Assembly (NCBI GenBank): GCA_019240395.1
Contig: JAFAYM010000171.1
Location: 1-47,070 of the forward strand
Direction: 5' to 3'
Length of the DNA stretch: 47,070 nucleotides
DNA from: Acidisphaera sp.
GTDB taxonomy: Bacteria; Pseudomonadota; Alphaproteobacteria; Acetobacterales; Acetobacteraceae
The notes under the pieces were generated by a model, which was not told the origin of the DNA, did no database searches, and worked only from the letters and a program-made list of their open reading frames with translations. Each line of letters opens with the position of its first letter. Position 1 is the first letter of the stretch. This document shows, piece after piece, positions 1-47,070 of this stretch. The position numbers were made by a program, and so were the translations under genes.

Positions 1-2
1 TC

Positions 3-140
3 TACGTGAAGGACTTGTTCGGCCTGAAGGTCGAGAATGAGCGCAAGCTGGATCGGCTGCGTCGTGCCTTGCTGCTTTCCCTCGCAGTTCCCGATGAGGG
101 TGCATCGGACGCCGCTCCGGAGGGTGCGGCGGAGCGGTAA
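3..140 (+). CDS. 3' end of an unidentified gene (partial)
   Basis: The frame from base 3 is open to a TAA at 138-140 and gives the last 45 residues of a protein that begins outside the window. The visible part has a basic helical stretch (FGLKVENERKLDRLRRALL) and then an acidic, Ala-rich tail ending EGAAER. I do not recognise the family. The other two forward frames stop within the first 40 bases, so this is the only plausible continuation of an upstream gene. The following 193 bases up to the next gene hold an unusually AT-rich patch at about 200-236, including TATAAC at 231-236; it may be a promoter, but I see no -35 at a good distance. Confidence 0.5.
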   Translation, partial: YVKDLFGLKVENERKLDRLRRALLLSLAVPDEGASDAAPEGAAER

Positions 141-333
141 GGCGGGCCGCAGGAGCGCTGACCCGCACGTGCGGTCATGCTATCGCATGGCCGGAGGCGG
201 ATTTTGTCTCGACTTTTGATTGAAATGCTTTATAACGAGACACGCTCGCGGTAAGCACCGGCCAGCTCGGCCGCTGAGGGCCTAGGGTGGTGGGGCATCG
301 GCCGGGAGCACCCTGGAGAGTAGGCGAGGGCAC

Positions 334-1881
334 GTGAGCGGCACCGCATGGCCCCTTCCGGGGCAGACCCTCTTCGTCGGCAGCGACGGACAGACCACGC
401 TGGAACTGCTGAGCGGCGGTTCCTTCGACCTGACCGGGGCGACCGAGATCGCCACCATCCAGGTGGTCGATGACCAGGCGCTGGGCAATTCGACCATCAC
501 CTTGCAGGACGGCGTCGATCTGACGGTGCGCCTGGGTTCCGATTTCGCCACGGTCATCGGCGCAGACAATGCCGACACGATCGATGGCGGCTATGGCGGG
601 TACGACACGGTGGTTCTCGGCAGCGGCCGCGAGAGCTTTCAGGCCGGGCCGGAGGGCGCCACCATCCGCGCCGATGCGGCTTTTCTCACCGCGACGATCG
701 ACGGCGCGAACCGGTCGGAACTTGACGTCACCGGCTCCGGCACCGCCGTCACGCTCGGCGCGAATATCAGCGGCATCGCCGATCTCGACATCCTCGGCGG
801 CGGCCTGACGCTCGACACCGGGGTCGTCGACATTCCCTTCATCGCTCTGTCGAACTCGATGGATACCGTCGTGCTGCGGAGCGCTCACCAGGAGATCGAG
901 GACGAGATCGGCGGCAACACCATCGCCTTCGCGAGCACCAACCAGACTCTCTATTTGCCCTATGCGAATCTGCTGTCCGGCAATCCCGGCAATCCGTACG
1001 GCGGTGCACCTGCGGGCACGCTGACCGGCTTCGGCGAGGGTGACACGATCGAGATCAATCTACCCTATTCGTCGTCGGAAACGCTCTCCTTCGATCCGGC
1101 GAGCGGCGAACTCGTGCTTGCGGCAGGCGGATATTCACAGACGATCGATCTGCAGGGCCAGTACTCCGGGAGCTTCGGTTTTCAGCAAGGGGCGCCCCAG
1201 GTGTCCGGCTATTGCGGGACCGATGTGACCTTCTCGGCCGAGGAAGCGCCGTGCTTTGCCGCCGGCACGCGCCTCCTGACCCCTTCGGGCGAAGCGCCGG
1301 TCGAGTCTCTCCGGGTCGGGGATGTGGTGGTAACGGCGGCCGGCGCCGAGGCGCCGATCGTCTGGGCCGGACAGCGCCGGATCGATTTCCGGCGCCTGCC
1401 TGCCGACCGGCGGATCATGCCGGTGCGCGTCCGCGCCGGAGCGTTCGGCCCCGCAGTGCCGAGCCGCGATCTCGTGCTCTCGCCGGACCATGCGATCCAC
1501 GCGGACGGCGTGCTGATCCCGGTCGGCAAACTCGTCAACGGCGCGAGCATCGTCCGGGAACGCGTGCAGGCCGTCCACTACTTCCACGTCGAGCTGCCGC
1601 GTCATGCCGTTCTGCTGGCGGAAGGGCTCGAGGTCGAGAGCTATCTCGACACCGGCAATCGCGCCGGCTTTGCCGATGGCGTGGCGAGCACGGAGCTGCG
1701 CTCCACCGCCGCTCCGCGGGGCTGGGAGAGGGCGTGCGCGCCGCTGGTGCTGGACGGTCCGAGACTGGCGAAGGTGAGGCGTCGCGTCCTGGCGCGCTGC
1801 CGGCTGCTGCGCCGACCCATCTCCTCGGGTGCCCCGCCGCGCCCGATGCGTGCCGGGCTGGGCGCCGGCGCTTCACCCTAG
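334..1881 (+). CDS. Hint-domain (Hedgehog/intein-like) secreted or surface protein
   Basis: 515 residues from a GTG start preceded by purine-rich GGAGAG and GAGGG. Residues 1-300 form a low-complexity, Gly/Thr/Asp-rich beta-strand region resembling surface or beta-helix passenger proteins. A Hint_2-type domain begins at Cys307 in the motif CFAAGTRLLTPSGE and continues through VESLRVGDVVVT, LSPDHAIHADG and PVGKLVNG to about residue 445. In Hint families the first Cys and the internal His act in self-cleavage or ester formation; both kinds of residue are present, but activity is inferred. No classical signal peptide is visible, so export would need a type I or similar route. It is convergent with the WcbI gene, and the two stop codons overlap in a shared CTAG at 1878-1881. 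Confidence 0.8.
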   Translation: MSGTAWPLPGQTLFVGSDGQTTLELLSGGSFDLTGATEIATIQVVDDQALGNSTITLQDGVDLTVRLGSDFATVIGADNADTIDGGYGGYDTVVLGSGRESFQAGPEGATIRADAAFLTATIDGANRSELDVTGSGTAVTLGANISGIADLDILGGGLTLDTGVVDIPFIALSNSMDTVVLRSAHQEIEDEIGGNTIAFASTNQTLYLPYANLLSGNPGNPYGGAPAGTLTGFGEGDTIEINLPYSSSETLSFDPASGELVLAAGGYSQTIDLQGQYSGSFGFQQGAPQVSGYCGTDVTFSAEEAPCFAAGTRLLTPSGEAPVESLRVGDVVVTAAGAEAPIVWAGQRRIDFRRLPADRRIMPVRVRAGAFGPAVPSRDLVLSPDHAIHADGVLIPVGKLVNGASIVRERVQAVHYFHVELPRHAVLLAEGLEVESYLDTGNRAGFADGVASTELRSTAAPRGWERACAPLVLDGPRLAKVRRRVLARCRLLRRPISSGAPPRPMRAGLGAGASP

Positions 1882-2867
1882 AGCTCGTCGCCGAGTTCGC
1901 CGGCCTGGGTCGCCAACGCGGTTTCAGCCACGCCGATATCGCTCTCACGGCAATACGGTGCGTGCCGGATCAGGTGGACGATGTAATCCCTGAACGTCCA
2001 CTCATGCGAGTGGAAGCGATACAGGGCGTCCGGACGATACCACGCCAGCCCGAAATGCTGCGCGACCAGCGGATGGACCGGCGTCTGTTCGAAATCCTGG
2101 CCGGTGTGAAAGGCCAGCAGCGCGTCGATGGCACTCGCCAACTGCTCCAGGTCAGCAGTGTCGGCAAACGTCGTTTCGCAAAGCCGCTTGGCCAGGAACC
2201 GGACAGGCTCTGCCGTGAGATGCGTCCAGGTATGAAACAGCGGCACCTCACGAAACGAATCATGCAGGTATTCGCCGACCGGAATATCGACGATCGCGTC
2301 GCGCTGCTGCCAGCGCGCAATGTCGATGGCGAGTCGCCGGTCGAGATTGGGGAGCCGCTGGGCTGACATCTCCATATACCGGTCGAAGATGCTGTCGTCC
2401 GACAGATCCTGCCCCGCAAGATCCGCCGCAAGCTGGGCTGCCACGTAGTCGACCCGCGGATAGCGTCCGTCCGGATAGAGTTCCTCCGGCTCCCGACGCT
2501 GGTCACCGCCGGCCAGCGGCCAGAGCGAGAGCATCGAGGGGGAGGGAAACCGGATCGTGCGAATGTCGGCGGGCAGCGCTTCGTGCAGTCGTGCCCGCTC
2601 CTGCGGGAAATCCGGCCCTTCCTGATACCAGAGCGTCTCGACGTTGGACATGAAGCCGGGGCCGTAATTCTCCCATCCGCCCCAGGGCTGGTTCAGCACG
2701 TGATAGGCGATCAACTTGAACTCGTACGCTTCGCGCAGCGGCTCGACGCTGGCCATGACGTTGCGGATGTCCTCGCCCTGGCAGTTCGCGAAGATCAGGA
2801 CGGCCGGTCGCGTTCGATCCGCCGGAGGCTGCGGCAGCGGCGGCGTCACGGACACCACGGGCGCCAC
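1878..2867 (-). CDS. WcbI-like polysaccharide biosynthesis putative acetyltransferase
   Basis: 329 residues. The WcbI family (capsule biosynthesis, putative acyl/acetyltransferase fold) is suggested by the N-terminal motif VLIFANCQGEDIRNV at about residues 24-38, then a conserved IRFPSPSMLSLWPLAGGD segment and a C-terminal block GLAWYRPDALYRF...WTFRDYIVHLI. It overlaps the upstream gene 2846-4171 by 22 bases and shares all three blocks with it, so the pair looks like a tandem duplication that has diverged. This copy keeps the Asn-Cys-Gln motif typical of the family. It is probably cytoplasmic, with no signal peptide or membrane helix. With the ACP and GT4 genes upstream it likely modifies a surface glycan; substrate unknown. 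Confidence 0.72.
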   Translation of the reverse strand: MAPVVSVTPPLPQPPADRTRPAVLIFANCQGEDIRNVMASVEPLREAYEFKLIAYHVLNQPWGGWENYGPGFMSNVETLWYQEGPDFPQERARLHEALPADIRTIRFPSPSMLSLWPLAGGDQRREPEELYPDGRYPRVDYVAAQLAADLAGQDLSDDSIFDRYMEMSAQRLPNLDRRLAIDIARWQQRDAIVDIPVGEYLHDSFREVPLFHTWTHLTAEPVRFLAKRLCETTFADTADLEQLASAIDALLAFHTGQDFEQTPVHPLVAQHFGLAWYRPDALYRFHSHEWTFRDYIVHLIRHAPYCRESDIGVAETALATQAGELGDEL

Positions 2868-4171
2868 CTTATATACTGCACGGTGTATTCATCGAAGGTC
2901 CACCTGTTGTAGAGGTAGCGGTAACGCTGGCCTGGCGTGCACCACGCAAGACCATAGCGCCCGGCAACCACCGGGTTGACCGGCACCTGCATCATGAACA
3001 TGCCCTGATAGCCCTGGGTCAACCTGGCCAGCTCGTCCATGATGGTCGTGCGGCCCTCTCCGTCGAACAGGGAGCTCGCCTCGATGACCGCCTCTGTCAG
3101 GGCGTGCAGGGTGATACCGCTCGGATCATTGCGGTTGTGAAAGAGCTTCTGGCGCTGGAACTTGCCGAGGAGGAAGTCCGACAGCCTGACATCACAGGTG
3201 TGCTCAGCGGCGGCGAGCGCGGCCGCGTAGCTCTCCAGCGCCTGGCTCGGGTCAGGGCAGGCTTCGGCGCTGCGGTGCAGGTATTCCGCAACCAGCTGTT
3301 CGTCTGAACCGGGGGTCTCGGCGAGGCTGGCGCCGATCATATCGCCGAACACGTATCGACCCGCTTCGTACGGATACTCCTCAGGAACGCAGCGTGGATC
3401 GTCACCCGCAAACGGCCACAGGAGATCCATGGTGAGGCGCGGAAACGTCACCACCTCGGTGTTGCCGGCGAGAGAGCGAAGCTGGGCAGCGGCGTCGTCG
3501 TCGCCCGGGAGCACCTGGCGCCAGAGTTGCGCCACATCGCCGATCTGCCGCCACGCCGCCTCGATCTCCGGCCCGGTCATCTCGGGCGGCAGCCAGACGA
3601 CCCTGATCTTCTTCTCGAAGGCGGGCAGCCGCGCGGCGAGCTGAGCAAGCTCGCGCGCCTGCGCATCTCCATAGACCGCGATCGCGCCGTGCGCCGCCAC
3701 AGGGAGGGCGGTCGGCGCGGCGGGTTCCGCCGCTCCGTTGAGGGTCGTGCAGCGCAGCCACATCAACCCGCAGCCGAGCCGACGCGGATCGTCCGAAACT
3801 CCCACGGAGCTCGGGCTCACCGCGTCGGGTTGCCGGAAAGTCAGAAGCTGCGGAGCAGAGCCGGCCAGCTGATCCGGGGTCAGCACGATGCGCAGCTCCT
3901 CCGTGTCGCTGAGCTCCAGGCTCACGGCGAGCCGGCCGTTCACTTCGACCTGGAGCTGCTGCCTTTCCAGCAGGGGAGGATGCACGAATGGGAAAACGGC
4001 GAACTCGAGGGCGAGCGGCCGGTCGCCGCCTTCTATCGGCAGGATCAGTTCGGCAACCCCGCCCTCCATCCAGCTGTGGGTTTCCTCCTCGTCGGACCAA
4101 CCGGCGCCCTTGTATGCGCCGCTGTTGCCGCCCTCGGCGAAATCAATGAAGAGGTCGACAGGCTCGGTCAT
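2846..4171 (-). CDS. Second WcbI-like protein with an N-terminal extra domain
   Basis: 441 residues. The C-terminal 270 residues match the downstream WcbI-like protein: VTFPRLTMDLLWPFAGDD, QKLFHNRNDPSG and GLAWCTPGQRYRYLYNRWTF. Where the other copy has ANCQG, this one reads VYGDAQARELAQL, so the Cys of the conserved motif is missing. Residues 1-160 form a separate beta-rich domain (LELSDTEELRIVLTPDQLAG) that could bind carbohydrate; this is inference. The start at 4171 is the first good ATG after an 84-base gap from the ACP gene, although its ribosome binding site is weak. It could be a non-catalytic partner of the downstream copy. Confidence 0.62.
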   Translation of the reverse strand: MTEPVDLFIDFAEGGNSGAYKGAGWSDEEETHSWMEGGVAELILPIEGGDRPLALEFAVFPFVHPPLLERQQLQVEVNGRLAVSLELSDTEELRIVLTPDQLAGSAPQLLTFRQPDAVSPSSVGVSDDPRRLGCGLMWLRCTTLNGAAEPAAPTALPVAAHGAIAVYGDAQARELAQLAARLPAFEKKIRVVWLPPEMTGPEIEAAWRQIGDVAQLWRQVLPGDDDAAAQLRSLAGNTEVVTFPRLTMDLLWPFAGDDPRCVPEEYPYEAGRYVFGDMIGASLAETPGSDEQLVAEYLHRSAEACPDPSQALESYAAALAAAEHTCDVRLSDFLLGKFQRQKLFHNRNDPSGITLHALTEAVIEASSLFDGEGRTTIMDELARLTQGYQGMFMMQVPVNPVVAGRYGLAWCTPGQRYRYLYNRWTFDEYTVQYIRWRPWCP

Positions 4172-4255
4172 GGAGTGAGCGACGGCGCCTCGGCGCCGAA
4201 ACCCAGATGGAGCAGGTCCGCCCGTCGCATCAGAGTTGCCTGCGCCGCCCCGCGA

Positions 4256-4495
4256 TCAGGATATCTCGATGCCCTTTTCGCGGAGGATATCGCGGATACG
4301 GAGGATGGATTGCGCCTCGTTGATCTGGTCAAACTCGAACTCTATGCCGTAGATCCGCTCGAGCTCGGTCATCAGGATGACCTGGCGCAGACTGTCCCAG
4401 TTGCGGGTGTTGGCACTCGTCGACGCCTCGCTCACCGCGCGGGGATCGATGGAAAGTGTCCGGGCGACGATCTCGATAAGCGTTGGGGTGGACAC
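4256..4495 (-). CDS. Free-standing acyl carrier protein
   Basis: 79 residues, the usual length for an ACP. The phosphopantetheine attachment motif is NWDSLRQV, with Ser35 as the modified residue, followed by the helix II-III pattern ELERIYGIEFEFDQINEAQS. It is not the fatty-acid acpP: the sequence is divergent and it sits between a glycosyltransferase and two WcbI-like genes. In such loci a dedicated ACP carries an acyl group that is transferred to a sugar or amino-sugar. The donor-activating enzyme is not in the window. The 143 bases upstream contain two strong hairpins (4531-4580 and 4603-4629), so expression may be separated from the upstream gene. Confidence 0.85.
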   Translation of the reverse strand: MSTPTLIEIVARTLSIDPRAVSEASTSANTRNWDSLRQVILMTELERIYGIEFEFDQINEAQSILRIRDILREKGIEIS

Positions 4496-4530
4496 TCGGA
4501 TACCCTTGCAGCCGGCGTTTGCGGCGCGGC

Positions 4531-4580
4531 GCCAGTGGAAGGAATTTGACGAATGGAACCGTCAGATTTCTTCCACTGGC
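4531..4580. other. Long intergenic hairpin upstream of the ACP gene
   Basis: Bases 4531-4551 pair with 4560-4580 to give a 21-bp stem with two G-T wobbles and an 8-base loop (AATGGAAC). It lies 36 bases upstream of the ACP start codon on the minus strand. There is no T-run on either side, so it is not a classical terminator; it may be a processing site, an operator palindrome or a repeat copy. Confidence 0.7.
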
Positions 4581-4602
4581 CGTTTGGTGGTGAGCCGATT
4601 CA

Positions 4603-4629
4603 CCTGACGCTTGGGACCCAAGCGTCAGG
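4603..4629 (-). terminator. Perfect 12-bp hairpin after the GT4 gene
   Basis: CCTGACGCTTGG (4603-4614) and its exact complement (4618-4629) flank a 3-base loop, nine bases after the stop codon of the glycosyltransferase gene on the minus strand. Position and strength suggest termination or mRNA end protection. A following T-run is absent. Confidence 0.55.
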
Positions 4630-4638
4630 ATCGGAACA

Positions 4639-5820
4639 CTAGCATGTCTGTCGGCGATGATTGCGCAGCTCCTCGACCAAGGGGACCAGGATCCGCTCCA
4701 GCATGTTGTCCCAGGTGAAACGCTCGGTCAACGCTCGGCAGGCCGACAGGAACTCAGGCTGCTGCTTCAGGCCGGCGCCCTGCACGTGTTGTACTGCTGC
4801 GTACAGGCTTTCCGCCGAGAAAGGGTCGAAATAGACGCAGGCATCGCCGCCGACCTCCGGAATACTCGAGCTGAAGGAGGCGATGCACGGCGTGCCCACC
4901 GAAAGGCTTTCCAGCACGGGAAGGCCGAACCCCTCGAAGAACGACGGATAGATCGTCGCAACGGCGCCGCGCAGCAGCTTGTATTTCTCGAAATCGGAGA
5001 CGAACCCGGGAAACAGGATACGCTGTTCCTCGATGGCGGTTGCGATCGCCGGCGGGATCGACTGGTCGTCCTGCAACCACCCACGCCTGCCGGCGATGAC
5101 GAACCGTGCGCTATCGAGCGCTTCCGGGAAGATCGTCAGCATTTCGAGCACGCGCGAGACATTCTTGCGTGGCTCTCGGGTTCCCAGGACCAGGAAGTAC
5201 GGTTCGATGCGCCCGAGGTCGAGTTCGTTCTCCGCCTGGATCGGGTACCACCAGGGCCAGGATACGCCGTTGGGAGCGACGAATGTGCGTCGCTCATCGG
5301 CTCCGAGATAAGCCCGCAGATCCTCGACCGTGGCGACAGAAACACCGAAGGTGATCGCGTTCGTGCGCAGGTCGTCCACCAGGCCGGTGATATGATGGCG
5401 GATGTTCTCCATGATGTGGAACTGCGGGGTGATCAGCGTCGAGATGTCGTGATAGATGCTGCATTCGATCGGGAAGAGCTGGGTCACCCGCTTGACGGAG
5501 GGATAGATGCCGGCGGCGAGGCGGCTCTCATCGAGGAGTGAGAGCGGCCCCATCTGCGCCCGGCCCTGAAAAAACCCGCGCGCGAGGAACAGACCGCTGC
5601 CGCGGTCGATCGCGTCCTCGACCGCCTCCCGGGGTACCATGGTGTGCTCGTAGAAGAAGCGGCAGCTCTCGGGCATCCAGCCCAGCATGGCTCGCGCCAG
5701 ACCGGCCGCCGCGACCGAAATTCCGGTCCAGTGTTCCTCGAAGAGCGGCGACACGTCGTAGTAGAGAAGCCAGCCGGCCTCATTGATTTCGCTGGAGAGC
5801 TGCTTCAGGGTGGCCGTCAC
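4639..5820 (-). CDS. GT4-family glycosyltransferase
   Basis: 393 residues, GT-B fold. The C-terminal half carries the family signature: VLGTREPRKNVSRVLEM (linker and start of the donor-binding domain), FVIAGRRGW, LFPGFVSDFEKYKLL, then FFEGFGLPVLESLSVGTP with the E-x7-E donor-site glutamates, and SSIPEVGGDACVYFDP. GT4 enzymes transfer a sugar from a nucleotide donor with retention, usually at the cytoplasmic membrane during capsule, O-antigen or exopolysaccharide assembly. The start is GTG in a GTGA overlap with the stop of the upstream gene, implying translational coupling. Donor and acceptor cannot be read from sequence. Confidence 0.88.
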   Translation of the reverse strand: MTATLKQLSSEINEAGWLLYYDVSPLFEEHWTGISVAAAGLARAMLGWMPESCRFFYEHTMVPREAVEDAIDRGSGLFLARGFFQGRAQMGPLSLLDESRLAAGIYPSVKRVTQLFPIECSIYHDISTLITPQFHIMENIRHHITGLVDDLRTNAITFGVSVATVEDLRAYLGADERRTFVAPNGVSWPWWYPIQAENELDLGRIEPYFLVLGTREPRKNVSRVLEMLTIFPEALDSARFVIAGRRGWLQDDQSIPPAIATAIEEQRILFPGFVSDFEKYKLLRGAVATIYPSFFEGFGLPVLESLSVGTPCIASFSSSIPEVGGDACVYFDPFSAESLYAAVQHVQGAGLKQQPEFLSACRALTERFTWDNMLERILVPLVEELRNHRRQTC

Positions 5821-7262
5821 GCTTCCCCCTTCCGCATTGTGCCGCCGCCGCTCCGCCCGTGTCCCGACACGGCGAATGGCCGCGCCATGGTGTCGTCCGC
5901 TCGGGAGTGCAGGAGGGGTCTGACGTCGCGGCCGGAGCGAATCTCGGCGAGCGAGCGGGTCACCAATGCAGCGAGCCCCCGGGTGGACACGGAGGGGGCG
6001 CTGTAGGCTCTATCGCCGAACTGGTCGGAGACGCTGATCGGCAGCGCCTCGTCGGAGGGCAGAGAAAAGGCCACCGAGGAGGAGTCCGCGTCTGGCCTGA
6101 TCGTCTGGCCGAGCAATGCCGAACGAATATCGAGCGCCGCGAGCCGCGCGACATTCCACGACTGCTCGGGGTCAGCCGCTTCAATCCAGGCCAAGGAAAA
6201 AAGCCGCGGCAGCATCCAAGCCGCATCGAGGGACCGCAGCCGCGCCAGGAACACGGAGCGTAGTGCCCCGCGCGTGGCATGCAGCGCCGCCCGCGCGCGA
6301 ACCACCAGAGCATCGATGACCTGCGCCGAGTCCCCGTTTTCGTTGTACGGGAACAGCACCGGTCGATAACCCGCGCGGTGGAGGTTGCCGGTCCGGCAGA
6401 GCTTCAGCACGACATCCGGAATCACGCTCGCGGGATGCGAAAGGTTCCAGGGAATCAGCACGAAGCCCAGCGATGCGTCATCGCGGATACCCGAGAGCTG
6501 GCTGAGCGCGAGGACGCGGCGCCAGTCGGTCGAGCCGCCGCCGGGACCCTCGCCGGCTTCGTTGCGCAGCCACAGGGATGGCTGGAATTCGGCGAACGAC
6601 CGAACATAGAGCCCGGCGCCGTGCTCCGCGGCTCGACCGGCGCCGGCATGCTGTGTGCTCTTGCGCTGCAAGGCGGTCTCGATGTCTCGTGAGACATAGG
6701 CGGGCGACAACGTATGTGATCGCAGGGTGCCGCCGCCCAGCCGGACGGCGTTCGGCCGTACGGGCTCATAGAGCAGGACACTGGAGATCCCGGCAGGCAG
6801 GACGTTGCCTGCGGCAAACGGATGCGCGCTCGGCGTCAACGGCAGGCAGACATGGCGCTCCGCCAGGACCGACAGGTTCTCCGCATGCTTCAGCAGGCGA
6901 GCGTGTCGCGCCATGCCAAACCGGAAGTGGATGACTCGGGCAGAGTCGACCCCGGAAAGTTGCGTGAGATGGCGGTAGCTTTCGCTGCTGGCGAAAAGCT
7001 CCGGGGCCGGCATGAAGAACAGCTCGGCGCCGTTCTCTCTCAGCACGCTCTCGAACGCGCAGAGCTGCGCCTCGAAACCGAACAGCTTCTGCACAAGCCG
7101 GCACTCTGCCGCCGGTACCAGGGCGGAGGTGTAGGACAGCAGGTTCGTCGGCGCGGTCGCCACCAGGATGGCGGCCGAGGATGGCTTCAGCCAGGCCGCG
7201 CTGTCGATGGTGTCGTCAGACTTCGCAGCCTTGGTGCGGATCGAGGAAGCAGGCGCCGACAT
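5817..7262 (-). CDS. Unrecognised protein of the glycan locus
   Basis: 481 residues, coupled to the GT4 gene by a 4-base GTGA overlap. I do not recognise the family. It has no signal peptide and no obvious membrane helix. Visible segments include ILVATAPTNLLSYTSALVP, LFGFEAQLCAFESVLRENG, a putative beta-alpha stretch VIHFRFGMARHARLLKHAEN, LGFVLIPWNLSHPASVIPD, VLFPYNENGDSAQVIDALV and AGYRPVLFP. These look like an alternating alpha/beta fold with a sugar-transferase flavour, but no E-x7-E or DxD motif is present. The C-terminal 60 residues are Ser/Arg/Gly-rich and probably disordered. Synteny suggests it acts on the same glycan as the GT4 enzyme. The ATG at 7262 has a poor ribosome binding site, so the start is uncertain. 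Confidence 0.65.
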   Translation of the reverse strand: MSAPASSIRTKAAKSDDTIDSAAWLKPSSAAILVATAPTNLLSYTSALVPAAECRLVQKLFGFEAQLCAFESVLRENGAELFFMPAPELFASSESYRHLTQLSGVDSARVIHFRFGMARHARLLKHAENLSVLAERHVCLPLTPSAHPFAAGNVLPAGISSVLLYEPVRPNAVRLGGGTLRSHTLSPAYVSRDIETALQRKSTQHAGAGRAAEHGAGLYVRSFAEFQPSLWLRNEAGEGPGGGSTDWRRVLALSQLSGIRDDASLGFVLIPWNLSHPASVIPDVVLKLCRTGNLHRAGYRPVLFPYNENGDSAQVIDALVVRARAALHATRGALRSVFLARLRSLDAAWMLPRLFSLAWIEAADPEQSWNVARLAALDIRSALLGQTIRPDADSSSVAFSLPSDEALPISVSDQFGDRAYSAPSVSTRGLAALVTRSLAEIRSGRDVRPLLHSRADDTMARPFAVSGHGRSGGGTMRKGEA

Positions 7263-7301
7263 CGATCAGGATTTCGCAGCGGGCAATGCCGGCAGGACGG
7301 T

Positions 7302-7373
7302 CCTTGTCAGCCGGCCGCACCCCGCCAGCCGACCATGCCTTGTCAGCCGACCACACCTTGTCAGCCGACCATA
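7302..7373. repeat. Four tandem 18-bp units
   Basis: Four direct units at 7302-7319, 7320-7337, 7338-7355 and 7356-7373. Units 3 and 4 read CCTTGTCAGCCGACCAYA and differ at one base; unit 1 has three differences from unit 4 and unit 2 is more degenerate. They lie between two divergent genes and could be operators or simply a slippage product. The period is a multiple of three, but neither flanking gene needs to extend through it. Confidence 0.8.
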
Positions 7374-7428
7374 CCATCGAAGAGTTGCGGCAGGGCAGAT
7401 AAGCGATCGTCCGTATTGGCGAAAGACA

Positions 7429-7457
7429 CTGACGCGGCGGCATCCACCCTGTATAGG
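7429..7457 (+). promoter_or_regulatory. Putative sigma-70 promoter of the DUF4214 gene
   Basis: CTGACG at 7429-7434 and TATAGG at 7452-7457 are separated by 17 bases. A transcript would begin about 7464, leaving a leader of roughly 25 bases before the ATG at 7489. This supports the short start over any upstream one. Confidence 0.45.
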
Positions 7458-7488
7458 AGCGTGCGCGGCGACGCAAGCAGACATACAC

Positions 7489-8211
7489 ATGAGCAGTCAT
7501 CTCTCGTTAGCACCGGTCTTGTCATCGCCTGCGTCTTCAGCGCCGGCGTCCTCGGCGGCAGTCTCCTCTGGCCCGGTGTTGGGCGGTATCGACGGCCTGC
7601 TGCAGAACCGGTACGTGGCCGGTTGGGCGTGGCGCCCGGGCAGCACGCGGGCGTGTCACGTACGTGTTATCTCGGCCGGAGAGATCGTCGCCGAAGCCCT
7701 GGCCGACCTCTACCGGGCCGACCTGCTGCGGGCGGGCAAGGGGCTCGGTCATTGCGGGTTCCAGGCGCGCTTGCGCGTCGACCTGCCGGCGGGAGACAAT
7801 GTCCTGGCACTCGTCGAGGCGGCCACCGGCTCGGCCGTTGGGCCGGAGGTCGCGGTGGCGTACACGCTCCCCTTGGAAAGCGTGCCACTCACGCCGCTGG
7901 CCGCTTTGATCCGTCGCGGCACCTGGAGCGACGAAGACGTACTCGCGAACCTTGCAGGCTTCCACCTCGAGCAGCACTGCCGGGAGATGGGCCTCCCCCA
8001 CTTCGTCGACGTGGTGTTCCGCTACATCCTGGGGCGCTGGGCCGAGGAGGCCTCGCTGGCCTCCTACGTGAGGGCACTGCGTTCGGGAGATCTGACGCCC
8101 GACTCGTTTTTCGCCGAGGTTCTGGTTTCGGCGGAGCGCAAGCGAATGACCGCCCCACTGCCGTCGCCCTTCGACGCGCATTTCCCGTTCCGCTCCGCGG
8201 ATCGCGTCTAG
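7489..8211 (+). CDS. DUF4214-type protein with an N-terminal beta domain
   Basis: 240 residues from ATG 7489. The same frame is open back to 7168, but that extension would run through the 18-bp tandem repeats and overlap the divergent gene, so the short start is preferred. After a Ser/Ala-rich leader, residues 29-115 match a domain often attached to glycan enzymes: GGIDGLLQNRYVAGWAWRPG, ADLYRADLLRAGKGLGHCGF, LPAGDNVLALVEAATG. Residues 165-220 match DUF4214: FVDVVFRYILGRWAEEASL, LRSGDLTPDSFFAEVLVSAE. Such proteins are frequent in glycan and surface loci of Acetobacteraceae; the molecular role is unknown. It is transcribed away from the glycan genes. Confidence 0.68.
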   Translation: MSSHLSLAPVLSSPASSAPASSAAVSSGPVLGGIDGLLQNRYVAGWAWRPGSTRACHVRVISAGEIVAEALADLYRADLLRAGKGLGHCGFQARLRVDLPAGDNVLALVEAATGSAVGPEVAVAYTLPLESVPLTPLAALIRRGTWSDEDVLANLAGFHLEQHCREMGLPHFVDVVFRYILGRWAEEASLASYVRALRSGDLTPDSFFAEVLVSAERKRMTAPLPSPFDAHFPFRSADRV

Positions 8212-8258
8212 AGGGATCGCGCGCCGGGTTGGCGGGCGGCGGCGCGCCAGATAAAGGC

Positions 8259-8297
8259 GTTATACCAACGGTCATTCTTTATGACCGATGGTATAAC
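8259..8297. terminator. 17-bp hairpin between convergent genes, covering the fdsA stop
   Basis: GTTATACCA (8259-8267) pairs with TGGTATAAC (8289-8297), and the inner ACGGTCAT/ATGACCG arms extend the stem to 17 bp with one mismatch and a 5-base loop. The stop codon of fdsA (8279-8281) lies inside it. It sits between the convergent DUF4214 and fdsA genes, so it could terminate transcripts from both sides. The strong symmetry and the fdsA C-terminus (LYHRS) being encoded in it suggest an inserted palindromic repeat. Confidence 0.6.
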
Positions 8298-11041
8298 GGT
8301 GACGCGAGCGGTCTGATCCGGGCGGCGCAGAACTTGAATTCGGGGATCTTGCCCACCGGATCGAGCGCCGGGTTGGTCAGCAGGTTCGCTGCCGCCTCCG
8401 CGTAGCAGAACGGAATGAAGATCATGTTGGGCGCCACGTCACGATCGGCGCGGATCTTGATCTCGATCGCACCGCGCCTGGTTTCCACGCTGATCATCGC
8501 ACCGGCGTGCAGGCCGCGCCTGGCCAGCTCACGCGGCGCCAGGAAGGCAATCGCCTCCGGTTCCAACTCATCCAAAGCAACGGAACGTCGGGTCATCGAA
8601 CCGGTGTGCCAGTGCTCGAGCACGCGGCCGGTGGAAAGCACCATGTCGAAATCGCTGTCGGGAAGCTCGTCGGGTGGCGCGACATCCGCCGGCACGATGC
8701 GCGCGCGGCCGCTCGCGGTCGGAAAGCCCGACCCGAAGATGATTTCATTCCCCGGCTTGTCCGGCGCATCGACGGGATAGGTCACCGCGCCCTCGCGCTC
8801 CAGCCGCTCCCAGGTGATGTTGGCGAGAGCCGGCATGCTCGCCGCCATCTCCGCGAAGATCTCCGCCGGTCCGGCGTAATTCCACTCGAGCCCGAGGCGC
8901 CGGGCGATCTTCTGGATGATCCACCAGTCCTGCCGCGCATCGCCCGGCATCGGCACCACCGGTCGCGCCAGCTGCACGCGCCGGTCGGTGTTGGTGAAGG
9001 TGCCGGTCTTCTCCGCGAACGCGCTCGCCGGCAGCACCACGTCGGCGTGGAACGCCGTCTCGGTGAGAAACAGGTCCTGCACCACGAGGTGCTCGAGTTC
9101 GGCGAGTGCGGTGCGCGCGTGATTGAGATCGGGATCGGACATCGCGGGATTCTCGCCCTCGACATACATGCCGCGGATCGTGCCGGCGTGCACGGCGCGC
9201 ATGATCTCGACGACGGTGAGCCCGCGCCGGTCATCGAGTTCCGCTTGCCAGAACGCCTCGAACCAGGCGTGCACCTTCGGGTCGTCGACCGGCTGGTAGT
9301 CGGGGAAGACCATCGGGATCAGCCCGGCGTCCGATGCGCCCTGCACGTTGTTCTGGCCGCGCAGCGGGTGCAGGCCGGTGCCGGTGCGGCCGATCTGCCC
9401 GGTGATCAGCGCCAATGCGATCAGGCACCGCGCATTGTCGGTGCCGTGCACGTGCTGTGAAATACCCATCCCCCAGAACAGGATCGCGGCGCGCGACGTG
9501 GCGTACAGCCGGGCGACCTCGCGCAGGGTCTCGGCGGGAACGCCGCAGACCTCCGCCATCCGCTCCGGCGGGAATCCGGCGATGCGCTCGCGCAAGGCCT
9601 CGAAGCCCTCGGTGTATCCCTCGATGTACTGCCGGTCGTAGAGACCCTCGGCGATGATCGTGTGCAGCAGCGCATTGATCAGCGCCACGTCAGTGCCTGG
9701 GGTGAAGCGCAGCGCGTGGGTGGCGAGCCGCGACAGCGCCTGGCCGCGCGGATCGGCGACGATCAGCTTCGCGCCGCGCTTCACCGCGTTCTTGATGAAG
9801 GTGGCCGCGACGGGATGGTTGACGCTCGGGTTGGCGCCGATGATGAAGATGACATCGGCGTCGAGCGCCGCGGCGAACGGCGCCGTCACCGCGCCGGAGT
9901 TGAGCCCCTCCATCAGCGCCGCCACCGACGAGGCGTGGCAGAGCCGGGTGCAGTGGTCGACATTGTTGTTGCCGAAGCCGAGCCGCACCAGCTTCTGGAA
10001 CAGATAGGCTTCCTCGTTCGATCCCTTGGCGCTGCCGAACCCGGCTAGCGCGCCGCGTCCATGCGCCGCACGGATGCGCGCGAAACCTGCGCCCGCCCGA
10101 TCGAGCGCCTCCTCCCAGCTTGCCTCGCGGAAATGCGTCCAGGGATTGGCGGGATCGACGCGATCGTCGGCGCGCTTGGGCACCCCCTCGCGGCGGATCA
10201 GCGGAACGGTGAGCCGGTGCGGGTGGGTGACGTAGTCATAGCCGAAGCGTCCCTTTACACAGAGGCGCCTGCGGTTGGCCGGCCCGTCCCGTCCATCGAC
10301 GTGCAGGATGCGATCCTGCTTGACGTGATAGGTCACCTGGCAGCCGACTCCGCAATACGGGCAGAGGCTGTCGACGGAGCGGTCGGCGTAATGGATGCGC
10401 TGCTGCGCGTCGTCGAGCAGCGCGGCCGGCATCAGCGCCCCGGTCGGGCAGGCCTGCACGCATTCGCCGCAGGCCACGCACGTGCTTTCGCCCATCGGAT
10501 CGTCGAAGTCGAATACCGGCTTCGCCGCGGCATTGCGGTAGGCCATGCCGATCACGTCGTTCACCTGCACCTCGCGGCAGGCGCGCACGCATAAGCCGCA
10601 TTGGATGCAGGCGTCGAGATTGACCGACATGGCGATATGGCTGGTGTCCGGCGCCCAGCGGCGTGCCGCGGGAAAGCGGCTTTCCGTGACGTCGATCCGC
10701 TCCGCCCAGCGCCAGAACTCGCTGTCGGGATCGTGCGCCCCCGCGCGCGGCGGCTGGTCGGCGACCAGCAGCTCCATCACCATGCGTCGAGCGAACACCG
10801 CCCGGTCGGACTGCGTGCTGACCTTCATACCCTCGGTCGGCCGCCGCAGGCAGGCCGGCGCGAGCACGCGCTCACCCGCGATCTCGACCATGCAGGCGCG
10901 GCAGTTGCCGTCCGGCCGGTAGCCGGGCTGCGGCGCGTAGCAGAGATGCGGAATGGCGATGCCGCGGCGCTGCGCGACCTGCCAGAGGGTCTCGCCGGAA
11001 GCCGCCTCGACGGCCGTGCCGTCGAGCTCGAAGGAGATCAT
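8279..11041 (-). CDS. fdsA: NAD-dependent formate dehydrogenase, molybdopterin catalytic subunit (FdsA-like)
   Basis: 920 residues from an ATG in an ATGA overlap with the stop of the upstream diaphorase subunit; the 61 codons open before it are read-through in another gene. It oxidises formate to CO2 at a bis-MGD molybdenum (or tungsten) centre in the cytoplasm. N-terminal [2Fe-2S] domain: Cys34, 47, 50, 64. Two ferredoxin-type [4Fe-4S] sites: Cys145/148/151/155 and Cys188/191/194/198. Proximal [4Fe-4S]: Cys227/230/234/261. The metal ligand is Cys368 followed by His369 (DHCTRLCH), so no selenocysteine is needed. The His-Cys3 [4Fe-4S] site usual in FdsA and NuoG is absent: the matching stretch (residues 92-112) has no Cys. 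The last residues are encoded in an intergenic hairpin. Confidence 0.93.
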   Translation of the reverse strand: MISFELDGTAVEAASGETLWQVAQRRGIAIPHLCYAPQPGYRPDGNCRACMVEIAGERVLAPACLRRPTEGMKVSTQSDRAVFARRMVMELLVADQPPRAGAHDPDSEFWRWAERIDVTESRFPAARRWAPDTSHIAMSVNLDACIQCGLCVRACREVQVNDVIGMAYRNAAAKPVFDFDDPMGESTCVACGECVQACPTGALMPAALLDDAQQRIHYADRSVDSLCPYCGVGCQVTYHVKQDRILHVDGRDGPANRRRLCVKGRFGYDYVTHPHRLTVPLIRREGVPKRADDRVDPANPWTHFREASWEEALDRAGAGFARIRAAHGRGALAGFGSAKGSNEEAYLFQKLVRLGFGNNNVDHCTRLCHASSVAALMEGLNSGAVTAPFAAALDADVIFIIGANPSVNHPVAATFIKNAVKRGAKLIVADPRGQALSRLATHALRFTPGTDVALINALLHTIIAEGLYDRQYIEGYTEGFEALRERIAGFPPERMAEVCGVPAETLREVARLYATSRAAILFWGMGISQHVHGTDNARCLIALALITGQIGRTGTGLHPLRGQNNVQGASDAGLIPMVFPDYQPVDDPKVHAWFEAFWQAELDDRRGLTVVEIMRAVHAGTIRGMYVEGENPAMSDPDLNHARTALAELEHLVVQDLFLTETAFHADVVLPASAFAEKTGTFTNTDRRVQLARPVVPMPGDARQDWWIIQKIARRLGLEWNYAGPAEIFAEMAASMPALANITWERLEREGAVTYPVDAPDKPGNEIIFGSGFPTASGRARIVPADVAPPDELPDSDFDMVLSTGRVLEHWHTGSMTRRSVALDELEPEAIAFLAPRELARRGLHAGAMISVETRRGAIEIKIRADRDVAPNMIFIPFCYAEAAANLLTNPALDPVGKIPEFKFCAARIRPLASPLYHRS

Positions 11042-12681
11042 GGCGCGAACGCCTCCGGGAAATAGGCGAGCGTGGTGAGCAGCGGGTTCGGCGCCGCCTG
11101 GCCGAGGCCGCAGATCGAAGCGTCGCGCATCGCCTGCGACAGTTGCTTCAGCAGCTCCTCGTCCCAGGTCTCGCCGGCCATCAGCGCCGCCGCCTTCTGC
11201 GTGCCGATGCGGCAGGGCGTGCACTGTCCGCAGCTCTCGTCTTCGAAGAAGCGCATCAGGTTCAACGACGCCTGTCGGATGTCGTCCTGGTCGGAGAGCA
11301 CGATTACCGCGGCGGAACCGATGAAGCAGCCGAATTCCTCGAGCGTGCCGAAATCCAGCGGGATCGAGTCCATGCGGGCGGGCAGGATGCCGCCGGAGGC
11401 GCCGCCCGGGAGGTAGGCGCGAAAGCGGTGTCCGGGCTGCATGCCACCGCTATACTCCTCGATCAGCTCACGAATAGTGACGCCGGCATGCGCGAGCTTG
11501 ACGCCGGGCTGGCGCACGCGGCCGGAGACGGAGTAGCTGCGCAAGCCGCGCCGGCCGTGCCGGCCATGCGCCAGCCACCAGTCCGGCCCCAGGGTGACCA
11601 GGTCGCGTATCCACCAGAGCGTCTCGACGTTGTTGGCGAGCGTCGGCCGTCCGAACAGGCCCTGCTCGAAGATGAAGGGCGGCTTGTGGCGGGGCAGGCC
11701 GCGCTTGCCCTCGATGCTCTCGAGCATGGCGCTTTCCTCGCCGCAGATATAGGCGCCGGCGCCGCGCCTGAGATGGATGCGCGGCCCGCCCGCTGGCAGC
11801 TTGGCGAACTCGGTCTGCAGGATGTGGCGTGCGGCAGGGTATTCGTCGCGGAGATAGACGTAGATCTCGGAGGCTTCGATGGATTCGGCGCCGATCAGCA
11901 TGCCCTCGATGAAGCGGTGCGGGTCGCGTTCGAGATAGAAGCGGTCCTTGAAGGTTCCGGGCTCTCCCTCGTCGGCATTCACCGCCATCACCCGCGGGCC
12001 CGGTTGCGCGCGCACCGCCTTCCACTTGCGACCGATCGGAAATCCGGCACCGCCGAAGCCGCGCAGATTGCCGCGGTCCAGCAGATCGAGGATCGCCTCA
12101 TGGGTGATCTCACCGCGGCGCACGCGCGCCAGCAGTTCGTAGCCACCCCAGGCGACGTAGCTGGCGTAGTCGATGTAGTTCGGGATGTGCGGCGCGACGG
12201 CCCGGCGCGCCACCGCTTCAAGCGCCGTTGCTGGTGTGGCGTGATCGATGAAGTGGTGGCCGACCTCCACCGACGGCGCGGTGTCGCAGCGCCCGACGCA
12301 GGGCACGCGCACGACACGCACTTCGCTGCCGAGGCGCGCGGCCAGATCCTCGGCGAGGGCGACGGCGCCCGCCAGCGCACAGGGCAGCCCGTCGCAGACG
12401 CGCACGGTGAGCGGCGGCAGCGGCGCCTCGTCCTCGCGCACGATGTCAAAATGCGCGTAGAAGGAGGCCACCTCGAAGACTTCGGCAAACGGCAGCCGCA
12501 TTTCCTCGGCGAGTGCCGCGAGCAGGGCGGCGGGGATCTGGCCGTGCGCGTCCTGGATCAGATGCAGGTGCTCGATCAGCAGATCGCGCCGCCGCGGCCT
12601 ATCGCCCAGCAACGCCGCGACGGAGGCACGCGCCTGCGGATCGACTTGCCTGCCCTTCGGCACCGTTCGCGCGGCGCGCAT
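11038..12681 (-). CDS. fdsB: NAD-dependent formate dehydrogenase diaphorase subunit (FdsG-FdsB / NuoE-NuoF fusion)
   Basis: 547 residues. Residues 1-150 are a NuoE/FdsG-like thioredoxin-fold domain with [2Fe-2S] ligands Cys96, 101, 128, 132. From about 165 it is NuoF/FdsB-like: FMN/NADH site GFGGAGFPIGRKWKAV, NADEGEPGTFKDR, GAGAYICGEESAMLESIEG, and a [4Fe-4S] motif SCGQCTPCRIG with a distal Cys in ASICGLG. It transfers electrons from FdsA to NAD+. The fusion replaces two genes found separately in Rhodobacter and Cupriavidus; a similar fusion is known in Methylobacterium FDH1. It is first in a two-gene operon. No fdsC or fdsD maturation gene is next to it. The upstream region is occupied by a MITE-like element. 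Confidence 0.92.
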   Translation of the reverse strand: MRAARTVPKGRQVDPQARASVAALLGDRPRRRDLLIEHLHLIQDAHGQIPAALLAALAEEMRLPFAEVFEVASFYAHFDIVREDEAPLPPLTVRVCDGLPCALAGAVALAEDLAARLGSEVRVVRVPCVGRCDTAPSVEVGHHFIDHATPATALEAVARRAVAPHIPNYIDYASYVAWGGYELLARVRRGEITHEAILDLLDRGNLRGFGGAGFPIGRKWKAVRAQPGPRVMAVNADEGEPGTFKDRFYLERDPHRFIEGMLIGAESIEASEIYVYLRDEYPAARHILQTEFAKLPAGGPRIHLRRGAGAYICGEESAMLESIEGKRGLPRHKPPFIFEQGLFGRPTLANNVETLWWIRDLVTLGPDWWLAHGRHGRRGLRSYSVSGRVRQPGVKLAHAGVTIRELIEEYSGGMQPGHRFRAYLPGGASGGILPARMDSIPLDFGTLEEFGCFIGSAAVIVLSDQDDIRQASLNLMRFFEDESCGQCTPCRIGTQKAAALMAGETWDEELLKQLSQAMRDASICGLGQAAPNPLLTTLAYFPEAFAP

Positions 12682-12719
12682 CGTTTCCCCCGGTTGCTCG
12701 CGGCTCAGTGTAGCACAGG

Positions 12720-12866
12720 AAGAAAGGCGAGGGGCTTCGCCCCCTCGACCCCCACGAAGGGCAATGCCCTTCGAACCCGTTACTTAAGTAAATGGGGTCT
12801 GGGGCCGATGGGCCCCAGCGGGGTCCCATGCTTCAGCGTTTGGGGGCAGAGCCCCTCGCCTTTCTT
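12720..12866. mobile_element. 147-bp MITE-like element with perfect 16-bp terminal inverted repeats
   Basis: AAGAAAGGCGAGGGGC at 12720-12735 is repeated in exact inverse at 12851-12866. Inside are three more hairpins: CGAGGGG/CCCCTCG around 12728-12747 with a TTCG-like loop, CGAAGGGC/GCCCTTCG at 12755-12773, and CTGGGGCC/GGCCCCAG around 12799-12818. No transposase is encoded. The element overlaps the 3' end of the CitE-like gene and lies 38 bases upstream of the diaphorase gene, so it may also act as terminator and insulator. No convincing target-site duplication is visible. Partial copies occur at 16825-16894 and 22066-22155. Confidence 0.75.
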
Positions 12867-13703
12867 GAGGATGCGCTCAGCCAGCACCAGATGCGGCCGG
12901 TCGATCATCTTGCCATCGATGCCGATGGTCCCGGCGCCGGGGTTTGCCGCGAATGCCTCAACCACGCGGTGCGCCCAGGCCAGCTCCTCGGCGCTCGGCG
13001 AGAAAGCGGTGTTGATGGCGCTGACCTGGCCGGGATGGATCGCGAGCTTGCCGGCGAAGCCCGCGCGGCTCGCCGCGCGGCACTCCTCCTCGAGTCCGGG
13101 AACGTCGCGAAAGTCGGTATAGACGGTATCCAGCGCCGGCACGCCGGCCGCCTGCGCCGCCAGCACGCAGAGCGCGCGCGCCAGGCGGAAGGTGTCGTCG
13201 TACACCCCGTCCGGCCGCCGGTTCACCGCGCCGAGCAGGGCCGCGAGATCCTCAGCGCCCCAGGTCAGCGCCTCCAGCCGCGGCGTCACGCCGGGGTATT
13301 CCCCGAGCGAAAACACCGCAGCCGGGGTTTCCGTCGCGATCGCCACGATGCGGGTCGCCCCGGCCCGGATGCCGTTCGCCGCTTCCAGCGCCGCGAGATA
13401 GTGATCGAGGCGACGCAACTCCGCCGGGGTCGCCTTCGGCAGCATGACGGCGTCGGGCCGGCTCGGCATGGTTGCGGCGAGGTCCTGCAGCGCGTCCTCG
13501 CTCTCGAGCGGGTTGATCCGCACCAGCAGGCGCTGCCCGGTTCGCTCGCCCGAGAGAAAGCCGCGCGCCAGCTGCCGCGCTTCCGGGCGGCGCGCGGCGG
13601 CGACGGAATCCTCGAGATCGAGGATCAGCGCATCCGCTTCCGAGGCGCGCCCCTTGGCGAATTTCCGCTCGCTGTCGGCCGGTATGAAGAGCAGGGAGCG
13701 CAT
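12780..13703 (-). CDS. HpcH/HpaI aldolase / CitE-like lyase with a repeat-encoded tail
   Basis: 307 residues. CitE-family TIM barrel: RSLLFIPADSERKFAKG at the start, ADALILDLEDSVA (metal/CoA region), LLVRINPLES, AVMLPKAT, IVAIATETPAAVFSLGEY, LTWGAEDLAALLGA and FAGKLAIHPGQVSAIN, then TIGIDGKMIDRPH. Members cleave or form CoA esters such as malyl-CoA, methylmalyl-CoA and citryl-CoA; which one applies here cannot be decided. The family normally ends soon after the AERIL helix. Here about 29 extra residues (KKGEGLCPQTLKHGTPLG and on) come from the MITE-like element. It is followed upstream on the same strand by hydroxyacid dehydrogenase and dehydratase genes. Confidence 0.85.
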   Translation of the reverse strand: MRSLLFIPADSERKFAKGRASEADALILDLEDSVAAARRPEARQLARGFLSGERTGQRLLVRINPLESEDALQDLAATMPSRPDAVMLPKATPAELRRLDHYLAALEAANGIRAGATRIVAIATETPAAVFSLGEYPGVTPRLEALTWGAEDLAALLGAVNRRPDGVYDDTFRLARALCVLAAQAAGVPALDTVYTDFRDVPGLEEECRAASRAGFAGKLAIHPGQVSAINTAFSPSAEELAWAHRVVEAFAANPGAGTIGIDGKMIDRPHLVLAERILKKGEGLCPQTLKHGTPLGPIGPRPHLLK

Positions 13704-13712
13704 GGCGCGAAC

Positions 13713-14756
13713 TCAGCTGTTCGGTCCGCGCAGCATCGACTCCGGCTGCCAGCGCAGCAGGCTCGTGCTCTCCAGCACCGTCGGGTTGACGCAGCTCATC
13801 GGCCAGCGTCCGCCGAGCACCAGCGCCAGCTCCTGTCCGACGCGACGCTTGCGCGCCGGATCGAAGCGCGAGGAGGCGGAGGCGACGTGCGCGGTCAACG
13901 TGACGTTCTCCATCTTCAGCAGCGGGTTGTTGTGCCCCGGCGGCTCGGTTTCCAGCACATCCAGGGCGGCTCCGGCGATCCATTTCTCTTCGAGCGCGCG
14001 GATCAGCGCAGCTTCCTGCACCGTCGGGCCGCGGCCGGTGTTGATGAACAGCGCCGTCGGCTTCATCTGCCGGAAATGCTCCTCGCCGAGCATGCCGGCC
14101 ACCTCCGGGCGCGCGGGCGCATGCATGGAGACGAAATCGGCGTTCTGTAGCACTTCCGAGAGTGTCGCCGGCTCGACGCCGTAGGGCGGCATCACCGTCT
14201 CCTCGACGAACGGATCATAGGCCAGCATGCGCAGCCCGAAGGCCCGGGCGCGGATGGCAACGGCGCGGGGCACGTGGCCGAAGCTGATGAAGCCGAGGCT
14301 CTGACCCATCAGGCGCGGCAGCTTCAGCAGCGCCGGACGCCCTTCGCGCCAGCGTCCTTCCCGCACCATGCGGTCCTGCTCGATGAGCCGGCGGAAGCCG
14401 GCCAGCAGCAGCGTCATCGCATGATCCGCCACCTCCTCGATGAAGGTGTCGGGCACGTTGGTCACCGGGATGCCGCGCGCCGTCGCCGCCTGCACGTCGA
14501 CGGAATCCACGCCGACGCTGCCCAGCGCGATCAGCTTGCAGCGCTCCAGGCTGTCGATGATGCGCGATGTGATCCGGATGCCCTTGCCATAGATCGCGTC
14601 GGCAGTCTTCGCCTCGGCGATGAAGGCCGCCTCTTCGGCCGGCGCTTCGACGATCTCGGCGTCCGTCCCGGACAGCGCCTCCATCTCCAGATCGTAGCCG
14701 CCGCCCGCCGTCGAGAAGCTCGCCGCCGCCGGGGTGACGATCCTGAATTTCGCCAT
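13713..14756 (-). CDS. D-isomer specific 2-hydroxyacid dehydrogenase
   Basis: 347 residues from ATG 14756, which has GGGAGAG six bases upstream; the in-frame TTG at 14771 is less likely. NAD(P)-dependent oxidation of a D-2-hydroxyacid or reduction of a 2-oxoacid in the cytoplasm. Seen: substrate-binding lid GSVGVDSVDVQAATARGIPV, dinucleotide domain LGFISFGHVPRAVA, catalytic Arg in NTGRGP, Glu in DVLETEPPGH, and His in LTAHVAS. The usual G-x-G-x-x-G reads S158-F-G160-H-V-P163, so two of the three glycines are changed. It lies 9 bases from the CitE-like gene and 11 from the dehydratase gene, clearly one operon. Substrate unknown. Confidence 0.86.
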   Translation of the reverse strand: MAKFRIVTPAAASFSTAGGGYDLEMEALSGTDAEIVEAPAEEAAFIAEAKTADAIYGKGIRITSRIIDSLERCKLIALGSVGVDSVDVQAATARGIPVTNVPDTFIEEVADHAMTLLLAGFRRLIEQDRMVREGRWREGRPALLKLPRLMGQSLGFISFGHVPRAVAIRARAFGLRMLAYDPFVEETVMPPYGVEPATLSEVLQNADFVSMHAPARPEVAGMLGEEHFRQMKPTALFINTGRGPTVQEAALIRALEEKWIAGAALDVLETEPPGHNNPLLKMENVTLTAHVASASSRFDPARKRRVGQELALVLGGRWPMSCVNPTVLESTSLLRWQPESMLRGPNS

Positions 14757-14767
14757 TCCGCTCTCCC

Positions 14768-15943
14768 TCAACCTTTGGGCGAACGCGCCCGTATCGCCGC
14801 CTCGTTCACCTCGACGCCCCAGCCCGGCCCGGTCGGCAACACGAACGCGCCGTTCTCGATGACGGGAGGCGCGGTCACGAACTCATCGCGCCACGACACG
14901 CTGTCGATGTCGATCTCCATGATGCGGAAATTCGGCACGACGGCGCAGAAATGCGCGCTGATGACGCTGCAGAGATGGCCGTAGAAATTGTGCGGCGCCA
15001 CGTTCACCTCATAGGCCTCCGCCATGGCGGCGATCTTCAGGCTTTCCGCCAGTCCGTTCCAGATCACGTCGATGATCGCCACGTCAGTGGCGTAGTGCTC
15101 GAAGAACGGCTTGAAGTCCCGGCGGCCGCAGAGCGTCTCGCAGCTGGCGATCGGGCAGGGAGCGCCGCGGCGGATCAGCGCGAGCGATGCCGGGTCGTGG
15201 GTGTCGATCTCGAGCCAGGTGAGGTCGAACGGCGCGACGGTGTCGGCGACGCGGCGGAATCCCTCCGTCTTGAAGTGGAAATTCACGTCGAGCATCAGCC
15301 CCATCTCCGGCCCGGCGCCGGCGCGGAAGGCGCCCAGCACGTCGCGGATCACCTGCAGCGTGCGCGCATCCCAGTTCAGCTCGGGGTGACCCGGGGTGCG
15401 GCCGAAGCCGGGGGAGAACGGGTGGAAGCGGCTGCCGTCGGAGGGGAGAACGTTGGTCTTCAGCGCGCGAAAGCCGCGGTCCCGCACCTCCTCGCCGAGC
15501 CTTGCCAGGTCGTCGTAGCTCCTGATCGGCGGCACGCCGACCAGCTCGGGGTTGCGCGCGCGGTAGGTGCCGCAATGCGACCAGTAGACGGGAATGCGTT
15601 CGCGCAAGGGGCCGCCGAACAGCGCGTAGACCGGCACGCCGAGCGCCTTTCCCGTGATGTCGAGCAGCGCGTTCTCGATGGCGGCGATCGCCTGCTGGTT
15701 CAGCCCGCCGCGGGACTGGCGCGTCATCACCTGCAGGTGGGAGGTGATGCGCTCGAAGGCCTGCGCGTCGCGGCCGATGACCAGAGGAGCGAGCGCCTGG
15801 ATGACGGCGGACAGCCCGGTGCTGCCGAAATCCTCGTTGTATTCCGACCAGCCGGCGAGGCCATCGTCGGTGGTGATCTTGAGGAAGGAGAAGGTGCGCC
15901 ATCCGGCGTCGCAGCGAAGCGTCTCCACCTGCGCTATCTTCAT
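14768..15943 (-). CDS. Mandelate racemase / muconate lactonizing (enolase superfamily) enzyme
   Basis: 391 residues from ATG 15943 (MKIAQVETLR). Enolase-superfamily (beta/alpha)7 barrel that abstracts a proton next to a carboxylate, typically a sugar-acid dehydratase or racemase. Seen: capping domain with WSEYNEDFGSTGL and ITSHLQVMTRQSRGG; barrel metal ligands Asp in LMLDVNFHFKTEG, Glu in LTWLEIDTHDP and Glu in IASCETLCGRRDF; the C-terminal general base region APHNFYGHL with a His. FRALKTNV replaces the K-x-K of mandelate racemase by Lys-x-Asn. A longer in-frame opening reaches 16408 but has no coding features. It is first gene of the operon and divergent from an SDR gene, with 118 bases between for both promoters. 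Confidence 0.87.
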   Translation of the reverse strand: MKIAQVETLRCDAGWRTFSFLKITTDDGLAGWSEYNEDFGSTGLSAVIQALAPLVIGRDAQAFERITSHLQVMTRQSRGGLNQQAIAAIENALLDITGKALGVPVYALFGGPLRERIPVYWSHCGTYRARNPELVGVPPIRSYDDLARLGEEVRDRGFRALKTNVLPSDGSRFHPFSPGFGRTPGHPELNWDARTLQVIRDVLGAFRAGAGPEMGLMLDVNFHFKTEGFRRVADTVAPFDLTWLEIDTHDPASLALIRRGAPCPIASCETLCGRRDFKPFFEHYATDVAIIDVIWNGLAESLKIAAMAEAYEVNVAPHNFYGHLCSVISAHFCAVVPNFRIMEIDIDSVSWRDEFVTAPPVIENGAFVLPTGPGWGVEVNEAAIRARSPKG

Positions 15944-16061
15944 CCCGCTCTCCCCGACGTTCCCCGGCATTCCAAGCACGGGCGGCGCAGGGGGACAAGC
16001 CGAGCCACTTGGCCGCTCCCGCCGCCCCTGCCTAAAGTGGTGGACCATTCCGGGGGGCAGG

Positions 16062-16820
16062 ATGATGCGCAGACTCGAAAACAAGGTCGCCTGGGTCACC
16101 GGCGCGGGGAGCGGCATCGGCGAGGCGGCGGCTCTGGCGCTGGCCGAGGAGGGCGCCTCGGTCGTGCTCACCGGCCGGCGGGAGGCGCCGCTCGAGAGCG
16201 TGGCGGAGCGCATCCGGGCGAAGGGCGGCACGGCGCATGTGCAGGCCGGCGATCTGATGCGGGGCGACACGGCTGGCCGCATCGCCGCCTTCATCGAGAG
16301 CACGCTCGGCCGCTGCGATATCCTGGTCAACAACGCCGGGCTGAACATCGTCGAGCGCGACTGGAAGCGCCTGACGCCGCAGGGTGCGCAGGAGGTCATC
16401 GAGGGCAATCTCTCGAGCGCCTTTTACTGCAGCGTCGCCGTGCTGCCGATGATGCGCGCGCAGCAGGATGGTGTGCTGATCCACACCGCGTCCTTCGCCG
16501 GCCGGTTCGTCAGCCCGATGAGCGGCCCGAGCTATACCGCCGCCAAGCACGGGGCGGTGGCGATGAGCCACAGCCTGAACATGGAGGAGTGCGTCAACGG
16601 CATCCGCTCCTGCGCCGTCTGTCCGGGCGAGGTGGCGACGCCCATCCTGGACAAGCGCCCGCAGCCGGTGAGTGCCGAGGATCGGGCGAAGATGGTGCAG
16701 GCGGAGGATGTCGGCGACCTGATCCGCTACATAGCGTGCCTGCCCAAGCACGTCTGCATCAACGAGGTGCTGATCAGCCCCACCTGGAACCGCGGCTATG
16801 TCGCGGCTTTGCGGAGATAG
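16062..16820 (+). CDS. Short-chain dehydrogenase/reductase (SDR)
   Basis: 252 residues. Start chosen at the ATG-ATG pair 16062/16065, just after GGGGGGCAGG. Classical SDR: cofactor motif TGAGSGIG at 13-20, LVNNAG at 88-93, active-site Asn115, Ser144 in HTASFAG, and Tyr158-x3-Lys162 (YTAAK). A basic pair at R39-R40 (LTGRRE) after the second strand favours NADP(H). It would oxidise or reduce a hydroxyl on the substrate handled by the divergent dehydratase and hydroxyacid dehydrogenase genes. The stop is followed at once by a fragment of the MITE-like repeat family. Confidence 0.9.
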   Translation: MMRRLENKVAWVTGAGSGIGEAAALALAEEGASVVLTGRREAPLESVAERIRAKGGTAHVQAGDLMRGDTAGRIAAFIESTLGRCDILVNNAGLNIVERDWKRLTPQGAQEVIEGNLSSAFYCSVAVLPMMRAQQDGVLIHTASFAGRFVSPMSGPSYTAAKHGAVAMSHSLNMEECVNGIRSCAVCPGEVATPILDKRPQPVSAEDRAKMVQAEDVGDLIRYIACLPKHVCINEVLISPTWNRGYVAALRR

Positions 16821-16824
16821 ACGT

Positions 16825-16894
16825 ATGGGGTCTGGGGCCGAGGGTTCCCAACCGCTTCAACAGGGGGCGAGGGCAGGGCCCGTCGAACGGTAAC
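16825..16894. repeat. Degenerate partial copy of the MITE-like family
   Basis: Begins ATGGGGTCTGGGGCCGA, identical to 12792-12808, then diverges after GGG and continues GC-rich to TCGAACGGTAAC, which resembles the TTCGAACCCGTTAC inside the 12720-12866 element. It starts four bases after the SDR stop codon and ends before the first GIY-YIG element. Confidence 0.55.
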
Positions 16895-16899
16895 GGCCA

Positions 16900-17232
16900 C
16901 TATCCGTCATTCCCGCGCAAGCGGGAATCCATCTGCTGCTGCCGCCCGGTCATCTCGCCGTAGAGGTCCCGCCATTCCAGGTTTTCGCACTGGATCAGGG
17001 CGACTTTCCATTCACGCCGCCATTTCTTGATCTGCTTCTCTCGCACGATCGCCTCGGGCATGCTCATGTGCACTTCCGCGTAGACCAAAAGCTTGATCCC
17101 ATACTTTTTCGTGAAGCCCGCGATGTCGCTGCTCTTGTGTTCCCAAACCCGCCGTACGAGATCGCTGGTCACTCCGACATAGAGCGTGCCGTTGCGCTTG
17201 CTGGCGAGGATGTAGACACGGGGAGCGCGCAT
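16900..17232 (-). CDS. Small GIY-YIG nuclease-domain protein (copy 1)
   Basis: 110 residues of the single-domain URI/GIY-YIG type. Seen: VYILASKRNGTLYVGVTSDLVRR with the paired GIY-YIG-equivalent motifs (VYI and LYVG), the following basic helix (RRVWEHK), and the catalytic-type Glu region MPEAIVREKQIKKWRREWK. Family members are metal-dependent endonucleases or have unknown roles. Its last residues (MDSRLRGNDG) and the stop codon come from the palindromic repeat at 16906-16930, so the original end was probably shorter. A second repeat pair lies 54 bases upstream of the start. It is similar along its length to the copy at 30147-30446. The ribosome binding site is weak. Confidence 0.85.
   Translation of the reverse strand: MRAPRVYILASKRNGTLYVGVTSDLVRRVWEHKSSDIAGFTKKYGIKLLVYAEVHMSMPEAIVREKQIKKWRREWKVALIQCENLEWRDLYGEMTGRQQQMDSRLRGNDG
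16906..16930 (+). repeat. Palindromic repeat, family 1 (left of GIY-YIG copy 1)
   Basis: GTCATTCCCGCG, a short CAAG loop region, then CGGGAATCC. The stem is TTCCCGC/GCGGGAA. It overlaps the 3' end of the GIY-YIG gene. Confidence 0.85.
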
Positions 17233-17311
17233 GCCGCCGGTCTAATCAAACATGTCCAGGCAACCTAGCACATGGAGGGCGCTGCTGGATTCCCGCTTTC
17301 GCGGGAATGAC
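16906..17311. mobile_element. Candidate element: GIY-YIG gene between inverted palindromes (copy 1)
   Basis: The 25-base palindrome at 16906-16930 and the one at 17287-17311 are inverted copies of each other with 24 of 25 bases matching, and they enclose the GIY-YIG gene. The GTCAT ends face outward. A further copy of the right palindrome follows at 17329-17353. Mobility is an inference: no target duplication or empty site can be seen here. Confidence 0.45.
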
Positions 17312-17364
17312 GAACCGAGGGTGCTGCTGGATTCCCGCTTTCGCGGGAATGACGGACGGTGCAT
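17281..17364 (+). repeat. Two tandem 42-bp units each holding a family 1 palindrome
   Basis: Units at 17281-17322 and 17323-17364 begin GCTGCTGGATTCCCGC and share the first 32 bases exactly; the palindromes are 17287-17311 and 17329-17353, in inverse orientation to the copy at 16906. They lie in the gap between the GIY-YIG gene and the end of the ABC importer operon and may act as transcript ends. Confidence 0.85.
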
Positions 17365-17385
17365 GGGCGGAGACCTTCGCCCTGG

Positions 17386-18267
17386 TTATTCCTTCACCGC
17401 CCCGGTCATGCTCGAAACATAGTATTCGACGAAGAACGAATAGAAGATCGCCACCGGCAGCGACCCCAACAGCGAGCCCGCCATCAGCGAGCCCCATTGA
17501 TAGACGTCGCCTTGCACCAGCTCGGTGAGGATGGCGACCGGGACCGTCTTCTTCTCCTCCGACGAGATGAAGGCGAGCGCGTAGATGAACTCGTTCCACG
17601 ACAGGGTGAAGGCGAAGATGCCGGCCGAGATCAGTCCCGGGACGGCGAGCGGTAGGGTAATGCGGCGGAGGATCTGCAGCCGGCTGGCGCCGTCGATCAG
17701 CGCGCATTCCTCGAGCTCGTAGGGGATCGACTTGAAGTAGCCGATCAGCAGCCAGGTGCAGAACGGGATCAGGAAGGTCGGGTAGGTCAGGATCAGCGCC
17801 AGCGGGCTGTCGTAGAGCCCGAACTGGAACACCAGTTCGGCGAGCGGCAGGAACAGGATGGTCGGAGGCACCAGATAGGCCAGATAGATCGCCAGCCCCA
17901 CATAGTTCGAGCCGCGGAAGCGCAGCCGCTGGATGGCGTAGGCGGCCAGCACGCTGGCGAAGATCGAGATGATGGTGGCGCAGATCGCGACGGTCATCGT
18001 GGTCAGCAGCCAGCGCGGATAGTCCGTCTCGAACAGCAGCTTCTTGATGTTCGCGAGCGTCGGATGGGCGATCCAGAACGGGTTGCTCTGGTGGTAGTCG
18101 AGCAGCTCCTCGTTCGGCTTGAAGGCGGTGATGGTCATCCAATAGAACGGAAACAGCAGCACCAGCAGGAAGCAGGCGAGCGGCACGTAGATCGTCACCA
18201 CCCGGCGGATGCGGCTCTCCGAAGAGAGGATCGTCGGACCGTCGGAGGCGGCGACCGCCTCACTCAT
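17386..18267 (-). CDS. ABC transporter permease, MalG-like (carbohydrate uptake family)
   Basis: 293 residues with about six membrane helices after a cytoplasmic N-terminus. The coupling (EAA) loop that docks on the ATPase is visible as LEECALIDGASRLQILRRITLPL, in the usual place before the last two helices. One of two permease halves of a CUT1-type importer in the inner membrane; its start overlaps the end of the other permease gene by 8 bases. The order (binding protein, MalF-like, MalG-like) is standard. It is the last gene of the operon, and tandem palindromes follow it within 35 bases. Confidence 0.92.
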   Translation of the reverse strand: MSEAVAASDGPTILSSESRIRRVVTIYVPLACFLLVLLFPFYWMTITAFKPNEELLDYHQSNPFWIAHPTLANIKKLLFETDYPRWLLTTMTVAICATIISIFASVLAAYAIQRLRFRGSNYVGLAIYLAYLVPPTILFLPLAELVFQFGLYDSPLALILTYPTFLIPFCTWLLIGYFKSIPYELEECALIDGASRLQILRRITLPLAVPGLISAGIFAFTLSWNEFIYALAFISSEEKKTVPVAILTELVQGDVYQWGSLMAGSLLGSLPVAIFYSFFVEYYVSSMTGAVKE

Positions 18268-19216
18268 TGGCTTCGCCCTGCTGCCACTTGCGGCGCGACA
18301 GCGCGAAATAGCTGAACAGGGTGGACGCCACCAGGAACGGGATCATGGCGACGGCAATGGCCGCGCCCTCGCCGAGCTGGCCCCCGGGAATGCCGCGCTG
18401 AAAGGCGAGGGTGGCCATCAGCTGCGTCGTGTCGAACGGTCCGCCGCGGGTGATGGCGTAGACCAGCTGAAAGTCGCTGAAGGTGAAGAGCACCGAGAAG
18501 GTCAGCACGACGGCGAGGATCGGCATCAGCATCGGCGCGGTGACGAAGCGGAAGCGCTGCCAGGGCGAGGCGCCGTCCAGCATCGCCGCCTCGTAGAGCG
18601 AGGGCGAGATGGTCTGCAGCCCGGCGAGCAGGCTGATCGCGACGAAGGGGATGCCACGCCAGATATTGGCCGCGATCAGCGAAAACCGCGCGTGCCACGG
18701 CGTGCCGAGGAAGTCGATGTTGTGCGCCAGCAGGTGCAGGCGATCGACCAGCACATAGGAGATGATGGAGAACTGCGGATCGTAGATCCACCAGAAGGCG
18801 ATGGCGGAGAGCACCGTCGGCACGATCCAGGGCAGCAGGATGATCGCCCGGATTATCGAGCTGAACGGCAGCGCGTGGTTGAGCAGCAGCGCCAGCCACA
18901 GGCCGAGGGCGAATTTCCCGGCCGTGGCGACGGCGGTGTAGAAGATCGTCTGGAACACCGTCTTCAGGAACACCGGGTCGTGCGCCAGCGAGACGAAATT
19001 CTCGATGCCGACATACTCCCCGCCGCCGCCGATCTGCGTGTCGGTGAAGGCGAGCCACACGCCCAGCCCGAGCGGATAGGCCAGGAATACGACGAGCAGA
19101 CCGATCGCCGGCGTCAGGCAGGCGCAGATCAGGAAGGTCTTGTTGTCGAACAGGCGCGCCAGCCGCCCCGCTTCCGGGCGGCGCCGCAGGATCAAAGCGG
19201 GTGCGGCGACGTCCAT
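18260..19216 (-). CDS. ABC transporter permease, MalF-like (carbohydrate uptake family)
   Basis: 318 residues, six predicted helices; the first is CACLTPAIGLLVVFLAYPLGL at about 33-53. The EAA loop reads LYEAAMLDGASPWQRFRFVTAPML. It forms the heterodimeric membrane channel with the downstream permease. It starts 3 bases after the stop of the binding-protein gene and overlaps the next gene by 8 bases, so it is translationally coupled. No substrate prediction is possible from the permease. Confidence 0.92.
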   Translation of the reverse strand: MDVAAPALILRRRPEAGRLARLFDNKTFLICACLTPAIGLLVVFLAYPLGLGVWLAFTDTQIGGGGEYVGIENFVSLAHDPVFLKTVFQTIFYTAVATAGKFALGLWLALLLNHALPFSSIIRAIILLPWIVPTVLSAIAFWWIYDPQFSIISYVLVDRLHLLAHNIDFLGTPWHARFSLIAANIWRGIPFVAISLLAGLQTISPSLYEAAMLDGASPWQRFRFVTAPMLMPILAVVLTFSVLFTFSDFQLVYAITRGGPFDTTQLMATLAFQRGIPGGQLGEGAAIAVAMIPFLVASTLFSYFALSRRKWQQGEANE

Positions 19217-19219
19217 GGA

Positions 19220-20548
19220 TCAGCTTTTGTAGTAGCGCTGCGCCCGCTTCTCGGCTTCCGCCGCGGCGTCCTCCGGGGTCGCCGAGCCGCTGGCGACGGC
19301 GGCGAACATGTGCACGTTGACGTAGTCGGCGGTGGCCGCGCCGGAGGCGGCGGTGATCGGCCCCTTGTAGCCGTTCCAGAACTCGTTGGCGCAGGAATCC
19401 TTGTACACCGCGATCTTCGGATCGGACGTCCACACCGCGGCCTGCGCATAGGCCTTCAGCGGCTGCGCCCAGTAGCCGATGCAGCCGGTCAGCCACGGTT
19501 CATATTGTTCCTGCTCCATCATGAAGCGCAGGTATTGCTGCGCGGCATTCGGGAACTTGGTGTGCTTGAACACCATCGCATTGAGGATCAGCGCGGATTC
19601 CGGCGGCTTGCCGACCAACCCCGCCGGCATGTGCGCGTGGTTGGTGTCGGCGGCGACCTCGGCCATCTTCGGGTCGTTCTTCAGGGCGTAGTAGATCGAG
19701 ACGCCGTTCGAGGTCAGCGAAATGTCGCCGGCGATGAACGCCTTGTTGTTGCTCGGGTCGCCCCAGCCGAGGGTGCCCGAGATCATCGTCGGGTACATCT
19801 CCTTGGCGTATTTCAGCGCGTCGATCGTCTGCTTGCGATTGAGCGTCACCTTCCCGTCGTCGTCGACCATGTAGCCGCCATGCGCCCAAAGCAGCCAGTT
19901 GCAGTAGGCGTTGGCGTCGCCGACGGCGTTGCCGAGCGCGAAGCCGACGGGATGGTTGATTTTCTGCAGCGCCTGGCAGAGCTTGAGGAACTGCTCGAGA
20001 TCGTTGGGGATCTTGTCGAAGCCGGCGGCCTTCACCCAGGATTCGCGATAGACGCAGGGGCCGCTGGAGCCGCCCATCGGAATGGCGATCCAAGTCTTGG
20101 TGCCCCATTTCTGGGCGTATTTCTCGGCCAGAAAATACCAGCCGCCGTATTTGCGGCCGAGATAGTCGGCGAGTTCGCTGAGGTCGAGGATCTTGTCGGT
20201 GTAGAGGTGCGGGTCGTCCGGCCAGCCGACGACGATATCCGGGCCGGCGCCGGTGCGGGCGGCGACCGCGGTCTGCGGGCGCAGATCTTCCCAGCCGATG
20301 AAATCGACGCGCACCGGCACGCCGGTCGCCTTGACGAACTTGTCGGTGCTCTGCCGCCAGATCGTCTCGTCGGGATCGACGAACTTGGTCGGCCGCAGCA
20401 CGCGCAGCGTGGCGCCCTTCTCGATCTCCATCTTCGGCGGTTCGACATTGGCGACCGGAATGGCCGAGTAGCCGGCACCCGGTAGCGCCGCCGCCGCCAG
20501 CGCGCCGGCACCGAGCGCCAGGGTATTGCGTCGCGTGATGATGTTCAT
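19220..20548 (-). CDS. Extracellular (periplasmic) solute-binding protein, family 1, Tat-exported
   Basis: 442 residues. The N-terminus has a twin-arginine signal (TRRNTLALGAGA, Arg6-Arg7) with a hydrophobic stretch and an Ala-x-Ala-like cleavage region near residue 30, so it is probably exported folded. The body is of the family 1 type used by CUT1 importers: VRVDFIGWEDLRPQ, GAGPDIVVGWPDDPHLYTD, WIAIPMGGSSGPCVYRESW. Ribosome binding site AAGGAA lies seven bases before the ATG. It should deliver a sugar, oligosaccharide or related polyol to the two permeases. Its neighbours (sugar-acid-like dehydratase, hydroxyacid dehydrogenase) suggest an acidic sugar, but that is a guess. Confidence 0.92.
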   Translation of the reverse strand: MNIITRRNTLALGAGALAAAALPGAGYSAIPVANVEPPKMEIEKGATLRVLRPTKFVDPDETIWRQSTDKFVKATGVPVRVDFIGWEDLRPQTAVAARTGAGPDIVVGWPDDPHLYTDKILDLSELADYLGRKYGGWYFLAEKYAQKWGTKTWIAIPMGGSSGPCVYRESWVKAAGFDKIPNDLEQFLKLCQALQKINHPVGFALGNAVGDANAYCNWLLWAHGGYMVDDDGKVTLNRKQTIDALKYAKEMYPTMISGTLGWGDPSNNKAFIAGDISLTSNGVSIYYALKNDPKMAEVAADTNHAHMPAGLVGKPPESALILNAMVFKHTKFPNAAQQYLRFMMEQEQYEPWLTGCIGYWAQPLKAYAQAAVWTSDPKIAVYKDSCANEFWNGYKGPITAASGAATADYVNVHMFAAVASGSATPEDAAAEAEKRAQRYYKS

Positions 20549-20588
20549 GGCCGTTCCTTGTGCGTCAGCATTCAGTTCAGGTGCGTGT

Positions 20589-21641
20589 TCAGTTCAGCCG
20601 GTTGCCGGTCTGCTCGTCGAAGAGATGCGCGAGTGCGGGGTTCGGCAGCACCTCGATGGTCTCGCCGGGCCTGGCGGCCACCCGCTCACGGAAGGCGCAG
20701 ACCAGCGAGGCGCTGCCGACGCGCGCAATGACGTGCGTCTCCGAACCGGTCGGCTCGATGACCTGCACGGTGGCGCGCAGGCCGCCGGGCGAGAGCATCA
20801 TGTGTTCGGGGCGGATGCCGTACACCACCGCCGCCCCGTTGACGCCGCCCGCCGCATTCGGCAGCGGCCAGGCCGCCCCGCCGGCATGGAACGCACCGTC
20901 GGCGATCCGCCCGGCCAGGAAGTTCATCGCGGGCGAGCCGATGAAGCCGGCGACGAAGCGGTTCGCCGGACGGTCGTAGAGCTCGAGCGGGGCGCCCACC
21001 TGCTCGACGCGGCCGGCCTGCATGACGACGATCTTGTCGGCCATCGTCATCGCTTCGATCTGGTCATGGGTGACGTAGATGATCGTGCTCTGCAGCCGCT
21101 GGTGCAGCTCCTTGATCTCGGCGCGCATCTGCACCCGCAGCTTGGCGTCGAGATTGGAGAGCGGTTCGTCGAACAGGAAGACCTGCGGGTCGCGGACGAT
21201 CGCCCGCCCCATGGCGACGCGCTGGCGCTGCCCGCCGGAGAGCTGGCGGGGATAGCGCGCGAGCAGCGGCGCCAAGTCGAGGATGCGGGCGGCGCGCTGC
21301 ACGTGCTCCTCGATCTCGACGCGGGTGGCGCCCGCCAGCTTCAGCGAGAACGCCATGTTGTCGCGCACCGTCATGTGCGGATAGAGCGCGTAGTTCTGAA
21401 ACACCATGGCGATGTCGCGCTGCTTGGGCGGCACGTCGTTGACCACGCGGCCGCCGATGGCGATCTCGCCGCCGCTGATATTCTCGAGCCCGGCGATCAT
21501 GCGCAGCAGCGTCGATTTGCCGCAGCCGGACGGGCCGACCAGGATGACGAACTCGCCGTCCTCGACCTCGACCGACACGCCGTGCAGGATCTGCGTTGCG
21601 CCGAAGGACTTCCGCGCCTGCCGGATGCTGACATGCGCCAT
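20589..21641 (-). CDS. ABC transporter ATPase, UgpC/MsmK-like
   Basis: 350 residues. Walker [11 protein letters not shown]-loop [13 protein letters not shown], signature [14 protein letters not shown], Walker [18 protein letters not shown]-loop [14 protein letters not shown], followed by a C-terminal TOBE/OB regulatory domain ([13 protein letters not shown]). It powers the importer encoded just downstream and is cytoplasmic. The start lies only two bases after the stop of the ThDP-enzyme remnant, which may now serve as its leader. Confidence 0.94.
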
Positions 21642-21643
21642 GC

Positions 21644-21970
21644 TCAGAACCGCGAGACCGAGGTTTCCTTCGACGTGATGCAGAGCTTGTCTGGCCGCGC
21701 CAGCTTGGCGTCCATGGCGAGGCCGAGTCCGTAGCCGAGCTGCGTGGTCTTGCCCCAGCCGAGATAGGTGAGCGGCTCGGTCGACACCCAGAACGGCGAA
21801 AGCTGGTCGGGCGGGCTGCCGGCGTCGTGGCCGATCCGCTCCTGGCGCACGATCACCGGGCGGATGTCGCGCGCGGCGGCGAATTCCAGCAGATGGTTGA
21901 CGGGGTAGCCCGCGAGGATCGCGATGCCCTCCCGCTTGAGGATCTCGGCGATTGCCTCGCCCACCTTCAT
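21644..21970 (-). pseudogene. Internally deleted thiamine-diphosphate (acetolactate synthase-like) enzyme
   Basis: 108 residues. The first 48 ([42 protein letters not shown]) match the start of ThDP enzymes of the acetolactate synthase superfamily. The sequence then jumps without a stop to a piece from the C-terminal ThDP-binding domain ([36 protein letters not shown]). More than 300 residues between them are missing, and the ThDP Mg-binding G-D-G...N motif that should follow KLCI is replaced by [10 protein letters not shown] and a stop. It keeps an open frame, so it may still be translated, but it cannot be an active enzyme. It lies between the SelA-like gene and the ABC ATPase gene. Confidence 0.82.
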
Positions 21971-22065
21971 GTCGGCCCCGCCGGTTTTCTTGGACGGCTT
22001 CAGCCTAGCCCGCTCGCTTCGGCGACCGCAACTGTGCCGCCCGATCCGGCAATGCCGCGCCCCTG

Positions 22066-22155
22066 ATACTTTCTTGAGTCATGGGGTCTGGGGCCGACGG
22101 GCCCCAGCGGGGTCCCATGCTTGAAGGGAGGGGGGCGGAGCCCTCGCCTTACTTG
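22066..22155. repeat. Half copy of the MITE-like family
   Basis: Bases 22081-22122 match 12792-12833 with one difference, and the right end CCCTCGCCTTACTT matches the terminal repeat of the 147-bp element except at the base that forms the stop codon of the SelA-like gene (TAA here, AAA in the citE copy). The left terminal repeat is missing. It fills the gap between the SelA-like gene and the ThDP remnant. Confidence 0.7.
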
Positions 22156-23291
22156 CTTCTCAGCAGGTCCCGGATCCGGCTCGCGACGATGCGCTCCTCC
22201 CCGTCGCGCAGCGAGTCCGGGGCGAGGATGATGACGTCGCGCCCGACGGTGCGCACGGATATCGCGGGCGAGCCGGTGGCGAGCTCGCTCACCAGGGTGG
22301 CGCACCGGGCGGGATCGCGCACATCGATCCAGACGCGGGGGATCGGCACGGGATGCATCTCCTGATCCTCCGGTGCGTCGAAGACGCGGCGCGAGCCGAT
22401 CCCCGGGACGTCGCGGAGGATCTCGAGCATGGTCTGCACGCGGCCCTCCCAGAGCTCCAGATCGGCGGCGAAATCGTGCTCCAGCACGCGCTCGACGGCG
22501 GTGACCAAGCCGGCGATCTCCTCCTTGCCGACCTTCATCGAGCGGCCGATGCAATTCTGGTTGGGAAAGGCGTTGAGCGCGCAGGCCTCGACCATGTCGC
22601 GGCGTCCGAGGACCAGGCCGGAGGATTGCGGGCCGCCGATCCCCTTTCCGCCGCTGAAGATGACGAGGTCCGCGCCGGCCTCGACGAAGCGGCGCAGGTT
22701 GCTCACCGGCGGCAGCTCGGAGGCGGCATCGACGATCACCGGTATTCCGCGCCCGTGGGCGATGTCGAGGACCTTCGGCAAGGGCAGGCTGTTGCGCCCC
22801 TCGTGGGAGATGAAATAGACGACCGCCGCGGTGCGCTCGCCGATCGCCGCCTCGAGTTCCCAGGCGAAGGTGTCGCGCGCCGAACCGATCTCCACCAGGC
22901 GCACGCCGGCCTGACGCACGCAGCAATCGTAGTGGTTGCGCTGATGCCGATGGACGATGACCTCGTCCTTCATGCCCCGCGTGTCCGGCAGTCGGTAGAT
23001 GCGGTCCGGCGCCCGCCCGGCGACGCAGGCGGCGGTGGTGACGGTCAGCCCGGCGGCGGCGCTGTTGACGATGAGCACGGCCGGGACGCCGATCAGGTGC
23101 GCCAGGTGCTCGCCGGACTTGCGCAGCAGCTCGGCGATGTCGACGAAGGCGCCGGACGCCTCGTTCATGGCGCGCAGCACGTCCTCGTGCATCAGCGAGC
23201 CGCCGATCTTGCTGGCGCGGGCCTGGGCGTTGATGACCTTGGCGACGCCGAGCCGGTCATAGAGGTCCATGTTCCGGCGGATCGGTTCCAT
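22149..23291 (-). CDS. SelA-like / DgaE-type PLP-dependent enzyme
   Basis: 380 residues from ATG 23291, which has AGGAG nine bases upstream. Fold-type I PLP enzyme of the SelA/DgaE group: LYDRLGVAKVINAQA at the start, substrate loop region SLMHEDVLRAMNEASGAFVD, IVNSAAAGL, Asp188 in PVIVDAASELPP, and the PLP-binding Lys216 in IFSGGKGIGGPQSSG. Family members include selenocysteine synthase and D-glucosaminate-6-phosphate ammonia-lyase. There is no selB or selC here and the formate dehydrogenase uses Cys, so a catabolic ammonia-lyase or aldolase-like role is more likely. It follows an amino acid permease gene by 11 bases, fitting an amino-sugar acid or amino acid substrate. Confidence 0.82.
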   Translation of the reverse strand: MEPIRRNMDLYDRLGVAKVINAQARASKIGGSLMHEDVLRAMNEASGAFVDIAELLRKSGEHLAHLIGVPAVLIVNSAAAGLTVTTAACVAGRAPDRIYRLPDTRGMKDEVIVHRHQRNHYDCCVRQAGVRLVEIGSARDTFAWELEAAIGERTAAVVYFISHEGRNSLPLPKVLDIAHGRGIPVIVDAASELPPVSNLRRFVEAGADLVIFSGGKGIGGPQSSGLVLGRRDMVEACALNAFPNQNCIGRSMKVGKEEIAGLVTAVERVLEHDFAADLELWEGRVQTMLEILRDVPGIGSRRVFDAPEDQEMHPVPIPRVWIDVRDPARCATLVSELATGSPAISVRTVGRDVIILAPDSLRDGEERIVASRIRDLLRSK

Positions 23292-23302
23292 CGCGCGCGC
23301 TC

Positions 23303-24829
23303 CTATTCCACCGGCAGTTCGGTGGTTACGTGGACGAGGGTGACGCCGCGTGCTGCCGCCCGGCCGCGTGCGCCGGCGTAGATCCAGATGGCGACCGCCG
23401 CGGCGACGAGGCCCTGGAACAGCGGCTGCAGGAACCACGGCGTGCCCGGCACGATGAGGCCGCCCCACAGCAGCACCGCCGAAATGACGATGGCGAGGAC
23501 AGCCATCAGCACGAGAAGCGGCGTCCCCTGGCGCATGCGCTCGGCCCAGTCGACGCCGCGGAAGCGCCGGTTGAAGCTGACGTTGAGCGCGCCCAGCGCG
23601 ATGAAGGCGACCATCAGCAGCACGGAGAAGGAGCGAATGACGATGCCGATGGCCCATCCGCCGAAGCAGGACTGCACCAGGAACATTGAGGCAAAGACGG
23701 TGGTGAGCAGCAGCGCCCGGTCCGGCGTCTTGCGCCGCGACGTATGGGTGAAGGAGGCCGGCATGACGTGGTCCTGGGCGAAACCGAAGATCAGCCGGGA
23801 GCAGACCATCATCTGCGGAATGATGGTCTTGCCGACGATGATGGCGACCAGGAAGTTCAGCAGGGTGCCGACGAATTTCGGCGCCACGACGCTGATCAGC
23901 CCGGGCACCGTGGCCAGCCCGGCGGCCTTGCCGCGGATCAGACCGAGGGTCGCCCACCAGGGCACGGCGTGAAACAGCGCGGCGGTGACCGCGGTATAGA
24001 GGATGAGGGCGGAGAACCAGCCGAGGAACAGGCCGCGCGGCACGGTGCGGGACGGGTCGCGCGCCTCGCCGCCGAGCGCCGGCGCGCCGGTCAGCCCGCC
24101 ATAGGCGGCGATGAAGACGAAGGTGACGGCGAGGAAGGCGGCGGCGCTCGGCGCCTGCGCGGTGCCGGGCGGCGCCAGGGAGACGCCAGACTGCGCCTGG
24201 GCGAGCCGGACGAAGGTCGCGGGGTCGGTGGCGAAGCCGTAGCCGACGACGACGATGACGACGGCGATGATCAGCGCGGCCAGGCCGATGACCAGGCGTC
24301 CGTAGATGTGCACGCCGGCGATGTGGGCGGCGAAGAACGCCCAGAGCAGGACCAGTCCGAGCAGGAGGTGACCGATCGGGTTGAGCAGCACGGCGCCCGC
24401 CGGCACGCCGGCGCCGACGAAGGCCTGGGCGAGGAAGGTGCTGAAGACGAAGGCGATGAAGCCCATCGCCGCTGTGAGGCCCACCCAGTCGAGAAAGCAG
24501 AGCACGAAACTGACGGGCAGGCTGAGCGCCCGGCTCATCCAGACATAGACCGAGCCGGCGCGCGACATCACCGCGGAGAAGCGCATGTAGAGGAAGACTT
24601 TGGGGATCAGCATGAGCCCGGCGGTGAGCATCGCCCAGGGCACGAGGTCCTGGATGCCGGGATAGACGCCGAGGCTGTTGGTCGAGGCGTAATTGATGGT
24701 CGCGCCGTATTCGTGGGCGAGCGCGGAGGCGCCGATCGCGGTGATGCCGAGGGTTTTCGCCAGGCGGAAGCGGTCCGGACCCTGGGCGCTCTCCGGTCCG
24801 CTCATGCGCTGCAGCGTTTCGGCGGGCAT
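23303..24829 (-). CDS. APC-superfamily amino acid permease
   Basis: 508 residues from ATG 24829 with GGGAG eleven bases upstream; 11 earlier codons are open but unneeded. About 12 membrane helices. APC features: the first helix region with TLGITAIGASALAHEYGA, the cytoplasmic loop GAPALGGEARDPSRTVPRG, and FAQDHVMPASFTHTSRRKTP. It imports an amino acid or amine by proton or sodium coupling, or by exchange. It is the first gene of the long minus-strand run that continues to 17386, and is divergent from the threonine-synthase-like gene. Confidence 0.87.
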   Translation of the reverse strand: MPAETLQRMSGPESAQGPDRFRLAKTLGITAIGASALAHEYGATINYASTNSLGVYPGIQDLVPWAMLTAGLMLIPKVFLYMRFSAVMSRAGSVYVWMSRALSLPVSFVLCFLDWVGLTAAMGFIAFVFSTFLAQAFVGAGVPAGAVLLNPIGHLLLGLVLLWAFFAAHIAGVHIYGRLVIGLAALIIAVVIVVVGYGFATDPATFVRLAQAQSGVSLAPPGTAQAPSAAAFLAVTFVFIAAYGGLTGAPALGGEARDPSRTVPRGLFLGWFSALILYTAVTAALFHAVPWWATLGLIRGKAAGLATVPGLISVVAPKFVGTLLNFLVAIIVGKTIIPQMMVCSRLIFGFAQDHVMPASFTHTSRRKTPDRALLLTTVFASMFLVQSCFGGWAIGIVIRSFSVLLMVAFIALGALNVSFNRRFRGVDWAERMRQGTPLLVLMAVLAIVISAVLLWGGLIVPGTPWFLQPLFQGLVAAAVAIWIYAGARGRAAARGVTLVHVTTELPVE

Positions 24830-24921
24830 TGTGTCGCGTCTCCCTGACGGCCACGGTAGCACCAGCTTGGACCGGATTCGTTCCGACGAATACCAGTTCT
24901 CGGGCGCGCCGACTCATAACA

Positions 24922-24946
24922 GTCATTCCCGCGAAAGCGGGAATCC
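24922..24946 (+). repeat. Palindromic repeat, family 1 (solo copy)
   Basis: GTCATTCCCGCG, AAAG, CGGGAATCC: the same palindrome as near the first GIY-YIG gene. A second hairpin (CCCCGC/GCGGGG, 24961-24977) follows. Both lie in the 214-base gap between the divergent permease and threonine-synthase-like genes; no nuclease gene is attached. Confidence 0.85.
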
Positions 24947-25043
24947 CTGTGGCGCGTGGACCCCGCTTTCGGCGGGGGTGGCGATAATCGGTGGCGCTCT
25001 GTGGGACCTCGTAGGACAGGTGCTTTAGCCGGGAGGACAAGGA

Positions 25044-26249
25044 ATGGACGGGTTTTCCACCTTCGCCGGACTCGAATGCTCGCGAACCGGCGAACGGGTG
25101 GGCGGGGAGCGGCTGGTCAATCTCAGCCCCGCCGGGGCCCCGCTGCTGGCGGTGTACGATGTCGGGCGCGCCGCGGCGACGATGCGCCGGGACGCGATGG
25201 CCGGCCGGCCGCCGACGATGTGGCGCTACCACGAAATGCTGCCCGCCCCGGCGCCCGACTGCATCGTCAGCCTGGGCGAGGGCATGACCCCGCTCCTGCC
25301 GGTGCCGCGGCTCGGGCAGAGGCTCGGCCTGACGCGGCTGGCGATCAAGGACGAGGGCGGCAATCCGACCGGCAGCTTCAAGGCGCGCGGCCTGTCGGCG
25401 GCGGTGACCATGGCGCGGCTGCTGGGAGCGGAAAGCCTGGCGATGCCCTCAGCCGGCAATGCCGGCGGCGCGCTGGCCGCCTACGCCGCCCGTGCGGGGC
25501 TGGCGGCGCATATCTTCATCCCCGCCGACGCGCCGCTCTCCAACCGTGCCGAGGCGCTGCTCGCCGGGGCGGAGGTGACGCTGGTGCGCGGCTTCCTCGA
25601 CGATTGCGGCGTCGTCGCGGGGCAGCGGGCGCGCCAGGCCGGCTGGTTCGACGTGTCCACCTTCAAGGAGCCGTATCGGGTCGAAGGCAAGAAGACCATG
25701 GCCTACGAACTCGTCGAGCAGATGGGCGGGGAGGTGCCCGACGTGATCGTCTATCCCACGGGCGGGGGAACCGGGCTGGTCGGCATGTGGCGGGCGTTCG
25801 GCGAGATGCAGGCGCTCGGCTGGATCGGCGAGCGCCGGCCGCGGCTGATCAGCGTGCAGGCGGAGGGATGCGCGCCCCTGGTTCGCGCCTTCGCCGCCGG
25901 CGCCGCGGAAAGCCTGCCGTGGTCGCAGCCGACCACCCGCGTGGGCGGCCTGCGGGCGCCGCGGGTGCTGGCGGATTTCCTGTGCCTGCAGGCGATCCGC
26001 GCGAGCGGCGGCACCGCGATCGCGGTGCCTGACGAAGCGATGTTCGCGGCGCAGCGTGAGGCCGGTCGCGCGGAGGGGATCGGTCTATGCCCGGAGGGCG
26101 GCGCCTGCGTCGCGGCGCTGCGCCTGCTCGTCGAGCGTGGAGAAGTGGGCCGGGACGAGCGGATCGTCGTCTTCAACACGGCTTCTGCCGCGAAATACGT
26201 CGAGATGCTGGCGACCGAGGCCCCGGTGATCGATCCGCCGCCGCGGTGA
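25044..26249 (+). CDS. Threonine synthase-like PLP enzyme
   Basis: 401 residues. ATG preceded by GGGAGGACAAGGA. Fold-type II PLP enzyme: SLGEGMTPLLPVPRL, DEGGNPTGSFKARG with Lys113 as the PLP lysine, the Ser/Asn loop MPSAGNAGGALAAYAA, IVYPTGGGTGLVGMW for the phosphate cup, and ICP-type end VFNTASAAKY. Threonine synthases make threonine from O-phosphohomoserine; close relatives are 2,3-diaminopropionate or threonine lyases. The N-terminal zinc-ribbon-like segment of this subgroup has only one Cys (LECSRTGE). It stands apart from thrA/thrB and beside a catabolic cluster, so a degradative role is possible. Confidence 0.8.
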   Translation: MDGFSTFAGLECSRTGERVGGERLVNLSPAGAPLLAVYDVGRAAATMRRDAMAGRPPTMWRYHEMLPAPAPDCIVSLGEGMTPLLPVPRLGQRLGLTRLAIKDEGGNPTGSFKARGLSAAVTMARLLGAESLAMPSAGNAGGALAAYAARAGLAAHIFIPADAPLSNRAEALLAGAEVTLVRGFLDDCGVVAGQRARQAGWFDVSTFKEPYRVEGKKTMAYELVEQMGGEVPDVIVYPTGGGTGLVGMWRAFGEMQALGWIGERRPRLISVQAEGCAPLVRAFAAGAAESLPWSQPTTRVGGLRAPRVLADFLCLQAIRASGGTAIAVPDEAMFAAQREAGRAEGIGLCPEGGACVAALRLLVERGEVGRDERIVVFNTASAAKYVEMLATEAPVIDPPPR

Positions 26250-26271
26250 GCCGGCCGTGGTGCGGCGGGAA

Positions 26272-26299
26272 CCTTGGCTTAATCCCATGCCGCTAGAGT
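26272..26299 (+). promoter_or_regulatory. Possible promoter of the 75-residue gene
   Basis: CTTGG near 26273-26277 and TAGAGT at 26294-26299 lie about 16 bases apart, 49 bases before the ATG at 26348. The -35 match is poor; offered only as the best candidate in this gap. Confidence 0.3.
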
Positions 26300-26347
26300 G
26301 CCGCAGGAAGCGCCCCAGGCGCGAAGGCGTGGCTAGAAGGGAAGTCG

Positions 26348-26575
26348 ATGGTCGGGCATTGGAACGAGCTCACGGAGGAGCTGCAGCTGCTGCTGTCGCG
26401 AGAGGCGCTGCGCTGGGCCGCCGAGACGATCGCCAATCAGGCGGAGAGCCTGGCCAAGGAGATGGAACTGGGCGGGCTGAGGGACCGCGGCGGGCCGGAT
26501 GCGCTGCGGCTGCTGGCAGGTGTCGTGCGGGTGACCGGCCGGGAGCCGTCGATCGCCCGGCTCCGGTCGGCCTGA
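26348..26575 (+). CDS. Small helical hypothetical protein
   Basis: 75 residues. ATG preceded by AGAAGGGA at a good distance. Predicted almost fully helical, amphipathic and acidic in the first half (ELTEELQLLLSREALRWAAE, IANQAESLAKEMELGG). No family recognised. It is followed 30 bases later by a strong hairpin terminator, which supports it being a real transcription unit. No signal peptide or Cys. Confidence 0.6.
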   Translation: MVGHWNELTEELQLLLSREALRWAAETIANQAESLAKEMELGGLRDRGGPDALRLLAGVVRVTGREPSIARLRSA

Positions 26576-26605
26576 CCGCACGTCCGTCCTTCGCCGAGCC
26601 GGGTG

Positions 26606-26628
26606 AAGGGGGCCGCGCGGCCCCCTTT
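26606..26628. terminator. Bidirectional hairpin terminator
   Basis: AAGGGGGCC (26606-26614) pairs with GGCCCCCTT (26619-26627) around a GCGC loop, with a short T-run after it. It lies between the convergent small gene and the DegP gene and can serve both. A second, bulged hairpin (26641-26666) overlaps the degP stop. Confidence 0.75.
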
Positions 26629-26654
26629 CCCTGAGAAACCAGCCCGGGGAGAAA

Positions 26655-28223
26655 TCAGCCCCGGCTGTCGTCCTGGCTGTTGTCCGGCGCGGCGTGGCCG
26701 ACATTGAGTGCCACGAAACCGGTGTGGCCGTTGTGCATGACGCGCAACGCGACCTCGTGACCGGAGCTGGCGGCGCCGCGGATCGCCGAGACCGCTTCCT
26801 GCGGCGAGCCGACGCTCTTGCTGCCGACCCCCATCACCACATCGCCGGGACGCAGGCCGGCCTGATCGGCGGGCGAGCCGGGCTCGACCTGCGCGATCAC
26901 CGCGCCCTGGGTGTGGGCCGGGAGATCGAGCTGCTCGCGGGTCTGCCGATCGAGCGGGGCAAGGGCGAGGCCGACGGCGGGGCGGCCCGCCTCCTCATCC
27001 TGGCCGGAGCCGCGGCCGAGATCGGCGGTCTGCTCGCTCGGCATGCTCGCCACCGTGGCGGTGACGGTCTGCTCGTTGCCCTCGCGCAACACGGCGAGGC
27101 TGGCCTGGCCGCCGGGCTGGATGCCGGCGATATCCACCGCGAGGTCGCGCGGGTTGGCGACGGCCTGGCCGTTCACCCGCTGGATGACGTCACCGGGCTG
27201 CAAGCCGGCGCGCAGCGCGGGGGAGTCCGGCTGCACGGTGGCGACCAGCGCGCCCTGCGGATTGCCGGCCCTGCTCGGCAGATGCAGGGCGGTGGCGACG
27301 CTCGGGCTGATCTCCTGCGCCTCGACGCCGAGATAGCCGCGGGTGACGTGCCCGGATTTTTCGAGCTGGGCGACGACGGTCCGCACGGTATCCGAGGGGA
27401 TGGCGAAGCCGATCCCGATGCTGCCGCCGGAGGGCGAGAGGATCGCCGTGTTCACGCCGACCACCTTGCCGTCCTGGGTGAACAGCGGGCCGCCGGAGTT
27501 GCCCTGGTTGATTGGCGCATCGACCTGGATGAAGTTGTCGTACGGGCCCTCGCCGATGTCGCGGCCGCGTGCCGAGACGATGCCGGCGGTGACGGTGCCG
27601 CCCAGGCCGAACGGGTTGCCCACGGCGATCACCCACTGGCCGGGCTGCACGTCCGCGGAGTTGCCGAGCCCGATATAGGCCAGGGGGTGGCCGGCATCGA
27701 CCTTCAGCACCGCCAAGTCGGTGCGCGCGTCACGGCCGATCACGCGAGCGGGGAGCTGGGTGCCGTCGGCGAGGGTGACGCTGACCGAGCGGGCGTCCTT
27801 GACCACGTGGTTGTTGGTCACGACCGTGCCGTCGGCGTTGATGATGAAGCCGGAGCCGCGGGCTTCGATAGCGCGCGGGCGCTGCATCTGCATGCCGTTC
27901 GGGCCCATCATGCCGAAGGGGAACGGCAACGGCATGCCCTCGGCCTCGGCCGGGGTGGCGCGCAGCTTGGTGGTTATCGAGACCACCGCGGGCGTCACGC
28001 GGGCGACGAGCGCCGAGAAATCCGGCAGCGCCGCGGCCGGCGCCGCCGGGGCGATCGGCGCACCGGAGTTGACGGCGCTCGCGGTGGCGGCGTCGGCCGC
28101 CATGCCGGCGTGACCGGCGGCATAGCCGCCGAGGGCCGTGCCGGCCAGCAGGACGGCAACCAGCGACAGGCGGGTGCGGCGGCGGCCGTTCGGGTCGCGG
28201 CCGTTCGGATCGATCCCGGGCAT
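26655..28223 (-). CDS. DegP/HtrA-type periplasmic serine protease
   Basis: 522 residues from ATG 28223, chosen because AAGGAG lies six bases upstream; ATG 28226 and 28241 are alternatives. A basic N-terminus and a hydrophobic segment (LSLVAVLLAGTALGGYAAG, 19-37) form a signal anchor or signal peptide. Trypsin-like protease domain with His139 (TNNHVV), Asp169 (RTDLAVL) and Ser243 (GNSGGP), then two PDZ domains starting near GYLGVEAQEISP and GLALAPLDRQTRE. It degrades or refolds damaged envelope proteins in the periplasm. The Met-rich insert at about 97-114 (FPFGMMGPNGMQMQ) matches the LA loop region of DegP. It is convergent with the small gene downstream and has its own promoter region. Confidence 0.92.
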   Translation of the reverse strand: MPGIDPNGRDPNGRRRTRLSLVAVLLAGTALGGYAAGHAGMAADAATASAVNSGAPIAPAAPAAALPDFSALVARVTPAVVSITTKLRATPAEAEGMPLPFPFGMMGPNGMQMQRPRAIEARGSGFIINADGTVVTNNHVVKDARSVSVTLADGTQLPARVIGRDARTDLAVLKVDAGHPLAYIGLGNSADVQPGQWVIAVGNPFGLGGTVTAGIVSARGRDIGEGPYDNFIQVDAPINQGNSGGPLFTQDGKVVGVNTAILSPSGGSIGIGFAIPSDTVRTVVAQLEKSGHVTRGYLGVEAQEISPSVATALHLPSRAGNPQGALVATVQPDSPALRAGLQPGDVIQRVNGQAVANPRDLAVDIAGIQPGGQASLAVLREGNEQTVTATVASMPSEQTADLGRGSGQDEEAGRPAVGLALAPLDRQTREQLDLPAHTQGAVIAQVEPGSPADQAGLRPGDVVMGVGSKSVGSPQEAVSAIRGAASSGHEVALRVMHNGHTGFVALNVGHAAPDNSQDDSRG

Positions 28224-28350
28224 CATGATCTCCTTGTGCATTCTTGTGCCGCGGTCGGTCGGCCCGCCGCGTTTCGGGTTGCGCGGGAGATAGGGGTGCG
28301 AACATGACCGTTCCTCTGGCGCGACGATGAAAGCTCGGTCATGCGCGCCG

Positions 28351-28379
28351 TTGACAACCCCGGCGCGCCCGCAGAAACA
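28351..28379 (+). promoter_or_regulatory. tRNA-Thr promoter
   Basis: A perfect -35 TTGACA (28351-28356) is followed after 17 bases by GAAACA (28374-28379), nine bases before the tRNA. The -10 is weak, but position and the exact -35 fit a stable-RNA promoter. Confidence 0.5.
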
Positions 28380-28387
28380 GGCCGCCG

Positions 28388-28459
28388 GCCGGGTTAGCAC
28401 AGGGGTAGTGCAGCGGTTTTGTAAACCGAAGGCCGGGGGTTCAAATCCCTCACCCGGCA
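28388..28459 (+). tRNA. tRNA-Thr (anticodon UGU)
   Basis: 72 bases. Acceptor stem GCCGGGT pairs with ACCCGGC plus discriminator A; D-arm TAGCACAGGGGTAGTGCA; anticodon loop TTTGTAA gives UGU (reads ACA); T-arm GGGGGTTCAAATCCCTC. CCA is not encoded. The outermost anticodon-stem pair is a mismatch. It stands alone between the divergent degP and DUF2252 genes. Confidence 0.95.
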
Positions 28460-28610
28460 TTATGCTGATCAACGAAGCCGGTGGCTTGGGGGCCGGCTTG
28501 CTGGCCGGCTGCGTCGGGCTCGGCCGCGATACCGGGTAGATGCCGAGGCCGGCGCCCCGCCTTCTGACTTTTATCAGCAGCCTGTCAGGGCAAGCCGCTA
28601 TGCTGTCGTC

Positions 28611-29990
28611 ATGGAAACGAACCCTGCGCCCGGCCCGACGCCATCGGCCGCCCGGACGCCGGACGAGCGCCGTCGCGCCGGGGCGGCGCTGCGGCGCCAC
28701 GTGCCGCGCAGCGCGCAGGGCGCTTGGAAGCCGGCTGCCGATCGGGCCGACCCCATCGCGATCCTCATCGAGCAGGGCAGGAACCGCATCCCGGAGCTGC
28801 TGCCGATCCGCTACGGGCGGATGCGTACCGATCCCTTCGCTTTCCTGCGCGGCGCTGCCGCCGTGATGGCGGCCGACCTGGCACCCACGCCGTCGACCGG
28901 CATCAGCCTGCAGTCCTGCGGCGACGCGCATCTCGCCAATTTCGGTGCCTACGCCTCGCCCGAGGGCGTGCCGGTGTTCGACGTCAACGATTTCGACGAG
29001 ACGCTGCCGGCGCCCTTCGAGTGGGACCTCAAGCGGCTGGCCGCCAGCCTCGTGGTGGCCGCGCGCGTCGCCGGCCAGGGCGAGAAGGCGGCGCGCCGGC
29101 TCGCTCATGCCGCTGCCCGGTCCTACCGCGAGCACATGACGGAGCTGGCGGCGCTCTCGCCGATCGACGCCTGGAACCGGCGCGTCGACCTCGCCCGCGC
29201 CGTCGCCGCCATCGACCGGCCGAAGCTGCGCGATACGGTGGAGAAGCATCTCGCCGCGGTGCTGCGGAGCGGGGCCGGGCATTTCGGCCTTGTCGAGGAG
29301 GCGCACGGCCGGGCGCAGATCCGGCTGAACCCGCCGCTGATCTATCACCTCGGCGAGCACGCCCTGCCGGCGCGCCAGGCCTTCGCTTCCTACGCGCAGA
29401 CCTTGCAGGAGGACCGCCGGGTGCTGCTGGCCCGCCACACGCTGCGCGACGTGGCGTTCAAGGCGGTCGGGGTCGGCAGCGTGGGGACGTTCTGCGCCAT
29501 CGGGCTGCTGACCGCCGGTGACGGCGCGCCGCTGCTGCTGCAGATCAAGGAGGCGCAGGCATCGGTGCTGGCGCCGTGCGCCGGCGCGTCGGCATACGCC
29601 AATCACGGCGAGCGGGTGGTGGTCGGCCAGCGCATGATGCAGGCGGCGAGCGATGTCTTCCTCGGGTGGACGCTGACGCCGATCGACGGGCGGCACTTCT
29701 ATGTCAGGCGCTTGAAGGATGCCCGGCTGGCGGATATCGGCGTCCAGATCGAGGCGGCGCTGCCGTTCTATGCCGGGCTCTGCGGCCGCACCCTGGCCCG
29801 CGCGCACGCCCGCGCCGGCGACCCCGCCCTGGTTGCCGGCTATGCCGGAAAGGGCGACGCCCTGGACGAGGCGATCAGCGCCTTCGCCGTCGCCTATGCC
29901 GACCAGACCGAGAAGGACTGGAAGGCTTTTCTCGCCGCCATCAAGGCCGGCCGCATCACCGCCGCCGAGCCGCAGCCCGCCAGCCACTGA
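28611..29990 (+). CDS. DUF2252 family protein
   Basis: 459 residues. DUF2252 features in order: RRRAGAALRRHVPRSAQG, DPIAILIEQGRNRIPELLPI, RYGRMRTDPFAFLRGAAAVM, the phosphotransferase-like SCGDAHLANFGAY and VFDVNDFDETLPAPFEWDL, then VGVGSVGTFC and YFVRRLKD-type motifs near 360. The G-D-x-H-x-x-N and D-x-D motifs resemble kinase/phosphotransferase catalytic loops, so an ATP-dependent activity is plausible but unproven. No signal peptide. It is soluble and monocistronic. Confidence 0.88.
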   Translation: METNPAPGPTPSAARTPDERRRAGAALRRHVPRSAQGAWKPAADRADPIAILIEQGRNRIPELLPIRYGRMRTDPFAFLRGAAAVMAADLAPTPSTGISLQSCGDAHLANFGAYASPEGVPVFDVNDFDETLPAPFEWDLKRLAASLVVAARVAGQGEKAARRLAHAAARSYREHMTELAALSPIDAWNRRVDLARAVAAIDRPKLRDTVEKHLAAVLRSGAGHFGLVEEAHGRAQIRLNPPLIYHLGEHALPARQAFASYAQTLQEDRRVLLARHTLRDVAFKAVGVGSVGTFCAIGLLTAGDGAPLLLQIKEAQASVLAPCAGASAYANHGERVVVGQRMMQAASDVFLGWTLTPIDGRHFYVRRLKDARLADIGVQIEAALPFYAGLCGRTLARAHARAGDPALVAGYAGKGDALDEAISAFAVAYADQTEKDWKAFLAAIKAGRITAAEPQPASH

Positions 29991-30027
29991 TCACCCGCTG
30001 GAGAGCCTGCCCTGTCCCTTGGAGGGT

Positions 30028-30065
30028 GTCATCGCGAGCCGCCTTTTGGCGGCGTGGCGATCCAG
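30028..30065 (+). repeat. Palindromic repeat, family 3 variant
   Basis: Begins GTCATCGCGAGCC and ends GGCGATCCAG, with a GCCGCC-TTTT-GGCGGC core stem. It is 38 bases long, and both ends match the ends of the other palindromes although its middle is different. Together with 30104-30134 it makes an inverted pair. Confidence 0.75.
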
Positions 30066-30103
30066 GACACTTGGCCCAGGAACACTTCCGCGGCGCGGCG
30101 GCC

Positions 30104-30134
30104 CTGGATTGCTTCGCCTCCGGCTCGCAATGAC
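30104..30134 (-). repeat. Palindromic repeat, family 2 (left of GIY-YIG copy 2)
   Basis: Starts CTGGATTGCTTCGCC and ends GGCTCGCAATGAC. Its reverse complement matches 30460-30490 at 30 of 31 positions. It ends 12 bases before the GIY-YIG start codon. Confidence 0.85.
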
Positions 30135-30146
30135 CAAGAGGGGACG

Positions 30147-30446
30147 ATGAGCCTCCGAGTGCGGCAACCGACCATCTACATCATGGCGAGCGGACGCAAC
30201 GGCACGATCTATGTCGGCGTCACCTCCGACCTCGTCAGGCGCGTGCATTCGCACCGTACTGCTGCCGTACCCGGATTCACCTCCCGCTATGGCTGTAAAC
30301 AACTCGTCTATTTCGAGCTGCACGCCGACATGGCCGCCGCGATCACCCGGGAGAAGCAGCTCAAGGGCGGATCGCGTGCGAAAAAGCTGGCCCTCATCGA
30401 GCGGGACAACCCCACGTGGCGGGACCTCTGGGATGACATCCTTTGA
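30147..30446 (+). CDS. Small GIY-YIG nuclease-domain protein (copy 2)
   Basis: 99 residues from ATG 30147, with GAGGGG just upstream. Domain motifs: TIYIMASGRNGTIYVGVTSD and the basic LVRRVHSHR, then FELHADMAAAITREKQLKG with the catalytic-type Glu in AITREKQLK. It matches copy 1 across the whole domain (RNGTxYVGVTSDLVRRV identical) but diverges in the linker PGFTSRYGCKQ. It ends on its own stop before the right repeat, so it shows the natural C-terminus (WRDLWDDIL) that copy 1 lost. Cytoplasmic; function unknown. Annotation as UvrC would be wrong: only the GIY-YIG domain is present. Confidence 0.87.
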   Translation: MSLRVRQPTIYIMASGRNGTIYVGVTSDLVRRVHSHRTAAVPGFTSRYGCKQLVYFELHADMAAAITREKQLKGGSRAKKLALIERDNPTWRDLWDDIL

Positions 30447-30459
30447 AGCGCATCAATTC

Positions 30460-30490
30460 GTCATTGCGAGCCGAAGGCGAAGCAATCCAG
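30460..30490 (+). repeat. Palindromic repeat, family 2 (right of GIY-YIG copy 2)
   Basis: GTCATTGCGAGCC, GAAG, GGCGAAGCAATCCAG; the inverse of 30104-30134. It lies between the GIY-YIG stop and the end of the GH15 gene. Confidence 0.85.
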
Positions 30491-30547
30491 CGGGTCAGGA
30501 TCGTGAGGTGAGGGGGCTTGCTGCTTCCTCCGCTGACGCTTGACGCC

Positions 30548-32356
30548 TCAGGTCTCCTTGCTCTCTGCCCGATGCTGCGCCGGGCCGTAGGAGCGGCTCA
30601 GATTGTGCGCGGTGTTGATCAGCGCGACGTGCGAGAAGGCCTGCGGGAAATTGCCGACCTGGCGCTTCGCCCGCACGTCGTATTCCTCGGCGAGCAGGCC
30701 GAGATCGTTGCGCAATGACAGAAGTCGTTCGAACAGCGCCCGCGCATCATCGTAGCGCTCCTGCAGGATGTAGTTGTCGGCGAGCCAGAAACTGCAGGCG
30801 AGGAACGCGCCCTCGTCGCCGGGCAGGCCGTCCACCGTGCTCGCCGTGTCGTAGCGGGCGACGAAGCCGTCCTTCAAAAGGTGCTTCTCCACCGCCGCCA
30901 CGGTGCCGCGGATGCGCGGGTCGTCGGCCGGCAGGAAGCCGACCAGCGGCAGCAGCAACAGGCTGGCATCCATCTCGCGCGCGCCATAGGACTGGCCGAA
31001 GGCGTTGGTGTCGGCGTTGAACGCGCGCTCGCACACCTCGTCATGGATGCGCTCGCGCAGGCCGCGCCAGCGCTCGAGCGGACCCGGCAGCCCGAACTCC
31101 TCGATGCTGCGCACCGCGCGGTCGAAGGCGACCCAGGTCATCACCTTGGAGTGGGTGAAGTGGCGCCGTCCGCCGCGCACCTCCCACACACCCTCGTCCG
31201 GCTGGTCCCAGATCGTCTCGAGATGCTCGACGAGGGCACGCTCCAGGCTCCAGGCCGCCTCGCTCGATTTCAGGCCCATGCGCCGCGCCTGGTAGAGCGC
31301 GTCCATCACCTCGCCATAGACGTCGAGCTGCAGCTGGTCGGAGGCGGCGTTGCCGATCCGCACCGGTGCGGCCCCCTCGTAGCCGGTGAGCCACGGGATT
31401 TCGTATTCGGTGAGCCGCCGCTCCCCGGCGATGCCGTACATGATCTGCATCTGCGGCGGCGCCCCGGCGATCGCCCGGAGCAGCCACTCCCGCCAGTCGT
31501 CCGCCTCCTCGATGAAGCCGGAATTCAGCAGCGCATAGAGCGTGATCGTGGCGTCGCGCAGCCAGCAGAACCGGTAGTCCCAGTTGCGCGGCCCATTCAG
31601 CTGCTCGGGCAGCGACGTGGTGATCGCGGCGATGATGCCGCCGGTCTCGCGATGGGTGAGCGCCTTCAGCGTGATGAGCGAGCGCAGCACCGCCTCCGAC
31701 CACTCGCCGCTGCCCTCCACCCGGTAGGCGCGGGCCCAATCGCGCCACCCCGCGGTCGCCGTCTCGACGGTGCTGGCGGCATCGGCGGGCTCGGGGATTG
31801 CCCGGAACGAGGGCGACCAGGTCAGCACGAACGGCACCTCCTCGCCGGCGGCGACGGTGAACTCGGCGACCGTCTTCATGTCTTCGCCACGCGGCTCGAC
31901 CGGCGTCGAGAGGGTGAGCCGGTCGGGGCCGGCGACCGCCGTCAGCCGCCCGTCCGGCAGCTTCCGCACCCACGGGACGACCCAGCCGTAGTCGAAGCGG
32001 ATGACCAGCTCCATCCGCATCGCGACGCTGCCGCTGAGCCCGCGCACCAGCCGGACGACGTCGGTGCCGTCGTCACGGCGCCCCATGCAATCGACGAGAA
32101 CGACGCTTCCTGCCGCCGTCTCGAACTGCGTCTCCAGGATCAGCGTGTCGCCGCGGTAGCGGCGGCTGATCCTGGCGTCGGCCTCGGTCGGCGCGATCTG
32201 CCAGCGGCCGTTCTCGGGGCCGCCGAGCAGCGCGGTCAGACAGGCGGGCGAGTCGAAGCGCGGCAGGCCGAGCCAGTCGATCGAGCCGTCCTTGCCGACG
32301 AGAGCGGCGGTCTCGCAATTGCCGATGACGCCGTAATCCTCGATCAGTCCGGCCAT
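30548..32356 (-). CDS. GH15 glucoamylase/trehalase-like enzyme
   Basis: 602 residues from ATG 32356, with GAGGAG eight bases upstream. GH15-type layout: an N-terminal beta domain (IEDYGVIGNCETAALVGKDG, IDWLGLPRFDSPACLTALLGG) and an (alpha/alpha)6 catalytic barrel with NWDYRFCWLRDATITLYAL, IMYGIAGERRLTEYEI, SKVMTWVAFDRAVR and DEGAFLACSFWLADNYILQ. Proteins of this type hydrolyse alpha-glucosidic bonds, and several bacterial members are trehalases. No signal peptide, so an intracellular trehalose or maltodextrin substrate is likely. A small unknown gene lies 55 bases upstream on the same strand. Confidence 0.9.
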   Translation of the reverse strand: MAGLIEDYGVIGNCETAALVGKDGSIDWLGLPRFDSPACLTALLGGPENGRWQIAPTEADARISRRYRGDTLILETQFETAAGSVVLVDCMGRRDDGTDVVRLVRGLSGSVAMRMELVIRFDYGWVVPWVRKLPDGRLTAVAGPDRLTLSTPVEPRGEDMKTVAEFTVAAGEEVPFVLTWSPSFRAIPEPADAASTVETATAGWRDWARAYRVEGSGEWSEAVLRSLITLKALTHRETGGIIAAITTSLPEQLNGPRNWDYRFCWLRDATITLYALLNSGFIEEADDWREWLLRAIAGAPPQMQIMYGIAGERRLTEYEIPWLTGYEGAAPVRIGNAASDQLQLDVYGEVMDALYQARRMGLKSSEAAWSLERALVEHLETIWDQPDEGVWEVRGGRRHFTHSKVMTWVAFDRAVRSIEEFGLPGPLERWRGLRERIHDEVCERAFNADTNAFGQSYGAREMDASLLLLPLVGFLPADDPRIRGTVAAVEKHLLKDGFVARYDTASTVDGLPGDEGAFLACSFWLADNYILQERYDDARALFERLLSLRNDLGLLAEEYDVRAKRQVGNFPQAFSHVALINTAHNLSRSYGPAQHRAESKET

Positions 32357-32411
32357 GGCCGCCTCTCCTCGCAGGCCTCGGAAAATGTCAGGCGAGGGTC
32401 CCCCAGACCCT

Positions 32412-32765
32412 TCACCGAGCGCCGGCCACCGGCACCCTGATCGTTGCCTCCGCGGCTTCCACCGCCAGTCCCGGCGCCCTCCAGGGTTCCGGGGCGGCGA
32501 CGGGAAGGTCGAGATGCACCCCGCGCAGCCACTCCGCGACATGGCTCAGCAGGTGGCGGGCGGCGTCCCCATGCACATCGGACGGAACCGCCGCGCGGGC
32601 GCGCTCGATCCGCTCGGCCAGCGGCGGCGCCTCGAGCACGCCGGCTTCCAGCAGCTCGCAGACCAGCGCCTGGTAGAGGGCGACCAGCGCCCCGTGGGTC
32701 TCATTGTGCCGGTGATCGCGCACTTCCAGCACGGCCCGCATGAGATCGCGAGAGATCGTTGACAT
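32412..32765 (-). CDS. Small hypothetical protein upstream of the GH15 gene
   Basis: 117 residues. Mostly helical: LMRAVLEVRDHRHNETHGAL, LVALYQALVCELLEAGVLEA, then AARHLLSHVAEWLRGVHLDLP and a Pro/Ala-rich tail. No family recognised. It shares strand with the GH15 gene and is separated by 55 bases, so co-transcription is likely. The forward strand is also open here, but its translation is Arg/Pro-rich and looks like a shadow. Confidence 0.55.
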   Translation of the reverse strand: MSTISRDLMRAVLEVRDHRHNETHGALVALYQALVCELLEAGVLEAPPLAERIERARAAVPSDVHGDAARHLLSHVAEWLRGVHLDLPVAAPEPWRAPGLAVEAAEATIRVPVAGAR

Positions 32766-32879
32766 GCCTGGCGTCCCGTTTTCCTGATGCGGGGGAGTAC
32801 CTTATGACCTCGCCGGCCGGCGAGGTCGAGCGTTCGTCGTTGCATCCCGCCCGGTTTGAGGACATTCACCGGCACGCGC

Positions 32880-34313
32880 ATGGACCAGCCCGCTCCTCCC
32901 GCCCCACCCCCTCCCGCGCCAGCCAAGGATCCGGCCACCCTGCGCCGGGAGGCGCTCCTGGAGCGGCTCGGCCGCGCCGAGCAGGCGGCGAAGGCCCGGC
33001 ATTTCGGCGAGGCGACCGGCATCTGCCAGGACATCCTGGCGGAGAACCCGGACCTGCCGGCCGCCCTCGCCGTGATGGGCGCCGTACTCGGGCACCGGGG
33101 CGAACTGGCCCAGGCCACCGTCCTGCTCGAGCGGGCGGTGGCGGCGGACGCCACGGTCGCTGCCTGGCACGGCAACCTCAGCGGCCTCTACCGCATGCAG
33201 CACCGGCTCGACGAGGCGCTCGCCTCCGGGCTCGAAGCGGTGCGGCTCAAGCCCGACCAGGCCGGCAACCATCTCAATCTCGGCAAGGTCCACCTGGACC
33301 GCGGCGAACGCGAGGCGGCGCTGGGCGAGTTTCTGGAAACGCTCGCCCGCGACCCGGAAAATCCCGAGGCGCATCTGGCGATCGGGCAGATCCTGCTGGC
33401 CGCCGGCGATCTGCGGCCGGGCTGGATCGAATACGAGTGGCGCAACAAGCTCGAGCAGGCCAAGGGCATGGTGCCGAAGATGGTGGCGCCACTCTGGAAC
33501 GGCATGCACCTGCCGGGCCGCCGCATCCTGCTGGTCGGCGACCAGGGCTACGGCGACACGCTGCAATTCTCCCGCTTCATTCCGATGGTCGCGGAACGCT
33601 GCGGCGAAGTGCTGGTCGGCAGCAGTCCCGATCTCGGCATGCTGCTGCGCGGCATCCCCGGTGTCTCGCAGGTGCTGTCGCGCTGGAGCGACATCCCCCG
33701 CCACTCTGCCTACGCCCTGATGTCCAGCCTGCCCGGAATCCTCGGCACCGAGGTGGCGAGCATTCCGGCGACGATCCCCTACCTGACGCCGGACCCTGCG
33801 GCGGTGCAGAGCTGGGCGGCGCGGCTCGAACAGCTGGCGGGCAGCGCGCGGCTGCGCGTCGGGCTGGTCTGGGCGGGGCGGCCGACCCATCCCAACGACA
33901 GCCGGCGCTCGATGCGGCTGGAGACCCTGGCGCCGCTCGCCGCCATCGAGACGATCCGGCTGGTGTCGCTGCAGAAGCCGATCCCGGCGCGCGACGCCGC
34001 CGCCTTCGCGGCGATGCCGGGCGCCGTCGATGTCGCCGAGCACCTCACCGATTTCGGCCAGACCGCCGCGGCGCTGGTCAATCTGGATCTGCTGGTCACC
34101 GTCGATTCCGCGGTCGCCCATCTCGCCGGGGCTCTCGGCAAGCCGGTCTGGCTGATGCTGCCGCGGCCCTCGGACTGGCGCTGGATGCTCGATCGCACCG
34201 ACAGCCCGTGGTATCCGACCGTCCGGCTGTTCCGTCAGCCGCGGCCGGGCGATTGGGCGCCGGTGGTGGCCGAGGTCGCACGCACCCTCTCCCGGCTGCG
34301 CCGCAGGTCCTGA
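32880..34313 (+). CDS. TPR protein with a glycosyltransferase-9/41-like C-terminal domain
   Basis: 477 residues from ATG 32880; an in-frame TTG eight codons earlier is possible. After a Pro-rich start, residues 30-190 contain four or five TPR repeats (HFGEATGICQDILAENPDLP, AQATVLLERAVAADATVAAW, NHLNLGKVHLDRGEREAALG). The C-terminal 260 residues resemble the heptosyltransferase/OGT-type domain: WNGMHLPGRRILLVGDQGYG, LQFSRFIPMVAERCG, VGLVWAGRPTHPNDSRRS, LVTVDSAVAHLAGALGKPVW, LPRPSDWRWMLDRTDSPWYP. It probably modifies proteins or glycans in the cytoplasm; the acceptor is unknown. It converges with kup, leaving nine bases between the stops. Confidence 0.85.
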   Translation: MDQPAPPAPPPPAPAKDPATLRREALLERLGRAEQAAKARHFGEATGICQDILAENPDLPAALAVMGAVLGHRGELAQATVLLERAVAADATVAAWHGNLSGLYRMQHRLDEALASGLEAVRLKPDQAGNHLNLGKVHLDRGEREAALGEFLETLARDPENPEAHLAIGQILLAAGDLRPGWIEYEWRNKLEQAKGMVPKMVAPLWNGMHLPGRRILLVGDQGYGDTLQFSRFIPMVAERCGEVLVGSSPDLGMLLRGIPGVSQVLSRWSDIPRHSAYALMSSLPGILGTEVASIPATIPYLTPDPAAVQSWAARLEQLAGSARLRVGLVWAGRPTHPNDSRRSMRLETLAPLAAIETIRLVSLQKPIPARDAAAFAAMPGAVDVAEHLTDFGQTAAALVNLDLLVTVDSAVAHLAGALGKPVWLMLPRPSDWRWMLDRTDSPWYPTVRLFRQPRPGDWAPVVAEVARTLSRLRRRS

Positions 34314-34322
34314 AAAGCCGGA

Positions 34323-36215
34323 TCAGATCGCGACCCGCACCCCGAGCTCGACCACCCGGTCGCTGGGAATGCGGAAGAATTCGGTCGCCGACACGGCATT
34401 GCGCGCCATCACCAGGAACAGCCAGAGCCGCCAAAGCGGCAGCTTCGGCGCCATCGCCGGCACGATCGTTTCGCGCCCGAGGAAGTAGCTCACCTGCATC
34501 GGCTCGAACGGCACGCCGCGGCCGTGCAGCTCCTCGAGATCGCGCGGAATGTTCGGGCTCTCCATGAAGCCGTAGCGGATGATCACGCGATAGACGCCGG
34601 GGATCAGCTCCTCGGCCTCGCTGCGCCGGTCCGCCCCGACCTCCGGTACGTCGAGATTGAGCACGGTGACGAACAGCACCTTCTCGTGCAGCACCTTGTT
34701 GTGCTTGAGATTGTGCAGCAGCGCCCCCGGCACATAGTCCGGATTGCCGGTCAGGAAGACCGCGATGCCGGGCACCCGCACGGTGCGCGATTGCGGCAGC
34801 CGATCGAGGAACGACTTGATGGAGAGGCTGTCCTGACGCCAGCGCTCCAGCATCAGGCTGCGGCCGCGATTCCACGTGGTCATCAGCGCCATCAGGGCCA
34901 GCCCGAGCACCAGCGGCACCCAGCCGCCTTCGGGGATCTTCAGCGCGTTGGCGGCGAAGAAGGTGCTGTCGAGCACGAAGAAGAAGCCGAACACGGTGAG
35001 TGCCGCGGTGCGCGACCAGCGGAACTGGCGGCGGAACACCACGGTCGCCAGCACGCAGGTGCAGATGAACGTGCCGGTCACCGCGATGCCGTAGGCCGCC
35101 GCCAGGTTGTCGCTGGTCTTGAAGGCGAGCACCAGGATCAGCACGCCGATCGCCAGCGCGCCGTTGACCTGCGGCATGTAGATCTGGCCCTCCTCGGTCT
35201 GGCTGGTGTGGCGCACCGTCAGCCGCGGCAGGAACCCCATCTGCATGCATTGCCGCGCCATCGAGAAGGCGCCGGAGATCAGCGCCTGGCTGGCGATCAC
35301 CGTCGCCGCGGTCGCCAGGATCACCAGCGACAGGCCGAGCCATTTCGGGCCGAGCAGGAAGAACGGGTTCTCCAGCGCCCGGGGATCGCGCAGGATCAGC
35401 GCCCCCTGGCCGAAATAGTTGAGCACCAGCGAGGGCAGCACGAAGGCCAGCCAGGCGATGCGGATCGGCTGCGCGCCGAAATGCCCCATATCGGCGTACA
35501 GCGCCTCGGCCCCGGTCACCGCCAGCACGACGGACCCGAGCGCGACGAAGGCGAGCAGCCGGTAGTGCAGGCAGAGCTCGACCGCGTAGCAGGGAGAGAG
35601 TGCGCGCAGCACCGAGGGATTGCGCAGTACCGCCAGCAAGCCGAGCAGACCGATGACGCCGAACCAGAGCGCCATCACCGGGCCGAAGACGCGCCCGACG
35701 CTGCCGGTGCCACGATACTGGACCGCAAACAGCACGACGATCACCAGCGCCGAAATCGGCAGCACGTATTCCTGCAGTTCGGGGGCGGAGACCTCCAGCC
35801 CCTCGACAGCCGACAGCACCGAGATCGCCGGAGTGATCACGCCATCGCCGAAGAACAGGCAGGCGCCGATCACCCCGATGATCCCCATGGCGTGGCGGGT
35901 CGCCGGCAGTGCCGAGGCGCGCTGCGCCAGCGCCATCAGCGCCAGGATGCCGCCCTCGCCGCGATTGTCGGCGTGCATCACCAGCAGCACGTATTTGACG
36001 GTGACGATCAGCACCAGCGACCAGAAGATCAGCGACAGGATGCCGAGCACTTCCGCGCTGGTGATCCGGCCGCCGATGAAATGCTGCAGGCTGGCGCGCA
36101 GCGCGTAGAGCGGGCTGGTGCCGATGTCGCCATAGACCACCCCGAGCACGGCGAGCAGCATGCCGACGCGGGGCGCCGTCCGCTGCCGGTGCGCCGCCGC
36201 GAGCGTCACGCCCAT
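34323..36215 (-). CDS. kup: Kup low-affinity potassium transporter
   Basis: 630 residues, the usual Kup length. Signature at the first helix [20 protein letters not shown], then [56 protein letters not shown] and [20 protein letters not shown]. About 12 membrane helices, followed by a cytoplasmic domain with [19 protein letters not shown]. Proton-coupled K+ uptake in the inner membrane. No riboswitch-like structure is visible upstream; the leader contains short 12-bp direct repeats. Confidence 0.96.
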
Positions 36216-36220
36216 TGCAC

Positions 36221-36268
36221 GCTCCCGCCCAGGCTGCCGCCCAGACTTGCGTCCAGACTTGCGCCAAA
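36221..36268. repeat. Degenerate 12-bp tandem repeat
   Basis: Four units: GCTCCCGCCCAG, GCTGCCGCCCAG, ACTTGCGTCCAG, ACTTGCGCCAAA. They lie directly upstream of the kup start. Significance unknown. Confidence 0.5.
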
Positions 36269-36363
36269 GCCACGCACCAGCATTCGGTCGCCTCTTCGCG
36301 GGTCCGGCGAGACGCCCTGGGGTGCACCGCCGTCCGACACTACGCGAGAAGCCGCGTGCCGGT

Positions 36364-37131
36364 TCAAGCGGGGTGCCCGACCCCGACCCTGGCCGCCGAC
36401 CCGCGCGGCACCTCGCCGGGCGCCGGGCGGGCGCCGAAGATGGCGCTGCCGACGCGCACGATCGTGGCGCCGTGGGCGATCGCGGTCTCGAAATCCGCCG
36501 ACATTCCCATGGAGAGCACGGAGAGGCCGTGCCGCGCGGCCCGGTCGGCGAGCCAGGCGAAGTGCGGCGCCGGATCGACCTCGGCGGGAGGGATGCACAT
36601 CAGCCCGCGCAGCCGGTCGCCGAAGCGGGCGCGGCACGCCGCGATGAAGGCATCCGCCTCGTCCCGCGGCACACCGGATTTCTGCGCCTCGTCCCCGACA
36701 TTGACCTGGACCAGCAGGGCGGGCAGTCGGCCCTCGCGGTCCCCGGCCTGCGCGATGGCGTCGGCCAGGCGAGGGCGGTCCAGGCTCTCGATGGTGTCGG
36801 CGAGGCGCACGGCGTCCGCCGCCTTGTTGGTTTGCAGGCCGCCGATCAGGTGCAGCCGCAGTGCCGGCCAGTCCGAGCGCAGGGGCGGGAATTTTGCTGC
36901 CGCCTCCTGCACCCGGTTCTCCCCGAACACCGCCTGCCCGGCCTGCAAGGCGGCGAGGATGGCGGCCTGCGGCTGGGTTTTCGAGACGGCGACCAGCGTG
37001 ACATCTTCCGGGCGCCGGCCGGCGCCCCGGGCGGCTTGGGCGATCCGCTCGCCGATCCGCTGTAGGCCGAGCCGGATCGCGGCGATATCAGGCGCGGCAT
37101 CGGAGCCGGGATCAGGCGGGGAGGCGACCAT
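36364..37131 (-). CDS. yggS: YggS family pyridoxal phosphate homeostasis protein
   Basis: 255 residues. Alanine-racemase-like barrel without the second domain. PLP lysine Lys51 in [11 protein letters not shown], then [76 protein letters not shown] and [11 protein letters not shown]. It binds PLP and controls its free level in the cytoplasm. The ATG at 37131 has no clear ribosome binding site and shares CATG (37129-37132) with the start of the divergent TenI-like gene. No other ATG or GTG follows in the first 25 codons. Confidence 0.94.
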
Positions 37132-37807
37132 GGACAGCAGGCTTGTCGCCTGGGCGCGGGCCGTCAAGGCGCGCCGTTCTCGCCGGCATGGCGCCTCGCC
37201 GCCGGTGCTCTGGCTGTTCACCGACGCCGAGCGTCTGGCCGATCCACGCCCGACGGTGCGCCGCCTGCCCAAGGGCCTGTGCGGCGTCGTGTTGCGCGAC
37301 GATGGCCGGCCCGATCGGGCAGCGCTCGGCCGCGACCTCGCCCGGCTGTGCCGCTCGCGGCGCCTCGCCCTGTCGGTCGCCGGCGACGCGCGTCTCGCCA
37401 GGGCGCTGGGCGCTGGCCTGCATCTGCGTCGCGGCCGGCGCCCGGCCGGCGGAGCGGCCTGCCGTTTCGCCACCAGCTCGGCGCATTCACTTCCCGAGGT
37501 ATTGCGGGCGGGGCGGAGCGGTGCCGCGCTGGTGTTTCTCTCGCCGTGCTTTCCGACCGACAGCCATCCCGGCGCGGCGGCTCTGGGCCCGCTTCGCTGG
37601 GCGGCCATCGCGCGGGCGGGCCAGGCCGCAGGAATCCCGGGGCTGCTGGCCCTGGGCGGCATGTCCGGCCGCCGTGCCCGCGCGCTGCCGCGGTTCTGCG
37701 CCGGTGCCGGCGCCATCGGGGCATTGGCTTCGGAAGATTGTGACGCGAACGCCACACTGTTTCGGAATTGCCATGGCGGCGGGCCGGGGTCGGTTGCGGG
37801 AACGTGA
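37130..37807 (+). CDS. Thiamine phosphate synthase-like (ThiE/TenI) protein
   Basis: 225 residues from ATG 37130, with GGGGAGG five bases upstream, a strong site. TenI/ThiE-type barrel pieces: LWLFTDAERLADPRPTVRRL, GVVLRDDG, LALSVAGDARLARALGAGLH, FATSSAHSLPEVLRA, ALVFLSPCFPTDSHPGAAAL, GIPGLLALGGMS. The ThiE active-site residues for HMP-PP and the Mg-binding Asp pair are not obvious, so it may be a TenI-like relative and not an active thiamine phosphate synthase. It is divergent from yggS with overlapping start codons, so each promoter must lie inside or beyond the other gene. Confidence 0.72.
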   Translation: MDSRLVAWARAVKARRSRRHGASPPVLWLFTDAERLADPRPTVRRLPKGLCGVVLRDDGRPDRAALGRDLARLCRSRRLALSVAGDARLARALGAGLHLRRGRRPAGGAACRFATSSAHSLPEVLRAGRSGAALVFLSPCFPTDSHPGAAALGPLRWAAIARAGQAAGIPGLLALGGMSGRRARALPRFCAGAGAIGALASEDCDANATLFRNCHGGGPGSVAGT

Positions 37808-37882
37808 ACACTCCCTCCATAATCCGTTCAGGTTTGGTCGCCCGCTTTGTTCCGACGGCAGGGGGCCGGATCCCTGAAAGGT

Positions 37883-37901
37883 TTGCCGGGCGTTCCGGCA
37901 A
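37883..37901 (+). promoter_or_regulatory. Leader hairpin before the porin ribosome binding site
   Basis: TTGCCGG (37883-37889) pairs with CCGGCAA (37895-37901) around GCGTT. It ends three bases before the GAGGAGG ribosome binding site, where it could stabilise the mRNA or hide the start region. Confidence 0.4.
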
Positions 37902-37916
37902 TATGAGGAGGATCGA

Positions 37917-39350
37917 ATGCGTAAGCTCCTGCTGGCCAGCGTGGCCGCACTCGGCGCGTCGGTGGGCGTCGCCCAGGCGCAGGTCGTCACGCTGCCGACG
38001 CTGATGCCAAGCACCACTCCGACTCCGGCTCCGGGGACGATCACCGTCCGCCTCGGCGCGAAACTCAACTTTTACGCCGGCGTCCTCTCCGACAGCGGCG
38101 ACAAGGCGGTCGCCCCGACCGGAGGTGCCGGCGCGACCGGTCCGGCGACTGGCACCTACAAGCAGGCCAATTACGAATTCGGCGACTACGTCCGCCTCTA
38201 CCCGTCGTTGGACGGCGTGGCGGCGAACGGCCTCAAATACGGTGTCTTCGCCGAGATCCGTCATGAGTCGGGCGTCGGCGCCGGCGGCGGCGCGCTCGGC
38301 AGCATCTCCGGGTCCGACACCAGGAACGGCTTGCTCTATTTTCGCCGTGAATACGGTTACGTCGGCACCAACCAGTTGGGCACCGTGCGCTTCGGCGCCA
38401 CCGACCCGACCAGCGGCTTGTTCGAGACCGGCACCTTCGAAAACTTCAACGACGGCGGCTGGAACGGCGATATCGAGGACTTCTTCTCCTCCTCGGCGGC
38501 CCCCTCCTGGCCGTTCATGGTGGTCGGCGCCTACTACACCACGACGAAGGTCGTCTACCTGTCGCCGCAGTTCTACGGCGTGGATTTCGGCTTCAGCTAT
38601 GAGCCGAGCACCAGCAACGTGACCCCGCTTGACGGGTGCTCTTATGCCGAGACGATCCCGCCCTCGGTGACCCCCGCCGGCGCGACTACGCCGCTCAACG
38701 TGTCGAGCATCGGCTCCTTCGGAGCGAGCTGCGCGCGCCTCTCCTCCTCTTCGCGCGCGGCTGATCTCGCGCGTCGCCGGAACACGATCGACACGGCGGT
38801 CCGCTATCGCGGCACGTTCGGCCCGGTCGGCATCGCCGCGACCGGCGGCTTCATCGGCTCGCAGCACGTGAACTACGACGGGGCGCCCCCGATCCCGGTC
38901 CGCTACAACGGTCTGGAAATCGGCGACTTCGGCACCGCCGTCACCATCGCCGGGCTGACCGTCGGCGGCCATATCAGCTTCGGCCGCGGCAACGGCGCCA
39001 ACGCGGCGCTGGAGCCGGTCGGCGCGGTGCCCGAGTTCATCTGGCTCGCCGGCGCCTCCTACACGATCGGCCCGGTGATCGTCGGCGCGTCGTTCTTCCA
39101 GACCAACGTCGCCGGCTCGAGCGGTCCGACCTCGGCGGGCTTCGCCAGCAGCGTCGGCCAGCTTCGGGAGCGCGGCGTCGCGGCGGGCGGCACCTTCACC
39201 GTCGCCCCCGGCGTCTCGCTCTTCCTCGACTACCTCTACGGCGACCGCAAGGAAAACGGTGTGAACCTGCTCGGCGACTCCGAGTCCTCCGCCACCCACA
39301 ACCAGACGCGGGCACAGCTTATCGGCCTCGGCACGCAGATCCGCTGGTAA
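37917..39350 (+). CDS. Outer membrane porin
   Basis: 477 residues. Signal peptide MRKLLLASVAALGASVGVAQAQ with cleavage after AQA (about residue 21). The mature part is rich in alternating hydrophobic strands ending in aromatic residues (ITVRLGAKLNFYAGV, FGDYVRLYPSLDGV, GLLYFRREYGYVGTNQLG, VRFGATDPTSGLFETG) and ends with a C-terminal Trp (QIRW), the usual outer-membrane beta-barrel end signal. The layout matches general porins of Acetobacteraceae and relatives. A strong GAGGAGG ribosome binding site and an ideal terminator suggest high expression. Monocistronic. Confidence 0.9.
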   Translation: MRKLLLASVAALGASVGVAQAQVVTLPTLMPSTTPTPAPGTITVRLGAKLNFYAGVLSDSGDKAVAPTGGAGATGPATGTYKQANYEFGDYVRLYPSLDGVAANGLKYGVFAEIRHESGVGAGGGALGSISGSDTRNGLLYFRREYGYVGTNQLGTVRFGATDPTSGLFETGTFENFNDGGWNGDIEDFFSSSAAPSWPFMVVGAYYTTTKVVYLSPQFYGVDFGFSYEPSTSNVTPLDGCSYAETIPPSVTPAGATTPLNVSSIGSFGASCARLSSSSRAADLARRRNTIDTAVRYRGTFGPVGIAATGGFIGSQHVNYDGAPPIPVRYNGLEIGDFGTAVTIAGLTVGGHISFGRGNGANAALEPVGAVPEFIWLAGASYTIGPVIVGASFFQTNVAGSSGPTSAGFASSVGQLRERGVAAGGTFTVAPGVSLFLDYLYGDRKENGVNLLGDSESSATHNQTRAQLIGLGTQIRW

Positions 39351-39373
39351 GACTTCCCCAAGCGGCTCGAGGC

Positions 39374-39408
39374 AAAGGCGGTGGGGCATACCCACCGCCT
39401 TTTTCTTT
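39374..39408 (+). terminator. Rho-independent terminator of the porin gene
   Basis: AGGCGGTGGG (39376-39385) pairs exactly with CCCACCGCCT (39391-39400) around a 5-base loop, followed by TTTTCTTTG. It is the clearest intrinsic terminator in the window, 23 bases after the stop. Confidence 0.95.
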
Positions 39409-39516
39409 GCCCCGGTCGCACGAGGATGTCGGGCGAGGATGCTCTTGGCGGCCGGGCCGTGCCGGGCTAAACAGCCGCGATCGGCCCGGCGCGTTCACTC
39501 CTTGCAGGGATCCAGG

Positions 39517-40038
39517 ATGACCCCACGGCTTTGCCTCGCCTTGCTGCTGTTTGCCGCGGGATTGTCGCTTGCCGCCTGCGGCAACAGCCGCCCCGTCGCT
39601 GAGAGCGAATACACCGATCCGCGCAACCAGACCGGCGGCCAAGGAACCATCTTCGGCGACGCCGGCCTGACGCTCGGCGTCGACAAGAACGCCAAGGGCG
39701 ACCAGGCCGGCGGGGCTCTCGGGGTCAACGCGTATCTCTGGCGGGGCGCGCTGGATACGCTGTCCTTCATGCCGCTGGCCTCCGCCGACCCGTTCGGCGG
39801 CGTGATCATCACCGACTGGTATCAGCCGCCGACGGCTTCCGGCGAGCGTTTCAAGGCGACGGCCTATATCCTCGGGCGGCAGCTGCGGGCCGACGGCGTG
39901 CGGATCTCAGTGTTCCGCCAGGTCCAGCAGAACGGTCAGTGGGTGGACGCGGCCGTGAGCCCCGCCACGACCGGCGAGATCGAGAACAAGGTGCTGGCGC
40001 GAGCCCGCGAGCTGCGCGCGCAATCGGCGAGCAACTAG
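39517..40038 (+). CDS. DUF3576 lipoprotein
   Basis: 173 residues from ATG 39517. Lipoprotein signal peptide with lipobox LAAC (Cys21), so it is anchored in a membrane facing the periplasm. DUF3576 features: GQGTIFGDAGLTLG, ALGVNAYLWRGALDTLSFMP, SADPFGGVIITDWYQPP, RFKATAYILGRQLRADGVRI. The family is restricted to alphaproteobacteria and commonly precedes leuS and lptE, so a role in envelope assembly is plausible. Function unknown. Confidence 0.92.
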   Translation: MTPRLCLALLLFAAGLSLAACGNSRPVAESEYTDPRNQTGGQGTIFGDAGLTLGVDKNAKGDQAGGALGVNAYLWRGALDTLSFMPLASADPFGGVIITDWYQPPTASGERFKATAYILGRQLRADGVRISVFRQVQQNGQWVDAAVSPATTGEIENKVLARARELRAQSASN

Positions 40039-40119
40039 GGCACGGAGACCAGGCGAGGTCCTCGCCCCGGCGGCGGGATCAGCGGCGCGGATCCCCGGGC
40101 GCCGTTGCTTGCGGGAATC

Positions 40120-40148
40120 TTGTCTGCGGAGCTGTTCTGGCCGATACA
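40120..40148 (+). promoter_or_regulatory. Putative leuS promoter
   Basis: TTGTCT (40120-40125) and GATACA (40143-40148) are 17 bases apart, 30 bases before the leuS ATG. It lies in the 139-base gap after the DUF3576 gene, where no T-box or other riboswitch is visible. Confidence 0.45.
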
Positions 40149-40177
40149 GGCAGGACGTCGCAGCCGGCAGATAGCCC

Positions 40178-42820
40178 ATGTCTGACACCCTAGCCATTGC
40201 CGCGGAGAAAGCGGGTTCCGAGCCGGCGCGCTTCGATTTCGCCGCGGCCGAGCCGCGGTGGCAGCAAGCCTGGGAGCGTCGCGGCTGCTTTCGCGTCGCC
40301 GACGTGCCCGATGACGGCCTGCCGAAATACTACGTCCTCGAGATGTTTCCCTATCCCAGCGGCAAGATCCACATGGGTCACGTCCGCAACTACACGCTGG
40401 GCGACGTGGTGGCACGCTACAAGCGGGCCCGCGGCTTCTCGGTGCTGCACCCCATGGGATGGGACGCCTTCGGCCTGCCCGCGGAGAACGCGGCGCGCGA
40501 GCGCGGCGTGCATCCCGCACGATGGACGTACGACAACATCGCGGCGATGCGCGCCGAGCTGCAGCGCATGGGCCTCTCCTTGGACTGGAGCCGGGAGTTC
40601 GCGACCTGCGATCCCGAGTATTACGGCCATCAGCAGAAACTCTTCCTCGATCTCTGGCGGGCCGGGCTGGTGGAGCGTCGCGAGAGCTGGGTCAACTGGG
40701 ACCCGGTCGACGGCACGGTGCTGGCCAACGAGCAGGTGATCGAGGGCCGCGGCTGGCGCTCCGGCGCGCCGGTCGAGAAGAAGCTGCTTTCGCAATGGTT
40801 CCTGCGGATTACCGCCTACGCCCCGGAACTGCTGTCCGCTCTCGATGGTCTGGAACGCTGGCCGGAGCGGGTGCGAGTCATGCAGGCCAAATGGATCGGC
40901 CGCAGCGAGGGCGCGAAGCTGCGCTTTCCGCTGCTCCGTCCGGTTGGTTCGATCGAGGGCGTCGAGGTCTACACGACGCGCCCGGATACGCTGATGGGCA
41001 TGTCCTTCCTGGCGCTCGCGCCCGAGCACCCGCTCGCCGCCGCGGTGGCCGAGAGCGATCCGCAAGCGGCGGCTTTCATCGCGGAGTGCCGACGCCTCGG
41101 CACCAGCGAAGCGGTGATCGAGACCGCGGAGAAGCGGGGTTTCGACACCGGCCTTTGCGTCGACAATCCGTTCCTGCCGGGGCAGACCTCCCCGGTGTGG
41201 ATCGCCAACTTCGTGCTGATGGAATACGGCACGGGCGCGATCTTCGGCTGTCCCGCGCATGACCAGCGTGACCTCGACTTCGCCCGCAAATACGCGCTTC
41301 CGGTGCCGCCGGTGGTGCTGCCGCCCGGCGCCGATCCGGCGACATATGCGATCGGCGACACCGCCTATGTCGGGCCCGGCGTGATGTTCAATTCCGGGTT
41401 CCTGGACGGGCTGGACACCGAGGCGGCGAAACGCGCGGCGATCGCCGAACTGGAACGACAGGGGGCGGGCAAGGGCGAAGTGAATTGGCGCCTGCGCGAC
41501 TGGGGAGTCAGCCGTCAGCGCTACTGGGGCTGCCCCATCCCGATGATCCATTGCGACGCTTGCGGAATAGTGGCGGTTCCCGACTCGGCACTGCCGGTGC
41601 GCCTGCCCGAGGACGTGACCTTCGATCGGCCCGGCAATCCGCTCGATAATCACCCCAGCTGGAGGCATGTGGCCTGCCCGGAATGCGGCCGGCCGGCGCG
41701 GCGCGAGACCGACACCTTCGACGTGTTCGTCGACAGCGCCTGGTATTTCGCGCGTTTCTGCTCGCCGCGTGCCGCGGTGCCGATGGCGCGCGACGCGGTC
41801 GATCACTGGCTCCCCGTCGACCAGTATATCGGCGGCATCGAGCACGCGATCCTGCATCTGCTCTATTCCCGCTTCTTCACCCGCGCGATGCGCGACACCG
41901 GCCACCTCGCCGAACGCGAGCCGTTCGCCGGCCTATTCACCCAGGGCATGGTGACGCATGAGAGCTACCGCACTGCCGATGGCAAATGGCTCTATCCCGA
42001 GGAGGTGGAGCGCCAGCCCGACGGCTCGGCGATCCATCGCGACACCGGCGAGCCGGTCAGCGTCGGCCGCGTCGAGGCGATGTCGAAATCCAAGCGGAAC
42101 ACAGTCGATCCCGGCGCCATCATAACTCGTTTCGGTGCCGATACAGCCCGATGGTTCATTTTGTCGGACAACCCGCCGGATCGTGACATGGAGTGGACCG
42201 AGGCCGGGGTGTCCGGCGTTTTCCGCTTCACCCAGCGGCTGTTCCGACTGGCCGAAGCGGTCGAAGCGGCGCCAACCCCGGCGCCCGGGACCGGCTTCGG
42301 CGACGCCGCACGCACCCTGCGGCGCGCCACCCACCACGCCATAAAGGCGGTGACCGACGCGCTGGAGAGCTTTGCCTTCAACGTCGCCGTCGCGCGCGTG
42401 CACGAGTTCGCCAATGCCATGGCGGATGCCGAGAAGGTCGCCGAAGCCCCCGATCATCCCGGCCTCGCCTGGGCGCGGACGGAAGCGGTGGAGACGCTCG
42501 CTCGCCTGATCTCGCCGATGATGCCGCACCTGGCCGAGGAAATTCACGCCCGGCTGCATCCGGAGGCCGAAAGCCTGGTTGCGGAACTATCCTGGCCGGA
42601 AGCCGATCCGGCTTGGCTCGCGGTCGAATCCGTCACCATCGCGGTCCAGGTGATGGGACGCCTGCGCGGCACGATCACCATGCCTCCCGGAGCGGAGGCA
42701 GGTGATGTTGTCGCGGCCGCCGCGGTCGAGCCGAACGTCGCCCGCGCACTCCAGGGCAAGCGGGTCATCAAGCGCGTGCACGTGCCGGACCGCATCGTCA
42801 ATTTCGTGGTGGCGGAGTGA
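40178..42820 (+). CDS. leuS: Leucyl-tRNA synthetase
   Basis: 880 residues, a normal bacterial length. Class I signatures: [11 protein letters not shown] at about 59-68 (HIGH-type) and [13 protein letters not shown] at about 633 (KMSKS). The editing domain is present ([20 protein letters not shown], with [15 protein letters not shown]). Also [13 protein letters not shown], and the leucine-specific insertion region after CP-type Cys residues (CPECGRP). It charges tRNA-Leu. The stop overlaps the GTG start of lptE (GTGA), so the two are translationally coupled. Confidence 0.98.
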
Positions 42821-43383
42821 GCGTGCCCCGGACGGCGGGTGTGATCTCTGACCGTCTCCGGCCTTCCCGTCGCGGCCTGCTGTCTCTCGGGCTCCTCGGG
42901 CTGCTGCCGGGATGCGGCTTCCGGCCGCTCTATGCCGCCGGCGAGAGCGGCACGATGAGCGTCGCCCAGGCGGAGCTGGCCGCGATCACGGTCGGCATCA
43001 TTCCCGATCGGACGGGCCAGTTGCTGCGCCAGGCGCTGCAGGACCGATTCGAGCGGCAGGGCATAGGGGTGGCGCACCGCTTCGAGCTCGCGGTGGCGTT
43101 TGCGATCGGCGAAGAGGGCGTCGGCACCCTGCCCGACAGCGCCAACACCCGCTCGCGGGTCATCGGCACCGCCTCCTGGACACTGCGCAACCAGGACCCG
43201 CTGCGAACGACGCTGGACAGCGGGGTCGCACGATCGGTCGACGGATACGACGTCATCGATCAGCAGCCTTTTGCGGCCGACATGGAGCGTGAGGCCACGC
43301 AGCGCCGGATTGCCGAGAACGTGGCCGACCAGATCACCCTGCAGCTGGCGCTGTATTTCAAGCGGCACCCCGCAATCGGGTGA
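42817..43383 (+). CDS. lptE: LPS assembly lipoprotein LptE
   Basis: 188 residues from a GTG in a GTGA overlap with leuS. Signal with a basic start and lipobox LLPGC (Cys33), then the LptE hallmark CGFRPLY. The rest is the small alpha/beta LptE fold ([53 protein letters not shown]). It plugs the LptD barrel in the outer membrane for LPS export. holA follows after four bases. Confidence 0.93.
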
Positions 43384-43387
43384 CGGG

Positions 43388-44401
43388 ATGAAGCTCGACG
43401 CCCGGCGCGTCGCCGATTTTCTTCGCGACCCCGGCGATTGCCGGGCTGTGCTGCTGCATGGCGAAGATGGCGGACTGGTGCGCGAGCGTGCCGAGGCGTT
43501 GCTGCGGGCCGTCGCGGGCAGCTTGCACGACCCGTTCCGGGTTGCAGAGCTCGATCGTGACGGCTTCTCGCGCATTCCGGAGGAGGTTTCGGCGCGCTCG
43601 CTGGTCGGCGGGCGCCGCGTTGTCCGGGTTCGGGAAGCCGGTGATGCCGCCGCTGTGCCGGTTGCGGCCGCGCTGTCAGGAGAGCCGGAAGCGCTGCTGG
43701 TGCTGGAGGCCGGCGAGCTCCCCCCACGCTCCCGGCTTCGCGCGGCGCTGGAGCGGTCGGCGCACGCGGTGGTGATAGGCTGTTACCGCGAGGAGGGCGG
43801 GGCGCTCAGGCAGTTCATCCAGGCCGAACTCCGCCGGGAGACCGTGTCCATCGATCCGGACGCAACAGCATGGGTGGCCGAGCAGCTGGGAGCCGATCGC
43901 GCGGCCACGCGATCGGAAATAGAGAAGCTGGCCTTGTATGCCGGCCCGGGTGGTGTCGTGTCCCTGGAGGTTGCGGCCGCCGTCGGGGGGGATGTCGCCA
44001 GCTTGCAGCTGGAAGACGCCCTGTTTGCCGCAACGGCTGCGGACGTTGCTGCAACCGACCGGGCACTTGGGCGGGTTCTCGCTGAGGGCGCGAGCCCTGT
44101 CTCCATCGTGCGAAGCGCCCTGTTCCACCTCCAGCGACTTGTGCGCGCGCGCGCCGCCATGGCCGGCGGGCTCGCGGCTGCCGAGGCAGCCCGCGCTGTG
44201 CGGCCGCCGCTGTTCTTCCGCCGGATCGCCTCTTTCGGCGCTGCCCTGAACGCCTGGCCGCTCGCGGATCTGGCCGAAGCATGCCGGGCCATGTGGGAAA
44301 CGGAGCTGGCCTGCAAGCAGACCGGGGCGCCCGCGGAACTGCTCTGCCGGGAGGCGATCCTCAGTCTGGCACACCGGGCGGGGCGCGGCCGAAGAAGTTG
44401 A
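43388..44401 (+). CDS. holA: DNA polymerase III delta subunit
   Basis: 337 residues, the usual length. Clamp-loader delta subunit: AVLLHGEDGGLVRERAEALL at the start, FRVAELDRDGFSRIPEEVSA, then ERSAHAVVIGCYREEGGALR, FIQAELRRETVSIDPDA, GADRAATRSEIEKLALYAG, and a C-terminal helical collar domain (ALGRVLAEGASPVSIVRSAL). It opens the beta clamp. It ends the leuS-lptE-holA operon and converges with parB. Confidence 0.93.
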   Translation: MKLDARRVADFLRDPGDCRAVLLHGEDGGLVRERAEALLRAVAGSLHDPFRVAELDRDGFSRIPEEVSARSLVGGRRVVRVREAGDAAAVPVAAALSGEPEALLVLEAGELPPRSRLRAALERSAHAVVIGCYREEGGALRQFIQAELRRETVSIDPDATAWVAEQLGADRAATRSEIEKLALYAGPGGVVSLEVAAAVGGDVASLQLEDALFAATAADVAATDRALGRVLAEGASPVSIVRSALFHLQRLVRARAAMAGGLAAAEAARAVRPPLFFRRIASFGAALNAWPLADLAEACRAMWETELACKQTGAPAELLCREAILSLAHRAGRGRRS

Positions 44402-44430
44402 CAGCCGTGCCGAGTTCTTGCCCTGACCTT

Positions 44431-45285
44431 CTAGCGGCTCAACAAGGCGATCAACCCGTCGAGCTGTTCAATGGACTGATAGCTGATTCGCAGGCTGCCG
44501 CCGCGGCCGTCGAAGCTGATCTGCACCCGCAGGCCGAGGCGTTCGGAGAGGTCGCGTTCAACCGCGGCGGCTTCGGGGTCCTTTTCCGAGGCGGCGCTTC
44601 GGTCGGGTGTTGAGGTTCTTCGGGCGATCAGGGCTTCGGTCTGGCGGACGCTGAGGCCTTGCGCGATGACGGTCCGCGCCGCCCTTTCCGGATCGGGATG
44701 TGCGAGCAAAGCCCTCGCATGGCCTGCCGACAAAGCTCCGTTGCGAACCTCCGCCTGCAAGCTGGGCGGCAGGTTGAGGAGGCGCAGGAGGTTCGCAACA
44801 TGGCTGCGGGACTTGCCGATCGCCTTGCCGATTGCCTCCTGTGACATGCCGAACTCGTCGATGAGGCGGCGGAACCCGTCGGCCTCTTCTATGGGGTTGA
44901 GGTCCTGGCGCTGCAGATTCTCAACCAGCGCCGCCGCCATGGCGTCGGCGTCGTTGAGCTCGCGCACGAGCGCCGGCACCGCATGGAGGCCGGCAGCTTG
45001 GGCGGCTCGCCACCGGCGTTCCCCGGCGATGATTTGATAGTGCCCGGGGGTCTGCGGGTCGGGCCTGGTGAGCAGGGGCTGCAAGATGCCTCGGGCCCGT
45101 ATCGAGTCCGCAAGCTCGCTGAGGGTGGTTGGGTCCATCCCACGGCGCGGCTGGAACGGGCCTGGCGAGAGGAGCTCGATGCCGATCGCCCGAACGGCCA
45201 CGTCGGGATCGGGGGCGGCAGCGGCCTCGCCCAGCAACGCCGCAAGACCGCGGCCAAGGCGGGGACTCGCTTCCTTTGCGCTCAA
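44431..45285 (-). CDS. parB: Chromosome partitioning protein ParB
   Basis: 284 residues. Start MSAKEASPRLGRGLAALLG, the ParA-activating region; CTP-binding motifs QPRRGMDP, IIAGERRWRAAQAAGLHAVP and ENLQRQDLNPIEEADGFRRL; HTH region GMSQEAIGKAIGKSRSHVANLLRLL; C-terminal dimer domain. It loads on parS as a CTP-dependent clamp and segregates the origin with ParA. Two parS sites are in this window about 1.4 kb away. It overlaps parA by four bases (ATGA). Confidence 0.97.
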   Translation of the reverse strand: MSAKEASPRLGRGLAALLGEAAAAPDPDVAVRAIGIELLSPGPFQPRRGMDPTTLSELADSIRARGILQPLLTRPDPQTPGHYQIIAGERRWRAAQAAGLHAVPALVRELNDADAMAAALVENLQRQDLNPIEEADGFRRLIDEFGMSQEAIGKAIGKSRSHVANLLRLLNLPPSLQAEVRNGALSAGHARALLAHPDPERAARTVIAQGLSVRQTEALIARRTSTPDRSAASEKDPEAAAVERDLSERLGLRVQISFDGRGGSLRISYQSIEQLDGLIALLSR

Positions 45286-46121
45286 GGCGCGGTCCCCGCG
45301 GCGCGGCGACCGCGTTCGAGCACTTCGCCAGCCAAGCGCACATAGGCCTGTGCGCCGGGCGATCGGAAGTCATAGAGCAGGACTGGCTTGCCGTGGCTTG
45401 GCGCTTCGGAAATGCGGATGTTCCGCGGAATCACGGTCTCATAGACCTCCTGGCCAAAAAACCCGCGAGCGTCGGCGGCAACCAGCTCAGACAGATTGTT
45501 CCGTCGATCAAACATGGTGAGAAGGATCCCTTCCAGACGCAAACTCGGATTGAGATCACGTTTGACCATATCGATGATGCGGATCAGCTGCGTGATGCCC
45601 TCCAGCGCAAAGAACTCGCACTGCAGGGGAACCAGCACGGAGTCTGCGGCGACGAGAGCATTCAGGGTGAGCAATCCGAGTCCTGGCGGGCAATCGATCA
45701 GGACGTAGGTGTAGGCCTGTCCATCGGTATTCAGTGAGCGCAGGGCGTCGCGCAGGCGGAACTCGCGTCGGGGGATGGTGACCAGCTCGATCTCTGCCCC
45801 GGCGAGGTCGGGCTCGGCGGGGATGAGTGAGAGGCCCGGCACGTAGGTGCGGATTGGGCTGGCCGGGACATTCTGGGTGAGCAAGGCGTAGCTCCCCGTC
45901 TTGCGCTCGTTTCGCTGGATGCCTAGGCCGGTCGAGGCGTTCCCTTGCGGATCCAGGTCGACGAGGAGAATGGATTCACCGGAGGCTGCCATCGCCGTCG
46001 CCAGATTGATCGCGGTGGTGGTTTTGCCCACCCCTCCCTTCTGGTTGGCAACAGCCAGAACTCGCGACGCGGGACGCGGCGGTACTTCTACTGATCGCTC
46101 CCTTTCATCTGGCGGGCGCAC
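45282..46121 (-). CDS. parA: Chromosome partitioning ATPase ParA
   Basis: 279 residues. Deviant Walker A KGGVGKTTTAINLA with Lys27 and Lys33, Walker A' LLVDLDPQGNASTG, and YVLIDCPPGLGLLTLNAL. It binds DNA nonspecifically and forms the gradient that moves ParB-parS. The first 20 residues before RVLAVANQKGG are longer than in most homologues, so the true start may be internal; the ATG used overlaps rsmG by 17 bases. Confidence 0.97.
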   Translation of the reverse strand: MRPPDERERSVEVPPRPASRVLAVANQKGGVGKTTTAINLATAMAASGESILLVDLDPQGNASTGLGIQRNERKTGSYALLTQNVPASPIRTYVPGLSLIPAEPDLAGAEIELVTIPRREFRLRDALRSLNTDGQAYTYVLIDCPPGLGLLTLNALVAADSVLVPLQCEFFALEGITQLIRIIDMVKRDLNPSLRLEGILLTMFDRRNNLSELVAADARGFFGQEVYETVIPRNIRISEAPSHGKPVLLYDFRSPGAQAYVRLAGEVLERGRRAAGTAP

Positions 46122-46731
46122 GCGAGAACTCCCTGACTTCCAGGATGGCTGCGTCGGGTGCGGTGATGCTCGGGTGTAGGACGTAGTCCATGTGCCACTC
46201 GTTTTCGGCCGCGGTCAATTCACCCTGAAGCTTCGCCCCTTTCAGGAACAGGCAGGTGGTTTCCGGCCCGGCGAATCGCTCGGCATAGGCCAACAGGAGT
46301 GGCAGGGGGGCGAGAGCGCGGGCCATGATGATGGCAGGGGTCGGCAGGCGCGCCGATTCGATACGAATGGGATGGATCGTCACGGGTGCCTGGGTGAGCC
46401 GCGCGGCTTCCCGGAGGAATGCGGCCTTGCGCTGGTCCGCTTCTACGAGGTGGATCATCCGGCCGGTGGCGATTGCCAGCACCAACCCGGGAAATCCGGC
46501 GCCGGAGCCCATATCGATAGCCGGCCCGGGCCGCTCGTCTATCAACGGGGCGAGCTGCAGGGAATCGAGCACGTGACGATCCCAGACCCTCGCTTCGTCC
46601 AGGTCGCCGACAAGGTTTAGCCGTCCCGACCATAGCAGGATTTCTTCAACGAAGCGGGCTAGCCGTGCTTCCGTTTCACGTGAAACAGCCTTTAGGCCCG
46701 GGGGCTCTTTGGACCGCAGCTGTTGTTTCAC
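46105..46731 (-). CDS. rsmG: 16S rRNA (guanine527-N7)-methyltransferase RsmG
   Basis: 208 residues if started at GTG 46731, which overlaps the mnmG stop as GTGA and gives a normal family length; a TTG at 46770 would add 13 residues. SAM-binding motif AIDMGSGAGFPGLVLAIA at about 71-88, RLNLVGDLDEARVWDRHVLD before it, and MARALAPLPLLLAYAERF after. It makes m7G527 in 16S rRNA. Its N-terminal codons (VKQ and, later, VSRET) are encoded by two parS palindromes, so the protein sequence there is set by ParB binding. Confidence 0.95.
   Translation of the reverse strand: MKQQLRSKEPPGLKAVSRETEARLARFVEEILLWSGRLNLVGDLDEARVWDRHVLDSLQLAPLIDERPGPAIDMGSGAGFPGLVLAIATGRMIHLVEADQRKAAFLREAARLTQAPVTIHPIRIESARLPTPAIIMARALAPLPLLLAYAERFAGPETTCLFLKGAKLQGELTAAENEWHMDYVLHPSITAPDAAILEVREFSRAPAR
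46672..46687. promoter_or_regulatory. parS site 1
   Basis: CGTTTCACGTGAAACA, one base from the consensus parS; the 14-base core GTTTCACGTGAAAC at 46673-46686 is a perfect palindrome. It lies inside rsmG and encodes VSRET. ParB should load here. Confidence 0.95.
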
Positions 46732-46739
46732 GTGAAACG
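46724..46739. promoter_or_regulatory. parS site 2, at the mnmG/rsmG junction
   Basis: TGTTTCACGTGAAACG with a perfect 14-base core at 46725-46738, 52 bases from parS site 1. The mnmG stop codon (46728-46730) and the preferred rsmG GTG start (46729-46731) both lie inside the palindrome. Confidence 0.95.
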
Positions 46740-47070
46740 CGCTCGCCCGAGCTTCCGCGCATGAGCGCAAACCGCAGCCAGCGCCGCAGGCGTCATGCCC
46801 GGTAGGCGGGAAGCCACGCCCAGAGATGCAGGCCTGTGCGCCTGCAACTTGGATCGGATCTCAGCGGAGAGCCCGCCGATTTCGTCGTAGTTCACGCCGC
46901 CGAGCGCCATGGCCTCCTCGCGGCGGAACGCGCGCGCATCCGCGTCCTGCCTGGCGAGATAGCCAGCGTAGACCGCATCGGTCCGGACCTGCTCTACGGC
47001 TCGCGGGGATGCCTGGTCGAGCCAGGGGAATAGGCATCGCAGCAAGCTGATCGGAAGCTCCGCCTGCAAC
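46728..47070 (-). CDS. mnmG: tRNA uridine 5-carboxymethylaminomethyl modification enzyme MnmG (C-terminal part)
   Basis: The last 114 codons; the gene continues past the window edge. The C-terminal helical domain, which binds MnmE and tRNA, is recognisable: EQVRTDAVYAGYLARQDADA, FRREEAMALGGVNYDEIGGL, SAEIRSKLQAHRPASLG and RLPGMTPAALAAVCAHARK. With MnmE it modifies U34 of several tRNAs. The final residues RFT and the stop are encoded by parS site 2. Confidence 0.95.
   Translation of the reverse strand, partial: LQAELPISLLRCLFPWLDQASPRAVEQVRTDAVYAGYLARQDADARAFRREEAMALGGVNYDEIGGLSAEIRSKLQAHRPASLGVASRLPGMTPAALAAVCAHARKLGRARFT

Follow-up and report, generated by a model that had tools for sequence, protein, structure and literature searches.

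A probable upstream frame for coupled ATPase translation in Acidisphaera sp.: what is most likely a recently inactivated, in-frame ThDP-enzyme pseudogene heads an ancestral importer operon

We analysed a stretch of 47,070 nucleotides from Acidisphaera sp. (contig JAFAYM010000171.1), hereafter called the window, in which a short open reading frame stands directly ahead of the genes for an ABC importer (Table 1). The TGA of this frame ends at 21644 and the ATG of the ATPase gene begins at 21641, leaving 2 nt (GC) between them, as an earlier sequence-only reading of the same DNA had correctly stated. Upstream of the frame, positions 22149-26249 hold genes for a DgaE/SelA-like PLP enzyme and an APC-type permease on the same strand, and a threonine synthase gene lies from 25044 on the opposite strand. 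Between the PLP-enzyme gene and the short frame lies a G+C-rich inverted repeat (22077-22115, minus strand), possibly a terminator, in which case the short frame would have its own promoter. At about 17250-17340 and 24950-25010, translations near gene ends contain the strings IPAKAGIQ and IPAFAGMT, which resemble what we take to be a dispersed extragenic repeat common in proteobacteria.

Table 1. Features of the truncated frame and of the importer genes that follow it, in window coordinates
Feature	Position	Strand	Basis or remark
Remnant ORF	21644..21970	-	108 codons + TGA; PRK06154-type ThDP enzyme with two deletions
Native N-terminal piece, enzyme residues 1-47	21830..21970	-	96% amino-acid identity to residues 1-47 of the G001 enzyme
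Junction 1	21828..21831	-	residues 48-381 (1002 nt, 334 codons) missing; 1-2 nt common to the ends
Native C-domain piece, enzyme residues 382-432	21677..21829	-	carries R388P and G421D
Junction 2	21676..21680	-	residues 433-532 (300 nt, 100 codons) missing; CATCA (5 nt) at both inferred ends
Native C-terminal piece, residues 533-542 and native TGA	21644..21676	-	DNA alignment and codon comparison with relatives
ABC ATPase, MalK/UgpC-type, 350 aa, intact	20589..21641	-	NF008653, 506 bits (cut-off 432)
Solute-binding protein	19220..20548	-	assigned from its place in the operon and from 52-71% identity to its counterparts in relatives; unmatched in NCBIfam
Permease A, MalF/UgpA-like	18260..19216	-	below curated cut-offs
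Permease B, MalG/UgpE-like	17386..18267	-	below curated cut-offs

The sole genome of the same genus compared (G001) carries an intact enzyme of 542 residues (C9:309-1937) that belongs to the NCBIfam family NF004807/PRK06154 (883 bits, cut-off 607). Measured against this reference, the short frame consists of the native residues 1-47, 382-432 and 533-542, in order, and retains the enzyme's own start, last ten codons and stop in one open frame. Amino-acid identity to the G001 enzyme is 92% and 79% over two stretches, and the DNA comparison yields three collinear blocks of 81-82% identity, the last of which extends into the ATPase gene, together with one additional short match of 73% that is unrelated. 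Because of these identities and the collinear blocks, a chance resemblance to a ThDP enzyme is excluded. The remnant is not a full-length enzyme of about 540 residues: in Pfam, both TPP_enzyme_N (residues 1-46, 20.3 bits, cut-off 26.8) and TPP_enzyme_C (residues 49-98, 19.1 bits, cut-off 21.9) remain below their cut-offs. The stretch NVWGDAAIGF...LLNN of the G001 enzyme, which we take to be the Mg/ThDP-binding stretch with its motif GD...N, falls inside the deleted residues 433-532 and is absent from the remnant, which cannot act as an enzyme. A PDB search gave only ThDP enzymes among the 60 matches listed (best E 1e-51) and added no function, and no mention of PRK06154 was found in the literature searched. 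When the remnant itself was used as query, 29 of 100 genomes matched at E <= 0.001, its own genome counted.

The two deletions removed 434 of the 542 codons (1302 nt), about four fifths of the coding sequence. Both lengths are multiples of three and the frame is preserved, an outcome that two deletions would reach by chance in 1 of 9 cases. According to the codon tables of relatives, the breakpoint at junction 1 is ambiguous by 1-2 nt. The inferred junction homologies, 1-2 and 5 nt, are of the size seen in illegitimate recombination and too small to arise from an error in the assembly graph. The sequence-only reading had described what in-frame deletion left of an acetolactate-synthase-like ThDP enzyme, with the Mg-binding motif gone, and the alignment to G001 bears this out, the motif stretch lying within the second deletion. 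It had assumed one join with more than 300 residues lost, which is accurate for the in-frame loss of residues 48-381 but omits the second deletion of residues 433-532; likewise, its C-terminal part is indeed a C-domain fragment (382-432), but the ten-residue tail with the enzyme's own C-terminus and stop had escaped it.

In G001, the ATPase gene follows 7 nt after the intact enzyme gene and is then truncated by the contig end. For a wider comparison we used 100 relative loci, 20 from family genomes and 80 from named records (the best 80 of 182). A full readable enzyme gene was obtained from 94 of them; L042, L055, L069, L080 and L085 were left out as partial, and L043 was left out with the gene spanned and the ATPase next to it, but with no clean reading. 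With an ATPase match accepted at 60% identity or more and no farther than 1500 nt downstream, the ATPase gene directly follows the enzyme gene, within 217 nt, in 45 of the 94 intact copies (G001 counted). The 94 genes all differ from one another, but many belong to close kin and the two sets of loci seem to have some genomes in common, so that neither 94 nor 45 can be read as a number of independent cases. In 33 of the 45 pairs the ATPase is in turn followed by the binding protein and both permeases, while the other 12 comprise 9 that run out of sequence within 2500 nt and 3 (L068, L078, L091) that truly lack at least one gene. Many relative loci have no such ATPase nearby. In L118 (G011:C39, reversed coordinates), the enzyme gene at 9136-10746 is followed by the binding protein gene from 10806, the ATPase being missing between them with about 60 nt left, and in L133 (G059:C56) the order is rearranged, with ATPase, binding protein and permeases preceding the enzyme. 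Because an intact enzyme precedes the same ATPase in 45 of the 94 relatives, G001 among them, the operon of ThDP enzyme, ABC ATPase, binding protein, permease A and permease B is, by gene order, ancestral. The sequence-only reading had advised looking for an intact enzyme in close relatives; the G001 orthologue in front of the same ATPase is such an enzyme, and it marks the remnant as a descendant of an intact gene at the same place.

The intact enzyme as query (E <= 1e-60) matched 149 of 397 family genomes, in a search that misses the window's own remnant and is blind to gutted copies. A more sensitive search with the remnant (E <= 1e-12) matched 150 of these genomes; the additional one is the window's own, and no second gutted copy was seen among the matches listed for these 397 genomes. 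Short matches or ORFs in G259, G299, G292, G381, G345:C240, G277 and G273 are situated at contig ends or continue beyond them, and those in G008, G160, G221 and G027 touch contig ends by coordinates; further short single matches are listed for G051 (at a contig start), G183, G324 and G357. A second version of the enzyme, about 50% identical, was observed at G167:C2:273729-275351, where the copy has one internal TGA, and at similar places in G118, G206, G216, G169 and G134.

Of the 108 retained columns, 43 are invariant in the 94 intact copies, and the remnant breaks two of them (R388P and G421D). When each of the 94 intact copies was left out in turn, 88 broke no invariant column, 6 broke one and none broke two. 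The two broken positions fit a gene that no longer needs to work, and as changes in a draft assembly they are also possible base errors. Yet there is no overall excess of amino-acid change: the median non-synonymous difference to 93 intact copies is 0.124 for the remnant and 0.122 for G001, the remnant is the more distant of the two in 52 of the 93 comparisons, and between remnant and G001 dN is 0.069 and dS 0.70. By these distances the evolution of the remnant is not clearly accelerated, which argues that the death of the gene is young. The dN/dS of the remnant, which the sequence-only reading had recommended checking, thus gives a divided answer, with no overall acceleration but two invariant positions broken; as a pairwise measure of relaxed selection it was set aside as uninformative, the remnant and G001 being at roughly equal distance from the intact copies. 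If all changes are neutral, two hits in invariant columns correspond to about seven substitutions, or 2.2% per site, and at that age an open frame would survive by chance with a probability of 0.45 (0.1 indels per substitution) or 0.67 (0.03 indels per substitution). With chance survival this probable, an open frame cannot by itself demonstrate selection.

The strength of the Shine-Dalgarno (SD) pairing was taken as the predicted duplex energy between the 20 nt upstream of a start codon and the 16S end, for which we used a sequence assumed by us. At −2.4 kcal/mol, the ATPase start in the window is the weakest of 46, pairing less strongly than those of all 45 relatives (−3.8 to −12.0 kcal/mol). 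The 8 relatives with a gap of at most 7 nt between enzyme and ATPase range from −3.8 to −5.9 kcal/mol, and the 37 with larger gaps from −6.1 to −12.0 kcal/mol; over the 45 pairs, gap and SD energy are correlated (Spearman rho −0.59, p 1.7e-5, relatedness ignored). Other starts in the window operon are also weak (permease A −0.8, permease B −3.9 kcal/mol), and the remnant's own start reaches −5.6 kcal/mol. Termination-reinitiation calls for an overlap or a gap of a few nucleotides between stop and start, as is found here, and the final 33 nt of the enzyme gene survive in the remnant. For E. coli, Huber et al. 2023 (PMC10666635) report that reinitiation is strongly dependent on short distances: a 2-nt gap cut it by 5, 20 and 70% in three gene pairs, one of 38 nt reduced it by at least 80%, leaving little or none, and the final 15 nt of the preceding gene are enough for it. 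The ATPase has the weakest SD of the 46, and its start codon comes 2 nt after the stop of the remnant, so that the likeliest role of the remnant would be to couple translation of the ATPase to its own. Many relatives combine a longer gap with a strong SD of their own, so that coupling does not characterise the family as a whole. Past junction 1, neither of the two other frames meets a stop ahead of the ATPase ATG (the stretch read included about the first 60 nt of the ATPase gene); deletions out of frame would thus take ribosomes past the ATG, in one frame as a fusion, and this makes a filter for in-frame deletions plausible. The possible translational leader of the sequence-only reading accordingly fits the 2-nt gap, the very weak ATPase ribosome-binding site and the kept native 3' end. 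Among the papers on pseudogenes and coupling that were listed, judged by titles and the openings of abstracts, none describes a gutted gene that persists as a translational leader.

Several other explanations have to be set against this one. The genome might still have an intact enzyme, with the contig wrongly skipping two segments; we consider this improbable, and the remnant is probably a real, recently dead gene. The assembly is a draft in 303 contigs, which speaks for such an artefact, but two skips would be required, each in frame, over homologies of merely 1-2 and 5 nt, and usual assembler word lengths are far above 1-5 nt. Moreover, the missing 1302 nt were not found elsewhere in this assembly, which is 97.85% complete, and the two substitutions at invariant positions would be unexpected in a living enzyme, though possible as base errors. 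A search of the same genome found neither a moved nor a second intact enzyme copy; other matches there are at most 34% identical, and those with E below 1e-20, besides the two pieces of the remnant, are ThDP paralogues (26-30% identity) in ORFs of 576-901 codons. The recent operon fusion considered by the sequence-only reading, by which an enzyme fragment would have put the importer under new control, is rejected, its probability being close to nil. In its favour, the remnant and the G001 enzyme have different upstream neighbours, but synteny rules it out: the adjacency of enzyme and ATPase is ancestral, and about 50 nt ahead of the remnant's start codon still align to G001. The upstream genes of G001 are presumably amine-oxidase-like and PtsP-like. 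The amine-oxidase-like gene has no match in the window's own genome (G000) at E <= 1e-20, and the best G001 match of the window's DgaE/SelA-like PLP enzyme is 52% identical and lies on another contig (G001 being 72% complete). Because the upstream genes differ between the window and G001, a rearrangement or gene exchange may have occurred just upstream of the remnant.

That the product of 108 residues is a functional microprotein, for example a regulator or partner of the importer, appears very improbable. Its frame is open, its start site is usable and amino-acid change is not in overall excess; against this stand the two altered invariant residues, the fact that no second gutted copy was seen among the matches listed, and a poor predicted model. 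AlphaFold2, run on an alignment of 20 rows (the remnant and 19 intact relatives), returned a mean pLDDT of 53.7, with values under 50 at 61 of the 108 residues, no confidence over residues 42-84 and moderate confidence over the first 40 (block means 70-78), but the alignment misplaced about 8 remnant residues before junction 1, so that the model is a weak test. Taken with that caution, a function of the peptide itself is unlikely. A plain neutral pseudogene, with deletions in frame by chance, a frame still open from youth and an ATPase translated unaided, is a more serious competitor that we nevertheless regard as unlikely. The chance of two in-frame deletions, the survival odds of the frame at the inferred age and a median non-synonymous difference not above that of G001, as in a young pseudogene, all accord with it. 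It leaves aside, however, that the ATPase start has the weakest SD of all those compared and lies directly behind the stop, and that what was kept is the native 3' end needed for coupling. We hold it to be somewhat better than an even bet that the locus shows a recently dead first gene of an ancestral operon, with translation of the ATPase coupled through the in-frame remnant.

Based on this reading, we propose the following sequence of events, in which (i) illegitimate deletions of 1002 and 300 nt, given a correct assembly, took 434 of the 542 codons together with the Mg/ThDP motif; (ii) both lengths being multiples of three, the gene's original start, its ten final codons and its stop stayed in one open frame; (iii) ribosomes on the short frame would terminate and then restart on the ATPase gene, whose own site is very weak; (iv) frame-breaking deletions would have cost importer expression, so that the in-frame pair was tolerated; and (v) the remnant peptide itself would do nothing. 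We tentatively go one step further, to a view that is itself doubtful, namely that the enzyme gene has been pared by frame-preserving deletions to a short leader selected for importer expression, its protein being free to decay. The parts of such a leader may be a ribosome entry site, a filler frame, and terminal codons with a stop that load the next gene. If the remnant does act as a leader, it shows how coupling can select among the deletions that a dying first gene of an operon accumulates, and short ORFs with domain fragments may persist for the sake of ribosomes and not of peptides; if it does not, the locus is a case of ordinary gene decay. The importer has persisted although its usual partner enzyme is gone, a circumstance that may help in finding its substrate.

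In summary, the remnant is most likely a young in-frame ThDP-enzyme pseudogene in an ancestral importer operon, and it is probably still used as an upstream frame for coupled ATPase translation. Compared with the NF004807/PRK06154 enzyme ('thiamine pyrophosphate-requiring protein', acetolactate-synthase-like), its three pieces align in order, but it is short of 434 of 542 residues, which include the middle of the protein and the Mg/ThDP motif. In-frame deletion pseudogenes inside operons are a known kind, with which the locus shares a dead first gene and intact downstream genes; here, in contrast, there are two deletions, and both native ends are left. With termination-reinitiation coupling as set out in PMC10666635, it shares a stop and start close together, a weak SD of the second gene and a native upstream 3' end, whereas it differs in that the coupling is predicted from sequence and the upstream cistron is a dead gene.
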